Positions 1-64,000 of a stretch of 64,000 nucleotides of DNA are shown here, piece by piece (position 1 is the stretch's first letter; each line of letters opens with the position of its first letter). The translations under genes and the position numbers were made by a program. This DNA is from Mesohalobacter halotolerans (GTDB taxonomy: Bacteria; Bacteroidota; Bacteroidia; Flavobacteriales; Flavobacteriaceae), in contig NZ_SWMU01000001.1 in assembly GCF_006120725.1 (NCBI RefSeq), forward strand, positions 806,001 through 870,000. The letters are read 5' to 3'. The notes under the pieces were generated by a model, which saw nothing but the letters and a program-made list of their open reading frames with translations, made no database searches and was not told the origin of the DNA.

Positions 1-82
1 TTCTAAAAGCTTCTACATCATCTAAATTGTCTGCTGCAAATTCTTCTACAGTTTTCAAATGAGATTTTAACTCCTCTATCAT
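1..82 (-). CDS. pheS: Phenylalanine-tRNA ligase alpha subunit, N-terminal fragment
   Basis: Only the first 27 codons lie in the window; the gene runs off the left edge. The ATG is at 82-80. The visible peptide begins MIEELKSHLK and reaches the segment DDVEAFR. That matches the start of bacterial PheS, whose N-terminal coiled coil leads into a conserved VEAFRIKYLG-type segment that binds tRNA-Phe. PheS with PheT charges tRNA-Phe in the cytoplasm. A TAnnTTTG element lies 25 bp upstream, so the gene probably has its own promoter. The assignment rests on a short stretch and is likely rather than certain. Confidence 0.7.
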   Translation of the reverse strand, partial: MIEELKSHLKTVEEFAADNLDDVEAFR

Positions 83-106
83 AATGGTTTCAATTTTTCA
101 GAATTG

Positions 107-114
107 CAAATTTA
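107..114 (-). promoter_or_regulatory. Bacteroidota -7 promoter element for pheS
   Basis: The minus strand reads TAAATTTG here, an exact match to the TAnnTTTG element of the main sigma factor in Bacteroidota. It lies 25 bp before the pheS ATG. No clear TTG -33 element is seen at normal spacing. Confidence 0.45.
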
Positions 115-133
115 CAATTATAATTATTCAAGC

Positions 134-490
134 TTAGTCGATATAATTTTTTTCTACAAAATATTGTACAATGGCTTCTTTCATCAATACGCTTTGTTCT
201 CCAGCTTTGAGTGGCGGCAATTGTTCTAATATTTTGTAATGTGGCCAGCCTTCTTCATCAACATATTCAAACTCATAGTAACCGTAAGGTTCTAATAGCC
301 TGCAAATGGCGATATGCATCAAATTGATTTTATCATCTTTTTTGTATTTGGCATGCACATTTCCTTTTTCTTGAACCCCAATTAAATAGATGATAGCGTC
401 TAATTCTAGTTCATCACCATCTGCAAATTGAGCTGATAACTTTTTTGTGAGCATCGTCCACTGGGATTTTAATTTTTCGTCTCTTGCCAT
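134..490 (-). CDS. Conserved hypothetical protein, 118 aa
   Basis: I do not recognise a characterised family. The protein is 118 residues, charged and soluble, with no signal peptide or membrane segment. It starts MARDEKLKSQW and has an aromatic-rich centre (PYGYYEFEYVDEEGWPHY, about residues 68-85). The composition suggests a small cytoplasmic alpha/beta fold. It starts 1 bp after the bioD stop, so it is probably co-transcribed with bioD. It is followed 52 bp later by pheS, which has its own promoter. A biotin role is not implied by the sequence itself. The frame is complete and well placed, so the gene is real; its function is unknown. Confidence 0.75.
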   Translation of the reverse strand: MARDEKLKSQWTMLTKKLSAQFADGDELELDAIIYLIGVQEKGNVHAKYKKDDKINLMHIAICRLLEPYGYYEFEYVDEEGWPHYKILEQLPPLKAGEQSVLMKEAIVQYFVEKNYID

Positions 491-491
491 G

Positions 492-1124
492 TTATAGGTT
501 TAATAAATTTTCTCTGAATGTTTTGGCATAACGGGCAATAATTTGTGGGGTGAATTCTTGCTCTTCGTTTATTCTTCCTATACATTTGGCTGAGGTTTTA
601 GACAAAATAATATCTTCTGTGGTCGGGTGTTCATTACCACTAAAAATAATTCCAATATTTTCAAATCCTCTTTTTTTAAGGCATTCTAAACTCAACAGAC
701 TATGATTAATGCTACCGAGATAATGCCTAGAAACCAATATGATTTTATCGTCTTTTGTTATTAAGTCTGCTATCGTGTTTTTTGAGTTTAATGGTACTAA
801 TATTCCGCCAGCACCTTCAATGACAAGAGGTTGAGAAGTCTTTGGCCTTGTGATTTGGTTGATATTAATTTGAAGCCCATCAATTTCAGCTGCGGCATGC
901 GGACTCATGGGAGTTTTAAGCGCATAAGCATTTTTATGATAATGAATGGTTTCATCATTGACCATAGCTTTGACTTTGTGGGTATCAGAATATTCTAAAT
1001 CACCAGCTTGAATGGGTTTCCAATAGTCGGCTTGTAAAGCTTTGACCACAATGGCTGAAGCTACAGTTTTGCCCACATCGGTTCCTATTCCTGTGATGAA
1101 ATATTGAGTTGGGTTATTAGGCAT
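492..1124 (-). CDS. bioD: ATP-dependent dethiobiotin synthetase BioD
   Basis: BioD closes the ureido ring of dethiobiotin from 7,8-diaminopelargonate, CO2 and ATP, the penultimate step of biotin synthesis, in the cytoplasm. The 210-residue protein has the family P-loop GIGTDVGKT at residues 12-20, the catalytic lysine in WKPIQAG (Lys36) and the nucleotide-binding segment EGAGGILVPL near residue 105. Length is usual for BioD. It lies downstream of bioF and a CarboxypepD_reg-like gene on the same strand. A TAnnTTTG element 20 bp before the ATG suggests it can be transcribed independently. bioA and bioB are not in the window. Confidence 0.95.
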   Translation of the reverse strand: MPNNPTQYFITGIGTDVGKTVASAIVVKALQADYWKPIQAGDLEYSDTHKVKAMVNDETIHYHKNAYALKTPMSPHAAAEIDGLQININQITRPKTSQPLVIEGAGGILVPLNSKNTIADLITKDDKIILVSRHYLGSINHSLLSLECLKKRGFENIGIIFSGNEHPTTEDIILSKTSAKCIGRINEEQEFTPQIIARYAKTFRENLLNL

Positions 1125-1143
1125 AGTTTATTTTTTGTAAAAT

Positions 1144-1151
1144 CAAATGTA
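1144..1151 (-). promoter_or_regulatory. -7 promoter element for bioD
   Basis: The minus strand reads TACATTTG, matching TAnnTTTG, 20 bp before the bioD ATG and within the 63-bp gap after the preceding gene. A -33 element is not obvious. Confidence 0.45.
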
Positions 1152-1187
1152 TAACGCTATAGGTCAAAGCAAAGTTTATTTAAGAAT

Positions 1188-2219
1188 TTATTTTAATTTT
1201 TCCAAACTAAAATTTAATGGAAGCATTTTTGCAACTTTAGATTCTGATAAATCTCCGATTAGAAGTACATTTTGAATATCTAAATTATTGCCAAACTGGT
1301 CAACGCGACAATGTCCTTTTTGAAATTGAAGCGTGCTTAATTCTCTTTTATGCTTTAATGTAATTTTTGAAGGAATATATTTAGAATTAAAGGTTTTAAT
1401 GACTCTTGACTTAAGATAGATTAAAGACAAATCATTTTCGAGTGGCTTTATTCCAAAAATTTCTTCAGGTCTTACAGCAAATCCTTTATAACCTAATACA
1501 AATTTGGTGTTATCTAAGTTGTCTTCAATAAGCGATTTGAAAAACTTGTTGAGAGAGCTTTCGTAAATTTTTTGTCGTCTCCTTGATTTCTTAGGGTTGA
1601 TGTCTTCAAAGAAAGAAAAGCCAGCATAATAGGATTGTTTTAAATAATATTCATTTAAAGTTTTGGTAGAGTATTTTACTTGGAAATCTTTTAAATCAAA
1701 CTTGATTTTATACCCTAAATAATTATTTTTAATAATGATAGGGTTCATAGATTTTGCATAAAGGGTATTTTCCTTTACAACATAGTATACAATGACGTCG
1801 TCAAGATTTAAAATTTTACATTGTCTTGCGGGTCTTCCTTTACCTAAAAAATTATCTTCGAAAACCTCAAGCATATCTTCTCTACTAAATGGTGAAGCAT
1901 ACAAGTCTACAGTGTCTAAATTTTCAGGGTTTGGCTTGAGTTGATAGGTGTTTTTGAGGTTATTTAAATTGTTTTCATACAAGGTTTCATAACCTAAATA
2001 GCTTATCACCAGGATAGGCTCCGATAAGTTTTCAGGTTTTTTGATTCTAAATATGCCATCTAAGTTGGTTATTACACCTCGCGTTGTACCATCAAAATAG
2101 ACCGTAGCTCCAACAAGCGGTTTTTTGTTTTCATCGACAACTTTGGATGTAAGCTGTTGTGCAAGAGTACTTTGAGAAAATGTTAAAATCAATAAGGATA
2201 AAAACACTGTTTTCATCAT
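1188..2219 (-). CDS. Exported protein with CarboxypepD_reg-like domain, 343 aa
   Basis: The protein has a signal peptide (residues 1 to about 20, ending LAQQ). A carboxypeptidase regulatory-like beta-sandwich follows at about residues 21-105 (VVDENKKPLVGATVYFDGT, later GYETLYENNL). The region after that is not recognised and is rich in Lys, Phe and Tyr. In Bacteroidota this domain usually sits at the periplasmic N-terminus of outer-membrane receptors, but no plug or long barrel is present here. The start overlaps the bioF stop by 4 bp (ATGA), which indicates translational coupling. Two ATGs in tandem could serve as start. Its place between bioF and bioD is odd for an envelope protein; I infer co-transcription, not a biotin function. 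Confidence 0.75.
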   Translation of the reverse strand: MMKTVFLSLLILTFSQSTLAQQLTSKVVDENKKPLVGATVYFDGTTRGVITNLDGIFRIKKPENLSEPILVISYLGYETLYENNLNNLKNTYQLKPNPENLDTVDLYASPFSREDMLEVFEDNFLGKGRPARQCKILNLDDVIVYYVVKENTLYAKSMNPIIIKNNYLGYKIKFDLKDFQVKYSTKTLNEYYLKQSYYAGFSFFEDINPKKSRRRQKIYESSLNKFFKSLIEDNLDNTKFVLGYKGFAVRPEEIFGIKPLENDLSLIYLKSRVIKTFNSKYIPSKITLKHKRELSTLQFQKGHCRVDQFGNNLDIQNVLLIGDLSESKVAKMLPLNFSLEKLK

Positions 2220-3355
2220 GCAGAGGTTTTCAACGTTTTAATAATATTGATGATTTCTTTTTCCGTATTAAAACTATGCAAACAAATGCGAATGCGTTCT
2301 TTACCTTTTGGTACAGTGGGATGCAAAATAGCTTTGACACCAAAACCTTTTTGCTGAAGTGTTGTGGCGAGCTGTTTTGCCTTTGTGTTTCCTGAAATTA
2401 AAAACGATTGAATGGCTGTTTGACTTGGGATAAAACGGGATTGGAGGTTGTGTTTTTCAATTTCCTTAGTAAAATTAGAAATTACAGTTTGCAATTCGGT
2501 TTTTTCTTTTTTTTCACTTTCAAAATAATGGAGTGAAGCCAATACTGATGCCACTTGATGAGGCGAAGCCGCTGTTGTGTAAATAAAGGATTTGCAAAAA
2601 TTTATCATATAGGATTTTAGTTGTTGAGAGCCTAAAACAAAAGCGCCATGGCTTCCTAGAGACTTTCCACAAGTGAGTATTCTGGCAAAAATTTTATGGT
2701 CTTTATTTTGAGTAAGACCTTTATAATTTTCGCCACAAACGCCAACAGCGTGCGCTTCATCAATAATGAGATGGGCTTTATACTTTCCTGAAATTTCAAT
2801 TAAATTAGAGATATCTGATGTGTCACCATCCATAGAGAACACACTTTCGGTAACAATGTAAATATGTTGAGGCTGCAGTCTTTCAACTTGTGACCTAATT
2901 TTTTGCTCTAAATCTTTAAAATCACAATGCTTAAATTTATAGGCTTTAGCAGAGGCCATTTGTAAACCATCACGAATAGATGCATGGCAAAGTTCATCGT
3001 AAAACACGAGGTCTTTTGGTCTTAAAACTGCAGATAATAAACCAACATTGGCATTGTAACCGGAGTTAAAAAACAAAGCGGCATCTGTATTGAATATGTC
3101 TTCAGCTTTTCGCTCTACTCTTTGAAACAAACTGTGGTTTCCGTTAATTAATCTTGAACCTGTAGAGCCGAGTTTGTTTATGTTGTGTTCCTTTATAATA
3201 GACAAATACTGCTTATAAATGCTGCTGTTTTGAGCATAGCCCAAATAATCATTAGATAAAAAATCGACTTTAAAATTATAATGTTTAAGTTCTCGAAAAT
3301 TATCCTTGTTTTTCCTGTCTCTTAGAAGGTTTGATAAATTGCTGGGGAATTCCAT
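2216..3355 (-). CDS. bioF: 8-amino-7-oxononanoate synthase BioF
   Basis: BioF is a PLP enzyme of the alpha-oxoamine synthase family. It condenses pimeloyl-ACP (or -CoA) with L-alanine to give 8-amino-7-oxononanoate, the first committed step of biotin ring assembly. The 379-residue protein shows SNDYLGY (residues 34-40), GSTGSRLINGN (63-73), the substrate-site histidine in ELCHAS (His124), the PLP aspartate and histidine in DEAHAVG (199-205) and the Schiff-base lysine in CGKSLGSHG (Lys231). Length is typical. The related KBL and serine palmitoyltransferase families are less likely because biotin gene bioD is nearby. It is the first gene of the leftward bio unit. Confidence 0.93.
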   Translation of the reverse strand: MEFPSNLSNLLRDRKNKDNFRELKHYNFKVDFLSNDYLGYAQNSSIYKQYLSIIKEHNINKLGSTGSRLINGNHSLFQRVERKAEDIFNTDAALFFNSGYNANVGLLSAVLRPKDLVFYDELCHASIRDGLQMASAKAYKFKHCDFKDLEQKIRSQVERLQPQHIYIVTESVFSMDGDTSDISNLIEISGKYKAHLIIDEAHAVGVCGENYKGLTQNKDHKIFARILTCGKSLGSHGAFVLGSQQLKSYMINFCKSFIYTTAASPHQVASVLASLHYFESEKKEKTELQTVISNFTKEIEKHNLQSRFIPSQTAIQSFLISGNTKAKQLATTLQQKGFGVKAILHPTVPKGKERIRICLHSFNTEKEIINIIKTLKTSA

Positions 3356-3374
3356 GGTAGAGCTTTAAAATATT

Positions 3375-5816
3375 TTAATTGAGCGTAAAGGTCACATTGA
3401 GTTTAAACACAAAATTATCGCTCGACTTGTCAAAACTATAAAACCCATAGCGATAAAACCCACCTGCACCAATACCGGCATAAAAGGCATCTAAGTAATT
3501 TAATTTCAAAATTTTAGTGACTTCAAGTCCAGATTCAATAAAAATCTGTTCCTTGGTATTAAAATTCCAGTTGTGAGATTGTGGATGCTCTAAGTCTCCC
3601 CAACCCATATTGTGATGTAATATAAGACCGGGATTAAAATCTTTAGCTTTAAACAACAAACTCCCTAAATCGTGTGTCAGGAATAAGTGTACATATTGGT
3701 CTGATAAAAATTCATAAGGTAGCATGGTTTGAAACGTGTCTGGCATTACAATTGGGATATCATCATCGTTACTGCCTTCGCCTGTAAACAATAAGTCTAA
3801 TGGGATGTCGCTATCGATATAACCTGCTTGAATGTGGTATCGGGTTTGCCCAAAATTTCGTGAAAAAAAGCTATGCGAAAGACTAGCTTCAATTTTTTGA
3901 TAGTCGAATGCGCCATCTAGAAACGAGTCAAAACCTTTGGTATATCTCAAATTAAATACAGGATAAGTCGTACCAAGGCTTATCCGTTTTTTTGGGGTTT
4001 GTACTATTCGCTCACGAAAGGCATATCTTAAATTGATAACCGCTTCAGAATTTCTAAAGTTTGTGATGTTGTTTGAGTTGTTTACAAAAGCGTAATTGAA
4101 TTGTGGTCTAATCCATTCATTTCTCAGGCCAATGCGCCAAGATAAATACTTGAAATCTCGTCGTCCAAATTCGATTTGAAAATGCTCGACTAAGTCCATT
4201 CTGGAAGCGATAAAGCTCCTCAAATTACCCCGTCCTGAAAAGTTTTGATTATTGATGGTCGATCGACCGATTTCCCTGACGTCATTATTGTAATTGAACT
4301 GCAAAAACATGTCATCAGATTCATTGATGTTATACCGAGCTTTAGCTCCAAATTTCCACTCGCTATCTTTAAAACCATAAGCGGTATAGCCACCAAGTAT
4401 AACGTTTTTTAAAAATTTATCATTGGTTTCTAAGCCAGCACCAAGTCTAAATCCTTCGTGGGAATTGTAGCCAAAAAACCGGTTAAAGGGAATATTAAAT
4501 TTTCCCCAAGGCACATAACCATCACTTAAGCTGGTTACTACATCTAAGACTTTGTCTAACTTTAATCGTTCGCCAATACTGTCCACTACTTTGTATGTGT
4601 TTTTATCGGTTTGGCTTAAGCTGTCTACTCTATATTGATTCCAAAATGTTTTATCTCGTTTTGGGGCGTCATCTTGGTACTTTAATTGGACTTCGCTAAA
4701 ATCTTTAGGTTTTAAACTGTCAGTGAATTTTATGTCTTTTAAATAGGTGTTACCATTAATGAAAATACCTTGTTGAGTTGTAAATTCAAAATTGAGTTGT
4801 TCAGGGAACCATTGTTTATCTGCAATACGTTTATATTTCTGTTGAATTTTTAGATGAGTTATCAATTTATCATAAGGTTCTGCCACAATATTTTGAATGG
4901 CATAAGCATCTGAATTGATATACATAAATCCTTTTAATCCATCGATGTTGGCATCTGGTTTTGGTTGAAATGAAATATTAAAAATTGTATCATTTCCCCT
5001 TGATATTTTTTCTTCTAAGGTATAATCGTATCGCTTTATACTGCCTTTGGCGATAGGGTTCAAAAAATGCAAATCCATAAGGTTGATGTTGTCTTCGTAA
5101 AACCCAAAAGGCTGAAGCTCTGTTGCCAAAACAGCAAAATAGGGATCTTTAAAACCAGAAACTCTAGTGGCAACTACGGTTTCTTCGCTTAAATCAGGAG
5201 GCAAAAATTTTCGTTTTGTCACGGATTCAAACAACATAATATTAAAATTGCCTTCTCTTATTAAGGTTTTCTCAAAACCGCCTAAGGTATCACTTTCAGG
5301 GTCTAATTCTCCTTTTTCAATTTGCTCTAAAAAGACTTGTCTTAACGAATCAGACTCTTCCTGTCGTCCTTCTTTATCAATAATACTTTTGTTGTAAGAG
5401 GTATATCTAAAACCTCCTTTTTTTAGTGGGTTATTAAGTGCTTTATTGGCTATAACTTGTTTTACAATACGTAAAGCAGGATTTTCTGCATTGGTAATAA
5501 CTACTTCATCAAGGCTTTCTAAAGCAGGTTTTAGAGCGATGATTAAATTTGTATTGCTGTCTGGTTTAAGTTTTAACGTCTGGTATCCTAGATAAGAAAC
5601 TTCAATATTTTTAATGGGCTTATTGCTTTTATAAACAAACTTGCCATCGATATCTGTGATCACACCACGTTTTTTATTGTTGTTGAAAGTTATATTTGCA
5701 AAGGCTAAATTTTCTTTGGTTTCAGCATCTAAAACTTTTCCGTTGATTTGGTATTGCCCATAAAAGTTAAGAGTTAAAAATAGAGCAAACAATAAGGCTA
5801 GACATGATTGTTTCAT
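3375..5816 (-). CDS. DUF5686 / CarboxypepD_reg-like outer-membrane protein, 813 aa
   Basis: A signal peptide (residues 1 to about 20, ending FYGQ) precedes a carboxypeptidase regulatory-like domain (about 22-105, with VLDAETKENLAFANITF and a second block ending GYQTLKL). The rest resembles DUF5686: a long beta-rich region with many alternating aromatic strands, ending FKLNVTFTLN, as in outer-membrane barrels. There is no TonB plug domain, so this is not a classical TonB-dependent receptor. These proteins are common in Flavobacteriia and of unknown function. The gene appears to stand alone, 19 bp from bioF on the same strand. Its short domain resembles that of the 343-residue protein beside bioF. 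Confidence 0.8.
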   Translation of the reverse strand: MKQSCLALLFALFLTLNFYGQYQINGKVLDAETKENLAFANITFNNNKKRGVITDIDGKFVYKSNKPIKNIEVSYLGYQTLKLKPDSNTNLIIALKPALESLDEVVITNAENPALRIVKQVIANKALNNPLKKGGFRYTSYNKSIIDKEGRQEESDSLRQVFLEQIEKGELDPESDTLGGFEKTLIREGNFNIMLFESVTKRKFLPPDLSEETVVATRVSGFKDPYFAVLATELQPFGFYEDNINLMDLHFLNPIAKGSIKRYDYTLEEKISRGNDTIFNISFQPKPDANIDGLKGFMYINSDAYAIQNIVAEPYDKLITHLKIQQKYKRIADKQWFPEQLNFEFTTQQGIFINGNTYLKDIKFTDSLKPKDFSEVQLKYQDDAPKRDKTFWNQYRVDSLSQTDKNTYKVVDSIGERLKLDKVLDVVTSLSDGYVPWGKFNIPFNRFFGYNSHEGFRLGAGLETNDKFLKNVILGGYTAYGFKDSEWKFGAKARYNINESDDMFLQFNYNNDVREIGRSTINNQNFSGRGNLRSFIASRMDLVEHFQIEFGRRDFKYLSWRIGLRNEWIRPQFNYAFVNNSNNITNFRNSEAVINLRYAFRERIVQTPKKRISLGTTYPVFNLRYTKGFDSFLDGAFDYQKIEASLSHSFFSRNFGQTRYHIQAGYIDSDIPLDLLFTGEGSNDDDIPIVMPDTFQTMLPYEFLSDQYVHLFLTHDLGSLLFKAKDFNPGLILHHNMGWGDLEHPQSHNWNFNTKEQIFIESGLEVTKILKLNYLDAFYAGIGAGGFYRYGFYSFDKSSDNFVFKLNVTFTLN

Positions 5817-5897
5817 CGAGTGATTCTTATAATAGGCATTTCTTTCTTTTCATCGTTTTATTTACAAAACAAATCTTGTGCCTAATCTACTTTAATT

Positions 5898-6287
5898 TTA
5901 TTTATTTTCTTTTTCAACAGAAGTTTCTTCCTGGTCATTACTACTTAATTCGTGAGTTTTTTTGTTGTATTGATCTTTTAAATCGTCAATATGAGTTTTA
6001 TCACAAAGTTTATTACCAATAAAATAGCCTGTTCTACCAAGTAAATGACCACCTATAGGAGCCGTTAGAAAAATAAAGATAATGATTGCTAGAACTCTTG
6101 TTGATATTGCTAAATCATTAAAAAAAATAGCTGCTGCTGCCAAGAGTAAACCCACTCCAAGGGTAGCAGCTTTGGTGTTTACTGATATTCTTAAAAATGT
6201 ATCTGGCATCCGGATCAAGCCTATTGCAGCAAGAAGGGCAAAAAGTGTACCTAAACTTGACAGTATAATTATTAATAATTCACTCAT
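5898..6287 (-). CDS. mnhG: Mrp/Mnh Na+/H+ antiporter subunit G
   Basis: This is the last subunit of the seven-protein Mrp antiporter, which exchanges cytoplasmic Na+ for H+ at the inner membrane. The 129-residue protein has about three membrane segments in its first 90 residues. It carries the MnhG signature region GLIRMPDTFLRI and NTKAATLGVG (about residues 22-47), then TAPIGGHLLGRTGYFIG. A charged tail of about 35 residues (rich in Glu, Lys, Asn) extends beyond the usual core. It overlaps mnhF by 8 bp and ends the operon. Confidence is high because of motif and position. Confidence 0.93.
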   Translation of the reverse strand: MSELLIIILSSLGTLFALLAAIGLIRMPDTFLRISVNTKAATLGVGLLLAAAAIFFNDLAISTRVLAIIIFIFLTAPIGGHLLGRTGYFIGNKLCDKTHIDDLKDQYNKKTHELSSNDQEETSVEKENK

Positions 6288-6555
6288 TATTGTCTCTTTT
6301 TTCTAAATAGTATGTAAAAGCCACTGTACCTAAAAAGGCAATTAAAGCCAAAATTAATGCGATGTCTAAGAAGTTGGGTTGATTGTTTATAATGCTATAA
6401 ATAGAGATGATGCCAATACCTATAGTTACAATAAGATCTAGAGCTATGATTCTGTCTACGATACTCGGACCTTTTAGAAATCTTATAAAAACCAAGACAA
6501 TCGAAAAGGACAGTAAAGGCAGAATAATATAATATAAAAAATCGTTTAAAATCAT
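6280..6555 (-). CDS. mnhF: Mrp/Mnh Na+/H+ antiporter subunit F
   Basis: A 91-residue protein with three predicted membrane helices. It carries the MnhF hallmark RFLKGPSIVDRIIALDL (about residues 25-41), where the Asp is conserved in the family. It overlaps both neighbours: 8 bp with mnhG and 4 bp with mnhE. It is a small membrane subunit needed for assembly of the Mrp complex. Its length is usual. Confidence 0.93.
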   Translation of the reverse strand: MILNDFLYYIILPLLSFSIVLVFIRFLKGPSIVDRIIALDLIVTIGIGIISIYSIINNQPNFLDIALILALIAFLGTVAFTYYLEKRDNNE

Positions 6556-7028
6556 CTTGTAATTAATAAAATTCGTCTTTCAAAACCATTTTTAATATGG
6601 TGTATAAACTCATCTCTATCTTTAACATACATCGAATGTACATAGAGTACTTTTTTATCATCAGAAACGTCTAGACTTAGTGTTCCTGGTGTCAGTGTAA
6701 TAAGGTTGGCCAGTAAAGATATTTCAAGATTGGTTTCAACATCTAGCGGTATTTTAATGATACCTGGTGTAACATTGAGATTTGGTGTCATGACTTCGTA
6801 AGCCACTTCAAGGTTTGCAATAATTAGTTCATAAACAAAATAAAAGAAAAATGCAATGACACGAGGTAAAATTTTAATGTACTTGGTTTGACCTACACTG
6901 TACCCAATAAGCCAAATAATCAAAAGTCCAAGTATAAACCCAAAAGAAAAATTGTATGCATTGTAGGAGCCCGTTAAAAACACCCAAATGAGCATCAATA
7001 ATATGTTGGATAAAAACTGTGACTTCAT
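6552..7028 (-). CDS. mnhE: Mrp/Mnh Na+/H+ antiporter subunit E
   Basis: A 158-residue protein with N-terminal membrane helices, then the MnhE signature [18 protein letters not shown] (about residues 107-124) and [11 protein letters not shown] in the cytoplasmic tail. Length and order (between D and F) match the Mrp operon. The role of the E subunit in ion exchange is less understood than that of A and D. It lies 3 bp downstream of mnhD. Confidence 0.93.
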
Positions 7029-7031
7029 AGC

Positions 7032-8540
7032 TTATGGTTTTAACACTGCGTCAATATAATTTTGAGAGTTGTACAAATCTTCTGCTATCCTTTCCGATAA
7101 GGACTGAATGTGCTCTGCGCCAAAGCCAATATACAAAGAAAATAAAGCTAATAATACTATAGGGGTTACAAATTGCCATTTCTGAATAGGGTATAATTTG
7201 TCGAAAAAGATAAACCTTTTACTTACTTTTAATTCGGGCTGATTTTTCCAAAAGACCTCTGACCAGATTTTAGCAACAACAATCAAGGTGATAAAACTTC
7301 CTAAGATTAATGCGCCAAGATACCAGTAATTTTCAGTGCTGTAACTACTTAGAAATAAAGATATTTTGGGCCAAAATCCAGACAGTGGAGGAACACCAAC
7401 CAATGAGAATAAAACTATTAGTAATAACAAACTTATCTTGGGATAACTCTTGTAGAGCCCTCCAATGTTTTTCATGTTGGTTGTAGATTTTAAACGATAA
7501 ATTAGGCCGCCAATTAAAAATAAATTTGTTTTAACAATGATGTCATGTATCAAATAAAAAATAACACCTGTTAAAGCCAAAACATTAAAAATCCCCAAAC
7601 CACCTATCATAAATCCAATGTGACAGATGATGAGAAATGAAAATACTTTTCTAATATTATTCTGAATAATTGCCCCAAATGATCCACTTATAATAGTTAA
7701 GACAGAAAGCACTAAAAGCACATTCATTAAAAAAACATCATGAGGAAAAATAAGCGTCATCATACGGATCAAAGCATAGACACCAACTTTTGTCAATAAT
7801 CCCGCAAAAATAGCAGATACTGCTGATGGGGGCGTGTGATAAGAAGCTGGTAGCCAAAAGTTAAGAGGGAAAACCGCAGACTTTATGGCAAATGCAGTCA
7901 AAAATAAAACTGCACAAACATCGATTAAAATTTGATTGTCAACTTGTTGAATTTTAACAGCAACATCAGCCATGTTTAAAGTTCCTGTCAACCCATAAAT
8001 TACTCCTAAGGCAGTTAAAAATATAAGTGAGCCAAAAAAGTTTAAAGTAAAATACTTGACTGCACCTTCGAGTTGATTTTTTTCACCTCCTATACTTATC
8101 AACACAAATGAACTGATGATGATAATTTCAAACCACACATAGAGGTTAAACATATCACCGGTTAAAAATGCACCGTTTAACCCTAAAAGTAAAAAATGAT
8201 ATACACTAAAAAACCCAAATCTTAATCTCGCATTGATTATTGAAATAACAGAAAAAATGGAAACAGAAAGCCCTGCTATGGCGGTGAGTAAAATCAATGT
8301 CGCCGAGAGCATGTCACCGACAAAAACAATACCAAAAGGAGCTTCCCAATTTCCTGCATTAACGACATGTGTGCCGTTTTTCCAAGTAAATATAAAGACT
8401 GCAATAGCGACTCCTAATGCCACAAAATTTCCGATGATTGTTACAATTTTTTGGACCTTTACCTTGTTCCAAAAAAACATCAGTATAATGCTAAAAAACA
8501 AATGAACTATTAATGGATATGTAATGATGTTTTCACTCAT
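7032..8540 (-). CDS. mnhD: Mrp/Mnh Na+/H+ antiporter subunit D
   Basis: A 502-residue polytopic protein related to the NuoL/M/N proton-pumping subunits of complex I, with about 14 membrane helices. The antiporter core is seen in [20 protein letters not shown] (about residues 217-236), whose lysine is a channel residue. [15 protein letters not shown] gives a second conserved lysine in the partner half-channel. It takes part in proton or sodium translocation together with MnhA. It overlaps mnhC by 4 bp (ATGA). Length is standard. Confidence 0.95.
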
Positions 8541-8890
8541 GAATCTTCGTCTAAGGTATTTAACATGTCTAGGTCGTCTGTTTTTAATACTTTATAGGCT
8601 CGTTTTACCAAAATAATTGCAAAAGCCTGCAAACCAAAACTTATGACTATCGACGTTAAAATAAGGGCTTGAGGTATGGGATCTGCATATATATCTGTAA
8701 AATGTTTAAGTTCAGGTGAAATAATGGGTGGATTTCCTTTAGTGATTCTACCGAGAAGAAATATCAATAGATTGACGCCATTACCAAATAGTATAATACC
8801 TATAATCAATTTAACAATACTTCTCCTTAAAATCATGTAGGTTCCAGCGGCGTAAAGTACTCCAGTCATAATGGCTAATAGTATCTCCAT
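8537..8890 (-). CDS. mnhC: Mrp/Mnh Na+/H+ antiporter subunit C
   Basis: A 117-residue NuoK-like subunit with three membrane helices. It shows [20 protein letters not shown] (about residues 16-35), [10 protein letters not shown], and [17 protein letters not shown] (about 71-87), the conserved MnhC/NuoK pattern. The short acidic tail [13 protein letters not shown] is cytoplasmic. It overlaps mnhD and lies 3 bp from mnhB. Confidence 0.94.
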
Positions 8891-8893
8891 AAA

Positions 8894-9307
8894 TTAAGCA
8901 TTTTCAGATATGGTGAATATAATAGTAAGCGAAACTCCAACAACTACAAAATAAACACCGGTGTCAAAAAACAAAGCCGAGCCAATTTTTCCAATCACTG
9001 GAATATGACCGCTCGCCCACAATCCTGTCATAAATGGTAAATCTTGAAAAAACACGGGTGTTACTGCACTTGCAAAGGAAATCAATAAGCCAAGGGGCAT
9101 TAAAAATCCTGGATGAATTTTTATGATTTTGCGTGAATTTTCTAAACCGTTTGCAAAAGCATCCAAAACAAATGCAATAGCGGCGATAAGACCACCTACA
9201 AAACCACCACCTGGCAGATAATGACCTCGCAGCAAAATAAACACCGAAAACAAAAGCAATACTGGTAAAAGTATATCAGATGCTGTTTTTAGGATTAATG
9301 TTTTCAT
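8894..9307 (-). CDS. mnhB: Mrp/Mnh Na+/H+ antiporter subunit B
   Basis: A 137-residue protein with four membrane helices. The MnhB motif RGHYLPGGGFVGGLIAA (about residues 27-43) is intact, and LFFDTGVYFVVVGVSLT (about 112-128) closes the domain. It is encoded as a separate protein downstream of mnhA, so this is a seven-gene (group 1 type) operon rather than a six-gene one with A and B fused. Confidence 0.94.
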   Translation of the reverse strand: MKTLILKTASDILLPVLLLFSVFILLRGHYLPGGGFVGGLIAAIAFVLDAFANGLENSRKIIKIHPGFLMPLGLLISFASAVTPVFFQDLPFMTGLWASGHIPVIGKIGSALFFDTGVYFVVVGVSLTIIFTISENA

Positions 9308-9316
9308 GATAATTTT

Positions 9317-11623
9317 TTATTTTTTATCTCTTGCTTTTAGTCTGAGTTTTAAAAGGCCAAAAACCCCTATTGCTGCTACGATAAGTACTGTAATTTCAAT
9401 TAAAGTATCACTCCCTCTAAAGTCAACCAATATAACATTGACAACATTTTTACCTTTTGCTAAAACATAAGAATTTTCTGCATAAAAATTACTGATTTCT
9501 GAATTTTTAGGCTCGCTAATTACTTTTAAAATCAAAAATGTAATCATACCACCGAAAATAGTTGATAGAATACCATGTTCAACACGTAAGTAGTTTTTTG
9601 AGAATTTGAGATACTTGGGCAATCTATATAATACTAAAACAAATAATATAACAGTCAGGGTATCGACTGAAAACTGTGTCATGGCCAAATCTGGCGCACT
9701 GTAAAATAAATAGAGCAAACAAAACGCAAAACCAATAATTCCCATTGCAGCAACAGCAGCTAATCGCGATGGTGTAAATACTGTAAACAAGGTGGACAAG
9801 AACATTATGATGATAATGACTATTTCATAAACCGTTAAGTCAGCCAAAGTATTGTAATCAATTTTTAAAACGGGGTCTTTGAGTAAAAGATAACCAACCA
9901 ATACAATGATAAACGTGACATAAGTTGCTACATAATGTCTTAAATACCCATTTTGGAATAACATAGTCCAGTATTTAGACATAATTTTAAACAAAGAGAC
10001 CAAGTATTGTGTTATTGATTTGGGAGAGATAAACTCAAATTTTTCAGAGAACCTTAATAGTTTATCTGAAGGTTTTAGAACAAGATAAACTATAACACCA
10101 AACGCGATCGTTAGCGTTGATAACCAAAACATAGTATTAAATCCATGCCATAATTTGAGATGCAAACCACTTTCGCCACGACTTAAAACTTCAGCACCCG
10201 GCATAATTAAACTGTCGCCCAGTAAATATGGCATAAAACCTAAAACCAAGCCTAACAAAACCATCAGCATTGGCGGTAACCATAAGCGAATACTTGGCAT
10301 ATGTAAATGTGGTAAAGCTTCTGGTTTTTTGCCTAGAAAAGGTTTTACACCAACTAAAAATCCACCGTAGAACAGTAGAACGTTAGTCGCAATGGCAATT
10401 CCTGTGAGTAACCAAGCATTGTTTTTAAAATGTAAAGTAGATTCGTAGATTAAATCTTTTCCTACAAACCCAAGCGTAGGAATCACACCACCACTGATTA
10501 AAGCGGCAACAAATCCAGCGACAGCGATTGGCATTAAACCTTGTTTTAATCCAGACAATTTTGTGATGTCTCTGGTCCCTGTTTCGTGGTCTATGATTCC
10601 CGTAATTAAAAACAACGATGCTTTGTATAATGCATGGACAACAATAAATACCATTGCGGCGACCAAAGCTTCATAGGTACCCAGACCGGTTAAAAAAGTC
10701 AAAATCCCCAAAGCACAAATGGTGGAATAAGCCAGTATGGCTTTTAAATCTGTTCTAAACAGCATTTGTATGGCAGAATACAACATGGTTATCGCACCAA
10801 TAGTAATTAAAGTTGTATTCCACAAAGACGTTTCACCCAAAATAGGGCTGAACCTTAATATGAGGTAAATTCCTGCTTTAACCATTGTTGCCGAGTGAAG
10901 ATAGGTAGAAACCGGCGTTGGCGCTTTCATAGCTCCAGGCAGCCAAAAATGAAAAGGAAACTGAGCCGATTTGGTAAATGCAGCTAAAAAGATCATGACG
11001 ACTATAAATGTATAGCTACTACTCATGGCAATTTCATTACTCATAGAGAGCATTTCTGAAATGGTATAAGTAGAAGTCACCTGTCCTAAAATAACTGCTG
11101 CTGCGAGTAAAAATAAACCACCAACCCCTGTAATACCTAGAGCCAGCAAGGCAGATTTTCTAGAGCTTTTACTTTCGTTATTAAAACCAATGAGAAAAAA
11201 GGAGCTAATGCTGGTTAATTCCCAAAAAATAAACATGGTAATTAAATTGTCTGAAAGCACTAAACCGAGCATTGCCGCCATAAAAATACCGAGATAGGCA
11301 TAGAAACGGTCTAGATACTCATGACCTTTTAAATACGAAGAGGTATACCAAAACACTAGTGTCCCAATGCCGGAAATCATTAATACAAACAGGAGAGATA
11401 AGCCATCAAGCATAAAACTCAAATCAACACTGTATGACGATATCCAGCTATATGAGACCTTTATGACATCATTTTGGGCTATATCACCAATAAAACTTAA
11501 GAAGTATAAAAATGACGTCAGCGGAATTAATGTAGAAAGCCAAGCCCAATTACCTTTTATAAATTTATGTATAAAAAGAATAGCTATTGAAAGTAAAAAG
11601 CCAAGACAGACTATAAAAAGCAT
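9317..11623 (-). CDS. mnhA: Mrp/Mnh Na+/H+ antiporter subunit A (with MbhD/MbhE-like C-terminus)
   Basis: The large 768-residue ion-translocating subunit. The NuoL-like core has a proton-channel helix FTKSAQFPFHFWLPGAMKAP (about residues 217-236), ALYKASLFLITGIIDHETG (about 329-347), and the early glutamate in FIFWELTSISSFFLIGF. The C-terminal third carries an MbhD/DUF4040-type region (SAPDLAMTQFSVDTLTVILF) and an MbhE-like ending with DFRGSDTLIEITVL. This is the usual MnhA fusion. It is the first gene of the A-B-C-D-E-F-G operon, which supports sodium extrusion and pH homeostasis in saline habitats. A -7 promoter element lies 17 bp before the ATG. Confidence 0.95.
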   Translation of the reverse strand: MLFIVCLGFLLSIAILFIHKFIKGNWAWLSTLIPLTSFLYFLSFIGDIAQNDVIKVSYSWISSYSVDLSFMLDGLSLLFVLMISGIGTLVFWYTSSYLKGHEYLDRFYAYLGIFMAAMLGLVLSDNLITMFIFWELTSISSFFLIGFNNESKSSRKSALLALGITGVGGLFLLAAAVILGQVTSTYTISEMLSMSNEIAMSSSYTFIVVMIFLAAFTKSAQFPFHFWLPGAMKAPTPVSTYLHSATMVKAGIYLILRFSPILGETSLWNTTLITIGAITMLYSAIQMLFRTDLKAILAYSTICALGILTFLTGLGTYEALVAAMVFIVVHALYKASLFLITGIIDHETGTRDITKLSGLKQGLMPIAVAGFVAALISGGVIPTLGFVGKDLIYESTLHFKNNAWLLTGIAIATNVLLFYGGFLVGVKPFLGKKPEALPHLHMPSIRLWLPPMLMVLLGLVLGFMPYLLGDSLIMPGAEVLSRGESGLHLKLWHGFNTMFWLSTLTIAFGVIVYLVLKPSDKLLRFSEKFEFISPKSITQYLVSLFKIMSKYWTMLFQNGYLRHYVATYVTFIIVLVGYLLLKDPVLKIDYNTLADLTVYEIVIIIIMFLSTLFTVFTPSRLAAVAAMGIIGFAFCLLYLFYSAPDLAMTQFSVDTLTVILFVLVLYRLPKYLKFSKNYLRVEHGILSTIFGGMITFLILKVISEPKNSEISNFYAENSYVLAKGKNVVNVILVDFRGSDTLIEITVLIVAAIGVFGLLKLRLKARDKK

Positions 11624-11640
11624 ATGGTTAACTTTAATTG

Positions 11641-11648
11641 CAAATATA
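11641..11648 (-). promoter_or_regulatory. -7 promoter element of the mnh operon
   Basis: The minus strand reads TATATTTG, an exact TAnnTTTG match, 17 bp upstream of the mnhA ATG. It is the only good candidate in the 146-bp gap, so it probably drives the whole seven-gene operon. Confidence 0.5.
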
Positions 11649-11769
11649 TAAGGATTTTTAAAAGAAAATAAGACTTAAACTAATACCATCAATAAAGACT
11701 TTCAAAAATATATTAGTAAATGTAAGCTTTGGAACGATTTTAGATTATAAATTTGTTAAAAAATCAATC

Positions 11770-12738
11770 ATGAAACGACTTCTTTTTTTAATGGCTTTAA
11801 TTTTAATGGCTTGTGATGAAGGTAAAAGCGTATATATAGCAGATTCTTCTGGCAATCTTAATATGGTCAACATCATCTCCGAAAACCAATTATGGGATAG
11901 TAAACTAGGTGAAGATATCAGAGATTTGATGGCCAAAGATGCAGAAGGCTTACCTCAAAAAGAACCGCTTTACAAACTTAGACATATCCCAAATAAGGCC
12001 TTTACAGGATTTGCCAAGAAAAATAGAACTTTTTTAAAATTTGATCTTGGGAAAGAAAATAAAATAACTTTCGCAAAAGATAGCTTTGCAAGACCTCAAT
12101 TAGGAATTTTTATTAAAGGCAGAAATGAGGATGAGCTCATCAAAACTTTTAAAGACAATCAAAATAAAATATTAAACGCTATCAATAATACTGAAATCAG
12201 TGAAAAATGGAGACGGATGAACAAGTCTCTTGAAGACGATACCAAAATTAAAAACCTTTTAGGCATCTCTTTGAAATTTCCAACGGCATACAGATTTGCT
12301 AAAGAAAGCAACGACAGTTTTATCTGGTTGAGAAAAGAAATCAAGAAAGGCAGTATGGAAATTTTTATATATGAAGTTCCTGTTACTAAAATAGAAAATG
12401 AAAACTCTGTAGTATCCAACATTGTCAAAATAAGAGATTCGATAGGCAAATCTAACGTTCCAGGACCTCGACCAGGAACTTATATGATTACAGAAGAGGC
12501 ATATATGCCTTACCTCTACGAAACTAAAATTGATGGGAAATTTGCCTACGAAACCCGTGGGACATGGGTTGTCAAAGGGGCTTTTATGGGAGGCCCATTT
12601 CTTAATTTTGCCATTAAAGATGAAGTTAATAACCGCTATGTTGTCTTAGAAGGCATTGTTTTTAAGCCCACAGCCGAAAAGCGTAATAATGTATTTGAGA
12701 TTGAAGCAATTGGTAGGTCAGCTAAGTTTATTGATTAA
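11770..12738 (+). CDS. DUF4837 family lipoprotein
   Basis: A 322-residue lipoprotein with signal and lipobox LMAC (Cys15), then an acidic start, so it is probably exported to the outer membrane. The sequence resembles DUF4837, a Bacteroidota family of unknown function. Typical parts are the early segment VYIADSSGNLNMVNIIS and the middle FPTAYRFAKESNDSFIWLRKE, with GTWVVKGAFMGGPFLNF near the C-terminus. It stands alone: the mnh operon diverges upstream and the next gene converges, the stop codons being directly adjacent with no gap. Confidence 0.8.
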   Translation: MKRLLFLMALILMACDEGKSVYIADSSGNLNMVNIISENQLWDSKLGEDIRDLMAKDAEGLPQKEPLYKLRHIPNKAFTGFAKKNRTFLKFDLGKENKITFAKDSFARPQLGIFIKGRNEDELIKTFKDNQNKILNAINNTEISEKWRRMNKSLEDDTKIKNLLGISLKFPTAYRFAKESNDSFIWLRKEIKKGSMEIFIYEVPVTKIENENSVVSNIVKIRDSIGKSNVPGPRPGTYMITEEAYMPYLYETKIDGKFAYETRGTWVVKGAFMGGPFLNFAIKDEVNNRYVVLEGIVFKPTAEKRNNVFEIEAIGRSAKFID

Positions 12739-15123
12739 TTAAAACCGGTACCATTTTTTCTTTTTTACTTCTTCTGAATAGCCATAACCGTATCCGTAAT
12801 TATAATCATATCCTTTTTTAGTGTTAACACCATTAATAGCTATAGCTAAATTGTTGAGCTTTTTGAGTTCTTTAAGTTCCTTGATGTGATTTAATATTTT
12901 TAATTCTGTATAATTTGTCCTTACCATGTAAATGATAATATCGGCATATTCAAAAATGGTTGACGTATCGGTTACCAACATTGTTGGGGCTGTATCGACT
13001 AGAATATAATCGTATTGCTTTTTTGCTTCTTTGAATAATTCTTCTAAACGTCCATTGTTTAAAAGTTCTGATGGATTAGGTGGTATTTCGCCAGATATGA
13101 TAGCATCAAAATTCAAATCATTTTTAAGTTTCAACTTAATGTCTTCCAGCTTCAAATCTCTGTTTACAAGATATGAAGACAAACCAACAGTATCTTTAGA
13201 CACATCTAGATAGTTGTGAAGCTGTGGATTTCTTAAGTCACACCCTACTAAAAGGGTTTTTTTATTATTTGAAGCTAAAACTGATGCTGTATTGATGGCT
13301 GTAAAAGTTTTGCCTTCTCCTTTTGTACTCGATGTAGAGAAAAATACTTTGGGGTCTGAATTATTGTTTTTATCTAGGGTAAAATAATTCAAATTGGTTC
13401 TCAATATCCTGAATGATTCTGCCAGAGAAGAGTTGTCAGTGGGTTTGATGATTTTTTCGTTGTACTCTTTGTTAAATGGGATTTCTGCTACGATAGGAAT
13501 ATTAAGTCGCGATTGCACCTGTTCTTTGGTTGAAATTTTTGTATCAAAGAGGAAAACTAGATATAAAATTCCAATAGGAAGTCCAAGTCCTATTATTAAA
13601 CCTGACAGAAAGATGATGCGAGTTTTAGGGCTAATTGGATCTGACGGAGTATAAGCATAATCAACAACTTTGGCAGTTGGTGCTGTAATTGCGGCTGTTA
13701 AAGCAGCTTCTTCTTTTTTCTGAAGTAAAAACACATATAGTTTTACTTTTACAGCTTGCTGTCTTTGAATTGAGCTGATAATTTTTTCTTTTTTTGGCAT
13801 AGATTCAATTGTAGCATCTGCGCGTTCTTCCCTTAACGAAATATTTTGAAGTGAAATTTCTAAACCTTTTGTATAATTTTGAATAGAATTTTTTATGTTG
13901 AGGTTGAGTTTTTCAAGTTCATCCGACAATGCTTTGACTTGTGGACTTTGAGTTGTTGAAGAGTTTAGTAACTTATTTCTCCTTAAGACCAACTCATTAT
14001 ACTGTTCGATCAAACTGTTTGTTGTACTATTGTCAATACCAATATCGCCGGGAAGCAAACTATATGGACTATTATTTTCAATTTCATTATTTAAGTATCG
14101 TGTGATTTGAAGTTGATTTTCAATTTCTGATTTTCTTTTTTCGGCTTCAGAATAGGTTTCAAACATCATTTCTGCCCCACTTTGTAGGTCTACAATGTCA
14201 TTTGAGCTTTTGAAGTCAACCAGATCAGACTCTACGGTATCCAATTCGCTAACTAGCATTTTTAGTCGTTCGGAGACAAACATTTTCGTTTTTATGGCTA
14301 CTCTTCTATCGTCTTCAATCCCGTCTTGGATAAATTTATCAATCAATTCATTAACAATAGCTTCATTTTTAACTTTATTTTCACCATTAATTTTAATTTG
14401 CAAAACTTCGCTAATATCACCTATGGGTTCTATGTTTATTTTTTTGTTTAATAGACTTTCGACAACATTATTTACTGGTCTGTAATTAAAAAAAATAGTT
14501 CTTCCGATAGGCGATTTGTTTTGATAATCAAATACAGGATTTCGATGAATTACAAATTGAGCATTTTCGATATTGATTTCTTCACCAAACGTAAATACTT
14601 TATTGAAGGAGTTTTCTGAAATTTTTAATTCAAATTGACTGTTACTTATGAGTTTAAAAATAAAGGTATTACTTTTTATAAAGTCTGTATTTCCATTATC
14701 GGTATTCAGCCAATTTACTTTAAATGGTACCTCATCACCGAAGACTTCATTGTCTATAATTCTCCCACTCACGTAATAGTATGTATCAAGATTAAGCTCA
14801 TTTACAACCTTTTCAATAATTCTTCTAGACTTTAAAATTTGAATCTCATTTTCAAGGTTTGTTTTACTCATATCAAATAGGGGAGAACTGCCATTTAGCC
14901 CGGATAAATCAAATCCACTATCTTTCTTTTTGAGAATTTTTACTTTGGCGCTTGTTTCGTAAATATTTGGAGAATACCTCAAATACAAATAGCATATGCC
15001 TAAAGTAATAAGCAGACTTAATAAAATCCACCTCCAAAACTTCAGGTATCTGAATATTTCTTTTTTTAAGCTTTCGTCGCTATTGGTGGTATCTTGATAT
15101 GGCGTATGGTTTTCGATAGGCAT
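12739..15123 (-). CDS. Polysaccharide biosynthesis tyrosine autokinase (Wzc/BY-kinase family)
   Basis: A 794-residue inner-membrane co-polymerase and tyrosine kinase that controls exopolysaccharide length and export. An N-terminal Wzz domain has one membrane helix at about residues 33-50. A long periplasmic coiled-coil region follows, and a second helix lies near residue 510. The cytoplasmic kinase domain has Walker A TKGEGKT (about 600-606), Walker A' LLVGCDLRNP (about 624-633) and Walker B YILVDTAP (about 706-713). The C-terminus carries a tyrosine cluster at Tyr772, 774, 776, 778, 780 and 782, the expected autophosphorylation sites. It follows the Wza-like gene by 18 bp. Cys precedes the A' aspartate where Ala or Ile is common. 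Confidence 0.93.
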   Translation of the reverse strand: MPIENHTPYQDTTNSDESLKKEIFRYLKFWRWILLSLLITLGICYLYLRYSPNIYETSAKVKILKKKDSGFDLSGLNGSSPLFDMSKTNLENEIQILKSRRIIEKVVNELNLDTYYYVSGRIIDNEVFGDEVPFKVNWLNTDNGNTDFIKSNTFIFKLISNSQFELKISENSFNKVFTFGEEINIENAQFVIHRNPVFDYQNKSPIGRTIFFNYRPVNNVVESLLNKKINIEPIGDISEVLQIKINGENKVKNEAIVNELIDKFIQDGIEDDRRVAIKTKMFVSERLKMLVSELDTVESDLVDFKSSNDIVDLQSGAEMMFETYSEAEKRKSEIENQLQITRYLNNEIENNSPYSLLPGDIGIDNSTTNSLIEQYNELVLRRNKLLNSSTTQSPQVKALSDELEKLNLNIKNSIQNYTKGLEISLQNISLREERADATIESMPKKEKIISSIQRQQAVKVKLYVFLLQKKEEAALTAAITAPTAKVVDYAYTPSDPISPKTRIIFLSGLIIGLGLPIGILYLVFLFDTKISTKEQVQSRLNIPIVAEIPFNKEYNEKIIKPTDNSSLAESFRILRTNLNYFTLDKNNNSDPKVFFSTSSTKGEGKTFTAINTASVLASNNKKTLLVGCDLRNPQLHNYLDVSKDTVGLSSYLVNRDLKLEDIKLKLKNDLNFDAIISGEIPPNPSELLNNGRLEELFKEAKKQYDYILVDTAPTMLVTDTSTIFEYADIIIYMVRTNYTELKILNHIKELKELKKLNNLAIAINGVNTKKGYDYNYGYGYGYSEEVKKKKWYRF

Positions 15124-15141
15124 CTTGGATGATATTATATA

Positions 15142-15906
15142 TTAACGTGCTAATATGACAACTGCAGAAAAAAGAATTGACACAACAGATAATAGTGTAC
15201 CAACATTACTAATAAAACCAGCTGTTTTAACTTGAGGATTATTTGGTTCTACATAAATCCAATCGTTTTGTCTGATAAAGTAAAAATCTGAATTCATCCA
15301 ATCGGACTTTGTGAGATCTATCCTTTTGGTTATTCTTTTGTCATCTAAGGTTCTCACAATTACAATATTGTCTCGTCTACCTCTGATTGTTAAATCTCCA
15401 GCCATACCCAATGCTTGTAACAAAGTAAAATTAGGCTCGGCAATCTCATAAGTGCCGGGCCGGTTAACTTGACCTTGTACTGTAAACTTATAATTTAATA
15501 TTCTAACAGATACATATGGATTTTTTAAAAAAGGTGAAAGTTTAGTTTTTATTTTTTCTTCGGCTTGGTCAAGATCTAAGCCGGCTACTTGTACTTTACC
15601 GATTTCAGGCATATTAATATCACCTGATTCGTCCACAATATAACCTTGTAATTTGAGAATAGGCAATTGTTGGTTGCCAACGTTGTTTTGTGTTATGGTT
15701 TTGGTAAAAGGAATAACGCTTTCAGGGTCAAGAGTTTTGATGTCAACTTTTAAGATGTCATTTATTTGAACCTTTGGTTTTGGCTTTATTTTACTAATGT
15801 TTTCAAGTTGTGAATCATCTATATCTTGTAGATAAATCACTTTTTTTTTACTCGCACAACTGCTCAAAAAAATAACTGCTAGACAAAAGATTATAAACTT
15901 ACTCAT
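15142..15906 (-). CDS. Polysaccharide export lipoprotein (Wza/BexD family)
   Basis: This outer-membrane export channel protein has a Poly_export domain (INDILKVDIKTLDPES onward), then SLBB-type repeats (DLDQAEEKIKTKLSPFL; GQVNRPGTYEIAEPNFTLLQ) and a C-terminal membrane segment (about the last 25 residues). I place the start at 15906, which gives MSKFIIFCLAVIFLSSC with a proper signal peptide and lipobox Cys17 (254 aa). An in-frame ATG at 15975 would add 23 residues before the signal peptide, which is less plausible. It is co-oriented with the BY-kinase and probably forms a trans-envelope complex with it. Confidence 0.9.
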   Translation of the reverse strand: MSKFIIFCLAVIFLSSCASKKKVIYLQDIDDSQLENISKIKPKPKVQINDILKVDIKTLDPESVIPFTKTITQNNVGNQQLPILKLQGYIVDESGDINMPEIGKVQVAGLDLDQAEEKIKTKLSPFLKNPYVSVRILNYKFTVQGQVNRPGTYEIAEPNFTLLQALGMAGDLTIRGRRDNIVIVRTLDDKRITKRIDLTKSDWMNSDFYFIRQNDWIYVEPNNPQVKTAGFISNVGTLLSVVSILFSAVVILAR

Positions 15907-15950
15907 ACTTGCAAATATAATTTTTTTGAATGTATTTAGTAATAAATTCT

Positions 15951-15958
15951 TAGATTTG
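15951..15958 (+). promoter_or_regulatory. -7 promoter element for the dehydratase gene
   Basis: TAGATTTG matches TAnnTTTG, 31 bp before the ATG at 15990. A TTTG at 15925-15928 lies 22 bp upstream and could be the -33 element. The site lies in the divergent region shared with the Wza-like gene. Confidence 0.5.
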
Positions 15959-15989
15959 TATTTAAAATGTTTCAACTAACCTATCCATT

Positions 15990-17906
15990 ATGAATACAAT
16001 AATAAAATATTTGTTTCATAAACTTAAAAAATTATCAAAATACCACGTTCCTCGAATACTTATTTTGTGGATTGATACGGTTTTGAGTTTTCTGGCGTTG
16101 TTATTGACTTTTACATTAATAAACTCTTCTACAATAAGTTACTTTGAAATTGATGATAATTATTGGATTAATTTTGGTATCATATTTATCATTCAATTTT
16201 TATCTATTGTTCTTTTCAAGTCTTATCTCGGTATCATAAGATACACCAATTTAAAAGATGCTTTTAAACAAATACAGTCTATTTTATTTACGATAATAGT
16301 CATCTACACCATTAATATTGTCTGTGATTTTTTAGGTATAAGCAGAATTTTTACAAATTCAGGTGTTATTGTATATGGTTTTATTGCCTTTACATTTCTG
16401 TTTTTTTACAGAATTATCATAAAGGAAATCTATCAAGCCATACATACGACGAGTGCTTCTAAATACGTATACGTGTTAGGTACAAGCCTTACAGATGTTG
16501 CTGTTGCAGAAAGCATAAATAATGATGTACAAACCGAATACCAACTGGCTGGATTTATTTCTGAGAGTAAATCTTTAAATAAAAAACGTATTCTTAACTT
16601 ACCTATCATTAGTCTAAGTGAGGTAGAATCTTCAGAAACTCATAATACAGTAATTGTTACAGTGGATAAAATAAAACGCTTAAGAAAAAATGAATCAAAA
16701 ATTTTAAATATACTCCTCGATAAAAATTTTAACATCTATAAACTCCCAGAAATTGAAAACTGGGATGAAAAATCTATACTGTCAAATATTAAAAAAGTTA
16801 AACTTGAAGATTTATTACAACGAACTCCAATCAAATTAAATTGGTCTAAACTTAAAGGGATATACAACAATAAAGTTATTTTAGTTACAGGAGCGGCCGG
16901 TTCTATAGGCAGTGATATTGTAAAGCAACTCACATATTTTGAGCCTAAGACTATAATCATGCTCGATAATGCTGAAACTCCGCTTCACGATATGAGCCTT
17001 TACATGAGTCAAAAACATAATGATATTCATTTTGAGGCTATTATTGCAGATGTCAGAAATCTTAAGCGCCTTCAAGAAATATTTGATGTTTTTAAACCTG
17101 AAATTGTATTTCATGGTGCAGCCTACAAGCACGTTCCAATGATGGAAAATAATCCAGTTGAAGCTTTGGATGTCAATTTTTGCGGGACAAAGCATTTGGC
17201 AGATTTAGCAGTTAGACACAAAGTGGATAGATTTGTATTTATATCTACAGATAAAGCAATAAATCCAACAAATGTAATGGGAGCTTCAAAAAGGGCTGCA
17301 GAGCTATATTTGCAGTGTAAAGCCAGAAAAAATAAAGACCAAACTACCTTTATCACAACTAGATTTGGTAATGTCTTGGGTTCCAATGGTTCTGTGATTC
17401 CATATTTCAAAAAACAAATTGAGCAAAGACAAGCCTTAACTGTGACACACCCAGAAATCACGCGTTATTTTATGACCATAGATGAAGCTTGCCAATTGGT
17501 AATTGAGGCTGGCGCAATGGGTAAAGGTGGAGAAATTTATGTTTTTGACATGGGTAAGCCAGTCAAAATATTAGAGTTGGCAAAAAATTTGATAAGATTA
17601 TCCGGTCTCACGCCAAACGTAGATATTGATATCAAATTTGTAGGACTAAGACCAGGCGAAAAACTGTACGAAGAACTCCTAGCCGATAAAGAAAATACAT
17701 TGCCTACTCATCATCAAAAAATACTGATTGCTAAGGCGAGTTATGATTTTGATAATACCAAAATAAAACTACTGAACGATTTGATTTATTTTATCCAAGA
17801 AAATAATCAAAACAACAGCCTTAAAGGCCTGAAACTGCTTGTGCCTGAATATAAAAGCACATCCTTAAGTAAAAAAGATAAAAAAAATGGCACTCATATT
17901 TCTTAA
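15990..17906 (+). CDS. Membrane-bound nucleotide-sugar 4,6-dehydratase (CapD/PglF/WbpM family)
   Basis: A 638-residue protein with four membrane helices in residues 22-145, a first nucleotide-binding region (about 155-260) and a second Rossmann domain of the short-chain dehydrogenase type. The NAD motif is GAAGSIG (301-307). The catalytic region STDKAINPTNVMGASKR (419-435) has Met430 in place of the usual tyrosine, as known for the PglF/WbpM/FlaA1 branch, with Lys434 kept. The family makes UDP-4-keto-6-deoxy-hexosamines for surface polysaccharides. The N-terminal part resembles CapD homologues of capsule clusters. It diverges from the export genes and begins a rightward sugar cluster. Confidence 0.9.
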   Translation: MNTIIKYLFHKLKKLSKYHVPRILILWIDTVLSFLALLLTFTLINSSTISYFEIDDNYWINFGIIFIIQFLSIVLFKSYLGIIRYTNLKDAFKQIQSILFTIIVIYTINIVCDFLGISRIFTNSGVIVYGFIAFTFLFFYRIIIKEIYQAIHTTSASKYVYVLGTSLTDVAVAESINNDVQTEYQLAGFISESKSLNKKRILNLPIISLSEVESSETHNTVIVTVDKIKRLRKNESKILNILLDKNFNIYKLPEIENWDEKSILSNIKKVKLEDLLQRTPIKLNWSKLKGIYNNKVILVTGAAGSIGSDIVKQLTYFEPKTIIMLDNAETPLHDMSLYMSQKHNDIHFEAIIADVRNLKRLQEIFDVFKPEIVFHGAAYKHVPMMENNPVEALDVNFCGTKHLADLAVRHKVDRFVFISTDKAINPTNVMGASKRAAELYLQCKARKNKDQTTFITTRFGNVLGSNGSVIPYFKKQIEQRQALTVTHPEITRYFMTIDEACQLVIEAGAMGKGGEIYVFDMGKPVKILELAKNLIRLSGLTPNVDIDIKFVGLRPGEKLYEELLADKENTLPTHHQKILIAKASYDFDNTKIKLLNDLIYFIQENNQNNSLKGLKLLVPEYKSTSLSKKDKKNGTHIS

Positions 17907-17992
17907 ATATGTTGTAAGCCTATCTGTTTTTTTTGACAACACAATACAATACTAATAAATAGCTCTACTCATCATTATACTATTAAAGATAG

Positions 17993-18000
17993 TATCTTTG
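17993..18000 (+). promoter_or_regulatory. -7 promoter element for the glycosyltransferase gene
   Basis: TATCTTTG matches TAnnTTTG, 34 bp before the ATG at 18035 and within the 128-bp gap after the dehydratase gene. A -33 TTG is not evident. Confidence 0.45.
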
Positions 18001-18034
18001 TAAGGTAAATATTTGTTAATAACGTATTTGATTT

Positions 18035-19507
18035 ATGGATTACCTCATCCTTAGCCTATATGCTTTTTGTTTATGTCTTGTGTTTCTTTATAGTTTGGCT
18101 CAACTCAATCTTTTGATAAATTATATTAAAGCCAATAGGAAAACACAGAGCGCACCAAAATTTGATTTTTCAGATGCAAACAACATTCCAATAGTCACCA
18201 TTCAGTTGCCTATCTATAATGAACTTTATGTTGTAGACCGATTGTTGGATAATATATCTCAAATCAAGTACCCAAAAGATAAACTAGAAATTCAGGTCTT
18301 AGATGACTCCGTCGATGAGTCTATTTATACTACAGCCAAAAAAATAAAACTCCTTGAAGATTTGGGTTTTGATATCAAACATATTAAAAGAGATCATAGA
18401 GAGGGATTTAAAGCAGGCGCTTTAAAAGCAGGATTAGAACAATCTAAAGGGGATTTTATAGCAGTTTTCGATTCTGATTTTATGCCAAAATCAGACTGGC
18501 TTTTAAAGACCTTGCCCTATTTTAAGGATAAAAAAATTGGTGTTGTACAAACGCGTTGGGGACACATCAATAGAGATTACTCGCTTCTTACAAAGATTCA
18601 AGCCTTTGCTCTTGATTTTCACTTTGTCTTAGAACAGGTAGGTAGAAATTTTGGAAAACACTTTATTAACTTCAATGGTACTGCTGGTATTTGGAGGAAG
18701 CAATGTATCATTGATGCTGGTAACTGGCAAGGCGATACCCTTACAGAAGATTTGGACTTGAGTTATAGAGCTCAACTCAAAAACTGGCAATTCAAATACC
18801 TTGAAGAAGTTGAAACACCAGCAGAATTGCCCGTAATTATGAGTGCTGCCAGATCTCAGCAGTTTAGATGGAATAAGGGCGCTGCAGAAAATTTTAAAAA
18901 ATTCAGTTGGCGATTGCTTAGGGACTCTTCAATATCTAAAGGGACAAAATTTCATAGTTTTTTTCATTTATTAAATAGTAGTATGTTTGTTATTGTACTT
19001 GCTATTTCCCTATTAAGCGTGCCTGTCCTTTATATCAAGAGCGCACATCCTGAATTATCATGGTTGTTTAATAGTCTTGCGTTTTTTGCGATTAGTACGA
19101 TTATTTTTTTCTTTTGTTATTGGCAGTCCTATACCAGAATTCATGGTGGTGGGTTAAAAAATTGGTTTAAATTTATTGGGATGTTTTTTACTTTTTTCTC
19201 TGTAGCCATGGGGTTTTCTGTTCATAATACTATTGCTGTTATGGAAGGTCATCTGGGTAAAAAGTCTAGCTTTATCAGAACACCAAAGTTTAATATCAAA
19301 AAAGTAAAAGATACTTGGAAAAATAATATTTATATTAACAAAAGAATACCCTTAAGTGTAGTGATAGAAATTATTTTATTTATCTACTTTGGTTTTGCTG
19401 TTTTTAGCGCCTTTTACACCCACGATTTTGGTTTAATTATCTTTCATTTGATGTTATTCTTTGGGTTTGGCTTTGTAGCATTCAAGTCTTTAAACACAAA
19501 TTCATAA
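18035..19507 (+). CDS. Membrane glycosyltransferase family 2 (cellulose-synthase-like)
   Basis: A 490-residue processive-type GT2. An N-terminal membrane helix (about 3-30) precedes the catalytic domain, with the first aspartates in VLDDSVDES (Asp90, Asp91), the metal-binding DSD (146-148), the catalytic-base region LTEDLDLSYR (about 236-245) and QQFRW (275-279). The last pattern marks GT2 enzymes of the cellulose/hyaluronan synthase type. Four to five membrane helices follow (about 315-490). No PilZ domain is present. It probably polymerises or adds sugars at the inner membrane for the local exopolysaccharide. A CsbB/glucosylceramide-synthase-like role is possible. Confidence 0.88.
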   Translation: MDYLILSLYAFCLCLVFLYSLAQLNLLINYIKANRKTQSAPKFDFSDANNIPIVTIQLPIYNELYVVDRLLDNISQIKYPKDKLEIQVLDDSVDESIYTTAKKIKLLEDLGFDIKHIKRDHREGFKAGALKAGLEQSKGDFIAVFDSDFMPKSDWLLKTLPYFKDKKIGVVQTRWGHINRDYSLLTKIQAFALDFHFVLEQVGRNFGKHFINFNGTAGIWRKQCIIDAGNWQGDTLTEDLDLSYRAQLKNWQFKYLEEVETPAELPVIMSAARSQQFRWNKGAAENFKKFSWRLLRDSSISKGTKFHSFFHLLNSSMFVIVLAISLLSVPVLYIKSAHPELSWLFNSLAFFAISTIIFFFCYWQSYTRIHGGGLKNWFKFIGMFFTFFSVAMGFSVHNTIAVMEGHLGKKSSFIRTPKFNIKKVKDTWKNNIYINKRIPLSVVIEIILFIYFGFAVFSAFYTHDFGLIIFHLMLFFGFGFVAFKSLNTNS

Positions 19508-19515
19508 GTTAACTT

Positions 19516-20901
19516 ATGAAACCTGTCTTAATTTTTTTAAAACCCCTTCCTTACAAAACTTCCATTTTTGTATCTGTTTTAGGTGTTTTGGTTTATGGTA
19601 TAATTGCCTTTTTTACTTCTAGAACAGAGTTTACTCAACTTATACTATTAACTGCAATCTCTTTTATCATAACTTACATTATTATTGAAAAAAGTGAATT
19701 GAATTTTAATCAATTATGTGTATTATCTCTTTTATATAGATTGGTTTTTCTAGTTTCTATTCCAAATCTTTCTCAGGATTTTTTTAGGTTTTTTTGGGAT
19801 GGTCAACTCGTACTTCAAGGTCTAAGCCCTTATGCTGAAAATGTAAATTATTTTTTTAACAACGGTTTAGAATATAAGATTGATCAAGCTGAGATATTGC
19901 GTCAGGGTATGGGAAAATTAAATGCGGGCAATTATTCCAATTACCCAGCTTTTAGCCAATATATTTACGCTGTTTGTGCTTGGTTTGCAAAAGGTTCGGT
20001 ATTGAGCTTTGTCATATCACTCAGGCTAATTTTAATTTGCTTTGATCTTCTGTTTATAGTGTTTGCAAAAAAGCTTTTGGTTCATTTTAAACAGAATCCT
20101 AAAAAATTATTTTGGTATGTTCTTAATCCTCTTTGTATTTTAGAATTAACAGGAAATCTTCACCTTGAAGGTGTTATGATAGCCTTTTTTGTGATTGCTT
20201 TTTATTTACTGATAACACAAAAGCATGTTTTAAGCGCATTATTTTTAAGCTTATCTATATCTACCAAATTGCTAAGTTTGATATTTCTTCCTCTTGTGTT
20301 TAAGTACCATACAAATAAATTTAATTTTTTAAATGCTTCAAAAAGAATGATATACTATAGCTTTTGGGTAATTCTATTATTAGGTATTCAATTTGTTTTC
20401 TTTTACGATGACCGTTTTTTTAACAACTTTTCAGAAAGTATTGCATTGTGGTTTGGAAAGTTTGAATTTAATGCTAGTATTTTTTATGTCATTAAGTGGA
20501 TTGGGTATCAAATTTCAGGTTGGAATATTATTCAAACTTATGCTTTATTCATGCCTTTTCTAACTGTAATAAGTTTTGTGATTATTATTATAAAAAGCAA
20601 AGCAAAATTGATTAATCTACTCGAAAATCTCATGTGGATGTTTATGATTTATTATTTGCTATCCACTACCGTGCATCCTTGGTATATATTGTTTCCATTG
20701 GCTTTAAGTGTTTTTACCCCATTTAAAGCTGTATATCTTTGGTCTTTTTTGATTTTTTTGAGTTATTTTGCTTACAACACCAATGTAGTTGTAGAGCCTG
20801 CTTGGGTTTTGATTATAGAATATGGTATACTTATAATTTATATATGCTATGAATTAAAGCGTAAATTTTATTCAAGCCGTATTCGTAAAATTTTAAGTTA
20901 G
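19516..20901 (+). CDS. Polytopic mannosyltransferase-like glycosyltransferase (GT-C fold)
   Basis: A 461-residue integral membrane protein with about 11 helices. An early periplasmic loop has LSQDFFRFFWDGQLVLQG (about residues 85-102). The Asp88 and RFxWDG pattern resembles GT-C enzymes that use lipid-linked sugars, such as GPI mannosyltransferase-like and GT87 proteins. A later HLEGVMIAFFVIAFYLL segment also fits. It starts 8 bp after the GT2 stop, so the two are co-transcribed. Donor and acceptor cannot be read from the sequence. It converges with dnaE, 27 bp apart. Confidence 0.75.
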   Translation: MKPVLIFLKPLPYKTSIFVSVLGVLVYGIIAFFTSRTEFTQLILLTAISFIITYIIIEKSELNFNQLCVLSLLYRLVFLVSIPNLSQDFFRFFWDGQLVLQGLSPYAENVNYFFNNGLEYKIDQAEILRQGMGKLNAGNYSNYPAFSQYIYAVCAWFAKGSVLSFVISLRLILICFDLLFIVFAKKLLVHFKQNPKKLFWYVLNPLCILELTGNLHLEGVMIAFFVIAFYLLITQKHVLSALFLSLSISTKLLSLIFLPLVFKYHTNKFNFLNASKRMIYYSFWVILLLGIQFVFFYDDRFFNNFSESIALWFGKFEFNASIFYVIKWIGYQISGWNIIQTYALFMPFLTVISFVIIIIKSKAKLINLLENLMWMFMIYYLLSTTVHPWYILFPLALSVFTPFKAVYLWSFLIFLSYFAYNTNVVVEPAWVLIIEYGILIIYICYELKRKFYSSRIRKILS

Positions 20902-20928
20902 GCTAATTGTTTTAAATATATACAGGGT

Positions 20929-23900
20929 TTAATTCAATTTGTATCTCAATTTATATTGATTTATTTCTTCAAGCAGTTCACCTGTAATTTCTACTTTTTT
21001 TGTCTTGCTGTGCGTATTGAGTTTGAGTTTTTCCGTCTTATCAAAAAGCACTACATCAACGATTTTATCACCTTTATATTTATTACAAATTTTAGATAAA
21101 TTTTCGACAGTTTCCTCATCAATTTGGTTGATGTCCAATTGCAATTGTATTTTTTTTGAAAATGATGAAATCACATCTTGCAATTGCTTAAACGATAAAT
21201 ACTGGGTCCTGATTCGACCTGGTTCTCCGGTCTCACGATTGATGTATTGCGTAGGTTTTACTTTTAAATGAACAAAGTGATCGGGAATAAGATAATGCCG
21301 GTTTTTGAGATAATCCTCACCAAATATCCAAAACTCATGACTGTCCTTGTAATCTTCAAGCACAAACGTTGCAAAGCCTTTACCATTTTTGCTGACACGA
21401 TGATTGACATCAGTAATAACCCCTGCAATTTTCATCTCTTTGTTGATGTAATCTTCCAGATGAGAAAATGCAGTGAGATCGGTATTACAATAATGTTTCA
21501 ACTCCAGTTTAAAATCATCCAGTGGGTGCGCTGAAAGGAATAGCCCTACAACTTCTTTTTCGGCTTTTAATGTTTTCATGTTATGCCAGGGTTCACATGG
21601 AGGCACTTCCGGCTCAGGGATTTGAACTTCGCTAGCATCACCAAACAAACTAACTTGAGCTGAGTTTTTGTTTTCTTGGTAACGCGAAGCGTATTTAATG
21701 ACTTTTTCAATAAATGTTTGTTCAGAATCATCGGTTTGGTGAAAAAATTGAGCCCGATGTTCATTGCCTAGATTATCAAAAGCACCAGCGTAAGCTAAAC
21801 TTTCAAAGGCTTTTTTGTTGGCTGCCCGAAGATCGATACGGGTAGCCAAATCAAAGATGGATTGGTATTCTCCATCTTCTTTTCGATTGTCTACAATCGT
21901 TTTTACCGCATTACGCCCTACACCTTTTATTGCACCCATTCCAAAACGTATGGCATTATCTTTATTGACTGAAAATTTATAATACGATTCGTTGACATCA
22001 GGGCCTAAAACCGGAACACCCATACGACGGCATTCTTCCATAAAAAAGGTCACTTTTTTAATATCGCTCATATTATTAGACAATACCGCAGCCATATATT
22101 CTGCTGGATAGTGTGCTTTAAGATAGGCAGTCTGATAGGCAACAAATGCGTAGCAAGTGGAGTGGGATTTATTAAACGCGTAGCTTGCAAATGCCTCCCA
22201 GTCCTTCCATATTTTTTCTAATTTATCTTCTTCAAAGCCTTTAGATTTAGCTTGATTGATAAATTGAGGCTTCAATTTTGCCAGGACATCTTTTTTCTTT
22301 TTCCCCATGGCTTTTCGCAAAATATCAGCTTCACCTTTAGTGAAATCTGCCAATTTTTGAGACAGCAGCATCACCTGCTCCTGATATACTGTGATTCCGT
22401 AAGTCTCTTCCAAAATTTCCTGCATCTCCGGCAAATCATAGGTAATTTCTTCATCACCGTGTTTTCGCTTAATAAAACTCGGGATATATTCCATCGGTCC
22501 AGGCCTGTACAATGCATTCATCGCAATGAGATCCTCAAACACGGTTGGCTTCAGGTCTTTCATATGCTTTTGCATACCAGGGGATTCGTATTGAAAAATA
22601 CCAACCGTTTCACCGCGTTGAAAAAGCTCATAGGTTTTCTCATCGTCCAGTGGGAAGCCCTCAGGGTCTAGATCTTTTCCATGCTTTGCTTTGACAATTT
22701 TGACCGTATCCTTAATCAGGGTTAAAGTTTTAAGCCCTAAGAAGTCCATTTTTAGCAAGCCAGCAGATTCTACCACATTATTGTCAAATTGAGTGACGTA
22801 CAAATCAGAATCCTTAGCGGTTGCTACGGGTACAAATTTAGTGATGTCGTCTGGTGTGATGATTACACCGCAAGCATGAATCCCTGTGTTTCTCACTGAG
22901 CCCTCAATAATTCTGGCTTGGTTTATGGTTTCTGCTTGTTCATCCTGATTTTCGCTTAGTTGAAGCAGCTGCATGATTTTATCGATGTCTTCGCTTCTGA
23001 ACTTGCTTTTGAGCTCTTTTTCGTCTTTTCCGAAAATTTTTGACAATTTGGTCATGTCAGGAACCAACTTCGCAATTCTATCGGCTTCATACAGTGGCAG
23101 GTCAAGCACTCGAGCGGTGTCTCTGATTGCAGATTTTGCAGCCATGGTACCATAGGTAATGATTTGTGCAACTTGATTTTCACCGTATTTTTCAATCACA
23201 TAATCCATAACTTTACTACGGCCTTCATCGTCAAAATCGATATCTATATCTGGCATACTCACACGCTCCGGGTTTAAAAACCGCTCAAAAAGTAAATCGT
23301 ATTTAATGGGATCGATGTTGGTGATTTTTAAACAGTATGCCACTGCACTTCCAGCTGCTGAACCGCGTCCCGGCCCCACGGAAACACCCATATTCCTGGC
23401 CTCTCGTATGAGGTCTTCGACGATAAGAAAGTAGCCCGGATAACCGGTGTTGGCAATGACGGAGAGTTCAAAATCTAAGCGTTCCCGGATGTCTTCGGTG
23501 AGTTCACCGTAACGTTCTTTAGCGCCTAAATATGTAATGTGTTTTAAGTAGGCATTTTCACCACGTTTTCCTCCATCGTCTTCGTCTTTATCATCTTTAA
23601 ACTCTTCCGGAATTTCAAAAGCAGGCAGCAATACGTCTCTGGCTAAATCGTAAAACTCGACCTTTTCAGCAATTTCCTTGGTATTCAATACGGCTTCAGG
23701 ATAATCTTTAAAGAGATGTTTCATCTCTTGAGCAGATTTGAAGAAATATTCATCATTGGGCAATCCATAGCGGTAACCTCGACCTCGGCCAATAGGAGTG
23801 GTTTGTTTTTCGCCATCCTTTACACAGAGCAGGACATCGTGTGCATTTGCATCGTCTTGATTTTCATAATAGACGTTGTTGGTCGCTACGAGTTTAACGT

Positions 23901-25284
23901 CATGTTTTTGAGCTAACTTTACCAAACTCTGGTTAGCACGATCTTCATCCTCTTGTTGATGTCTATTGAGCTCAATGTAGAAATCATCCTGAAATTGACT
24001 TTTCCACCAGATAAGTGACTCTTCTGCCTGATTTTCGCCAACATTTAAAAGTTTGGATGGTATTTCTCCGTATAAATTTCCCGATAAAACGATAATATCA
24101 TCTTTGTATTGTTCGATAATCTTCTTGTCGATTCTCGGCACATAATAAAACCCTTTTGTAAAAGCTATCGAAGACATTTTGGCCAGGTTGTGGTAGCCAT
24201 TTTTATTTTTGGCCAGCATGACGATTTGGTAACCGTTGTCTTTATGACTTTTATCTAAATGGTCTTCACACACAAAAAATTCGCAGCCTATAATGGGCTT
24301 AATGGTTTGTTCAGCTTGATCTTTAGATAGGCTTTGATTGTATGCCTTTGCTGCGTTTACAAAATGAAAAGCCCCCATCATGTTGGCATGATCGGTGAGA
24401 GCAACAGCAGGCATGTTATTTTTTGAGGCCACTTCAATTAAATCTTGAACCGATAATGTAGATTGAAGAATTGAAAACTGGCTATGGTTGTGTAAGTGTA
24501 CAAAAGTTTCTTCAGAAAGATGTTCTAGATTTTGATTTAATTCTTGTTGAGTGGGTTTTTTTGTTTGATCAGGTTGATGTTGGTCTGCTAGTGCTTTTGA
24601 AGCTTTTTTAAGATTAGTATGTTTTATTCCGATAAGGCCAAAAGGCTCTAGATTTTTACTTTGAAATTCAGTAATATAGCCCGGTTCTGCCTTGAGTTCA
24701 TCTTCAGTGAAATGTGCTTTTCTCAATAATTCTAAAAAACATCGGGTGGTAGCTTCAACATCGGCAGTGGCATTATGAGCTTCTTTAAAAGATTCATTAA
24801 ATAAAAATTCGTGCAATTCAGTTAATGTGGGCAACTTGAATTTGCCTCCGCGTCCGCCTGGGATTTGACAGAGCTTAGCTGTTTTTTCAGTACAAGTATC
24901 TAATATAGGCATGTTTGTCAATGGGCTTTCAACTTGTGAGCGATAAAACTCAGCACCCATGATGTTGATGTCAAAATCTACATTTTGTCCAACTACAAAT
25001 TTGGCCTCGTTTAAAGCTTTATTGAAAACTTTTAAGACCTCACTCAACGGTTGACCTTCTTTTTGTGCTAGAGCTGTAGAGATACCGTGAATTTTTTCTG
25101 AATCGAAAGGGATATCAAAGCCCTCAGGTTGAATTAAAAAATCTTGATGATCTACAAGTTCACCCCATTTATTATGAACTTGCCAGGCAATTTGAACCGC
25201 TCTAGGCCAATTGTCAACATCAGAAATTGGAGCATTGTAGCGTTTGGGTAAGCCAGTAGTTTCTGTATCAAAAATGATGTACAT
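20929..25284 (-). CDS. dnaE: DNA polymerase III alpha subunit with fused N-terminal DnaQ-like exonuclease
   Basis: The replicative polymerase, 1451 residues against about 1160 for E. coli DnaE. The first 185 residues are a DEDDh exonuclease: FDTETTG (Asp6, Glu8), NVDFD (about 101-105) and HNATADVEATT (His170, Asp175). A Lys/Gln-rich linker leads to a PHP domain starting HLHNHSQFS (263-271). The polymerase core follows: VGPGRGSAAGSAVAY and the catalytic PDIDIDFDDEGR. The order is completed by a helix-hairpin-helix region and an OB-fold (MKIAGVITDVNHRVSKNG). Such proofreading fusions are known in Bacteroidota. The gene appears monocistronic. Some stretches look less AT-rich than neighbouring genes by eye. 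Confidence 0.95.
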   Translation of the reverse strand: MYIIFDTETTGLPKRYNAPISDVDNWPRAVQIAWQVHNKWGELVDHQDFLIQPEGFDIPFDSEKIHGISTALAQKEGQPLSEVLKVFNKALNEAKFVVGQNVDFDINIMGAEFYRSQVESPLTNMPILDTCTEKTAKLCQIPGGRGGKFKLPTLTELHEFLFNESFKEAHNATADVEATTRCFLELLRKAHFTEDELKAEPGYITEFQSKNLEPFGLIGIKHTNLKKASKALADQHQPDQTKKPTQQELNQNLEHLSEETFVHLHNHSQFSILQSTLSVQDLIEVASKNNMPAVALTDHANMMGAFHFVNAAKAYNQSLSKDQAEQTIKPIIGCEFFVCEDHLDKSHKDNGYQIVMLAKNKNGYHNLAKMSSIAFTKGFYYVPRIDKKIIEQYKDDIIVLSGNLYGEIPSKLLNVGENQAEESLIWWKSQFQDDFYIELNRHQQEDEDRANQSLVKLAQKHDVKLVATNNVYYENQDDANAHDVLLCVKDGEKQTTPIGRGRGYRYGLPNDEYFFKSAQEMKHLFKDYPEAVLNTKEIAEKVEFYDLARDVLLPAFEIPEEFKDDKDEDDGGKRGENAYLKHITYLGAKERYGELTEDIRERLDFELSVIANTGYPGYFLIVEDLIREARNMGVSVGPGRGSAAGSAVAYCLKITNIDPIKYDLLFERFLNPERVSMPDIDIDFDDEGRSKVMDYVIEKYGENQVAQIITYGTMAAKSAIRDTARVLDLPLYEADRIAKLVPDMTKLSKIFGKDEKELKSKFRSEDIDKIMQLLQLSENQDEQAETINQARIIEGSVRNTGIHACGVIITPDDITKFVPVATAKDSDLYVTQFDNNVVESAGLLKMDFLGLKTLTLIKDTVKIVKAKHGKDLDPEGFPLDDEKTYELFQRGETVGIFQYESPGMQKHMKDLKPTVFEDLIAMNALYRPGPMEYIPSFIKRKHGDEEITYDLPEMQEILEETYGITVYQEQVMLLSQKLADFTKGEADILRKAMGKKKKDVLAKLKPQFINQAKSKGFEEDKLEKIWKDWEAFASYAFNKSHSTCYAFVAYQTAYLKAHYPAEYMAAVLSNNMSDIKKVTFFMEECRRMGVPVLGPDVNESYYKFSVNKDNAIRFGMGAIKGVGRNAVKTIVDNRKEDGEYQSIFDLATRIDLRAANKKAFESLAYAGAFDNLGNEHRAQFFHQTDDSEQTFIEKVIKYASRYQENKNSAQVSLFGDASEVQIPEPEVPPCEPWHNMKTLKAEKEVVGLFLSAHPLDDFKLELKHYCNTDLTAFSHLEDYINKEMKIAGVITDVNHRVSKNGKGFATFVLEDYKDSHEFWIFGEDYLKNRHYLIPDHFVHLKVKPTQYINRETGEPGRIRTQYLSFKQLQDVISSFSKKIQLQLDINQIDEETVENLSKICNKYKGDKIVDVVLFDKTEKLKLNTHSKTKKVEITGELLEEINQYKLRYKLN

Positions 25285-25482
25285 AAGTCGCTGAAGTTTG
25301 AGGTAAATTTATAAAATACAATCCAATATATCACTTTTGTATTTTTAAAATATTATGGATTATCACAATATCTTTTGAAAATATAATAACTGACTTTTGT
25401 CAAGTGTTTGATAAAAATTAGCTCTTCTTATACTTAATCTCAAACTTTTATTTTAATATTGCGTAAACAAAATCAATTAATT

Positions 25483-25974
25483 ATGAAAAAACTAATTTTA
25501 GTTATCGGAATTGCATTAGTAGGTTTTTCTGTTAATGCGCAAAATTTTAACGTCGGTGTTAGTGGAGGTATTCCTACAGGAGACAACAGCGATTTTTATT
25601 CTTTTGGGATCATTTTAGATGCAAATTATTTGTACGATGTTTCAGAAGAGTTTAGTGTTGGAGCAACAACTGGGTTTATTTATTCTTTATTAGATTCAGA
25701 CTTTGAAGGTGATGACGCAGGTTTTCTGCCCATAGCAGCAGCAGCACGCTACTCAATTTCTGAAGAATTTGTTCTTGGAGCAGATTTGGGTTACGCATTA
25801 GGAGTAACACCATCTGAACTAGATGGTGGGTTTTATTATGCACCAAAACTTCAATATTATTTCACTGAAACCATCAGTGGTGTTGTATCTTATAGAGGTA
25901 TAAGTGTAGACTCTGATGCTGGTGGAAGCGCAAGTTTTGACCATATTACATTTGGTGTTGAATTTAAATTATAA
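25483..25974 (+). CDS. Small outer-membrane beta-barrel protein, 163 aa
   Basis: A signal peptide (MKKLILVIGIALVGFSVNAQ, cut after about residue 20) is followed by Gly-rich amphipathic beta strands (NFNVGVSGGIPTGDN, YSISEEFVLGADLGYALGV). It ends with an aromatic/Leu strand (FGVEFKL), as expected for an 8-stranded OmpW/OmpX-like barrel. I chose the ATG at 25483; an in-frame TTG at 25459 would place eight polar residues before the signal peptide. Function is unknown. A terminator follows. It is probably a paralogue of the next gene, with which it shares the SFSVNAQ signal end. Confidence 0.8.
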   Translation: MKKLILVIGIALVGFSVNAQNFNVGVSGGIPTGDNSDFYSFGIILDANYLYDVSEEFSVGATTGFIYSLLDSDFEGDDAGFLPIAAAARYSISEEFVLGADLGYALGVTPSELDGGFYYAPKLQYYFTETISGVVSYRGISVDSDAGGSASFDHITFGVEFKL

Positions 25975-25996
25975 CACCTAAATTTATTAAATCTTA

Positions 25997-26029
25997 AAAC
26001 CAGTCTAAACTAATTGGGCTGGTTTTTTT
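25997..26029 (+). terminator. Rho-independent terminator
   Basis: AAACCAG (25997-26003) pairs with CTGGTTT (26019-26025), followed by a T run. It ends the first beta-barrel gene. Confidence 0.75.
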
Positions 26030-26109
26030 ATTTGCGTGATTTTCCGCAAAATTTATTTCAACATCTATAAAAGTTTATATTAATTTAATAATTACATTCA
26101 ATAATAGTT

Positions 26110-26117
26110 TACTTTTG
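26110..26117 (+). promoter_or_regulatory. -7 promoter element for the second barrel gene
   Basis: TACTTTTG matches TAnnTTTG, 23 bp before the ATG at 26141 and downstream of the preceding terminator. The gene is therefore probably its own transcription unit. Confidence 0.5.
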
Positions 26118-26140
26118 TTCAAACAAAAAAAATTAATCTT

Positions 26141-26674
26141 ATGAAAAAATTTCTATTTATTACTTTAATCACATTTGCTAGTTTTTCTGTTAATGCGCAA
26201 GAGGAGTCAAGTGCTTTATCAGAGGGTAGTTGGTTAGTTGAGGCTAACACCGGTTTTGGTGGTGGTGATTTGGGAAACCCAGCTAATACAAGTTTTAGCT
26301 TACTATCGATTGATGGGACTACACTATGGTCTGTAGGGGCTGAAGGAGGTTATTTTGTTATAGACAATTTAGCGGTTAAACTTGGCTTAGGTTACAACGA
26401 CTTTGATGGAGCTTCATCATTTTCTTACAAAGTAGGTGCAAAATACTACATTGCCTCTCAGTTTCCTGTACAACTGGATCTGGTTGGAGCATCAGGAGAT
26501 GATGTTTTTGGTGATGAAACCCCACTTTGGTTAGGATTACAAGGGGGTTACGCATGGTTTGTTGCTGATAATATATCTATAGAGCCTGGATTAAGATATG
26601 GGCTTTCGTTAAACGAAGACTTTACTGACGAAGGAATATTAGAATTTAATATTGGATTTGCGTTACACTTTTAG
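26141..26674 (+). CDS. Small outer-membrane beta-barrel protein, 177 aa
   Basis: A signal peptide (MKKFLFITLITFASFSVNAQ) and a mature barrel of alternating hydrophobic strands: LSIDGTTLWSVGAEGGYFVI, AVKLGLGYNDF, FNIGFALHF at the C-terminus with terminal Phe, the usual BAM signal. The protein resembles OmpW/porin-like small barrels of unknown substrate. It has its own promoter element and a strong terminator. It is similar in layout and signal sequence to the gene 166 bp upstream, suggesting an old tandem duplication. Confidence 0.82.
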   Translation: MKKFLFITLITFASFSVNAQEESSALSEGSWLVEANTGFGGGDLGNPANTSFSLLSIDGTTLWSVGAEGGYFVIDNLAVKLGLGYNDFDGASSFSYKVGAKYYIASQFPVQLDLVGASGDDVFGDETPLWLGLQGGYAWFVADNISIEPGLRYGLSLNEDFTDEGILEFNIGFALHF

Positions 26675-26708
26675 TCATTAATTAAAAATTCTTCTTCCTC
26701 TTAATATT

Positions 26709-26742
26709 AACCAGCTATTCTAGTATAATAGCTGGTTTTTTT
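26709..26742 (+). terminator. Rho-independent terminator
   Basis: A perfect 10-bp stem, AACCAGCTAT (26709-26718) with ATAGCTGGTT (26728-26737), then a run of T. It terminates the second barrel gene. Confidence 0.85.
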
Positions 26743-26785
26743 GTTTTTATCTTTTAAGAAGTGGATTTTGACTATTTTTATTGGC

Positions 26786-26850
26786 TTAGGGATTGAGGCG
26801 TGACGACTGCCGAAAGCCCGACTCCCGCAACTGCGGGAGAAAACCCCTAA
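26786..26850. repeat. Palindromic intergenic element, copy 1
   Basis: The element starts TTAGGG (26786-26791) and ends CCCTAA (26845-26850), a terminal inverted repeat. Inside is a GC-rich hairpin CTCCCGCA (26822-26829) / TGCGGGAG (26832-26839) with a 2-nt loop. It stands out from AT-rich surroundings. A related element with the same TTAGGGATT start and the same palindrome arms lies near 60.65 kb. Its right end overlaps the stop codon of the DUF456 gene. Confidence 0.6.
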
Positions 26851-27353
26851 AATATCATATTCCAATGTTCTATAATTTTGTATATGAATAAGCCTAAATA
26901 AATAAAACTCACCAAGGCTTTCATAAACGTTGAGGCCAAAAACCCAACAAAAGACCCAATCGCAGACCTAAACGCATGTTTTGAATTGCTTTTCGAGTTG
27001 AATAAAATTTCACCCAAAAAAGCTCCTATAAAAGGGCCGATAAGAAAACCTAAAGGTGGAAAAAATAAACCTACGATCAACCCAACAGTTGAACCGATAG
27101 CTCCTGAGCGACTTCCTCCCAGGTAGCGGGTTCCTAAAATGGGAATAATGTAATCCATGGCAAAAATCAAGGCCGCTATAAATAGCGTAATGCCTAAAAA
27201 TGTGTAATTAAAAGGAATTTCTGGAATACAATAAAGACAAAGAATACCTAGCCAGCTGATAGGTGGGCCGGGTAAAACAGGAAGAAAACTTCCTATAATT
27301 CCAACAAAACATAAGATAAGCCCTAAGGTGATAAACAAAATATCTACAAGCAT
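26847..27353 (-). CDS. DUF456 family membrane protein
   Basis: A 168-residue inner-membrane protein with about five helices. It has the DUF456 pattern: GIIGSFLPVLPGPPISWLGI (about residues 19-38), then DYIIPILGTRYLGGSRSGAIGSTVGLIVG (split by two glycine-rich helices) and PLGFLIGPFIGAFLGE. The glycine-zipper-like helices suggest a packed bundle. Function is unknown. The gene is monocistronic and converges with the barrel genes. Its stop codon lies inside the end of a repeat element. Confidence 0.85.
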   Translation of the reverse strand: MLVDILFITLGLILCFVGIIGSFLPVLPGPPISWLGILCLYCIPEIPFNYTFLGITLFIAALIFAMDYIIPILGTRYLGGSRSGAIGSTVGLIVGLFFPPLGFLIGPFIGAFLGEILFNSKSNSKHAFRSAIGSFVGFLASTFMKALVSFIYLGLFIYKIIEHWNMIF

Positions 27354-27469
27354 ATGTTCTCTTATATCTCAATTAAATATGAGAAAATGAAAATTTTATA
27401 AATACAAGTTTAATTAATTTCAGAATATCATAAGTATATTAAAACCGTATTTTTTCAAAACATTTCTGT

Positions 27470-27477
27470 TATTTTTG
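27470..27477 (+). promoter_or_regulatory. -7 promoter element for trhO
   Basis: TATTTTTG matches TAnnTTTG, 34 bp before the trhO ATG at 27512, in the divergent gap with the DUF456 gene. Confidence 0.45.
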
Positions 27478-27511
27478 CAACACTTTTCTTTTAACTTTAA
27501 ATTGGTATAGC

Positions 27512-28543
27512 ATGCAACTGTACAATACATTAAGTGCAAAAGAAAGGGCGGCGCTTATTGAACAAGCTGGTGAAGACCGGCTTACGCTTTCCTTTTATAA
27601 ATACGCACAGATTGGCAACCCCGAACTGTTTAGAAATCACTTGTTTGTAGCTTGGGATGCTATGGACGTTCTCGGTAGAATATATGTAGCTCACGAAGGT
27701 ATTAATGCACAACTCTCTGTTCCTGCTAAACGCTTTACAGAATTTAAAGCGTTTATTGACGATATTTATTTTTTAAAAAACGTCAGGCTTAATATTGCCA
27801 TTGAACAAGACAATAAATCCTTTTTAAAACTTAAAATTAAAGTCCGACCAAAAATTGTAGCCGATGGGCTGCAGGATGAAACCTTTGATGTTACCAATAA
27901 AGGCATGCATGTCGACGCTGAGAAGTTTAATCAATTGATAGAAGACCCGGACACCGTATTGGTTGATATGCGAAATCACTATGAAAGCGAAATTGGCCAT
28001 TTTAAAAATGCTGTAACTCCCGATGTTGACACCTTTAGAGATTCTCTGGACATCATTGAAAACGACCTTAAAGATCATAAAGAAGATAAAAAACTAGTGA
28101 TGTATTGTACCGGAGGCATTCGTTGTGAAAAGGCGAGCGCATACTACAAGCATAAAGGGTTTAAACAAGTCTACCAACTAGAAGGTGGTATTATAGAATA
28201 TGCCCGACAGGTAAAAGCTAAAGGACTTGAAAATAAGTTTCTAGGAAAAAACTTCGTGTTTGACCACCGCCGTAGTGAGCAAATCTCTAATCAAGTGATT
28301 GCGCGATGTCATCAGTGCGGTGAGCCTTGTGATACTCATGTCAACTGTGCCAATGAAGCCTGTCACTTGTTGTTTATTCAATGTGAATCATGTGCAAAAA
28401 AAATGAATAATTGCTGTTCAACAGACTGCCAAGACATTATCAAACTGCCCTATGATGAGCAAAAGCGCCTCAGAGCAGGCAAGAAAAATAGCAACAAAAT
28501 TTTCAAAAAAGGACGCTCACCGGTTTTAAAATTTAAAGTCTAG
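27512..28543 (+). CDS. trhO: tRNA uridine(34) hydroxylase, rhodanese family (YceA/TrhO)
   Basis: TrhO installs 5-hydroxyuridine at tRNA position 34 using O2. The 343-residue protein has the family's N-terminal ferredoxin-like domain (FYKYAQIGNPELFRNHLF; GRIYVAHEGINAQLSVP). A rhodanese domain (about 125-230) has the active loop CTGGIRC, with catalytic Cys199. The C-terminal third is a cysteine cluster (RCHQCGEPCDTHVNC, QCESC, NCCSTDCQ) that probably binds zinc, also typical. A positively charged tail (KKNSNKIFKKGR) could contact tRNA. It appears to be transcribed alone or with the next small gene, 53 bp downstream. Confidence 0.93.
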   Translation: MQLYNTLSAKERAALIEQAGEDRLTLSFYKYAQIGNPELFRNHLFVAWDAMDVLGRIYVAHEGINAQLSVPAKRFTEFKAFIDDIYFLKNVRLNIAIEQDNKSFLKLKIKVRPKIVADGLQDETFDVTNKGMHVDAEKFNQLIEDPDTVLVDMRNHYESEIGHFKNAVTPDVDTFRDSLDIIENDLKDHKEDKKLVMYCTGGIRCEKASAYYKHKGFKQVYQLEGGIIEYARQVKAKGLENKFLGKNFVFDHRRSEQISNQVIARCHQCGEPCDTHVNCANEACHLLFIQCESCAKKMNNCCSTDCQDIIKLPYDEQKRLRAGKKNSNKIFKKGRSPVLKFKV

Positions 28544-28596
28544 CGTAAGGAAGTAATACCTCATCAGACTTAATTACTGTCCTAAACCTATGTATT

Positions 28597-29091
28597 ATGA
28601 AAACCATAAGTCTTTTGATTTTTTTATTTCCGATATTGATATATGCCCAAAACATGGGTAATGCTGAGCTTAAGACTGTTATACAATCTCAAGCCGATGA
28701 AGTAAAAGGTCAAGATGGACAATGGCAATTTAAAATTAATGATCGCGTGTTGATTTGTGTAACAGATAACAATCATAATCGCATGCGAATAATTACACCT
28801 ATTGTTGAGATTCAAAAGTTAAATACTGAAGAAATCTTAAGCGCCTTAGCAGCTAATTTTCATACAGCTTTAGATGTAAAATATGCCATTTCTGATGATA
28901 TCATGTGGTCTGTATTTATTCATCCTTTAAAACAACTAACCAAAGCTCAAGCAAGAGATGCTATAGAACAAGTTTACAGTGCTGCAGAAACTTTTGGGAG
29001 TTCATATAGCAGTACTCATCTTGTATTTCCAGGGTCAGAAGAGTCTGAAGAAAACACAGATAAAGAGACCGTTCCACTCAAGCAAGGTTAA
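28597..29091 (+). CDS. Exported YbjN/type III chaperone-like domain protein, 164 aa
   Basis: A signal peptide (MKTISLLIFLFPILIYAQ) precedes an alpha/beta domain of about 120 residues. Its pattern recalls the YbjN / type III secretion chaperone fold: a strand-rich first part (WQFKINDRVLICVTDNNHNR, MRIITPIVEI) and later helices (EEILSALAANFHTALDVKYA; ARDAIEQVYSAAETFG). Members of that fold are usually cytoplasmic, so the signal peptide is notable. The acidic tail is EESEENTDKE. The fold call is tentative and no function is known. It lies between trhO and an NTF2-like exported protein, all rightward. Confidence 0.6.
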   Translation: MKTISLLIFLFPILIYAQNMGNAELKTVIQSQADEVKGQDGQWQFKINDRVLICVTDNNHNRMRIITPIVEIQKLNTEEILSALAANFHTALDVKYAISDDIMWSVFIHPLKQLTKAQARDAIEQVYSAAETFGSSYSSTHLVFPGSEESEENTDKETVPLKQG

Positions 29092-29166
29092 ATTACGGAA
29101 AAATCTTAAAATATTTTGGGGTGATTACTCAACAGATTGATTACTTTAGGACTTAAATCTTAGCAT

Positions 29167-29673
29167 ATGAATTGTTCAAAACTCGGTGTTGTATTTCTGC
29201 TATTTTTTTCGTTTTCCCTATTTGCTCAAAGCGAACAACTTAGTGTAAAAATTGATCGTAAAATTAGCGATTGGCATCAAGCGGCGGCAGAGGCTGATCT
29301 TGAAACTTACAGTAACTGCATGACTAAAGATGCTGTGTTTATAGGCACAGACCCTACAGAATACTGGAGAGGCCAGGATTTTATTGATTTTGCAAAGCCT
29401 TATTTTGATAGGGGTAAAGCATGGACATTTTATAAATTAAATCGTCATATTTATATAGGAACCGCAAAACAAACGGCTTGGTTTGACGAATTACTCGACA
29501 CACCAATGGGCATTTGTCGTGGCTCAGGTATTTTAGTCAAACAAAAGGACCAATGGAAAATTAAACATTACGTGTTGTCTATCACTATTCCGAATGAAAA
29601 TGTAGAATCGATTAAGAAATTGAATAGAAAATTTAACCAAAGCTTTATTAAAACGCAAAAGGCTAAATATTGA
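29167..29673 (+). CDS. Exported NTF2-like (SnoaL/DUF4440-type) protein, 168 aa
   Basis: A signal peptide (about residues 1-21, ending LFAQ) is followed by a cystatin-like NTF2 domain. The pattern is ISDWHQAAAEADLETYSNCM, DAVFIGTDPTEYWRGQDF and AWFDELLDTPMGICRGSGIL, with WKIKHYVLSI as the last strand. This layout is typical of SnoaL_3/DUF4440 proteins, often described as ketosteroid isomerase-like. The location is probably periplasmic. No catalytic role can be assigned. It is the last of the rightward genes here and converges with the ABC transporter genes. Confidence 0.75.
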   Translation: MNCSKLGVVFLLFFSFSLFAQSEQLSVKIDRKISDWHQAAAEADLETYSNCMTKDAVFIGTDPTEYWRGQDFIDFAKPYFDRGKAWTFYKLNRHIYIGTAKQTAWFDELLDTPMGICRGSGILVKQKDQWKIKHYVLSITIPNENVESIKKLNRKFNQSFIKTQKAKY

Positions 29674-29685
29674 ATAAATATTTTT

Positions 29686-30381
29686 TTACTGACTAAAATA
29701 TGCTTCTAGCTCCTTTAATGTTGCCGGAGTAGTTTTAATATCTTTGACCACTTCACCTTTTTCTAAAACTACAATGCGTTTACAAACATCGGTTACGTGC
29801 ATTAAATCGTGACTGGAAATAAGAACTGTGGTTTGGTTTTGTTGCGTAAGTTCATTGAGGATTTTTTTTAATCTAATCTGTGTTGTCGGATCTAAATTGG
29901 CAAAGGGTTCATCTAAAATAATCACTTCAGGATTGCCAATCAGGGCAGCAACAATACCCACTTTCTTTTGGTTTCCTTTAGATAAATCTCTTAAATATTT
30001 CTTTTGATTGAGAATTTCGTCGTGGAAAAAATCCTCAAAATTAGCAAGCAAATCATTAACTTCAGACTGATCAACACCTCTTAAATCACCGATAAAATAA
30101 AAGTATTCTTCCGGTGTAAGATAACCTATAAGAAAACTCTCATCTATAAATGCTGAGGTATATGGCTTCCATTCTTCACTCTGATTAACAACGATATCTC
30201 CATTAGTTATTTCACCAGTAGTCGGTTTAATAAGGTCAAGGAGTAAACTAAATAACGTTGTTTTACCTGCGCCATTATTACCAACTAAACCAAAATTTTG
30301 TCCTTTAGGAATGTTTAAATCTTCAACTTTTAAGACTTCCTGTCCGTTATAAGATTTGCTGATATTGGATATGTTTATCAT
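29686..30381 (-). CDS. ABC transporter ATP-binding protein
   Basis: A 231-residue ABC ATPase. It has Walker A GNNGAGKT (about residues 34-41), the signature LSKGNQKK (in place of LSGGQ), Walker B VIILDEPFANLDP and the switch histidine in LISSHDL. The short form with Asn in the P-loop fits the exporter type that pairs with a multi-helix permease. It starts 6 bp after the stop of the DUF5687 permease gene and is probably translated with it. The substrate is unknown. Confidence 0.92.
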   Translation of the reverse strand: MINISNISKSYNGQEVLKVEDLNIPKGQNFGLVGNNGAGKTTLFSLLLDLIKPTTGEITNGDIVVNQSEEWKPYTSAFIDESFLIGYLTPEEYFYFIGDLRGVDQSEVNDLLANFEDFFHDEILNQKKYLRDLSKGNQKKVGIVAALIGNPEVIILDEPFANLDPTTQIRLKKILNELTQQNQTTVLISSHDLMHVTDVCKRIVVLEKGEVVKDIKTTPATLKELEAYFSQ

Positions 30382-30387
30382 AGTCTG

Positions 30388-31860
30388 TTATTTTTTTTCG
30401 TCAAATGCTGCAATGGTTTTATACTTCTGTTTTTGGTAAATGTTTTCAATGAGGTTTAAAAATTGATTTTGAAAAATCAATCCTAATAAACCACTTAAAG
30501 CCAAAGTGATAATACCGGCGTCAAAACTGATAAAATAATAAGGTATAAAAAAGATGACAATTGGCCCTAGTATTTTTGGTATGCTAATCAAAAGTTGAGT
30601 CAAATTAAAACCGTTAGTATTTTGAAAGGCTTTGGCTTTGACATTCAATTCAACCGGTACGCGATTAAGTGCACCACCATAAAGTGTTATAAAGGAGTTT
30701 AAGCCGATATTAAATGAAGCACCAGCCAAGATTAATTTGTAAATGTCCCAGCCGAAATACAAATAGGGTAAACTCAGGATAGTAGAGACTGTAACGGCAA
30801 ATACCATTAAAACTAATTTTGATTTTAAGTATTCGCGATAGGGAATATTTTGACTCATCATCAACTTGTAATATTCGCTGTCCCAAGACGGCACCAATTG
30901 TCCAAAGGTTAATAAAAATCCACCGGTGATAAACATAGAGGCAAAAGCTAATATTGCTGGATTGTCACGGTATATTTCAAATGTGTAGAAAAACAATCCG
31001 TAAAATAAGAAGAAAAATGAAGTCAATAAGACTTGTTTAGGTCTAGCATTTCTCAAAATGAGCTTTATGTCATTTTTTAAAAAAGGGGCAATATTGCCAA
31101 ATTTATCTACAAATTTTAAATCTAAGGCTTTAACTTTTTCGGTTTTTTTAGTTATGGCACCATCAATGTAAAAGTGTTTTATATAATATTGATAATTGGC
31201 ATAAAAAGCCAGTCCCATTAACAGTAGAGGTAATAAAATCCAAACAGGATTGGAGTACATGCCGTAAAAAAAGACCTGTGCATAGGCCGTTATATCAAAA
31301 ATTTCATAGCGTTGAAGTCCGATAAACACTAAAACAAGGCCGACAATTAAAAAGAAATAAATGTTGGTTTTATTGATGAGGTAGACGGTGAAATTATTGA
31401 GAAAAATCAAGCTTAAAACCCCAAAAAACCAAGCTGTGACATATAATGGATGATAACCTTTGACAATTAAAGTAATACTAAAAGGAATAAAAAACAATAG
31501 AGGTAAGATATTAAAAAAAGAGGTCATTGTTTTACCCAGTAAAAATTGAACCACTTTTTTTCGTTTAATTGGAATGATTAATAAAGGTTTGATATTAATG
31601 ACAGGCATTTGTTGAATAAAGTACCTGAGACCAAGGTCAAACAAAAACCAGTAAATGAGATATTGGTTAAGCGACATAAGGGGATCAACCTCTGGAATGG
31701 CTTTTTGAAGAATAAAATAACCACCAATACCAGCCAATATAGCGATACCACCAAAATATAAAATACCTAAGACCATCAAAATCTTTATGGCAAGTGCGGC
31801 TTCAAAATAAGAAGATCTTCGGAATTGCTTCCATTGTAGAGACACAAATCGTTTAATCAT
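30388..31860 (-). CDS. DUF5687 family membrane protein (probable ABC permease)
   Basis: A 490-residue polytopic protein with about 12 membrane helices and a short N-terminal cytoplasmic part with SLQWKQFRRSSYF. It contains a cytoplasmic segment with KNDIKLILRNARPKQVLLTS near the middle. The length and the leading WKQFRRS resemble DUF5687, a Bacteroidota family found next to an ABC ATPase. It is upstream of the ATPase by 6 bp. Together they probably form a two-component exporter of unknown substrate. Confidence 0.8.
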   Translation of the reverse strand: MIKRFVSLQWKQFRRSSYFEAALAIKILMVLGILYFGGIAILAGIGGYFILQKAIPEVDPLMSLNQYLIYWFLFDLGLRYFIQQMPVINIKPLLIIPIKRKKVVQFLLGKTMTSFFNILPLLFFIPFSITLIVKGYHPLYVTAWFFGVLSLIFLNNFTVYLINKTNIYFFLIVGLVLVFIGLQRYEIFDITAYAQVFFYGMYSNPVWILLPLLLMGLAFYANYQYYIKHFYIDGAITKKTEKVKALDLKFVDKFGNIAPFLKNDIKLILRNARPKQVLLTSFFFLFYGLFFYTFEIYRDNPAILAFASMFITGGFLLTFGQLVPSWDSEYYKLMMSQNIPYREYLKSKLVLMVFAVTVSTILSLPYLYFGWDIYKLILAGASFNIGLNSFITLYGGALNRVPVELNVKAKAFQNTNGFNLTQLLISIPKILGPIVIFFIPYYFISFDAGIITLALSGLLGLIFQNQFLNLIENIYQKQKYKTIAAFDEKK

Positions 31861-31918
31861 ATTAAAGATTTATTGGTTAGTAAGTTACATTGAATAATTG
31901 TTACAATTTTAAACAAAA

Positions 31919-31948
31919 AAATCCGATTCGAATAGAATCGGATTTTTT
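31919..31948. terminator. Bidirectional terminator, copy 1
   Basis: ATCCGATTC (31921-31929) pairs with GAATCGGAT (31935-31943), a 9-bp stem with a 5-nt loop. A/T runs lie on both sides, so it can work on either strand. The same hairpin follows the intact atpC at 37.2 kb. Confidence 0.8.
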
Positions 31949-31970
31949 ATAAGACTTGAATCGGTAAAAT

Positions 31971-32246
31971 TTAATCTACCAAAACGATCACTTTGTTGTC
32001 TTTGCATTCTACAACGCCACCTTTGATATCGTAAGTCAACTTGTCATGAGTTTCTTTAAAAAACGACTTGGCCTTATCTTCAATATTTACAGTTTTGTCT
32101 AGCTTGATTAAACCCTCATTTAAAGTTGAAACTATAGGCGCATGCTGATTTAAAATTTGAAATTCACCTGTTTTGCCAGGCAAAGTTACAGCATCGACTT
32201 CCTGACTCATTAAAATTTGCTCTGGTGTGACGATTTCTAAATGAAT
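31971..32246 (-). pseudogene. atpC: Duplicate of atpC (ATP synthase epsilon subunit) with ATG changed to ATT
   Basis: The frame encodes the same residues as the intact atpC at 37244-37519 after the start, and the coding differences are synonymous. The start codon reads ATT at 32246-32244 instead of ATG. Translation would need ATT, or an internal ATG at 32210 that would remove the first 12 residues and give 79 aa, losing the first beta strand of the epsilon sandwich. There is no atpD upstream; the neighbour is a 64-residue surface-type gene. I call it a recent, probably non-functional copy. The frame is otherwise open, so it is not strongly decayed. Confidence 0.8.
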
Positions 32247-32316
32247 AGTTTTTTTGTTATCAGGTTTCAGTTATCAGTTTGTAAAAATGAAACCAATTAT
32301 TTGAATAGGAAATAGT

Positions 32317-32399
32317 TCTCGACTCCGCTTGAAAAAACAGTTATAGGGAATATGATACTAAAAGCAACTATCTTACTGCCTCATCGAGTGTAGTCGAGA
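32317..32399. repeat. Spaced inverted repeat in the gap between atpC copy 1 and the 64-aa gene
   Basis: TCTCGACT (32317-32324) and AGTCGAGA (32392-32399) are perfect 8-bp inverted arms 67 bp apart. The right arm is also part of a local imperfect palindrome around ATCGAGTGTAGTCGAGAT. From memory, CTCGACT-type arms are common in flavobacterial intergenic repeats. No ORF is convincing here. Confidence 0.4.
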
Positions 32400-32426
32400 T
32401 GATGCGTGGTTATGCTGGAAATGGAT

Positions 32427-32460
32427 ATAAAAAATCCTGTAATCAATAAGACTACAGGAT
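32427..32460 (-). terminator. Terminator of the surface-protein unit
   Basis: ATCCTGTA (32434-32441) pairs with TACAGGAT (32453-32460). On the minus strand the stem is followed by a T run. It ends the 64-residue gene. A near copy lies at 37138-37169. Confidence 0.75.
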
Positions 32461-32510
32461 GGTTTTTTAAAACCCTATATCAATTAACTCAAGTAATGAT
32501 CAAGAAAGTT

Positions 32511-32705
32511 TTATTTCATTTTTCTGATGCCGTAAACCGCACCGGCGATTAAACCCAAAGCAACTAAAGATGAAATAGGTGCCGGTGAGGTATCATCTTG
32601 TGATTCATCAAAAGGCGGTGGAAGTTGGGCAGAACTTATGGCTGTGACTAATAAAAAGCTCAAAATTAAAATGGTTTTTGATGCCTTAAAATTTGTTATT
32701 TTCAT
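32511..32705 (-). CDS. Small protein with PID-CTERM-like sorting tail, 64 aa
   Basis: A signal peptide (residues 1 to about 26, ending ISSAQ) is followed by a short Pro/Asp/Ser-rich linker (LPPPFDESQDDTSPA). Then come Pro43-Ile44-Ser45, a hydrophobic helix (about 46-60, LVALGLIAGAVYGI) and a basic end RKMK. This three-part tail resembles the PID-CTERM sorting signals of small Bacteroidota proteins, which have been linked to exosortase-like processing. Here Ser replaces the Asp of PID. Almost the whole mature protein is the sorting signal. It lies 91 bp downstream of the 1324-residue T9SS protein gene and before a terminator, so both may be on one transcript. Confidence 0.7.
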   Translation of the reverse strand: MKITNFKASKTILILSFLLVTAISSAQLPPPFDESQDDTSPAPISSLVALGLIAGAVYGIRKMK

Positions 32706-32796
32706 AATAGAAGATTTATTTTATATCCGATAATTTTAATCTTAAAATTAACTACGAAAAGTTATAAAAACCTCGCGTAGTTAAAAAGTTCATGTT

Positions 32797-35700
32797 TTAT
32801 TTAATGATCAATCTTTCTTTTGACGTTTGTCCATTCTGATCGATCTCGATAAAGTAAACACCACTTTGTAAATTGCCTAAATTGACTGTTGTTTTTCCAT
32901 TAGCTTTAAAAGTGCTTCGCTGATTAAACACACGTTGACCCATGATATTATACAATCTTACAGAGGCATCTCCGGTCAAATTAATACTTTGTATGCTTAC
33001 CTGACCATTTCTTACCGGATTAGGATAAATTGTGAAATTGTCAGATAATTCATCATTATTAATGCTGAAAGTATCGATTTCAAAATCTATGCTAAATCTG
33101 TCTGTGGCTATACTTCCAGGAATATTTTGATCTACACTAAAGCTTATTTGGTTACTTCCGTCGTTCAATAAGGTTTGATCGCCGGTATACTGATCTACTA
33201 AATAAGCTTCTACATCATCCGGTAAGTTGTTGTTCGTGATAACAAACGTATAGTCATTTGCTGTAAATCCGTCGGTAAAAAGTTCTAATGATTCACCATC
33301 ACTTGGCAGGCTTCTCTTTTCTATGCTTACCAACTCATCATTTTCATTTCTGGACAGATTTTCATCCGGATTCATCAGTTTATCAGCGTCTTGTATGTTT
33401 ACTGTGTTATCAAATTGGTTATCAAAGTTGATTTGTAAAGCATCAGATTCAAATTTCTGAGCATTGAGATCATCTGTTTTGTATAACTTCAGATTTAATG
33501 AAGTTTGATTATTATCACTGAAAACCGCCGTTGATGTAGCACTCACATCTTTAGATGATTCGGTAAACGTGATATCTGCGGCTCCATTATTGACGGTTTG
33601 TACAAAGAAAGATTGTCCCGGCATGACGAATTGATCAGCCGCTGATGAAGAAGCACCGCCAGCTGGCGTTTGGCTATCTCCGGTTGATAGATCTACCGCT
33701 ACATAAGCTCCACGCGTGCTCATATTCGGATCCCAAACCCAATAGAAATTGGTGTTGATATTTGTCGAGCTCACATCATTGATATTGACAATGGCCTGAT
33801 AAGGATTACCCACAAAACTGAACAAGTCCTGATTCGGATTTAAGCTAAACGTCTGATTTCCAACAGCTAGGTCACCGGTGGCGCGTAAAGTTACATCAGT
33901 ATTTGGAGCATCAGCCGGATCAGAGTCTAAATCGTAATTTCTATCACCGCGGATAAAAACAAGGTAAGCTTTTCCGGCATCAAGTTTAGTTGGATCTGTA
34001 TCACTTATAGGACTCCAGGCATCATCTGCTACGGTATAGGAATTATCAAATTCATACATGGATGGATTGCCGGAAATACTGACATCAAAGCCATTAGCGC
34101 CAGAAGAAGAGCCGGTGATATGGGTGCCAAACCCGGCCGGGGAATTACCACTTTCCTGCCAGTTATCATAAATAGGATCTGTTGAATTAACAGCGGAAGT
34201 TAGAAATCTAAACCCTCTGGTGACTTCTGTTGCCACTGGAATGAAACGTTCTACAGTGACATCACCTGTACCGGTAATTGATCCACTAAAGTCATCTAGC
34301 TGTGCTGAACCATTTGTATCGCTGGTAAATAGTATTGTGCCATCATTAGTAATGTCACCGTCAAGTTCTAATACAGCAGAAGCCCCTAATTCTAAAGTTG
34401 CACCGGAACTTATACTTAAATTATTGCCTTGAATTACACCATTAAGTACGGCAGTTCCAGCTAATACCTCAATTTCATCAGCAGAAGTTGATGCCGGTGT
34501 TCCGGTAACAGGGTTGGTATTCCAACCAGTTGTATCGTCAGTATAGGTGTAAGTTGGTGGAGCTTCGACGCTTATATTATCAAAATAATAAAATTCAGAA
34601 CCAGCATTATTAAGTACTTTAATCACTATCTTAAGTGTACTATTTGAAAGCCCTGTAAGTGATTCGGAATCTGTAATTGTACCGGTTATTTCTCCATCAT
34701 GCTTAGTAATAGTAGTAAAACTTCCTCCATCAAGTACATATCCAGTTTCTATATAGTCACTAGATTCTAGTTCTCCAATTACTGAGCTAACATCAATGGT
34801 AATATCTACATCTGTTTCCCCTGAAATGTCAATTACCGGTGAATTCCAAACCTGCTCATCATCAACATCTCTTGCACTAAACTCTTCATTTTCTACACGG
34901 AACCAATCTGATGATGCACCTAAACCACTCTCAATAATGTCTAAGGTCCAATCAACACCTGTCAAATCAAAACTAACTGTACTACCACCTGTTGCTCCTT
35001 TGCCGTTTTGACCCGTGAAATCTTCAGAATAAGGAAATGTAGCAAGATCATTTACATCATAACTCTGCTCAGTGGAAGTTGTTGTTTCCGGTTCATCATC
35101 AGTAGCTGCTATTTCATAATAAACCGTGGTTCCATCAGATTGTGCCGGAATATCAGAATCTGTTTCATACGTATCGCCTGATGTGTTAGACATGTTAATG
35201 GTATTCCCCAAACTACCGGATGTTGTACCCCAATTAAGCTCAACATTGTTGATCGTTCCATCCGAATCTGTTACATCAGCAGATACAGTTACTGCATCAG
35301 ATGATGTAATGCCAGTGGCCGGAGTTTGTGTAATATTTGATATAGAAGGAGGTATATTTGCACCTGCTGCGATAGCTTGTAAATCAAAATCAGTTATCGT
35401 CCATTCAGAACAACCTACTGAAGAAAAAACATACTTAAATGCGACATAAACCTGGTTGCCTGAGACACCTTGAAGTGAAGTATTGTTACTTTCTGTTCCG
35501 GCATTTCCTGACGTTATAGTTGTAATTGTAGTCCAGTTAGCATTATTAGGATCGCCAGTCCCACTATAATCTGTTGAATAAAGAACCTCCAGATCTGTAC
35601 CACTAAACCCTTCGCTGGTTGTAAAGCTTAATTCTTCATTATTGTATGAATCTAAATCAAAGAATGGCGTTATTAACCAGTCTTCATTAATTTGACAGCC

Positions 35701-36771
35701 ACTGTTAAATGCATTCATTTGTGCACCCGAACCTGTGTATTCCCATTGTTCTGCACCTGAAACGCTAAATTGCTGCCAGTCGTTATTGAAAGGATCATTT
35801 GTAAAGTCAAATGAGTAAGGTAAAGTTGTTGCTGTTATTTCATCATCTACTACAGTAAGCGTATGCTGGTCAGGATTAATAGTTATTCCGGTTGATGTGG
35901 TTTCTGCAATATCTAAAATGATGGTTTCATCATCGCTATCGGCATCATCATTAATGTCGAGTGAAATATTTTGAGTTGCGTTTCCTGTAAAACTTAAAGA
36001 AGTTGTATTTAAAGTATAATCTCCTGATTCAGCTGTAGTACTGCTTCCATTAACAGAAACACTTAGGTCAACATTAGAGCTAAAGTTGCTTAAGGTTACC
36101 GGTATACTGACACTAAAGGTACTGTTAGTTTCGTTTTCTGTGCTTGAGGTAGCATCGAAACCAACGGTTGGTGTTGAACCTGAGGCCGTTCCGGTAAGAC
36201 GAAAATTATCAAATCCAGATTCACCACTTCCGCCGTTATTCTCTATGATAATTTCTAAACGAATATCATCGACGGTATCGGGAACATTAACGCTTACTGA
36301 ACCTTCTGAATCATCTCCGGGAGTAGAGCCTGTTTGAAGTACAACGCGTCCTTGACCAACACCATCGTAAAAAAGTTCATAATGTACTTCGTCTGAATTC
36401 GCATTATAGCCTTCTACATCATAATCAAAACTAAGATTTACACCAGTATAAGTAGAAATATCCGTAGAGGTAGTCAAGCTTGGAAAAGAAATTATTGCCT
36501 CTCCAGACGTTCCACATGAAGATTCTAAGTCTTGCTCTGATAAGATATTTGTAGATAATTGAGCTAAATCTAAACCAGTGGCACTTACATCTCTTATTCC
36601 CAAGAAGTCAGAGCCACTATTACAGTCAAAAAATGGAATGTCAGATTCATAATTCCATGTTGAAGCAGCATCAAAGTCTTGTTCTACTATAGTAGTCTGC
36701 CCAAAACTCAGACCTGTAGCCAGGAATGTTAGTAAGCCAAATAATATGGATTTGAAATAAAGTGTTTTCAT
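32797..36771 (-). CDS. T9SS-exported multidomain surface protein, 1324 aa
   Basis: A signal peptide (about 1-24, ending SFGQ) is followed by low-complexity Ser/Thr/Asp-rich beta domains. A Calx-beta-like block lies near residues 200-310 (SVSIPVTLSNFSSNVDL, DADSDDETIILDI), then a choice-of-anchor J-type block (NEDWLITPFFDLDSYNNEEL, about 365-385). The last 80 residues form a type A T9SS sorting domain: NFTIYPNPVRNGQVSIQ, LYNIMGQRVF and LQSGVYFIEI, ending RLIIK. It is therefore probably secreted by type IX and attached to the surface. Ligand or adhesion role is unknown. By eye it is less AT-rich than its neighbours, and it lies between two copies of atpC. Confidence 0.88.
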   Translation of the reverse strand: MKTLYFKSILFGLLTFLATGLSFGQTTIVEQDFDAASTWNYESDIPFFDCNSGSDFLGIRDVSATGLDLAQLSTNILSEQDLESSCGTSGEAIISFPSLTTSTDISTYTGVNLSFDYDVEGYNANSDEVHYELFYDGVGQGRVVLQTGSTPGDDSEGSVSVNVPDTVDDIRLEIIIENNGGSGESGFDNFRLTGTASGSTPTVGFDATSSTENETNSTFSVSIPVTLSNFSSNVDLSVSVNGSSTTAESGDYTLNTTSLSFTGNATQNISLDINDDADSDDETIILDIAETTSTGITINPDQHTLTVVDDEITATTLPYSFDFTNDPFNNDWQQFSVSGAEQWEYTGSGAQMNAFNSGCQINEDWLITPFFDLDSYNNEELSFTTSEGFSGTDLEVLYSTDYSGTGDPNNANWTTITTITSGNAGTESNNTSLQGVSGNQVYVAFKYVFSSVGCSEWTITDFDLQAIAAGANIPPSISNITQTPATGITSSDAVTVSADVTDSDGTINNVELNWGTTSGSLGNTINMSNTSGDTYETDSDIPAQSDGTTVYYEIAATDDEPETTTSTEQSYDVNDLATFPYSEDFTGQNGKGATGGSTVSFDLTGVDWTLDIIESGLGASSDWFRVENEEFSARDVDDEQVWNSPVIDISGETDVDITIDVSSVIGELESSDYIETGYVLDGGSFTTITKHDGEITGTITDSESLTGLSNSTLKIVIKVLNNAGSEFYYFDNISVEAPPTYTYTDDTTGWNTNPVTGTPASTSADEIEVLAGTAVLNGVIQGNNLSISSGATLELGASAVLELDGDITNDGTILFTSDTNGSAQLDDFSGSITGTGDVTVERFIPVATEVTRGFRFLTSAVNSTDPIYDNWQESGNSPAGFGTHITGSSSGANGFDVSISGNPSMYEFDNSYTVADDAWSPISDTDPTKLDAGKAYLVFIRGDRNYDLDSDPADAPNTDVTLRATGDLAVGNQTFSLNPNQDLFSFVGNPYQAIVNINDVSSTNINTNFYWVWDPNMSTRGAYVAVDLSTGDSQTPAGGASSSAADQFVMPGQSFFVQTVNNGAADITFTESSKDVSATSTAVFSDNNQTSLNLKLYKTDDLNAQKFESDALQINFDNQFDNTVNIQDADKLMNPDENLSRNENDELVSIEKRSLPSDGESLELFTDGFTANDYTFVITNNNLPDDVEAYLVDQYTGDQTLLNDGSNQISFSVDQNIPGSIATDRFSIDFEIDTFSINNDELSDNFTIYPNPVRNGQVSIQSINLTGDASVRLYNIMGQRVFNQRSTFKANGKTTVNLGNLQSGVYFIEIDQNGQTSKERLIIK

Positions 36772-37184
36772 AATAGATAATTTTTTTTTAAAATTATTGA
36801 AATTATGATTTAAAAAATCAATCTACATTTTAAATTAAAGTAAAATCTTAGTGATTAAGTTATAATTTATTTGTATTTTAAAATTAATTGTGTTAACTCT
36901 CTATTAATAACAACCCCTCAGACTTAATGGATTAAGGCACTTTATGATCTTTAAGCCTCTACTTTGACATCAATGAAATTTATTGCGGCCCTAAAGCTTT
37001 TGCAAATCTGTAACTAACTCAATTACAGATTAATCTGCCCTCCGTAAGCGATTGTTATTTTAGATGGCATTAATTGACTTGCCCTAAGGCACAAGTCTGG
37101 GAAGTTGCTTAGTTAAAATAAATCACTATCATAAAAAATCCTGTAATCATAAAGACATGACTACAGGATAATGGTATAATTGAC
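36772..37184. other. 413-bp gap upstream of the surface-protein gene, no convincing gene
   Basis: No ORF longer than about 30 codons looks coding. The left part is very AT-rich. The right part (about 36900-37110) is less AT-rich and has hairpins: AATCTGTAA (37005-37013) with TTACAGATT (37023-37031), and GACTTG (37076-37081) with CAAGTC (37092-37097). CAGATTAATCTG (37026-37037) is a perfect palindrome overlapping the first hairpin. It may hold a promoter, a structured leader or a decayed element. Confidence 0.5.
37131..37169 (-). terminator. Hairpin terminator without an adjacent gene, near copy of the one at 32.43 kb
   Basis: ATCCTGTA (37138-37145) pairs with TACAGGAT (37162-37169); on the minus strand a T run follows. 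The stem and flanking AAAAAATCCTGTAATCA are the same as at 32.43 kb, but the loop is longer. atpC already has its own terminator 25 bp upstream. Confidence 0.6.
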
Positions 37185-37187
37185 AAC

Positions 37188-37222
37188 AAAAAAATCCGAT
37201 TCGAACAGAATCGGATTTTTTA
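37188..37222. terminator. Bidirectional terminator after atpC
   Basis: ATCCGATTC (37194-37202) pairs with GAATCGGAT (37208-37216), with A/T runs on both sides. It ends the atpD-atpC transcript. Confidence 0.8.
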
Positions 37223-37243
37223 TAAGAGTTGAATCGGTAAAAT

Positions 37244-37519
37244 TTAATCTACCAAAACGATCACTTTGTTGTCTTTGCATTCTACAACGCCACCTTTGAT
37301 ATCGTAAGTCAACTTGTCATGAGTTTCTTTAAAAAACGACTTGGCCTTATCTTCAATATTTACAGTTTTGTCTAGCTTGATTAAACCCTCATTTAAAGTT
37401 GAAACTATAGGAGCATGCTGATTTAAAATTTGAAATTCACCTGTTTTGCCGGGCAAAGTTACAGCATCGACTTCCTGACTCATTAAAATTTGCTCTGGTG
37501 TGACGATTTCTAAATGCAT
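37244..37519 (-). CDS. atpC: ATP synthase F1 epsilon subunit
   Basis: The 91-residue protein is the beta-sandwich domain of F1 epsilon: MHLEIVTPEQILMSQEVDAV, GEFQILNQHAPIVSTLNEG and the ending VIVLVD. The C-terminal helical domain found in longer epsilon subunits is absent, as is usual for Bacteroidota. Epsilon joins gamma to the c-ring in the rotary ATP synthase on the cytoplasmic face of the inner membrane. It follows atpD by 73 bp. The other ATP synthase genes are not in the window. It is the intact member of a duplicated pair. Confidence 0.93.
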   Translation of the reverse strand: MHLEIVTPEQILMSQEVDAVTLPGKTGEFQILNQHAPIVSTLNEGLIKLDKTVNIEDKAKSFFKETHDKLTYDIKGGVVECKDNKVIVLVD

Positions 37520-37592
37520 AGTTTTTTTGTTATCAGGTTTCAGTTATCAGTTTTCAGTGATTCAGTTTTAATTTACTGATAAAGCAGATATA

Positions 37593-39107
<1,515 letters not shown>

Positions 39108-39136
39108 CTATGATTTTAATGTAATTTTTTGGTTTG

Positions 39137-39144
39137 CAAATATA
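39137..39144 (-). promoter_or_regulatory. -7 promoter element for atpD-atpC
   Basis: The minus strand reads TATATTTG, an exact TAnnTTTG match, 32 bp before the atpD ATG and downstream of glmS. It supports an atpDC unit separate from the glmS operon. Confidence 0.5.
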
Positions 39145-39213
39145 GGGGTTTTAAATCAAAATAAATCGAAAGTTTTTCAAATTAATTTACGATTTTGATT
39201 TTATAAAAAACAT

Positions 39214-41061
39214 CTACTCGACGGTGACCGATTTGGCTAAATTACGAGGTTGATCTACATTTTTTCCTAACATTACGGCTATGTGATAAGAGAGTAACTG
39301 AAGCGGTATTGTGGTTAATAATGGTGTAAATGCTTCAAAAGTTTCTGGGACTTCAATCACGTGGTCTGCCATCTCTTCTACAGTGTTATCACCTTCTGTC
39401 ACAATGGCTATAATTTTACCTTTTCTTGACTTAATTTCTTGGATATTACTGACTACTTTTTCGTAGTGGCCTTTGCGTGTTGCAATAACGACTACCGGCA
39501 TCTCTTCATCTATTAAAGCAATGGGTCCATGCTTCATTTCAGCGGCCGGATATCCTTCTGCATGAATATAAGATATTTCTTTTAGCTTAAGTGCTCCCTC
39601 TAAGGCTACTGGGAAATTATAACCTCTTCCCAGGTATAAACAGTTTTTAGCAAGTTTATAATTATCGGCAACCTTTAAGATATGATCATTTTTATCAAGA
39701 GCAATTTCAATTTTACTAGGAATGGATTCCATCTCGTGGAGATAAGAATGAAAATCTGAATTTGAAATTGTGCCTTTAGCCTTGCCAAGCTTTAAAGCAA
39801 TCAAACTTAGTACTGTAATTTGGGTCGTAAATGCTTTTGTAGATGCAACACCAATTTCTGGGCCAGCATGTGTATAAGCTCCAGCATTAGTTTCTCTCGA
39901 TATAGAAGAACCAACAACATTACATACGCCAAAAACAAAAGCCCCATTTTCTTTGGCCAACTTTATTGCAGCCATAGTATCAGCTGTTTCACCGCTTTGT
40001 GAAATGGCAATTAAAATATCATTCCTATGAATTACAGGATTTCTGTATCTGAATTCTGAGGCATATTCTACTTCTACAGGAATTCTTGCAATATCTTCAA
40101 AGATATATTCTGCGACTAGACCAGCATGCCAGGAGGTCCCACAAGCCGCAATTATTATTCTATTGGCATTGACAAATTTTTCTAAATGATCATCAATACC
40201 TGCCATTTTAATAATGCCATCATCGGCTAGCATTCTACCTCTAAAAGTGTCTTTAATAGCTGTAGGTTGCTCATATATTTCTTTAAGCATAAAGTGATCG
40301 TAGCCACTCTTTTCTATTTGATCCAAACTCATCTGTAGTTCTGTGATGTATGGATCTACTAGTTTGTCGTCATTTATTTTTCTTATTCTGGGTTCTCTTC
40401 CCAGCCTGATGACACCCATTTCCCCATCTTCAAGATAGATAGCAGATTTGGTATATTCTATAAAGGGTGAAGCATCTGAAGCGATAAAGAATTCTTCATC
40501 ACCTACACCTATAGCTAAAGGACTTCCTAGTCTTGCGACAACAATTTCATTGGGCTTTTCTTGATCGAAAACTGCAATTGCATAAGCACCGACAGTTTGG
40601 TTTAAGGCTATTTGTACGGCTTTACCTAATTTAACTTTTTCGTTAATCATTACTTCTTCGATAAGATTAACCAAAACTTCTGTATCGGTATCTGATTTAA
40701 ATTGGTAACCTCGGTCTTCTAATACCTTTTTGATGGTATCGTAATTTTCTATGATCCCGTTATGTATGATGCACAAGCGACCAGAGTTAGACTGATGTGG
40801 ATGGGAGTTTATATCGTTAGGTTCACCATGTGTTGCCCATCTCGTGTGGCCAATACCTACTTTACCTTTAATTAATTGCTCATTTTTACACTTTAGATCA
40901 AGTTCTGAGACTTTACCTTTTGTTTTGCATATACTTAAATTTTTGCCATCATAAAGTGCCAAACCCGCAGAATCGTAGCCTCTGTATTCTAGCCTTTGTA
41001 AGCCTTTAAGTACAATATCGTAAGCATCCTGTTGTCCAATATATCCTACAATTCCACACAT
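39214..41061 (-). CDS. glmS: Glutamine-fructose-6-phosphate aminotransferase (isomerizing)
   Basis: GlmS makes glucosamine-6-phosphate from fructose-6-phosphate and glutamine, the first step to UDP-GlcNAc for peptidoglycan and surface sugars. The 615-residue protein starts MCGIVGYIG, so Cys2 is the N-terminal nucleophile of the glutaminase domain (RLEYRGYDSAG follows). Two SIS domains (about 290-420 and 460-600) carry ACGTSWHAG and AISQSGETADT. It ends KSVTVE, the conserved C-tail. It follows the DUF4270 gene by 6 bp and is probably in one operon with it. No glmS ribozyme is expected in this phylum and none was seen. Confidence 0.97.
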   Translation of the reverse strand: MCGIVGYIGQQDAYDIVLKGLQRLEYRGYDSAGLALYDGKNLSICKTKGKVSELDLKCKNEQLIKGKVGIGHTRWATHGEPNDINSHPHQSNSGRLCIIHNGIIENYDTIKKVLEDRGYQFKSDTDTEVLVNLIEEVMINEKVKLGKAVQIALNQTVGAYAIAVFDQEKPNEIVVARLGSPLAIGVGDEEFFIASDASPFIEYTKSAIYLEDGEMGVIRLGREPRIRKINDDKLVDPYITELQMSLDQIEKSGYDHFMLKEIYEQPTAIKDTFRGRMLADDGIIKMAGIDDHLEKFVNANRIIIAACGTSWHAGLVAEYIFEDIARIPVEVEYASEFRYRNPVIHRNDILIAISQSGETADTMAAIKLAKENGAFVFGVCNVVGSSISRETNAGAYTHAGPEIGVASTKAFTTQITVLSLIALKLGKAKGTISNSDFHSYLHEMESIPSKIEIALDKNDHILKVADNYKLAKNCLYLGRGYNFPVALEGALKLKEISYIHAEGYPAAEMKHGPIALIDEEMPVVVIATRKGHYEKVVSNIQEIKSRKGKIIAIVTEGDNTVEEMADHVIEVPETFEAFTPLLTTIPLQLLSYHIAVMLGKNVDQPRNLAKSVTVE

Positions 41062-41067
41062 AATTGA

Positions 41068-42672
41068 TTAGTTTGGTTGAGTATAAAATATTTGCAGTTT
41101 TAGTCGTTTATCTTCGTCAGGCGATAAGTTGCCGTGGAGTACAGTTCCTCTCGGCGTAGATATAGAACTTTCAATAAACGAATTTGTTTCATTTAGTTGA
41201 CTTTCTCTGATATCTAATATTCTTGCACTATTTACATTTTGAGAGACCACAACACCTAATCTGGAATTCGTTGAATCATTATTTATAATATTATTGATAT
41301 GAGTAGTCATTCTTATTTTATAAAAACGATTGCCGTCATCGTCTTCTTCTAGTGGTCCCAGATGGTTTCGTCTTGAGGTAAGCGGGTTGTTTGTTGCACT
41401 TGGATCTAAATTGTAATCTATTAATACCCTTTCTCGGTCTAGATCAAATACAAATATACGTTGAGGTATTACTGGGAGCTGATCGGCCATACTTTCATCA
41501 ACATAAAAAATTAAGTTGGCTTCATTGACAAGCCAATTGTTTTGTCTTAGCTCGTCAATTTCATCAGCTACGCCGTTTCCATCAGTGTCAGGGCCATTAA
41601 ATGGATCTACAATGGTAACAATACCCTGACCACCTTTTAGATATAGTGTTTCTTCACCATTATCGGTGTCTTGATTTGATAAGTCTAGTGTGTTATTATT
41701 ATCGTAAAAATTGATAATATTACCGGCAAAATTAAGGTCAAACTTATTGAAAGTTTCAACTAATTCCGGATCGTCTTCTACTTCTAAGCTAGGTGGTGGT
41801 CTTAAAGATTTGTAATAAAGGGTAATATTAGCATCTTCACTACTTAAATCTAAATTTATCATTGAGCCTCCATTAGTAGGTTGCTCAGTTTTGATATAGA
41901 AGCCTCTTAAAAAGTTTTTAAAACTGCTTTGACTCACAAGATTGACTGAGTTTTGATTGTCAAGAATTTTTTCTTGAAAAAACTCATTAGGTAATTTTAA
42001 CCGAATTCTCGGTGAGAGTCGCAAGGTATCAATAGTCGTTGAGTCAATTTGATCAAAAAGAATTTGAGTTTCTGTAAGTTCAGAAGGTACTATTTCATCC
42101 GAAGTATATAAAGGCGTATCGTTGATGTTATTTTCAAATTCTGAGAACTGATCGGTATAATATATTTGTGGTTCTTCAAAATCACCATCTTCACCAGGGT
42201 TAATGTCATTAAGAAACTGATTAGATTCAAAAACTGAAAATTTAATGCCACCATCTCCAAAAATTGAATCTAAACGATAAGTATTTATGTTGGTCTCAGG
42301 ATCTGTTTCTGTAATTTGAGAAAACAATGGTAATGTTAAAATTACACTATCTAAAGTCGGATCTTCACCAAAATCCGGATTAGTGTTCTGTAGTTCAAGT
42401 TGAGTCAAAATGCTGACATCAGAATTTCCAAAAACCTGGTCATCAAATTGTCCTAAAAGGTAATTTCTTAAAGCGTTAGACTGTACAGAAAGGATATTGT
42501 CGTTGTAAGCAGCCAAATTTTGAACTTCGTAAGGCTCTGGTAGGGTTAAGCTATTGACAAAGTCAGAACCTACTGTTGTAAAGTCATCTTCACAGGCACT
42601 TAGGAGAAATAAAACTATCGACAGTGATATTATCAGCCTAAGGCTTGACTTTAATTTACTCAATTTCTTCAT
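41068..42672 (-). CDS. DUF4270 family lipoprotein
   Basis: A 534-residue lipoprotein with lipobox LLSAC (Cys27), followed by EDDFTTVGSDFV, the start typical of DUF4270. The mature part is beta-rich and acidic (TETDPETNINTYRLDSIFGD, and later RIFVFDLDRERVLIDY), suggesting an outer-membrane or surface location. Function is unknown; the family is common in Bacteroidota next to glmS or glycogen synthase-like genes. It overlaps the 3' end of the GT5-like gene by 17 bp, which implies coupled translation. Confidence 0.85.
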   Translation of the reverse strand: MKKLSKLKSSLRLIISLSIVLFLLSACEDDFTTVGSDFVNSLTLPEPYEVQNLAAYNDNILSVQSNALRNYLLGQFDDQVFGNSDVSILTQLELQNTNPDFGEDPTLDSVILTLPLFSQITETDPETNINTYRLDSIFGDGGIKFSVFESNQFLNDINPGEDGDFEEPQIYYTDQFSEFENNINDTPLYTSDEIVPSELTETQILFDQIDSTTIDTLRLSPRIRLKLPNEFFQEKILDNQNSVNLVSQSSFKNFLRGFYIKTEQPTNGGSMINLDLSSEDANITLYYKSLRPPPSLEVEDDPELVETFNKFDLNFAGNIINFYDNNNTLDLSNQDTDNGEETLYLKGGQGIVTIVDPFNGPDTDGNGVADEIDELRQNNWLVNEANLIFYVDESMADQLPVIPQRIFVFDLDRERVLIDYNLDPSATNNPLTSRRNHLGPLEEDDDGNRFYKIRMTTHINNIINNDSTNSRLGVVVSQNVNSARILDIRESQLNETNSFIESSISTPRGTVLHGNLSPDEDKRLKLQIFYTQPN

Positions 42673-43477
42673 TTAAAATGTCTTTAATATAAAATTCTTG
42701 ATACGGCTGGGCAAACTCTTCTAATGCATGAAAATCTAATTTGGGAATATCAATACTTTCTACAAAAGTTTTCAATTCATCAGAAATATGATCGCTACCG
42801 ATTACAATGCCATCAGAATATTTAATCGACAATTTTATTAAATTATTGTAGTTTGGGGTATCAATTAACTCAACTTTATCTTCATCTATGCCATCAAACA
42901 TGATTTTTTTGTCCAAATCTTTATCCAGTTCGCCCTCAAAATTGTTTTGATAAACCGAAGTCACAATTTTTGAATTTTTAAAAAGCGGTTCATTCCCGTA
43001 ATAGTTCTTTAAATACAGTGGCAACAAAGAGGCCATCCAGCCATTGATATGTATGATGTCGGGTGCCCAATTTAACTTTTTAACGGTTTCGATAACACCT
43101 TTGGCAAAAAAGATTGCGCGTTCATCATTATCTTCAAAGAGCTGTCCGTCTTCATCGCTGTACATGGCTTTTCTTTTAAAGTAATCTTCATTATCAATAA
43201 AATATACCTGCATTCTCTCTTTAGGTATTGAAGCTACTTTAATAATTAAAGGCATGTCTAAATCGTTGACAACAAGGTTTAATCCAGATAATCTTATGAC
43301 TTCATGGAGTTGGTGTCTTCTTTCATTGATATTACCAAACCTCGGCATAAATATCCGGGTTTGTCCACCTGTTGAATTGATCATTTTAGGAACCTCAAAC
43401 GATAAGGTTGAAATATCGTTTTCTGGAAGATAAGGAACAACTTCTGAGGAGACAAAAAGCACGCGTTTATCCTTCAT
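42656..43477 (-). CDS. Glycogen/starch synthase N-terminal (GT5) domain protein, 273 aa
   Basis: The protein matches only the N-terminal half of GT5 glycogen synthases: VLFVSSEVVPY near the start, then FMPRFGNINERRHQLHEV (about 59-76) and PDIIHINGWMASLLPLYL (about 138-155; HINGW corresponds to HxHDW). The ADP-glucose binding C-terminal half is missing, and the usual KTGGLADV segment appears as NDISTLSFEVPK. Such short forms are common in Bacteroidota next to panC, so this is probably a stable family and not a new truncation. Glucosyl transfer is unlikely without the second half. It heads a leftward unit with DUF4270 and glmS. Confidence 0.8.
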   Translation of the reverse strand: MKDKRVLFVSSEVVPYLPENDISTLSFEVPKMINSTGGQTRIFMPRFGNINERRHQLHEVIRLSGLNLVVNDLDMPLIIKVASIPKERMQVYFIDNEDYFKRKAMYSDEDGQLFEDNDERAIFFAKGVIETVKKLNWAPDIIHINGWMASLLPLYLKNYYGNEPLFKNSKIVTSVYQNNFEGELDKDLDKKIMFDGIDEDKVELIDTPNYNNLIKLSIKYSDGIVIGSDHISDELKTFVESIDIPKLDFHALEEFAQPYQEFYIKDILNEEIE

Positions 43478-43515
43478 AAAAATTCGTTTTGAGCCTTGTG
43501 AAATTTTAAAGTGTG

Positions 43516-43523
43516 CAAATTTA
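43516..43523 (-). promoter_or_regulatory. -7 promoter element for the GT5-like/DUF4270/glmS unit
   Basis: The minus strand reads TAAATTTG, matching TAnnTTTG, 39 bp before the ATG at 43477. It lies in a 106-bp divergent region shared with panC. Confidence 0.5.
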
Positions 43524-43553
43524 CAAAAATTATGTGGATTGAGCTTATTATGT

Positions 43554-43561
43554 TAGTTTTG
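43554..43561 (+). promoter_or_regulatory. -7 promoter element for panC operon
   Basis: TAGTTTTG matches TAnnTTTG, 22 bp before the panC GTG start. It probably drives the five-gene panC to radA unit. Confidence 0.5.
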
Positions 43562-43583
43562 CATCAAATTTAAATAAGCTTTA

Positions 43584-44423
43584 GTGATATTTAAAAATAT
43601 TTCAGATTTAAGACACCATCTGATTGAGCAGTTACCTAATGCTTTAGGTCTAGTCCCAACTATGGGAGCTTTGCATGATGGGCACTTATCTATTATTAAA
43701 GACGCCATAGCAGATTGTGATGTTGTTGTAGTATCGATATTTGTAAATCCAACTCAGTTTAATGATCCAAAAGATTTGTCAAATTACCCTAGAACACTGA
43801 AAGAAGACGTAGAAAAAATCAATCAACTCCATGGCAATATTTTAATCTATTGCCCATCGGTAAAAGAAGTCTACCCTCATGGTGTGGTTTCTGAAACTTT
43901 TGATTTTGGTAGCTTATCGAAGTATATGGAAGGTCAATACAGAGGTGGGCATTTTGATGGAGTAGGTACAGTTTTAAAACGTTTATTTCAACTCGTAAAA
44001 CCCAATAAAGCTTACTTTGGTAAAAAGGATTACCAACAGTTTGCAATTGTCAAAAAATTAGTTGATATCGAAAACTTTAGCATAGAGGTCATAGGTTGTG
44101 AAACCTACAGAGAGTCGAATGGTTTAGCTAAAAGTTCTAGAAATAAATTGTTGAGTAAAGACCAAATGCAAGAGGCAGAAATTTTATATAGTTGTTTAAA
44201 ATGGGCTAAAGAAAATTTTCATAAACAAGCACCTACAGAAATGAAAAAAAAGGTTAAATCTATATTTACTTCTAAAGAAAACTTTAAATTAGAGTATTTT
44301 GAGATAGCAGACGAAAATGACTTAGTACCAGTTGTTAAGCTAATAAAAGGCAAACGCTACAGAGCATTTATTGCGGCTTATTGTAGCGGAGTAAGATTAA
44401 TTGATAATATAGCTTTGAATTAA
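43584..44423 (+). CDS. panC: Pantothenate synthetase PanC (GTG start)
   Basis: PanC joins pantoate and beta-alanine with ATP to give pantothenate, on the way to coenzyme A. The 279-residue protein shows [15 protein letters not shown] (about residues 24-38), the HIGH-type ATP site, then [11 protein letters not shown] (about 50-60) and [15 protein letters not shown], with [11 protein letters not shown] near 180. I use the GTG at 43584, which gives [10 protein letters not shown], the usual short lead before the P-T-M-G motif; no better ATG is in frame. It is followed by panD after 5 bp. Confidence 0.95.
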
Positions 44424-44428
44424 ATACA

Positions 44429-44776
44429 ATGCAAATTACAGTAGTAAAATCTAAAATACACAGAGTAAAAGTTACAGGTGCGGACCTTAATTATATTGGG
44501 AGTATTACAATAGATCAAGACTTGATGGATGCCGCCAATATTTTTGACGGGGAGAAAATTCAAGTGGTTAATAACTCAAATGGAGAACGCCTTGAAACCT
44601 ACGCTATTCCAGGTCCTAGAGGAAGTGGCGAGATCACACTCAACGGTGCGGCTGCAAGAAAAGTATCACCTGGTGATATTCTTATCCTTATGGCTTACGC
44701 CATTCTCACTCCTGAAGATGCAAAAAATTTCAATCCTTCAATTATTTTTCCAAATGAAGCTAACCTTTTAGATTAA
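44429..44776 (+). CDS. panD: Aspartate 1-decarboxylase proenzyme PanD
   Basis: PanD makes beta-alanine from L-aspartate, the partner substrate for PanC. The 115-residue proenzyme has the self-cleavage site Gly24-Ser25 in YIGSITID, where Ser25 becomes the pyruvoyl group. Other conserved parts are Lys9 and the catalytic segment [20 protein letters not shown] (about 51-70). Length is normal. The gene sits 5 bp after panC and 3 bp before a membrane protein gene. Confidence 0.97.
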
Positions 44777-44779
44777 AAT

Positions 44780-45760
44780 ATGCCTAAATCTCAATTTAAA
44801 AGTTGGATTAAAATCCTATTACCACTTTTATTAGGTATATTTTTTATTTGGTTTTCCTTTAAAGATACTACAGCTGAGCAACGTACGGCTATTTGGGAAA
44901 CCACAAAAAATGCAAAATTATTTTGGATTATCTTATCTATGGTAATGGGTATTACATCACATGTTTTAAGAGCAAGTCGGTGGAAGCTTTTACTATTACC
45001 TCTCAAAGACCAACCAAAATTATCCAATTGTTTTTACACGGTAATGTTTGGATATTTAGCCAACCTCGGTATACCCAGATCCGGAGAAGTTTTGAGAGGT
45101 GCAAGTTATGCGAGTTATACAAATTTGAGCTTCGAGCAAACTTTTGGAACGATTATTACAGAGAGAATTATTGATTTCATTATGCTCATTCTTATTATTG
45201 GCGTAACTCTTGTTTTAAAAACAGATGAACTATTATTTTATTTAGACCTTAACGACATCAAACCGCTGCACACACTAGGGTATCTTTTTGGTTTTTTGGG
45301 TTTTATTTTTTTAATATTTAGAGCTATTAAACAATCCAAAAATCTTATAGCAATTAAGATTAATAATTTTTTGACAGGATTAATACAAGGTATAAGAAGT
45401 CTTATGGTAATGCGACATCAATGGAAATTTGTATTCCAAACTATTGCCATTTGGATGTTGTATATCGGTATGTTTTGGATTATAAAATACGCTATTGCTG
45501 GAACAGAAAATTTATCATTTGGAGCTGCACTCATTGGATTCATAGCTGGTACATTTGCAATGTCTGTCACTAGTGGTGGTATTGGGTTGTACCCTTTTGC
45601 AATCTCAGCTGTATTCAAATTGTTTGATATACCTGTAGAAGTTGGTCAAGCTTTTGGATGGGTGCTTTGGATAGCCCAAACGATTGTGGTAGTTGTTTTG
45701 GGAGTTACTTCGGCTATACTATTGCCTATTGCAAATAAAAGTAATAAATTAGCAAATTAA
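44780..45760 (+). CDS. Lysylphosphatidylglycerol synthase TM-region/flippase-like protein
   Basis: A 326-residue inner-membrane protein with about eight helices, of the UPF0104 / LPG_synthase_TM family. It shows the family hallmark GYLANLGIPRSGEVLRGASY (about residues 88-107), then ITERIIDFIMLILI, and SVTSGGIGLYPFA near residue 270. There is no C-terminal aminoacyl-transferase domain, so it is not a full MprF. The transmembrane domain acts as a flippase in MprF, so a lipid- or glycan-lipid-handling role is possible here but unproven. It is co-transcribed with panD. Confidence 0.85.
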   Translation: MPKSQFKSWIKILLPLLLGIFFIWFSFKDTTAEQRTAIWETTKNAKLFWIILSMVMGITSHVLRASRWKLLLLPLKDQPKLSNCFYTVMFGYLANLGIPRSGEVLRGASYASYTNLSFEQTFGTIITERIIDFIMLILIIGVTLVLKTDELLFYLDLNDIKPLHTLGYLFGFLGFIFLIFRAIKQSKNLIAIKINNFLTGLIQGIRSLMVMRHQWKFVFQTIAIWMLYIGMFWIIKYAIAGTENLSFGAALIGFIAGTFAMSVTSGGIGLYPFAISAVFKLFDIPVEVGQAFGWVLWIAQTIVVVVLGVTSAILLPIANKSNKLAN

Positions 45761-45774
45761 AAAACCAATTTTTT

Positions 45775-46923
45775 ATGAAAAAACTTTGGCTGTGCGTCAT
45801 TGTGATTTTCATACCCCAGTTTTACAGTTTTGCACAAAAAGAATACATCGAGGTCGAATCAAAAATATTGGAACAAACCCGGCAAATTAAAGTTCAATTA
45901 CCTCGAAATTACGACCTGGAAAGCGAAAGAACATACCCGTTAATTTTTGTTTTTGACGGAGATTACCTCTTTGAACCCGTTGCTGGGACTGTAGATTACC
46001 TCAGTTATTGGGAAGAAATGCCAGAGGCCTTTGTCGTTGGTGTAAATCAAATAGGAACCCGTATCGAAGACGGTAATTATGACAGGATAGACTTTACACC
46101 CATAGAAAAAGGAGAAAACTTTTTTGATTTTATAGGTCTTGAAATCTTACCATATTTAAGTGAAAACTACAATATTGGTCCCTTTTCGGTTGTGGTTGGA
46201 CACGATTATATGGCCAATTTTATGAACCTTTTTTTATTTAGCAAAAAAATACCATTCGATGGTTTTATTAACTTAAGTCCAGATGTTCCAAATGGTTTTA
46301 TACCTTATATAGCAGAAAAAATGTATGAACTTGAAAGCGATCTTTGGTACTCAATTACGATGGGTTCTAACGATATCAACTTTATAAAGCAAAAAACCAA
46401 AAAACTTCATTCAAACTTATCTTCTGTAGACAATGATAAATTGAAATTGAGTTTTAACGTGTTTGAAAATACCAACCATTATACTTTTGTAAGTTACGCA
46501 ATTCCATTTAGTTTATCAGAAATCTTTAAGCCTTTTACAGCGATAGACGATGAAGAATACGAAGAAAGTTTATCAAAAGCTTCAGACCCCACAGATTATC
46601 TTATTGAAAAGTATAAGACCATATACAGACTTTATGGCGTGGAGAAAACCATAAGAGTATCAGATATCATGAAAGTTTATAAGTTGATTAAAGATCAAAA
46701 ATCTTGGGAAAATTTGAAAAATCTTGGAAAATTAGCCAAAGATCAATATCCAGAAACATTATTATCAGACTTTTTTAGTGGTATGTATTTCCAAAAAATT
46801 GTTAAACCTAAAAAAGCTATTAAAGCCTATGAGTCAGGATATGCATATGAAGAAGTAGGTGGAATAAAAAAAGAAATGCTACTAGACGAAATTGACTTTC
46901 TCAAAGAAACTTTTGGTTACTAA
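45775..46923 (+). CDS. Exported esterase-fold protein lacking the nucleophile serine, 382 aa
   Basis: A signal peptide (about 1-20, ending SFAQ) is followed by a putative esterase (EstD/IroE-like) alpha/beta hydrolase domain: VQLPRNYDLESERTYPLIFV, DGDYLFEP and VVGVNQIGTR. The nucleophile elbow would be G-x-S-x-G, but the sequence is GHDYMA (142-147): Asp144 replaces the Ser and Ala147 the second Gly. It is probably catalytically dead as a serine hydrolase. The last 100 residues (RVSDIMKVYKLIKDQ; LAKDQYPETLLSDFF) are helical and could be a TPR-like end. It lies between a flippase-like gene and radA. Confidence 0.75.
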   Translation: MKKLWLCVIVIFIPQFYSFAQKEYIEVESKILEQTRQIKVQLPRNYDLESERTYPLIFVFDGDYLFEPVAGTVDYLSYWEEMPEAFVVGVNQIGTRIEDGNYDRIDFTPIEKGENFFDFIGLEILPYLSENYNIGPFSVVVGHDYMANFMNLFLFSKKIPFDGFINLSPDVPNGFIPYIAEKMYELESDLWYSITMGSNDINFIKQKTKKLHSNLSSVDNDKLKLSFNVFENTNHYTFVSYAIPFSLSEIFKPFTAIDDEEYEESLSKASDPTDYLIEKYKTIYRLYGVEKTIRVSDIMKVYKLIKDQKSWENLKNLGKLAKDQYPETLLSDFFSGMYFQKIVKPKKAIKAYESGYAYEEVGGIKKEMLLDEIDFLKETFGY

Positions 46924-46928
46924 AATAT

Positions 46929-48293
46929 ATGGCTAAACCTCAAACCGTCTACTATTGTCAAAACTGCGGAGCACAGCATCCCAAATGGCAAGGACAGTGC
47001 CATTCTTGTAAAGAATGGAATACCTTAGTAGAGGAAATTATCAGCAAATCTAGTAAAAAAACATGGCAGTCCTCAAGCGCTAAAAACAATAAAACAAAAC
47101 TACCCAAAGCTTCTAAGCTTAGTGATATCAGCTTTGAAATAGAGGACAGGATCAAAACCAAAGATGAGGAACTCAATAGGGTCTTAGGAGGCGGAATAGT
47201 AAAAGGGTCTCTAGTTTTACTCGGAGGCGAACCCGGTATTGGCAAAAGTACTTTGTTACTACAACTTTGTCTTAACCTGCCGGTAAAAAGCCTTTATATC
47301 TCTGGTGAAGAAAGCAGTAAGCAAATAAAAATGCGCGCAGAGCGTATTCAAAAATCTAATGACAACTGCTTTATACTAGCAGATACTTCAACTCAACGTA
47401 TATTTAATCAGATCAACAAAATTGAACCAGAACTTGTGATAGTAGATTCTATACAAACTTTGCATACTGAAGTTATTGAAAGTTCACCTGGGAGTATTTC
47501 TCAAATTAGAACTTGTACTGCAGAATTGATCAAATACGCAAAAGAGACCAATACACCAGTCTTACTTATCGGACATATCAATAAAGAAGGCCATCTTGCA
47601 GGTCCAAAGATTTTAGAACATATGGTTGATACCGTTTTACAATTTGAAGGTGACCAAAATTTTATTTACCGTATTGTTAGAGTTCAAAAAAACAGATTTG
47701 GTTCAACCAATGAATTGGGAATTTATGAAATGCAAACCAATGGATTAAAGCAAATTTTAAACCCCTCCAAAATTTTAATTTCCAATCAAGAACACGATTT
47801 GAGCGGTACGTCAATTGCAGCAACATTAGAAGGTATGCGCCCACTTATGATTGAGATTCAAGCTCTTGTCAGTACGGCTGTTTATGGCACCCCACAACGT
47901 TCATCAACGGGATATAATGCCAAACGACTCAATATGATTCTGGCTGTTTTAGAAAAACGGGCTGGTTTTAAATTAGGAACTAAAGATGTCTTTCTGAATA
48001 TTACGGGCGGTATCAATATTGATGACCCTGCAATAGATTTAGCCGTTATAGCTGCTATTTTATCATCCAGTCACGATATTGTACTTAACTACCGTTATTG
48101 CTTTGCTGCAGAAATCGGTCTTGCAGGTGAAGTCAGACCTGTACCGCGCCTAGAACAGCGTATAGCTGAAGCCGATAAATTAGGATTTGAAAAAATATTT
48201 ATAGCTCACAATACTAAGACTTCAAAAAATAACGTCCAGCTCGAAATCATCAAGCTTAAAAGTGTAGTTGATCTAGTGGAGTATTTGTTTTAG
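46929..48293 (+). CDS. radA: DNA repair protein RadA
   Basis: RadA (Sms) is a RecA-like ATPase that helps branch migration in recombination repair. The 454-residue protein has an N-terminal C4 zinc motif (Cys10, Cys13, Cys24, Cys27: CQNCG and CHSC), Walker A GGEPGIGKST (about residues 97-106), the RadA-specific KNRFG (about 254-258), and a C-terminal Lon-protease-like domain (NITGGINIDDPAIDLAV). Length is normal. It is the last gene of the panC operon, and a terminator follows. Confidence 0.96.
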   Translation: MAKPQTVYYCQNCGAQHPKWQGQCHSCKEWNTLVEEIISKSSKKTWQSSSAKNNKTKLPKASKLSDISFEIEDRIKTKDEELNRVLGGGIVKGSLVLLGGEPGIGKSTLLLQLCLNLPVKSLYISGEESSKQIKMRAERIQKSNDNCFILADTSTQRIFNQINKIEPELVIVDSIQTLHTEVIESSPGSISQIRTCTAELIKYAKETNTPVLLIGHINKEGHLAGPKILEHMVDTVLQFEGDQNFIYRIVRVQKNRFGSTNELGIYEMQTNGLKQILNPSKILISNQEHDLSGTSIAATLEGMRPLMIEIQALVSTAVYGTPQRSSTGYNAKRLNMILAVLEKRAGFKLGTKDVFLNITGGINIDDPAIDLAVIAAILSSSHDIVLNYRYCFAAEIGLAGEVRPVPRLEQRIAEADKLGFEKIFIAHNTKTSKNNVQLEIIKLKSVVDLVEYLF

Positions 48294-48309
48294 ATATATT
48301 TAAAGATAT

Positions 48310-48346
48310 AACAAAAAAAAACCAGCTAAAAATTAGCTGGTTTTAA
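48310..48346. terminator. Bidirectional terminator between radA and the FAS1 gene
   Basis: AACCAGCTAA (48320-48329) pairs with TTAGCTGGTT (48333-48342), a 10-bp stem. The minus strand has a long T run after it (the A run at 48313-48321), best for the leftward FAS1 gene; the plus strand has a shorter T run after radA. Confidence 0.8.
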
Positions 48347-48364
48347 ACATCTATATGGGTATGT

Positions 48365-49327
48365 TTATGGTAATGTTGGTAAAATCACATTATCTAAAAC
48401 ATGAATTACACCATTTGAACCTGTTACATCTGTAGCGATAATGTTCACTACTCTTCCATTTTGATCTGTAATGGTTACACCATCTGGAATATTGATTGTA
48501 ATGGTTTCACCTTGTACTGTTGCTGGCGTAATCCCATCAGAGATATCAGCAGCTCTGACAGCGCCATCAGGAAGGACATGGTATGTTAGTACATCTGTTA
48601 AAGCACTAAAGTTTAAAACATCGTCTATAGTTTCAAAAGGATCATTAGGATCTTCATCCAAAAAGTTTTGAAAAGCCATGTCATTTGGCGCAAATACTGT
48701 AAATGGTGCTGGGCTAGTTCCAGCGTCAGTAGATAAAGTTGCAATCAAATTTTCCTGAGTTAAAGCAGTTGCTAAATTAGAAAACATAGGATTTGAAGCA
48801 GCTAGGTCTACAACATTAGGAATAGTAATTACCGCATCTACTACATGGACCGTTCCATTGCTACTCTCTAAATCTGCTACTGTAACTTCAGAACTGTTGT
48901 TCAAGTTTACACCATTATCAATGTTTACATATAAATCTATAAAGTTATTATTACCAGAATAAGATTCAGTAGCATTGGTTTTAACATATCCGTTGGTTAA
49001 ATCAGTTGATAAAACGTTTCCTGTTACAACATGATTTAATAATAGATTTGTAAGCTCATCATCAGTTAATGTTGAAGGATCAATACCGCTAAATGCATCA
49101 TCAGTTGGTGCAAAAACAGTAAAAGTACCACTACTTAAAACTTGATCCAGACCAGTATCAATAAGGAGTTGTTCAAGTACAGTATGATCCGGACTATCTG
49201 CAATGATATTAAATGTGTAAGCTGGTGGTGTTGCATAACCATCGTCTGAACCATAATCATCGTCTGAACATGATACAGAGGTTATTAGCAATACAGCTAA
49301 AAACATAATTTTTGATAGTGATTTCAT
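48365..49327 (-). CDS. FAS1 (fasciclin) domain lipoprotein, 320 aa
   Basis: A lipoprotein with lipobox SVSC (Cys20) and an acidic SDDDYGSDDGY lead. Two fasciclin domains follow (about residues 40-165 and 170-315). Each has the FAS1 motifs: FTVFAPTDDAFSGI with LLNHVVTGNVLS in the first, and FTVFAPNDMAFQNFL with LTYHVLPDGAV in the second. Each ends in the H-V-L/V-D motif (GTVHVVDAVI; GVIHVLDNVI). FAS1 domains act in adhesion or protein contacts, so it is probably anchored on the outer membrane. It is a single-gene unit ending at the bidirectional terminator. Confidence 0.93.
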   Translation of the reverse strand: MKSLSKIMFLAVLLITSVSCSDDDYGSDDGYATPPAYTFNIIADSPDHTVLEQLLIDTGLDQVLSSGTFTVFAPTDDAFSGIDPSTLTDDELTNLLLNHVVTGNVLSTDLTNGYVKTNATESYSGNNNFIDLYVNIDNGVNLNNSSEVTVADLESSNGTVHVVDAVITIPNVVDLAASNPMFSNLATALTQENLIATLSTDAGTSPAPFTVFAPNDMAFQNFLDEDPNDPFETIDDVLNFSALTDVLTYHVLPDGAVRAADISDGITPATVQGETITINIPDGVTITDQNGRVVNIIATDVTGSNGVIHVLDNVILPTLP

Positions 49328-49357
49328 AAGTAATTGTTTTTTGGTTTACATTGATAA

Positions 49358-49371
49358 GACAATGCATTGTC
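49358..49371. promoter_or_regulatory. 14-bp perfect palindrome upstream of the FAS1 gene
   Basis: GACAATGCATTGTC is a perfect palindrome 30 bp before the FAS1 start codon. It could be an operator for a dimeric regulator, but it may be chance in a short gap. Confidence 0.3.
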
Positions 49372-49445
49372 AAAAATTACTACCTGTGAAATTTGATTTA
49401 ATAAATTTTTAACTTTAAGATCGGAAATTGTTAAAGAAAGTAGAA

Positions 49446-50090
49446 TTACTCACAGTTTTGCCGGGATTCATTAAAAACCGCAATAAAATCAGAATTTGAA
49501 TCAATTCGGATGGGGTTTGAGCTAGAGTCTAATAGAAAGATTGGATATTCAATTTCAAAAATGTCATTATCGTGAAGATTTTCTAAATGTCGAAATACTT
49601 GTCTATCCGTATTGAGTTGAAAGGTTTCAAAGCTCTGTGTCAAATCATTAAACTCTTTTAGTACAATAGGATATTGTATGTCTAGACAAGAGTTAGGTTG
49701 TATGTTGAAATTTTCGTCGCAAACGCTTTTTACCAGATTAAAATCTGTGCCAGATACAATGTTGTGCTCTTCATAATTATAAAAAATCGCTTTAACCGGA
49801 TAAACTATTTCTATTTGTTCGGTATTGCTTAGATCTGAAATATCCTGTTCAGAAGTTATATTTCTCAGTTCTGAATTCACTTGAATCTGGTAAGGAAACT
49901 TGATGCTGAAACAAGAGGTATTGTCTATGAGATCATCAAAAGATGCGTTGTGAACCGATATGGCTTTTACCAATTTAGTCAATTCAGAGTTTCTGTGTGC
50001 ATTATTTTCAGATTGAAGCGTTTGCACTTCCTCATCATTATAACAACCCACTAGAAAAATTAATAATATGTAGTATATAATTTTATTCAT
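49446..50090 (-). CDS. Lipoprotein with repeated Ile-x-aromatic-Pro units, 214 aa
   Basis: I take the ATG at 50090, giving MNKIIYYILLIFLVGC with lipobox Cys16; an ATG at 50117 would add nine residues before the signal. No named family is recognised with certainty. The mature protein has four similar segments: SIKFPYQI (62-69), EIVYPVKA (94-101), DIQYPIVL (137-144) and EIEYPIFL (179-186). They form two larger units, each running from Cys to Cys (Cys60-Cys124, Cys135-Cys213). It diverges from the sigma/FecR/TonB-receptor genes by 73 bp and may belong to that signalling locus. Confidence 0.75.
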   Translation of the reverse strand: MNKIIYYILLIFLVGCYNDEEVQTLQSENNAHRNSELTKLVKAISVHNASFDDLIDNTSCFSIKFPYQIQVNSELRNITSEQDISDLSNTEQIEIVYPVKAIFYNYEEHNIVSGTDFNLVKSVCDENFNIQPNSCLDIQYPIVLKEFNDLTQSFETFQLNTDRQVFRHLENLHDNDIFEIEYPIFLLDSSSNPIRIDSNSDFIAVFNESRQNCE

Positions 50091-50119
50091 AAAATGCGCT
50101 TTCATAAATAAAGACAATT

Positions 50120-50127
50120 CAAAGATA
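50120..50127 (-). promoter_or_regulatory. -7 promoter element for the repeat lipoprotein
   Basis: The minus strand reads TATCTTTG, matching TAnnTTTG, 29 bp before the lipoprotein ATG. It lies in the 73-bp divergent region with the sigma-factor gene. No such element is seen on the plus strand for the sigma gene. Confidence 0.45.
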
Positions 50128-50163
50128 AAAATTCCTACCTAATTAACTATTTTTATAATTTTA

Positions 50164-50694
50164 ATGAATATGACAAAAGATAAACTTCTAAATAAAAATT
50201 GTTGTGACCAAAGCATTTTTTCTAAACTTCATGATAAGCATGCTAAAGATTTACACGATTTTATTTATTATAAATTTGGTGAACAATTTAACCCTAAGGA
50301 CAAAGTTCAGCAAGCCTTTTTAAAATTATGGGAAAATTGTAAAAAAATTACACCAGATAAAGCTAAGAGTTATCTCTTTTCGGTGGCTAATAACACCACA
50401 CTTAATGTGATAAAGCATGAAAAAGTGATTTTAAAATACGAGTCAAATACCAAGTCAAATAATTCAGACCATCAAGATCCTCAATTTCTTCTCGAAGAAA
50501 AAGAGTACATGGATAAATATCAAAATGCCTTATCAAAATTGACTGAAGAAAAGCGAGCTGCTTTTCTTTTAAATAGGGTAGAAGGCAAAAAGCACAAAGA
50601 GATAGCTAAGATATTAGGCATCTCCAGAAAAGCCGTTGAAAAAAGAATTTATACAGCATTGAAACAATTGCGAAAAGAGATACATGAAATTTAA
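50164..50694 (+). CDS. ECF RNA polymerase sigma factor, 176 aa
   Basis: A sigma-70 family protein with region 2 (about residues 25-85, LHDFIYYKFGEQF, VQQAFLKLWENCKK) and region 4 (about 118-170, LTEEKRAAFLLNRVEGKKHK, then EIAKILGISRKAVEKRI as helix-turn-helix). Regions 1 and 3 are absent, as in ECF factors. It directly precedes a FecR-type anti-sigma factor and a TonB receptor, the standard Bacteroidota cell-surface signalling order. The start could be M1 or M3. It is expected to turn on the receptor genes when the ligand binds. Confidence 0.93.
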   Translation: MNMTKDKLLNKNCCDQSIFSKLHDKHAKDLHDFIYYKFGEQFNPKDKVQQAFLKLWENCKKITPDKAKSYLFSVANNTTLNVIKHEKVILKYESNTKSNNSDHQDPQFLLEEKEYMDKYQNALSKLTEEKRAAFLLNRVEGKKHKEIAKILGISRKAVEKRIYTALKQLRKEIHEI

Positions 50695-50739
50695 CATTTA
50701 ATGGGTAGGAATTTATAGAAATTAATTGTCATATAATCG

Positions 50740-51648
50740 ATGAAACCAGATAAAGAAATTTTAATCAAAAAATGGCTCAACGATGAGCTGTCTCCTGAAG
50801 AGTTTGAGATGTTTAAGAAATTAGACAAGTATGAGGAGTATATCAAAATTTCTGACAGAGCAAAACATTTTAAAGCACCTCATTACAATCAAAAAGTTGA
50901 ATTTGAAAAATTAAATTTTGCAACGTCTTCTCAGAAAAAATCTTCGAATCTTAAAGTTTTTAAATACGTTGCAGCGGTTGCTGCTATAGCCATTATAGCT
51001 TTTACCTTATTTCAAACATTAAATACAACGACAAACTTACAATCTTTTGCAACTTCTACAGCAAAAACAAAATCTGTTCAATTACCAGACCAATCAAAGG
51101 TAAGTCTTAATGCCAATTCTAATTTAACTTACAATAAAGACGAATGGTATAAAGAAAGACAGCTTCAACTTAACGGTGAAGCATTATTTAAAGTCAAAAA
51201 AGGACAAAAATTTGTCGTGAATACAGCTTATGCAAATGTGGAAGTGTTGGGGACAGTTTTTAATGTTAAATCTCGCGATTACATTTTTGAAGTCTCGTGT
51301 TTTGAAGGTTCTGTGAAGGTCTATTTAAAAGGGCAATCTTACGTCTTAAAACCCAAAGACAATCTCGTGATTGATCATGAAAATATTTTGATTACTCAAT
51401 TCAGCTCTGCTCAACCGGATTGGAAAACCAATAAAACCATTATTGACAGCAAAAGCTTAGACATTGTTTTAAAGGAATTTCAAAATTATTACGATGTCAA
51501 TTTTGATGCTTCAAATATCGATACTTCAACCATATATTCAGGAAGTTTTTCTCACAATGATTTAAAAATTGCTTTAAATTCTATTACTTTGCCCTTAGGA
51601 TATACGTATACCAAACAAGGTAATACCATCATTTTATCTAATCAGTGA
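50740..51648 (+). CDS. FecR family anti-sigma factor, 302 aa
   Basis: The cytoplasmic N-terminus (about 1-70, KKWLNDELSPEEFEMFKKLD) would bind the sigma factor. A membrane helix follows (about 74-94, FKYVAAVAAIAIIAFTLF). The periplasmic FecR domain (SVQLPDQSKVSLNANSNLTY; ALFKVKKGQKFVVNTAYANV; VLGTVFNVKS) and the DUF4974-type C-terminus (IDSKSLDIVLKEFQNYYDV) come next. It passes the signal from the TonB receptor to the sigma factor. The stop overlaps the receptor's GTG start by 4 bp. Confidence 0.93.
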   Translation: MKPDKEILIKKWLNDELSPEEFEMFKKLDKYEEYIKISDRAKHFKAPHYNQKVEFEKLNFATSSQKKSSNLKVFKYVAAVAAIAIIAFTLFQTLNTTTNLQSFATSTAKTKSVQLPDQSKVSLNANSNLTYNKDEWYKERQLQLNGEALFKVKKGQKFVVNTAYANVEVLGTVFNVKSRDYIFEVSCFEGSVKVYLKGQSYVLKPKDNLVIDHENILITQFSSAQPDWKTNKTIIDSKSLDIVLKEFQNYYDVNFDASNIDTSTIYSGSFSHNDLKIALNSITLPLGYTYTKQGNTIILSNQ

Positions 51649-54161
51649 GATTTTTAAAATTACTATTTTCAGTTCTTTTTATTTTCGGAATGAGCCAAAA
51701 TTTTCGTGCTCAATCTAATCCAACTTATATAGGGTTAAACACCTACCTCAATATTTTAGAAGGTCAATACGATGTTGTTTTTTCCTATGGAGATGATTAT
51801 ATTAAATCCTCAAGCGTAGCATATGCTGAAAATTTAAAAAATTTAAAACAGTATTTAAACTACCTAAGAGAACAAACCCCTTTTAAGTATCTCGTACAGA
51901 GTGAAAGTAATATTCTAGTGATACAAAAACCTTTTAAAAAAACTATCTGTGTCAATGTAATCAATGAAATTACTCAAGAGCCTTTGACAAACGCAAGATT
52001 AAAGATTGATAGTTATATATACAAATCAAATTCTAAAGGTCAATTTCAAATTCCAATCCATTCAAAGGTTATAAATTTTAAGATATTTGCAGAAGATTTT
52101 ATCACTCAGCAATATACAATTGATACTTCTCTAGAACGCGAATGTTATGAGCGATATATCAGTCCGTTTTATCAAGAATTAGATGAAGTTGTACTGACCA
52201 ATTTATTGACACGCGGTATTCAAAAGATTGCTTCAGGCGGACTAGAAATTAACTATAAAGAATTTGGCTTATTACCTGGCTTGGTAGAGCCTGATGTGCT
52301 ACAGAGTTTACAGGCTTTGCCTGGTATAATTAGTAGTAAAGAAAGCGTATCTTATTTAAATGTAAGGGGCGGAACACATGATCAAAATTTATTTTTATGG
52401 GATGGTATTAAAATGTACAATACATCGCATTTTTTTGGAATGATTTCGGCTTTCAACCCTTATATGACTCAAAACGTAAGACTCATAAAGAACGGAACCT
52501 CAGCCAAATTTGGTGACGGTGTTTCTAGCCTAATCGATATGAAAACAAGCAATACGGTTGCAGATAGCCTAAATGTTGAGATAGGATCCAATCTCATTAA
52601 TGTAGATGCTGTAGTTGAAGTCCCGTTAAGCTATAACTCTTCTTTAGAATTGTCATCGAGGCAATCTATAAATTCACTTTGGGAAAGCCCAACATACAAC
52701 CAATATTTTGAGAAGATTTTTCAGAATACAGAAGTTACAAATTTTGGCTCACCCTCTGTTCAACAAAATGATGATTTTTGTTTCTTTGATACGGCTTTAA
52801 ATTTTAAATATCAAATTACCGATAAAGATTTTTTAAAAGTCAATATGTTTTATGCTGAAGATCAGTTTGCACTAGAGCGCTTTGATGTTGATGGCACTCG
52901 CGTCAATATACGCAGTAGTAATTTAGAACAAACCAATTTTGCTACCGGGTTGTTTTACAAGAGGAAGTGGTCTAACAAGACGACATCTCATTTTCAATTT
53001 TATTCATCGTTGTACAACCTTAATGCTGACAATACCAACCTGCGTAATCAACAGCGCTTAGATCAGATAAATGAAGTTAGAGAAACTGGATTTAAAATTA
53101 ATATTGAGACTCAATTGTCAAAACAATTTAAAATTGAAAATGGTTACCAATTTAATGAAACCGGGATTTTAAATTCTGAAGAAATCAATGACCCTAGTTT
53201 TTTTAGAGAAACTCAAAATTCTATTTTAACCCATAGCTTATACTCTCAATTGAATTATAGCTCAAGCAATAGTTTGCTCAATTTGAGCTTAGGTGCAAGA
53301 GCCAACTATTTTTCTAAATTTGATAAATTTCGCCTAGAACCTAGATTTAATTTGAGTTATGAATTTACTGATGATTTATTTTTAGAAATATTAGTGGAAC
53401 AAAAAAACCAAGTGACCTCACAAACTATTGATTTACAAACAGATTTTCTTGGGGTTGAAAATAGGCGATGGGTATTGTCTGACCCCGAGAGCAGACCTGT
53501 TGTGGAAAGTCAGCAAATCTCTGCCGGTTTAAACTTTATCAAACCCAATTGGTTTATCAATCTAGATTTTTATTACAAAGCAGTTGATGGCATTACTACT
53601 CAGGGACAAGGTTTTCAAAATCAGTTTGAGTTTGTAAAAACTCATGGTCGTTATGACGTCAAAGGATTTGATGTATTGGTCAATAAGAGCTTTGAGCCTT
53701 TCTCTGGATGGGTAAGCTATAGTTTGTCAGAAAATAATTATAAATTTGAAGATTTATCGCCATCTTCTTTTCCTAATAATCTAGATATCAGACATGTCAT
53801 CTCAACAGGTTTGAGTTACGAAAACAATGGGTTGAAATTGTCTGCCGGATATAATTGGCATTCCGGAGTGGCCACGACCTTGTTGTCAGAAAACCAAGAT
53901 CAACTGCCTCAACAAATTCGATTTGAAAGCCCAAATGCTGAGCGACTTAAAGATTATTTTAGGTTAGATTTTTCTACAACTTACACTTTTAAATTATTTA
54001 GAAGTGTAAAAGCCATTGCAGGTGTTTCTTTTTTGAATATTCTAGATAACTCCAATGTTTATAATCAATTCTACACCATTGGAGACAATGAAAGTATCCA
54101 TACTTTTAGACAAAATGGTTTGGGTTTTACACCCAATGTGATGTTTAGGCTTCGGTTTTAA
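51645..54161 (+). CDS. TonB-dependent receptor with STN signalling domain, 838 aa
   Basis: The start is GTG at 51645, overlapping the FecR stop (GTGA); the signal peptide ends near FRAQS (about residue 24). An STN/secretin-like domain (about 25-105, YIGLNTYLNILEGQYDVVF) contacts FecR in this class. A CarboxypepD_reg-like domain follows (about 110-175), then the plug (EPDVLQSLQALPGIISSKES, VSYLNVRGGTHDQNLFLWDG) and a long barrel ending NVMFRLRF. There is no SusD-like lipoprotein beside it, so starch or glycan uptake of the SusCD type is unlikely. The ligand is unknown; iron or small molecules are possible. Confidence 0.93.
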   Translation: MRFLKLLFSVLFIFGMSQNFRAQSNPTYIGLNTYLNILEGQYDVVFSYGDDYIKSSSVAYAENLKNLKQYLNYLREQTPFKYLVQSESNILVIQKPFKKTICVNVINEITQEPLTNARLKIDSYIYKSNSKGQFQIPIHSKVINFKIFAEDFITQQYTIDTSLERECYERYISPFYQELDEVVLTNLLTRGIQKIASGGLEINYKEFGLLPGLVEPDVLQSLQALPGIISSKESVSYLNVRGGTHDQNLFLWDGIKMYNTSHFFGMISAFNPYMTQNVRLIKNGTSAKFGDGVSSLIDMKTSNTVADSLNVEIGSNLINVDAVVEVPLSYNSSLELSSRQSINSLWESPTYNQYFEKIFQNTEVTNFGSPSVQQNDDFCFFDTALNFKYQITDKDFLKVNMFYAEDQFALERFDVDGTRVNIRSSNLEQTNFATGLFYKRKWSNKTTSHFQFYSSLYNLNADNTNLRNQQRLDQINEVRETGFKINIETQLSKQFKIENGYQFNETGILNSEEINDPSFFRETQNSILTHSLYSQLNYSSSNSLLNLSLGARANYFSKFDKFRLEPRFNLSYEFTDDLFLEILVEQKNQVTSQTIDLQTDFLGVENRRWVLSDPESRPVVESQQISAGLNFIKPNWFINLDFYYKAVDGITTQGQGFQNQFEFVKTHGRYDVKGFDVLVNKSFEPFSGWVSYSLSENNYKFEDLSPSSFPNNLDIRHVISTGLSYENNGLKLSAGYNWHSGVATTLLSENQDQLPQQIRFESPNAERLKDYFRLDFSTTYTFKLFRSVKAIAGVSFLNILDNSNVYNQFYTIGDNESIHTFRQNGLGFTPNVMFRLRF

Positions 54162-54225
54162 AAGACAGTAGTTTTTAGTGTATCTCGCCAAAACGTAAAA
54201 ACATAAAAGCGAGTGGAGAGATTGT

Positions 54226-55182
54226 CTATTCTTCTAAAAGCTTATTGATTTGATCGAGTTGTGGCTCTAAAACCACTTCTATTCTTCTATTCTTAGCTCT
54301 ACCAGATTTGTTAGTATTGCTCGCTACTGGTGCAAACTTACCACGACCTGCAGCGGTTAAATTTTGTGGATTAATACTGTTGTTTTTAAGTAAGAGTTTT
54401 AAAACTTCTGTGGCCCTTTTTGTCGATAAATCCCAGTTGTCTTTAAGCGGACCATTGCCACCATAAGGCACATTATCGGTATGCCCTTCTATCAAAACTG
54501 AAATATCAGGATTTTGAGCTAAGACATTAGCTAATTCGCTGATAGCTTTCTGACCTTCTCGGCCAACATTCCAACTGCCTGAGGCAAACAAGAGCTTATT
54601 TTCCATAGAAACATAAACTTTACCATCGCGTTGTTCAACACTTAAACCACGACCTTCAAAATCGACGAGAGCTTCGCTCAATTTGTTTTTTAAATTGTTG
54701 AGTTTAGCATCTTTTGAGGCGATTAAATTTTCTAATTGTTCTATTCTGTAGGAGCGTTTGTCTAAATCTTTTTGGAGTTGCTCAAGGCGTTTTTGTTCTT
54801 CAGCAAGGGCTTTTTCTTTATCTTCAAGTTGTTTGAGAAGGTCTCGATTTCTCTTGGCGTTGGCTTGAAGTAGTTCACTGCTGTTTTGCTCTAAGGCGTT
54901 GTATGAAGCTTCTAAATTTTGAAGTTTTGAAGTCTGTTCATTATAATCCCCTGAAAGTTCTTCGTAATCTTTTTGAAGTGCTTCAAGTCTATTCTGACTT
55001 TTTTCATAATCAGAAGTTAATTGGCTTTTACTTTTTTCACAAGCTTCAAGTTTTTTAGTCAATAAATCATTTTGCGACTGCAAATTATCGTAACGGGTTT
55101 GAAGGTTAACCAAATCTTTTTTTGGCACACAAGCACCAAGTAAGCCAATGGTGATAAACAAAAGCAAATATTGAGTTTTCAT
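54226..55182 (-). CDS. OmpA-family peptidoglycan-binding lipoprotein with coiled coil, 318 aa
   Basis: A lipoprotein with lipobox LLGAC (Cys18), then a long coiled coil (about residues 25-170, rich in Leu, Gln, Lys, Glu), then an OmpA C-terminal domain. The peptidoglycan-binding motif is ISVLIEGHTDNVPYG (about 229-243), with NWDLSTKRATEVLKLLL and GRAKNRRIEVVLEP (about 290-303). It would be anchored in the outer membrane and hold the cell wall. The coiled coil may space these two layers. It follows xth by 13 bp. Confidence 0.92.
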   Translation of the reverse strand: MKTQYLLLFITIGLLGACVPKKDLVNLQTRYDNLQSQNDLLTKKLEACEKSKSQLTSDYEKSQNRLEALQKDYEELSGDYNEQTSKLQNLEASYNALEQNSSELLQANAKRNRDLLKQLEDKEKALAEEQKRLEQLQKDLDKRSYRIEQLENLIASKDAKLNNLKNKLSEALVDFEGRGLSVEQRDGKVYVSMENKLLFASGSWNVGREGQKAISELANVLAQNPDISVLIEGHTDNVPYGGNGPLKDNWDLSTKRATEVLKLLLKNNSINPQNLTAAGRGKFAPVASNTNKSGRAKNRRIEVVLEPQLDQINKLLEE

Positions 55183-55195
55183 AGAATATTGTTTT

Positions 55196-55960
55196 TTAGA
55201 AATCTAATTTAAGTAAAACTGGGCAATGGTCACTGTGTTTGGCCTCTGGTAGTATAACGGCTCTTTTGATATTTTGTTTTAAAGGTTCAGAAACCAAATG
55301 ATAGTCTAATCGCCAACCTTTGTTATTGGCTCTCGCATTTGCCCTATAGCTCCACCATGAATATTGCTCGACCTCTGGATTTTTAAATCTAAAGGAATCG
55401 ATAAACCCACTATCTAAAAATTTTGATAACCATTCACGTTCTTCAGGCAAAAACCCTGATACTGTTTTAAGTCTTACAGGGTCGTGAATATCAATAGGTT
55501 CATGGCAAATATTGTAATCTCCGCAAATAACCAAATTGGGTTTGTCGTTTTTAAGCTTGTTGATATAGTTATAAAAATCAGCCATAAAGTCAAACTTTAG
55601 GTTGAGTCTGGCGTCATTCGTGCCAGATGGTAAATACAAACTCATCAATGAAAAGTTGTCAAAATCTAGTCTTAAAATACGCCCTTCATTGTCCATATAG
55701 TCGATACCGCAACCCACTTCAATATGTTGAGGTTTTACCTTTGAGATGATTCCAACGCCACTATAGCCTTTTTTTTGAGCAGAAAACCAATAACAATATT
55801 CAAACCCCAATTGTTTAAAGGCTTCAACATCGATTTGCTCTTCTTGAGCTTTGGTTTCTTGAAAACACACTACATCGGCATCGGTGGCCTTGAGCCAAGT
55901 GGTCAAACCTTTGCGCATAGCTGCTCGTATGCCGTTAACGTTGTATGATAGAATTGTCAT
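55196..55960 (-). CDS. xth: Exodeoxyribonuclease III (AP endonuclease)
   Basis: A 254-residue enzyme of the exonuclease III family that cuts at abasic sites and trims 3' ends. Conserved parts are NVNGIRAA (Asn7), CFQETKAQ (Glu35), LPSGTNDARL, GDYNICHEPIDIHDP and WRLDYHLVSEPL. The catalytic Asp-His pair is in HSDHCPVLL at the C-terminus. Length is normal. It precedes the OmpA-like gene on the same strand, with no functional link evident. Confidence 0.95.
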   Translation of the reverse strand: MTILSYNVNGIRAAMRKGLTTWLKATDADVVCFQETKAQEEQIDVEAFKQLGFEYCYWFSAQKKGYSGVGIISKVKPQHIEVGCGIDYMDNEGRILRLDFDNFSLMSLYLPSGTNDARLNLKFDFMADFYNYINKLKNDKPNLVICGDYNICHEPIDIHDPVRLKTVSGFLPEEREWLSKFLDSGFIDSFRFKNPEVEQYSWWSYRANARANNKGWRLDYHLVSEPLKQNIKRAVILPEAKHSDHCPVLLKLDF

Positions 55961-56043
55961 TGTTTGTTTTTTAAAATTTAAGCTTACTTTATTTATTTTT
56001 ACTTTTTAATGATTGTATTTAAACCATTAAGGCATTAAGTTTA

Positions 56044-57498
56044 TTAAGACTTGACAGGAATATGGTTCAAAATATCCTTTAAAAACGCCCAAAACTTTTG
56101 GGTTGAGGAAATGCTGGCACGTTCATCGGGAGAATGTGCCCCTCTTATAGTTGGACCGAAAGACACCATATCCATTTCTGGATAATGACTACCTAGAATC
56201 CCACATTCTAATCCCGCGTGACAAGCCGCAATATTTGCTTTTTCACCAAAATTATTTTGATATAGCATATCGAGAACTTTTAAAATTTCCGATTTTGGAT
56301 TTGGCGTCCAGCCAGGATAATCGCCTGAAAATTTTACTCGACAACCAGCCAAATCAAATACACTTTCAAGGCTGTGAGCCAAGTCCCACTTGCCTGAGTC
56401 AACAGAAGACCTTGTGAGGCAAGAGATTTCTATCTTTCCTTTTTCAATGTGAACCTTGGCGATATTGTTTGAAGTTTCTACTAAACCATCAATATCCGGA
56501 CTCATCCTATAAACACCGTTGTGAGCAGCTTGGAGAGACTTAATAATTAGATCCTGTACATCACTGCTTAAAATGGATTTGGGTGTTCCACACGCTTTGA
56601 GTTGGATAGACATTTGAGGCTCCAAGGACTGATATTCCGATTGGATTTCTTCAGTTAAATTTTTAAACGAGGCTTTAAAAGCATCAATATCATCATTTGC
56701 AATGACAAAGATTCCAGTACTTTCACGGGGTATTGCATTGCGTAAGCCACCACCAACAAACTTTGACAACCTCATATTGTAGTCTTGATGAGCTTTAAAT
56801 AAAAGTCGGGTTAAAATTTTATTAGCATTGGCAAGTCCCTTGATGATATCCATACCAGAATGGCCACCTTGTAAACTTTTAACGACAATTTGAAATGCTG
56901 TGGTATTTTCAGGAATAGACTCTTCAATATAAAACCGAGTAGCCGTGATATCCACACCGCCAGCACAGCCAATACCGATTTCATCATCTTCTTCAGTATC
57001 GAGGTTAAGTAAAATTTCACCGTCCAAAATATTGGGGTCTAATTTTTTTGCACCTGTCATTCCTGTTTCTTCGTCTACAGTAAATAAGGCTTCTACAGCT
57101 GGGTGTTTGATATCGTCTGAAGCAAGAATACTCATAATAGCTGCTACACCAAGACCGTTATCTGCACCGAGTGTTGTACCTTTAGCTTTGACCCAATCGC
57201 CATCCACATACATCTCTATACCCTGTGTGTTGAAGTCAAAGCTTGTGTCTTCATTTTTTTGATGTACCATGTCAAGGTGCGACTGAAGGACGACAGTTTT
57301 TTTGTTTTCAAACCCAGGTGTGGCGGGTTTTTTGATGATCACATTTCCTGCCTTATCCTTTAATGTTTCAAGGCCCAGATTTTTACCAAAATCTATCATA
57401 AATTGGATAACCCGTTCTTCTTGTTTTGAAGGTCTGGGTACAGCATTAAGTTGACTGAAATGATCCCAAACTATTTTAGGTTCTATATCGTTAAGCAT
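56044..57498 (-). CDS. pepD: Aminoacyl-histidine dipeptidase (PepD, M20 family)
   Basis: A 484-residue zinc metallopeptidase that splits Xaa-His and other dipeptides in the cytoplasm. Metal ligands are in LQSHLDMV (about 71-78), TLGADNGLGVAA (about 109-120), VDEETGMTGAKK (about 140-151) and LDTEEDDEIGIGCAGG. The dimerisation or lid domain (GGHSGMDI) follows, and the last ligand is near GPTIRGAHSPDERASI at the C-terminus. Length matches E. coli PepD. It appears monocistronic. Confidence 0.94.
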   Translation of the reverse strand: MLNDIEPKIVWDHFSQLNAVPRPSKQEERVIQFMIDFGKNLGLETLKDKAGNVIIKKPATPGFENKKTVVLQSHLDMVHQKNEDTSFDFNTQGIEMYVDGDWVKAKGTTLGADNGLGVAAIMSILASDDIKHPAVEALFTVDEETGMTGAKKLDPNILDGEILLNLDTEEDDEIGIGCAGGVDITATRFYIEESIPENTTAFQIVVKSLQGGHSGMDIIKGLANANKILTRLLFKAHQDYNMRLSKFVGGGLRNAIPRESTGIFVIANDDIDAFKASFKNLTEEIQSEYQSLEPQMSIQLKACGTPKSILSSDVQDLIIKSLQAAHNGVYRMSPDIDGLVETSNNIAKVHIEKGKIEISCLTRSSVDSGKWDLAHSLESVFDLAGCRVKFSGDYPGWTPNPKSEILKVLDMLYQNNFGEKANIAACHAGLECGILGSHYPEMDMVSFGPTIRGAHSPDERASISSTQKFWAFLKDILNHIPVKS

Positions 57499-57545
57499 GT
57501 TTAAAATTTTAGCCCAAAGCTAATAAATCTAAACCTTTTAAATCC

Positions 57546-57959
57546 CTAAGGGGCTAAAATATTAAAAGGTGAAAACGGGAGATTTCTTAATATCCAAAAT
57601 GCTATAATTAAGATGAGAATTAGCCAAGCCGTTTTGGGATTGTAAAGCAGATTATTTGATTTTTGAGGGTAAAAATACGCCCGAATCCATAAAAATATTT
57701 TGTACAAAAGGACTAATAGCCCCATACCAATGAGAAAATTATGCTGAAATCCATCTAAAATCCTACCATGTAAAAAATCGTGCAGTGCTCGCTGGCTCCC
57801 ACAGCCCGGACAATGCAACCCTGTAATGCTATGAAATGGACATTTTGGGATAAATAGCTGTCCGCTTGGATTGATATTAAAATATAACCATAACACTAAC
57901 AAGCCTACCAAAACACCGAAGCAAATCAGTATAGTTTTTGTAAGCTTGTTTAATGTCAT
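57546..57959 (-). CDS. DUF2752 membrane protein, 137 aa
   Basis: A small protein with three membrane helices. It contains the DUF2752 hallmark CPFHSITGLHCPGCGSQRAL (about residues 39-58), with a conserved Cys-Pro-x-Cys-Gly motif that may bind a metal or be redox-active, then HGRILDGFQHNFLI. Its role is unknown. It follows the two CD225-like genes by 12 bp and is probably co-transcribed with them; DUF2752 and CD225 genes often neighbour each other in Bacteroidota, as far as I recall. Confidence 0.85.
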   Translation of the reverse strand: MTLNKLTKTILICFGVLVGLLVLWLYFNINPSGQLFIPKCPFHSITGLHCPGCGSQRALHDFLHGRILDGFQHNFLIGMGLLVLLYKIFLWIRAYFYPQKSNNLLYNPKTAWLILILIIAFWILRNLPFSPFNILAP

Positions 57960-57971
57960 GGATTGATAAAA

Positions 57972-58247
57972 TTAAAATTCAGCTTCTGATATCGCAGCAA
58001 CGGCAACAGCGCCGTAAAAAATAGCAAACACGATAATGACAAGAAGCCCAATACCTATAGATAAAAAACTCCATACTTTAGCATTATTTGATGCGCTTTG
58101 TGCACCTTGGTAATCACCGGCAATAAACTTTGAGTTGACTTGCGATGCGTATATGATTGCGATAATTCCAAATATTTGACAACAAAATAGCGTCGATATA
58201 ATGGATAAAGCGAGATAGTTTTGTGGTGGTTTAGGTTTGCTTTCCAT
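57972..58247 (-). CDS. CD225/dispanin family protein, 91 aa (second copy)
   Basis: A 91-residue protein with two membrane helices of the CD225 (IFITM-like) type. The first helix region is NYLALSIISTLFCCQIFGII (about 10-29). The conserved intracellular loop is SKFIAGDYQGAQSASNNAKV (about 39-58), and a second helix follows. The double Cys before the loop resembles IFITM S-palmitoylation cysteines, but that is only analogy. It starts inside the stop of the upstream copy (TAATG overlap). Confidence 0.87.
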   Translation of the reverse strand: MESKPKPPQNYLALSIISTLFCCQIFGIIAIIYASQVNSKFIAGDYQGAQSASNNAKVWSFLSIGIGLLVIIVFAIFYGAVAVAAISEAEF

Positions 58248-58552
58248 TATTGAAAGTCTTCTGGATTAAATTCACCACTTTCTATCATTTCAAATACTGT
58301 AAATCCAACTACAGAGAAATAGATTATAGCTACAACTACTCCAATGACAGCAGCTAATATCCAAAATAATTTGGCATTTTTTGAGGCTTTTAGTGCACCG
58401 TCGTAGTCGCCTGCTGCATATTTTGAATTGACTTGTGTTGAAAATACAATGCTAACAATTCCAAGAGGTAAGCAACAAAAAATTGTTGACAAAATGGCTA
58501 ATGCCAAGTAGTTAGGTGGTTTAGGTTGTTGAACTTGGTTGGTTTCTTCCAT
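58247..58552 (-). CDS. CD225/dispanin family protein, 101 aa (first copy)
   Basis: A paralogue of the next gene. It shows NYLALAILSTIFCCLPLGIV (about 14-33), the loop SKYAAGDYDGALKASKNAKL (about 43-62) and a second helix ending FTVFEMI. The acidic tail ESGEFNPEDF is longer than in its partner. The two copies and DUF2752 form a compact leftward unit. Bacterial dispanins are poorly studied; a membrane-curvature or signalling role is an open guess. Confidence 0.87.
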   Translation of the reverse strand: MEETNQVQQPKPPNYLALAILSTIFCCLPLGIVSIVFSTQVNSKYAAGDYDGALKASKNAKLFWILAAVIGVVVAIIYFSVVGFTVFEMIESGEFNPEDFQ

Positions 58553-58604
58553 AAAATTGAATTTTTGGTTTAAGTTGGTAAATTAGTAATTTTTTTATAA
58601 AATA

Positions 58605-59084
58605 TTAGAATTTCATGAAATTGTTAATTGTTTCATAAATGATATCTGGCTCAAAGCCTTTGTACATCAAATAATTTTTAAGCTTAGATTTACTTTTCCA
58701 ACTAGTGTCCTTGCCAAGTTGGCTGAATTTTTTCTGAGCTAAATCTTTTATTTTTTTTCGATAGACACGGTCTTCAATTTGATCTAATGCTTTTTTTAAA
58801 AGAAAATCTGAAACTTTTCGTCTTTTAAGCTCTTGACGTATTCTTATTTTACCCCAACCTTTTTGATTAAACTTTCCCATGGCATAATTCATGGCAAAAC
58901 GCTCTTCATTAAGAAAGTCGTGTCGAATTAAATCTGAAATAATTTGAGCTCTGGCTTCAGGAATCATATTCATATCAATGAGTTTTTGCTCCACCTCTTG
59001 ATGGCAGCGGTCTTGATATACGCAGTACCTACAAAGTGCTTGAAACGCTTCTTGAACCGTATAAGATTTTGTTGTTTCTTTCAT
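58605..59084 (-). CDS. recX: Regulatory protein RecX
   Basis: RecX binds and limits RecA filaments. The 159-residue protein is made of three-helix repeats: the Bacteroidota-type start VQEAFQALCRYCVYQDRCHQ (about 9-28), HDFLNEERFAMNYAMGKFNQ (about 70-89) and WGKIRIRQELKRRKVSDFLL (about 92-111), with a third repeat near residues 120-155. Length is normal. It stands alone, not next to recA. Confidence 0.9.
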   Translation of the reverse strand: MKETTKSYTVQEAFQALCRYCVYQDRCHQEVEQKLIDMNMIPEARAQIISDLIRHDFLNEERFAMNYAMGKFNQKGWGKIRIRQELKRRKVSDFLLKKALDQIEDRVYRKKIKDLAQKKFSQLGKDTSWKSKSKLKNYLMYKGFEPDIIYETINNFMKF

Positions 59085-59162
59085 GATTTATTAACCATTT
59101 TATTGAACCATTAAGGAATTTATTAAATCTTAATGTGTTTTAACTTCTTAAAGGTTAGTTTT

Positions 59163-59762
59163 TTAGCTTAGACTTTTATTGATGTTTTGGATGTAGTCTA
59201 AAATTTCATCTTTTCCTGTCTTGTCTTTAGATGACGATAAAAATATAGGCATGAGCTCTTCCCAATATTCCATTAAAACAGATTTGTAATGTACAAGTTT
59301 TTCGTCTAAAGTTTGGGGTTTCAGTTTATCTATTTTGGTAAAGATGATCGAAAATGGAATAACATTTACGCCAAGCCATTGCATAAATTCTAGGTCAATG
59401 GTTTGTGGTTGGTGGCGAGAATCTATTAAAACAAATGCGTTGACGAGTTGTTTTCGTTTTTTAAAATAATCAGTGATAAATTTTTGAAATACTTTTTTTT
59501 CTTTTTTGCTCACTTTGGCGTAACCATAGCCCGGTAAATCTACTAAATGCCATTTTTCATTGATTAGGAAATGGTTGATTAATCTTGTTTTACCAGGTTT
59601 CCCAGACACTTTAGCGAGATTTTTTCGGCCGGTTAACATGTTAATTAACGAGGATTTACCCACGTTACTTCGACCGATAAAGGCGTACTCAGGTAATGTG
59701 CTATTGGGGCAATTTTCAACTTTTGAATTGCTGATGACAAATTTGGACTGCTTAATCTCCAT
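59163..59762 (-). CDS. engB: Ribosome biogenesis GTPase EngB/YsxC
   Basis: A 199-residue TRAFAC GTPase needed for 50S subunit assembly. Motifs are G1 [10 protein letters not shown] (about 31-40), G2 region [12 protein letters not shown]3 [12 protein letters not shown] (about 75-86), G4 TKID (about 142-145) and G5 SSSKDKTG (about 175-182). Length is normal. It starts 3 bp after the stop of the alpha/beta hydrolase gene and is probably co-transcribed with it. Confidence 0.95.
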
Positions 59763-59765
59763 AAT

Positions 59766-60533
59766 TTATAGTTTGCGTTTCAGCAACCACTCGTGTAATA
59801 CGGTGTTAAATTGCTCCGGATGTTCCATCATGGCAGCATGACCACATTTGTCTATCCAATAGAGATCAGAATTTGGTAATTTTTCATGAAATTCTTCAGC
59901 AACATTTGGTGGTGTGACGTCATCTTGTTTGCCCCAAATAATACATGTAGGTTGCGGCATATTGGGAAGGTCTTTGGCCATATTGTGTCTAATGGCGCTT
60001 TTGGCAATGGCTAAAGTTCTGATAAGTTTTCCTCTGTCATTGACAGTTTTGTATACCTCATCAACAATTTCTTTAGTTGCGACTTTAGGATCGTAAAAGA
60101 CATTTTCTGCTTTCTTTTTGATGTAATCATAGTCACCCCGTTTTGGATAGCTCTCACCCATAGCACTTTCATAAAGTCCAGAGCTTCCTGTGATGATCAA
60201 GGCTTTTATAGATTCAGGATAAAATTTTGTTGTGAGTAAACCAATATGACCACCGAGGGAATTTCCTAATAAAATGACGTCTTTATATGCTCTATGGTCA
60301 ATAAATTCTTTGATGTAAGTAGAGATGTTTTTGATGTTAGTTTTTAAAATGGGTAAACTATAAATAGGCAATTCTGGGATAACGACTTTGTAGCCATGCT
60401 GCGGAAAAAAATTAACAACACCGTCAAAATTACTCAGTCCACCCATTAAACCATGTAATATAATAATGGGTGTGCCTTCACCTATTTCTATGAATTTAAA
60501 CTTTCCATCCTGTTCTAATTTGTGTTCCATCAA
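59766..60533 (-). CDS. Alpha/beta hydrolase, 255 aa
   Basis: A cytoplasmic alpha/beta hydrolase. It has the oxyanion segment ILHGLMGG (about 25-32), the nucleophile GNSLGG with Ser92 (90-95), an acid in GKQDDVTPP and the catalytic histidine in KCGHAAMMEHP near the C-terminus. The substrate is unknown; the fold also covers esterases, lipases and C-C hydrolases. Two ATGs in tandem could serve as start. It is upstream of engB in one unit with a -7 element 20 bp before its start. Confidence 0.9.
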   Translation of the reverse strand: MMEHKLEQDGKFKFIEIGEGTPIIILHGLMGGLSNFDGVVNFFPQHGYKVVIPELPIYSLPILKTNIKNISTYIKEFIDHRAYKDVILLGNSLGGHIGLLTTKFYPESIKALIITGSSGLYESAMGESYPKRGDYDYIKKKAENVFYDPKVATKEIVDEVYKTVNDRGKLIRTLAIAKSAIRHNMAKDLPNMPQPTCIIWGKQDDVTPPNVAEEFHEKLPNSDLYWIDKCGHAAMMEHPEQFNTVLHEWLLKRKL

Positions 60534-60553
60534 TTGTATTTATTTCTGGTATT

Positions 60554-60561
60554 CAAATATA
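60554..60561 (-). promoter_or_regulatory. -7 promoter element for hydrolase-engB
   Basis: The minus strand reads TATATTTG, an exact TAnnTTTG match, 20 bp before the hydrolase ATG. Confidence 0.5.
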
Positions 60562-60624
60562 ATTAACTTTTTTAATTAGTAGTTGATGTGCAGTAAAAAT
60601 GGTGAATTGTAAGCGGTTTTTAGC

Positions 60625-60720
60625 TTAGGGATTCCCGATGAAATATTAATAATAAATATTTATCGGGACAAGATGCTTGACAACTCCCGCACGTGCGGGA
60701 GATATAACGGATAGCCCGTT
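60625..60720. repeat. Palindromic intergenic element, copy 2
   Basis: Three stems in a row. TCCCGAT-g-AAATATT (60633-60647) pairs with AATATTTATCGGGA (60655-60668) with one bulge. CTCCCGCACGTGCGGGAG (60684-60701) is an 18-bp perfect palindrome. AACGG (60706-60710) pairs with CCGTT (60716-60720). It begins TTAGGGATT like the element at 26.79 kb and shares its CTCCCGCA/TGCGGGAG arms. It is GC-rich against AT-rich flanks and sits after adk. It may also act as its terminator, but no T run follows. Confidence 0.65.
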
Positions 60721-60737
60721 AAGAGCCAATACTAAAG

Positions 60738-61310
60738 TTATAAGTCGTCTATAACTTTACTGATTCGGGTTGTTATTTCATCAATGCTGCCAACGCCATC
60801 AACCCCGTAATATTTATCTTTTTTCTGATAATAGGATTTTAAAATCGCAGTCTCATCATAATAAACTTTGATGCGATTTCTGATAACATTTTCATTGGCA
60901 TCGTCTGGTCTTCCTGAGGTTTTACCACGCTCTAGTAGACGTTTTACTAAGACTTCATCATCGACTTCTAGTGCTATCATGGCATCAATTTGTGTGGATT
61001 TTTTTGTCATGAGTTGATCGAGACTCTGGGCTTGAGCTTCAGTTCTGGGAAAGCCGTCAAAGATAAATCCGTTGCACGGCAGATGTTTGTCAACTTCAGC
61101 ATTGAGCATTTTTATGGTGACTTCGTCTGGAACAAGCTTTCCGTTATCGGTGTAGGATTGGGCGAGCTGACCCAAATCTGTCTTGTTTTTAATGTTATAC
61201 CTGAACATATCACCAGTTGATAGGTGAATGAGATTGTAGGTTTTCTTTAAAATGTCGGCTTGTGTACCTTTTCCGGCTCCTGGTGGGCCAAATAAAACAA
61301 TATTTGTCAT
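60738..61310 (-). CDS. adk: Adenylate kinase
   Basis: A 190-residue enzyme that converts AMP + ATP to 2 ADP. It has the P-loop GPPGAGKGTQ (about 8-17), the AMP site STGDMFRYNI (about 32-41), DGFPRT (about 85-90) and the LID arginines in GRPDDANENVI. It is the short-LID form, without the zinc-cysteine insert of long adenylate kinases. It starts 3 bp after the hpt stop and is expected to be co-transcribed with it. Confidence 0.96.
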   Translation of the reverse strand: MTNIVLFGPPGAGKGTQADILKKTYNLIHLSTGDMFRYNIKNKTDLGQLAQSYTDNGKLVPDEVTIKMLNAEVDKHLPCNGFIFDGFPRTEAQAQSLDQLMTKKSTQIDAMIALEVDDEVLVKRLLERGKTSGRPDDANENVIRNRIKVYYDETAILKSYYQKKDKYYGVDGVGSIDEITTRISKVIDDL

Positions 61311-61313
61311 AAT

Positions 61314-61841
61314 TTATGAGGTTTTAAGTTGATAGACATCGGGTAAATTTCTGCCTAATCCATCATAATCTAGGCCATAACCCAGAATAAATTTATCAGG
61401 AATATTTATGCCGATGTAATCAATAGGATATGTTTTTTTATAAGCATCCGGTTTATGAAATAAACTCACAATCCGATAAGATTTTGGGTTTTGAGCTTGA
61501 AGATGTTTTATGAGGTATTCTATAGAATTGCCGGTATCCACGATATCTTCAACAATAATGATATCCTTATTTTTGAGCTGTTCTGCTTCCAGATAAGCTT
61601 TAACCTTACCTGTTGTATGCGTTCCTTGATAGGATGCCAGACGCATAAAACTCAATTTACAATCGCCCTTGTAATTTTTAACCAAATCGGAAGCAAACAT
61701 AAACGCGCCATTGAGTATGACGAGGAATGTTGGTGTTTTTCCAGTGTAATCCTGTTCTAATCTTGCTGCCAATGCTTTCACCGATTTTGATATCTCATCA
61801 CGTGAAATGAAGGGCTTAAACTCTAAATCTCCAATTTTCAT
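61314..61841 (-). CDS. hpt: Hypoxanthine phosphoribosyltransferase
   Basis: A 175-residue purine salvage enzyme that joins hypoxanthine (and perhaps guanine) to PRPP. It shows the PRPP motif IIIVEDIVDTGNSIEYL (about 94-110), the early flexible loop region LASYQGTHTTGKVKAY (about 72-87) and DYIGINIPDKFILGYGLDYD near residues 142-161, which contacts the base. Length is normal for bacterial HPRT. It is followed by adk, so this is a purine nucleotide unit. Confidence 0.94.
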   Translation of the reverse strand: MKIGDLEFKPFISRDEISKSVKALAARLEQDYTGKTPTFLVILNGAFMFASDLVKNYKGDCKLSFMRLASYQGTHTTGKVKAYLEAEQLKNKDIIIVEDIVDTGNSIEYLIKHLQAQNPKSYRIVSLFHKPDAYKKTYPIDYIGINIPDKFILGYGLDYDGLGRNLPDVYQLKTS

Positions 61842-61855
61842 TTTTTACAAAAATA

Positions 61856-61863
61856 CAAAGGTA
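61856..61863 (-). promoter_or_regulatory. -7 promoter element for hpt-adk
   Basis: The minus strand reads TACCTTTG, matching TAnnTTTG, 14 bp before the hpt ATG. A second match, TATTTTTG, at 61848-61855 is closer and would leave almost no leader. Confidence 0.45.
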
Positions 61864-61908
61864 ACGAATCTGCGCTAAAGCTCATTATATAAGTAGCTAA
61901 TGTTAAAA

Positions 61909-62784
61909 CTATTCCTCTTCATTTAATTTATTGATATAAAAATCAATGTGATTTTCCAACTGTGACTTAGGATATTGAATGTCGGTAAAACTTTCCATAC
62001 GTTCTTTTAAGATTTTGGCGACAAGATAACGCGCAGTAGGTTTGTCGTCGGCAGGAATATTATACCACGGCGCATGAGGTTTGGAAGTTGCATTAATGGC
62101 TTTTTCGTAAGCCCTGATATACTTTGGCCAAAGCTGTCGTTCTTCAATATCTTCAGGAGCAAACTTCCAGTTTTTGTGTGGTTTATTGAGACGTCTGAGC
62201 AATCGCCTTTTCTGTTCAGATTTTGAGATGTTGAGAAAAAACTTAAATATAATTGTCCCGTTCTCATGAATAATTTCTTCAAACTGATTGATTTGATTGA
62301 GGCGCTTATCCCAAAATTTTTCTGTAATTTGATCAATGTTTTGAATGTGTGGTAGATTTTCTCCAAGAATTATTTTAGGATGCACCCTAGAAATAAGTAC
62401 ATTTTCGTAATGTGATCGGTTAAATACAGCATATTTGCCCCGTGCCGGTAGCCTTTTGTAATGGCGCCACAAAAAATCTTGTTTAAGCTCTAAAAGTGTT
62501 GGTTTTTTAAAGCTATAGCAGTTAACGCCTCTGACGTTAAAATCTTTAAAGACTTCTCGAATTAAACTATCCTTTCCAGAGGTGTCCATGCCCTGAATGC
62601 AGACTAAAACACTGTATTTGCTATGGGCATACAATTTGTTTTGTAGGTCGCCTAGTGTTCTTCTGGTGTTGAGTAATTCTTTTTCAACTTTAGAACTTTT
62701 AGAGCCTAAGTCAAAACTCGTGGGTAATTTTCTTAACTCAGTAAATGGTAATATTTTAAAACTCTCGATATCTATTTTTTCCAT
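61909..62784 (-). CDS. Polyphosphate kinase 2 family protein
   Basis: A 291-residue nucleotide phosphotransferase that uses polyphosphate as phosphate donor. It has Walker A GMDTSGKD (about 65-72), Walker B-like FNRSHYENVL (about 121-130) and a basic lid segment (KRRLLRRLNKPHKNW, near 211-225). The single-domain length and RSHYE motif resemble the class III PPK2 proteins, which act on AMP or ADP. Its place near hpt and adk may help nucleotide phosphorylation, but that is inference. It starts 6 bp after the phosphoesterase stop. Confidence 0.9.
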   Translation of the reverse strand: MEKIDIESFKILPFTELRKLPTSFDLGSKSSKVEKELLNTRRTLGDLQNKLYAHSKYSVLVCIQGMDTSGKDSLIREVFKDFNVRGVNCYSFKKPTLLELKQDFLWRHYKRLPARGKYAVFNRSHYENVLISRVHPKIILGENLPHIQNIDQITEKFWDKRLNQINQFEEIIHENGTIIFKFFLNISKSEQKRRLLRRLNKPHKNWKFAPEDIEERQLWPKYIRAYEKAINATSKPHAPWYNIPADDKPTARYLVAKILKERMESFTDIQYPKSQLENHIDFYINKLNEEE

Positions 62785-62790
62785 AGTTTA

Positions 62791-63297
62791 TTATTTAGTT
62801 TTCACACCTCTTTTGCCAAAGTCTATCACTTCTAAATTCTCGATTTTAGAAGTATTAATTTCAAACCTCAACATGGTTCTTTTTAGATGAAAGCCATGTT
62901 TGCCGATAGCTCCAGGATTCATATGTAATAAATTTAATTTTTTATCGGGCACAACTTTTAAGATATGAGAATGCCCGCAAATAAACAAATCTGGAGGATC
63001 TTGTTCTAATTCTTTTTTGATGTTTGGGTTATAGCGGTTAGGATAGCCGCCGATATGGGTTATCCAAACTTTTAACTTGTCTATATTGAAGTGTTGGTGC
63101 AGTAGAAAACAGGATCGAATGTCGTGGCTATCGATATTGCCGTAAACGGCCCGAAGTTTGGTGTGTTGTGCTATGGCGTCTGTGACTTTCAGATCACCTA
63201 TATCGCCTGCATGCCAGACTTCATCGGCATGTTTTGCATAGTCTAATATTTTATCATCAATATATGAATGCGTATCACTCAATAACAGTATCCGCAT
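62791..63297 (-). CDS. YfcE/MJ0936-type metallophosphoesterase, 168 aa
   Basis: A small calcineurin-like phosphoesterase with all motifs: SDTHSYIDDKIL (Asp7, His9), HAGDIGD (about 30-36), GNIDSHD (about 54-60), THIGGYP and GHSHI (about 108-112). It resembles cyclic-nucleotide or phosphodiester-cleaving enzymes of unknown natural substrate. It lies 9 bp downstream of alaS and 6 bp upstream of the polyphosphate kinase gene, all leftward. Confidence 0.9.
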   Translation of the reverse strand: MRILLLSDTHSYIDDKILDYAKHADEVWHAGDIGDLKVTDAIAQHTKLRAVYGNIDSHDIRSCFLLHQHFNIDKLKVWITHIGGYPNRYNPNIKKELEQDPPDLFICGHSHILKVVPDKKLNLLHMNPGAIGKHGFHLKRTMLRFEINTSKIENLEVIDFGKRGVKTK

Positions 63298-63306
63298 GAT
63301 TTTGGT

Positions 63307-64000
63307 TTAAAGATAGTGTTTAGCCTCTTCTAGCGCTTTAGAAATACCTTCAGGATGTTTACCACCTGCTGTAGCAAAAAAGGCTTGTCCGCCACCTCCG
63401 CCATGAATGTGTTTTCCAAGTGACTTAATGATTTTTCCAGCGTTATAGTTCTGCTCTTCAGCTAAATCTTTTGAGATAAAACAACTTAAAATAGCTTTTC
63501 CGTTTTGTTTAGAACCTAAGATGAGAAACAAATTTTCTATTTCGCCACCGAGTTGAAAGGCGACATCTTTCATCGCTTTAGGGTCTAAATCGACTTGTTT
63601 AGCAATGAAATTGACACCGTTTATAGTTTCGGTCTTATGTTTTAATTCAGTTTTTATGGTTTTAACTTTTTCCTGAAGCAGTTTTCGATTTTCATTCTTG
63701 AGCACTTCAAATTCTTGAATTAATTTGTCTATATGTTCAACAGGCTTTTGATTAGATCCTACGAGTTCTGATATTTGTTGGATTTCATTATCTTTCTGCT
63801 TGAGGTATTGTCTTGCAGCCTCATTGGTTATGGCTTCTATCCGTCTTACACCTGAGGCCACAGAAGATTGACTTATGATTTTAAAATACCAAATGTCTGA
63901 GGTATTGTTGACGTGTGTTCCTCCACAAAGTTCAATAGATTCCCCAAATTTTATGGTGCGCACTTTATCACCGTATTTTTCGCCAAATAACGCCATAGCA
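63307..64000 (-). CDS. alaS: Alanine-tRNA ligase, C-terminal part (runs off the window)
   Basis: Only the last 231 codons are present; the reading frame is open to the right edge, and the first ATG seen (63996) is internal, preceded by an Ala codon. The visible part holds the AMALFGEKYGDKVRTI and ELCGGTHV segments of the editing domain (zinc-binding Cys and His), a coiled coil and the DHHA1/C-Ala domain with the glycine-rich HGGGGGQAFFATAGG. AlaS charges tRNA-Ala and edits misacylation. No break is seen. Confidence 0.95.
   Translation of the reverse strand, partial: AMALFGEKYGDKVRTIKFGESIELCGGTHVNNTSDIWYFKIISQSSVASGVRRIEAITNEAARQYLKQKDNEIQQISELVGSNQKPVEHIDKLIQEFEVLKNENRKLLQEKVKTIKTELKHKTETINGVNFIAKQVDLDPKAMKDVAFQLGGEIENLFLILGSKQNGKAILSCFISKDLAEEQNYNAGKIIKSLGKHIHGGGGGQAFFATAGGKHPEGISKALEEAKHYL

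Follow-up and report, generated by a model that had tools for sequence, protein, structure and literature searches.

A surface-protein gene pair inserted between two copies of atpC in Mesohalobacter halotolerans

How did the end of the atpD-atpC operon of Mesohalobacter halotolerans come to carry atpC twice, with a surface-protein operon between the copies, and is the arrangement a genetic switch? The question is posed by a window of 64,000 nucleotides (the whole stretch of DNA that was analysed), in which the minus strand reads atpD, a first repeat copy (R1) with an intact atpC, a terminator-like hairpin, a T9SS gene, a PID-CTERM-like gene, a second terminator-like hairpin, a second repeat copy (R2) with an atpC that starts with ATT, a DUF5687 gene and an ABC gene (Table 1). 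The preliminary description had reported a 369-bp duplication including the full atpC frame and its terminator, with the intact copy abutting atpD and the other cut off by about 5 kb, and this was confirmed by an ungapped comparison, which gave direct repeats with five mismatches (pairs 31933/37206, 31955/37228, 32139/37412, 32178/37451 and 32244/37517), no indels and 98.6% identity, the intervening stretch being 4,904 bp. Identity falls off immediately beyond either repeat end in the same comparison, and both repeat finding and self-BLAST recovered the same pair, each copy extending from the atpD-atpC spacer through the whole of atpC to just beyond the terminator.

When the repeat was used in a DNA search of the window's own assembly (2,651,256 bases, 11 contigs), two full-length places were found, both in the window, and no third, with two additional short matches to the terminator palindrome on the opposite strand. 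Judged by its length and identity, a chance origin of the pair can be taken as excluded. As a control, direct repeats of at least 150 bp and at least 93% identity, more than 1.5 kb apart, were sought in 55 stretches (1,006,947 bases), a non-random set mostly picked around T9SS/PID modules; these gave the window's pair and otherwise only copies of T9SS/PID modules in two stretches (L117 and L127). The motif TTATCAGTTT, with which the repeat had been said to end and which had been described as repeated next to it and as possible microhomology, is indeed present, but once per copy, and what recurs in the neighbourhood is the shorter TTATCAG.

Table 1. Features of the duplicated atpC locus (coordinates of the window)
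Feature	Coordinates	Strand	Basis
DUF5687 gene, native flank	30388..31860	-	PF18940 E 4e-182; adjoins atpC in L035-L038
Repeat copy R2: spacer, atpC and terminator; adjoins DUF5687	31912..32280	-	sequence comparison; outer flank aligns to empty site
atpC terminator hairpin in R2	31916..31948	-	
Second atpC, protein identical after first codon, start ATT, probable dying copy	31971..32246	-	repeat comparison; ATG in all relatives
Inserted segment, 4,904 bp, absent from four empty sites	32281..37184	-	empty-site comparison; single copy in genome
Terminator-like hairpin after PID-CTERM-like gene	32434..32460	-	stem same as 37138-37169
64-aa PID-CTERM-like protein	32511..32705	-	NF046080 E 0.001, 18.9 bits, below cut-off 26
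1324-aa protein, type A T9SS sorting domain	32797..36771	-	TIGR04183 and PF18962 at C-terminus
Terminator-like hairpin, R1 end of insert	37138..37169	-	stem same as 32434-32460
Repeat copy R1: spacer, atpC and terminator; adjoins atpD	37185..37553	-	sequence comparison; outer flank aligns to empty site
atpC terminator hairpin in R1	37189..37221	-	
atpC, F1 epsilon subunit, 91 aa, ATG start, probable working copy	37244..37519	-	ORF; PF02823 E 5.2e-20
atpD, F1 beta subunit, native flank	37593..39104	-	ORF; 94.8-97.4% identical in four relatives

The state of the locus before the event can be read from its relatives, where a search for empty sites had been proposed at the outset. Four same-genus genomes have such a site, in which atpD, a single atpC, DUF5687 and the ABC gene follow one another, and the window's joined flanks align there over the spacer, atpC, the terminator and the start of DUF5687. 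This ancestral arrangement, one atpC and no insert, was seen in L006-L009 and L035-L038, with the order glmS-atpD-atpC-DUF5687-ABC in L035, L036 and L037, and likewise in L038 but without a glmS match. Among the 29 atpC loci read in other genomes, four have DUF5687 directly after atpC. An atpC match was present in 57 of the 60 relatives searched (own genome included), twice in the genome of the window and once in each of the other 56, and was missing from three. None of the four relatives has the insert at its empty site; the sequence outside either repeat is native, and the doubling covers the atpC segment and nothing more. Since there are four empty sites to which the joined flanks align, the 4,904 bp were gained in the window's lineage together with the duplication of the target gene.

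The two atpC copies bear on the age of this event and on its consequences. Both repeats hold a 91-codon atpC frame, and apart from the ATT start in R2 the other two coding differences are silent, as the preliminary description had it. The copies give a dN of 0 and a dS of 0.037, whereas the dS to the atpC of the nearest relative is 1.5-1.6, a nearly saturated value. The earlier idea of a recent insertion at the end of atpDC is upheld as to the insertion by the four empty sites; as to its date, the copies are either fairly recent or have been kept alike by gene conversion, which could make their apparent age younger than the real one. On these alignments, an insertion with duplication of its target gene can be regarded as real, well placed and fairly recent. 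As ATG is the start codon of atpC in all four relatives, ATG is ancestral and ATT derived. At one silent site the nearest relative agrees with R2, and at the other two relatives agree with R1, one with R2 and one with neither. In losing its start the far atpC has thus undergone at least one change that is clearly derived. With atpD distant and a terminator-like hairpin ahead of it, it would be little used or dead; it is probably decaying, and the atpC adjoining atpD is probably the working copy. The fate of a spare housekeeping gene can be followed here, with the start codon gone and the working copy intact.

What was inserted is one transcription unit, for a T9SS type A protein and a PID-CTERM-like protein, and apart from these two no coding-strand ORF in the insert reaches 60 aa. 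The T9SS protein anticipated earlier stands, with TIGR04183 at 53.6 bits against a cut-off of 23 and PF18962 at 51.3 against 27; the match of its PID-CTERM-like companion stays below the cut-off, and it is because NF046080 reaches 18.9 bits, short of 26, that the 64-aa protein is termed only PID-CTERM-like. Set beside the known pairing of a T9SS type A gene (TIGR04183/PF18962) with an NF046080 partner, the window's unit is alike in its C-terminal sorting domain above cut-off and in the partner directly downstream, and differs in that the PID-CTERM match falls below the curated cut-off. Profile searches with the products of both insert genes detected no recombinase, transposase or integrase domain. 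The sole DNA match of the insert in the rest of its own genome is a weak one of 128 bp at 69%, and its G+C content says little (36.9%; remainder of the window, 34.2%). The notion of a reversible surface-protein locus found no support and is not needed: the repeats would let the cassette be lost in one direction, but it has no recombinase gene and the far atpC has lost its ATG. The locus has the look of a commonplace accident of recombination and not of a genetic switch; it adds one more case to a kind of event already known and reveals no new mechanism.

The explanation we favour, to which we give about an even chance, is a Campbell-type integration by single crossover of a circularised fragment carrying atpC and the unit. 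A fragment with atpC and its terminator joined to the T9SS/PID-CTERM surface-protein transcription unit would have circularised by end joining prior to recombination, and a single homologous crossover within atpC would then have integrated the circle at the atpC locus. The copy joined to atpD would have remained functional, the far copy, off the operon and behind a terminator, would decay, and the inserted unit would persist as an extra surface-protein operon that recombination between the repeats could delete in one step. We infer that the intermediate was a circle, that the donor belonged to the same species or one very close to it and had the unit beside atpC, and that the DNA came in by transformation or in some other way. 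In favour of this reading, each outer edge of the insert has a copy of the duplicated piece, the arrangement that a single crossover must leave: the target segment stands in direct copies on either side, and the ancestral locus has one atpC and no insert. The genome has DNA-uptake genes, a ComEC-type match and DprA, each of them also above cut-off in 10 of 14 control genomes. If read in this way, the locus is a clean, datable case of the gain of a surface-protein operon, in which the empty site, the homology of the donor segment and the decaying spare gene are all readable.

The closest documented parallel to the window's anatomy is the integration of a linearised molecule at E. coli lacZ, where 56 of 60 selected clones gave a PCR product diagnostic of duplication, and 14 sequenced integrants had target duplications of 109-950 bp that were ascribed to recircularisation and a single crossover (PMC3240628). 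In both systems direct copies of the target flank the insert, and the range in E. coli spans the 369 bp found here; the difference is that, as that text describes it, donor and selection were supplied, whereas intermediate and donor are inferred in the window (PMC3240628). Homology-facilitated illegitimate recombination, as described in the same text, is similar in combining one homologous with one illegitimate joint, and differs in that insertion there goes with a deletion of similar size, whereas the target is duplicated in the window (PMC3240628). A literature search for an insert between duplicated atpC copies returned nothing. Plasmid records, searched for a circular or donor molecule, held only distant T9SS relatives on two Hymenobacter plasmids (23-25% identity) and four distant cases of atpC (34-46% identity), and the T9SS part had no match in viral contigs. 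These negatives count against the single crossover, and so do three more points: no T9SS or PID match lies within 1.5 kb of atpC in any of the 29 atpC loci of other genomes, the nested terminator-like hairpins at the insert ends are left unexplained, and the junctions alone fit template switching as well.

Template switching during replication is possible, if doubtful. A fork would have copied atpC, jumped to a distant surface-protein unit, returned upstream of atpC and copied atpC again, which yields the same anatomy in one event and needs neither a circle nor a donor bearing atpC. The repeat edges suit this reading, as one falls within a short ACTGATAACTGA-type tract and the other directly after a T-run; the window has two exact ACTGATAACTGA-type sites, both inside the repeats, and two relatives (L006 and L007) have such a tract in their atpD-atpC spacer as well. 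Against it speaks the absence of any source for the insert elsewhere in the genome beyond the weak match already given, from which it follows that the template would have been foreign or since lost. We think it unlikely that the locus arose by unequal exchange within the species between an empty allele and a cassette-bearing one whose single atpC has the unit downstream. Such an exchange also gives the order atpD-atpC-unit-atpC-DUF5687, and the five differences between the copies would be strain polymorphism, but it requires a prior simple insertion, which was seen in none of the examined genomes.

It appears quite improbable that atpC and its terminator form a recurrent recombination handle in the family, here bracketing a surface-protein unit that cells could gain or lose. 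If that were true, T9SS/PID-CTERM units would spread between strains by riding on the homology of a housekeeping gene. Among 397 family genomes, 387 had an atpC match and four had two. In G303 and G387 the two loci are identical and 99.9% identical, respectively, over the whole 3.3 kb and lie at opposite ends of a single contig, and for this reason they are probably assembly overlap. G065 is a true second case of an extra atpC, independent of the window and the only other one among the 397. Its copies (L134:1347-1693 and L135:12209-12557) share about 362 bp at 91%, including the last approximately 50 bp of atpD; a separate 78-bp match covers the terminator, and the roughly 157 bp between the matches partly resemble a second place in the genome. 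The extra copy lies on another contig with its frame intact, its neighbours being genes of a beta-lactamase fold and a thioredoxin fold, and no T9SS module was found in the 15 kb examined around it. With a dN of 0.058 and a dS of 0.26 between the copies, selection may have preserved the extra atpC, or a relative may have supplied it. A count of two true cases in 387, made without a control gene, does not show a special status for atpC.

A site-specific mobile element that targets and regenerates atpC, like the islands at tRNA genes, has a very slim chance of being the answer. In its favour, the target gene is made whole again by the insert, whose two ends bear hairpins sharing one stem, and G065 has its independent extra atpC. 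Like target-regenerating islands of the tRNA type, the window has a complete copy of the target gene at the native promoter side; it differs from them in having no integrase, two genes only and a repeat far longer than the usual core, 369 bp being long for an attachment core. The extra atpC of G065 comes without a T9SS/PID module, and no such module stands beside atpC in the 29 other loci. Duplicated neighbours were also looked for around 63 T9SS/PID intervals in 41 stretches, with T9SS hits mostly over the C-terminal half only and no T9SS/PID hit in L088. Eleven intervals were flagged: one in the window, two in L115, three in L116, one in L125 and four in L127. Copies of an IS1595-type transposase beside the repeats explain the flags in L115, and L116, L125 and L127 are arrays in which module parts or upstream regions themselves repeat. 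A duplicated foreign neighbour gene occurred in none of the 62 other intervals, a result that is weak near contig ends (several stretches of G006 and G020), and general bracketing of the module by duplicated neighbours was rejected on this count. Since the insert has no recombinase and those 62 intervals have no duplicated neighbour gene, an element driven by a recombinase is unlikely.

The hairpins at the insert ends are both minus-strand, terminator-like and followed by T, and among 27 genus genomes their exact stem pattern occurs only at these two places. Hairpin ends of this sort resemble IS200/IS605-like elements, which are not known to duplicate their target; such an element was rejected as the main reading, as the hairpins are terminator-like with a following T and no transposase is present. 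An origin of the hairpins from a module array was also considered; the stem pattern was found in 12 of 133 loci, all of them stretches of this window region. A dispersed repeat family beside R2 (32281-32426) was discarded because the genome has just two sites with its TCGAG-type pattern. All Rfam matches over 31800-37700 were below threshold. An assembly artefact or strain mixture is the least probable explanation of all, for although the draft has 11 contigs and a 369-bp repeat exceeds short reads, the copies differ at five scattered positions, the structure sits inside a 963-kb contig and the contamination estimate is 0.14%.

The broader story is that of the T9SS/PID-CTERM pair, which recurs dispersed and in arrays across the genus. 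A search of the available literature library for PID-CTERM brought up no paper. All 27 genus genomes have relatives of the large protein, mostly matched over the C-terminal half, and 22 have relatives of the small one. In stretches that were themselves picked by such hits, 28 of the 31 intervals outside the window bearing a small-protein match have a T9SS match at most 600 bp away, and because the two are paired in this way they can be considered a recurring two-gene module, either solitary or in arrays. Arrays of T9SS modules were seen in L127 (G011) and also in L116 (G025) and L125 (G021). The repeated parts in L127 are C-terminal ends that are near-identical, PID-CTERM-like genes and a third ORF, of membrane type and 50 aa, and the large genes diverge upstream, as if recombination had shuffled surface proteins. 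The window's genome has a second T9SS/PID-CTERM-like pair (G000:C1:694898-696812, L069) with one TGA within the matched stretch, and in L084 (G010, 2080000-2099500) a T9SS relative, possibly a broken copy, lies in several overlapping matched pieces beside a PID-CTERM-like gene.
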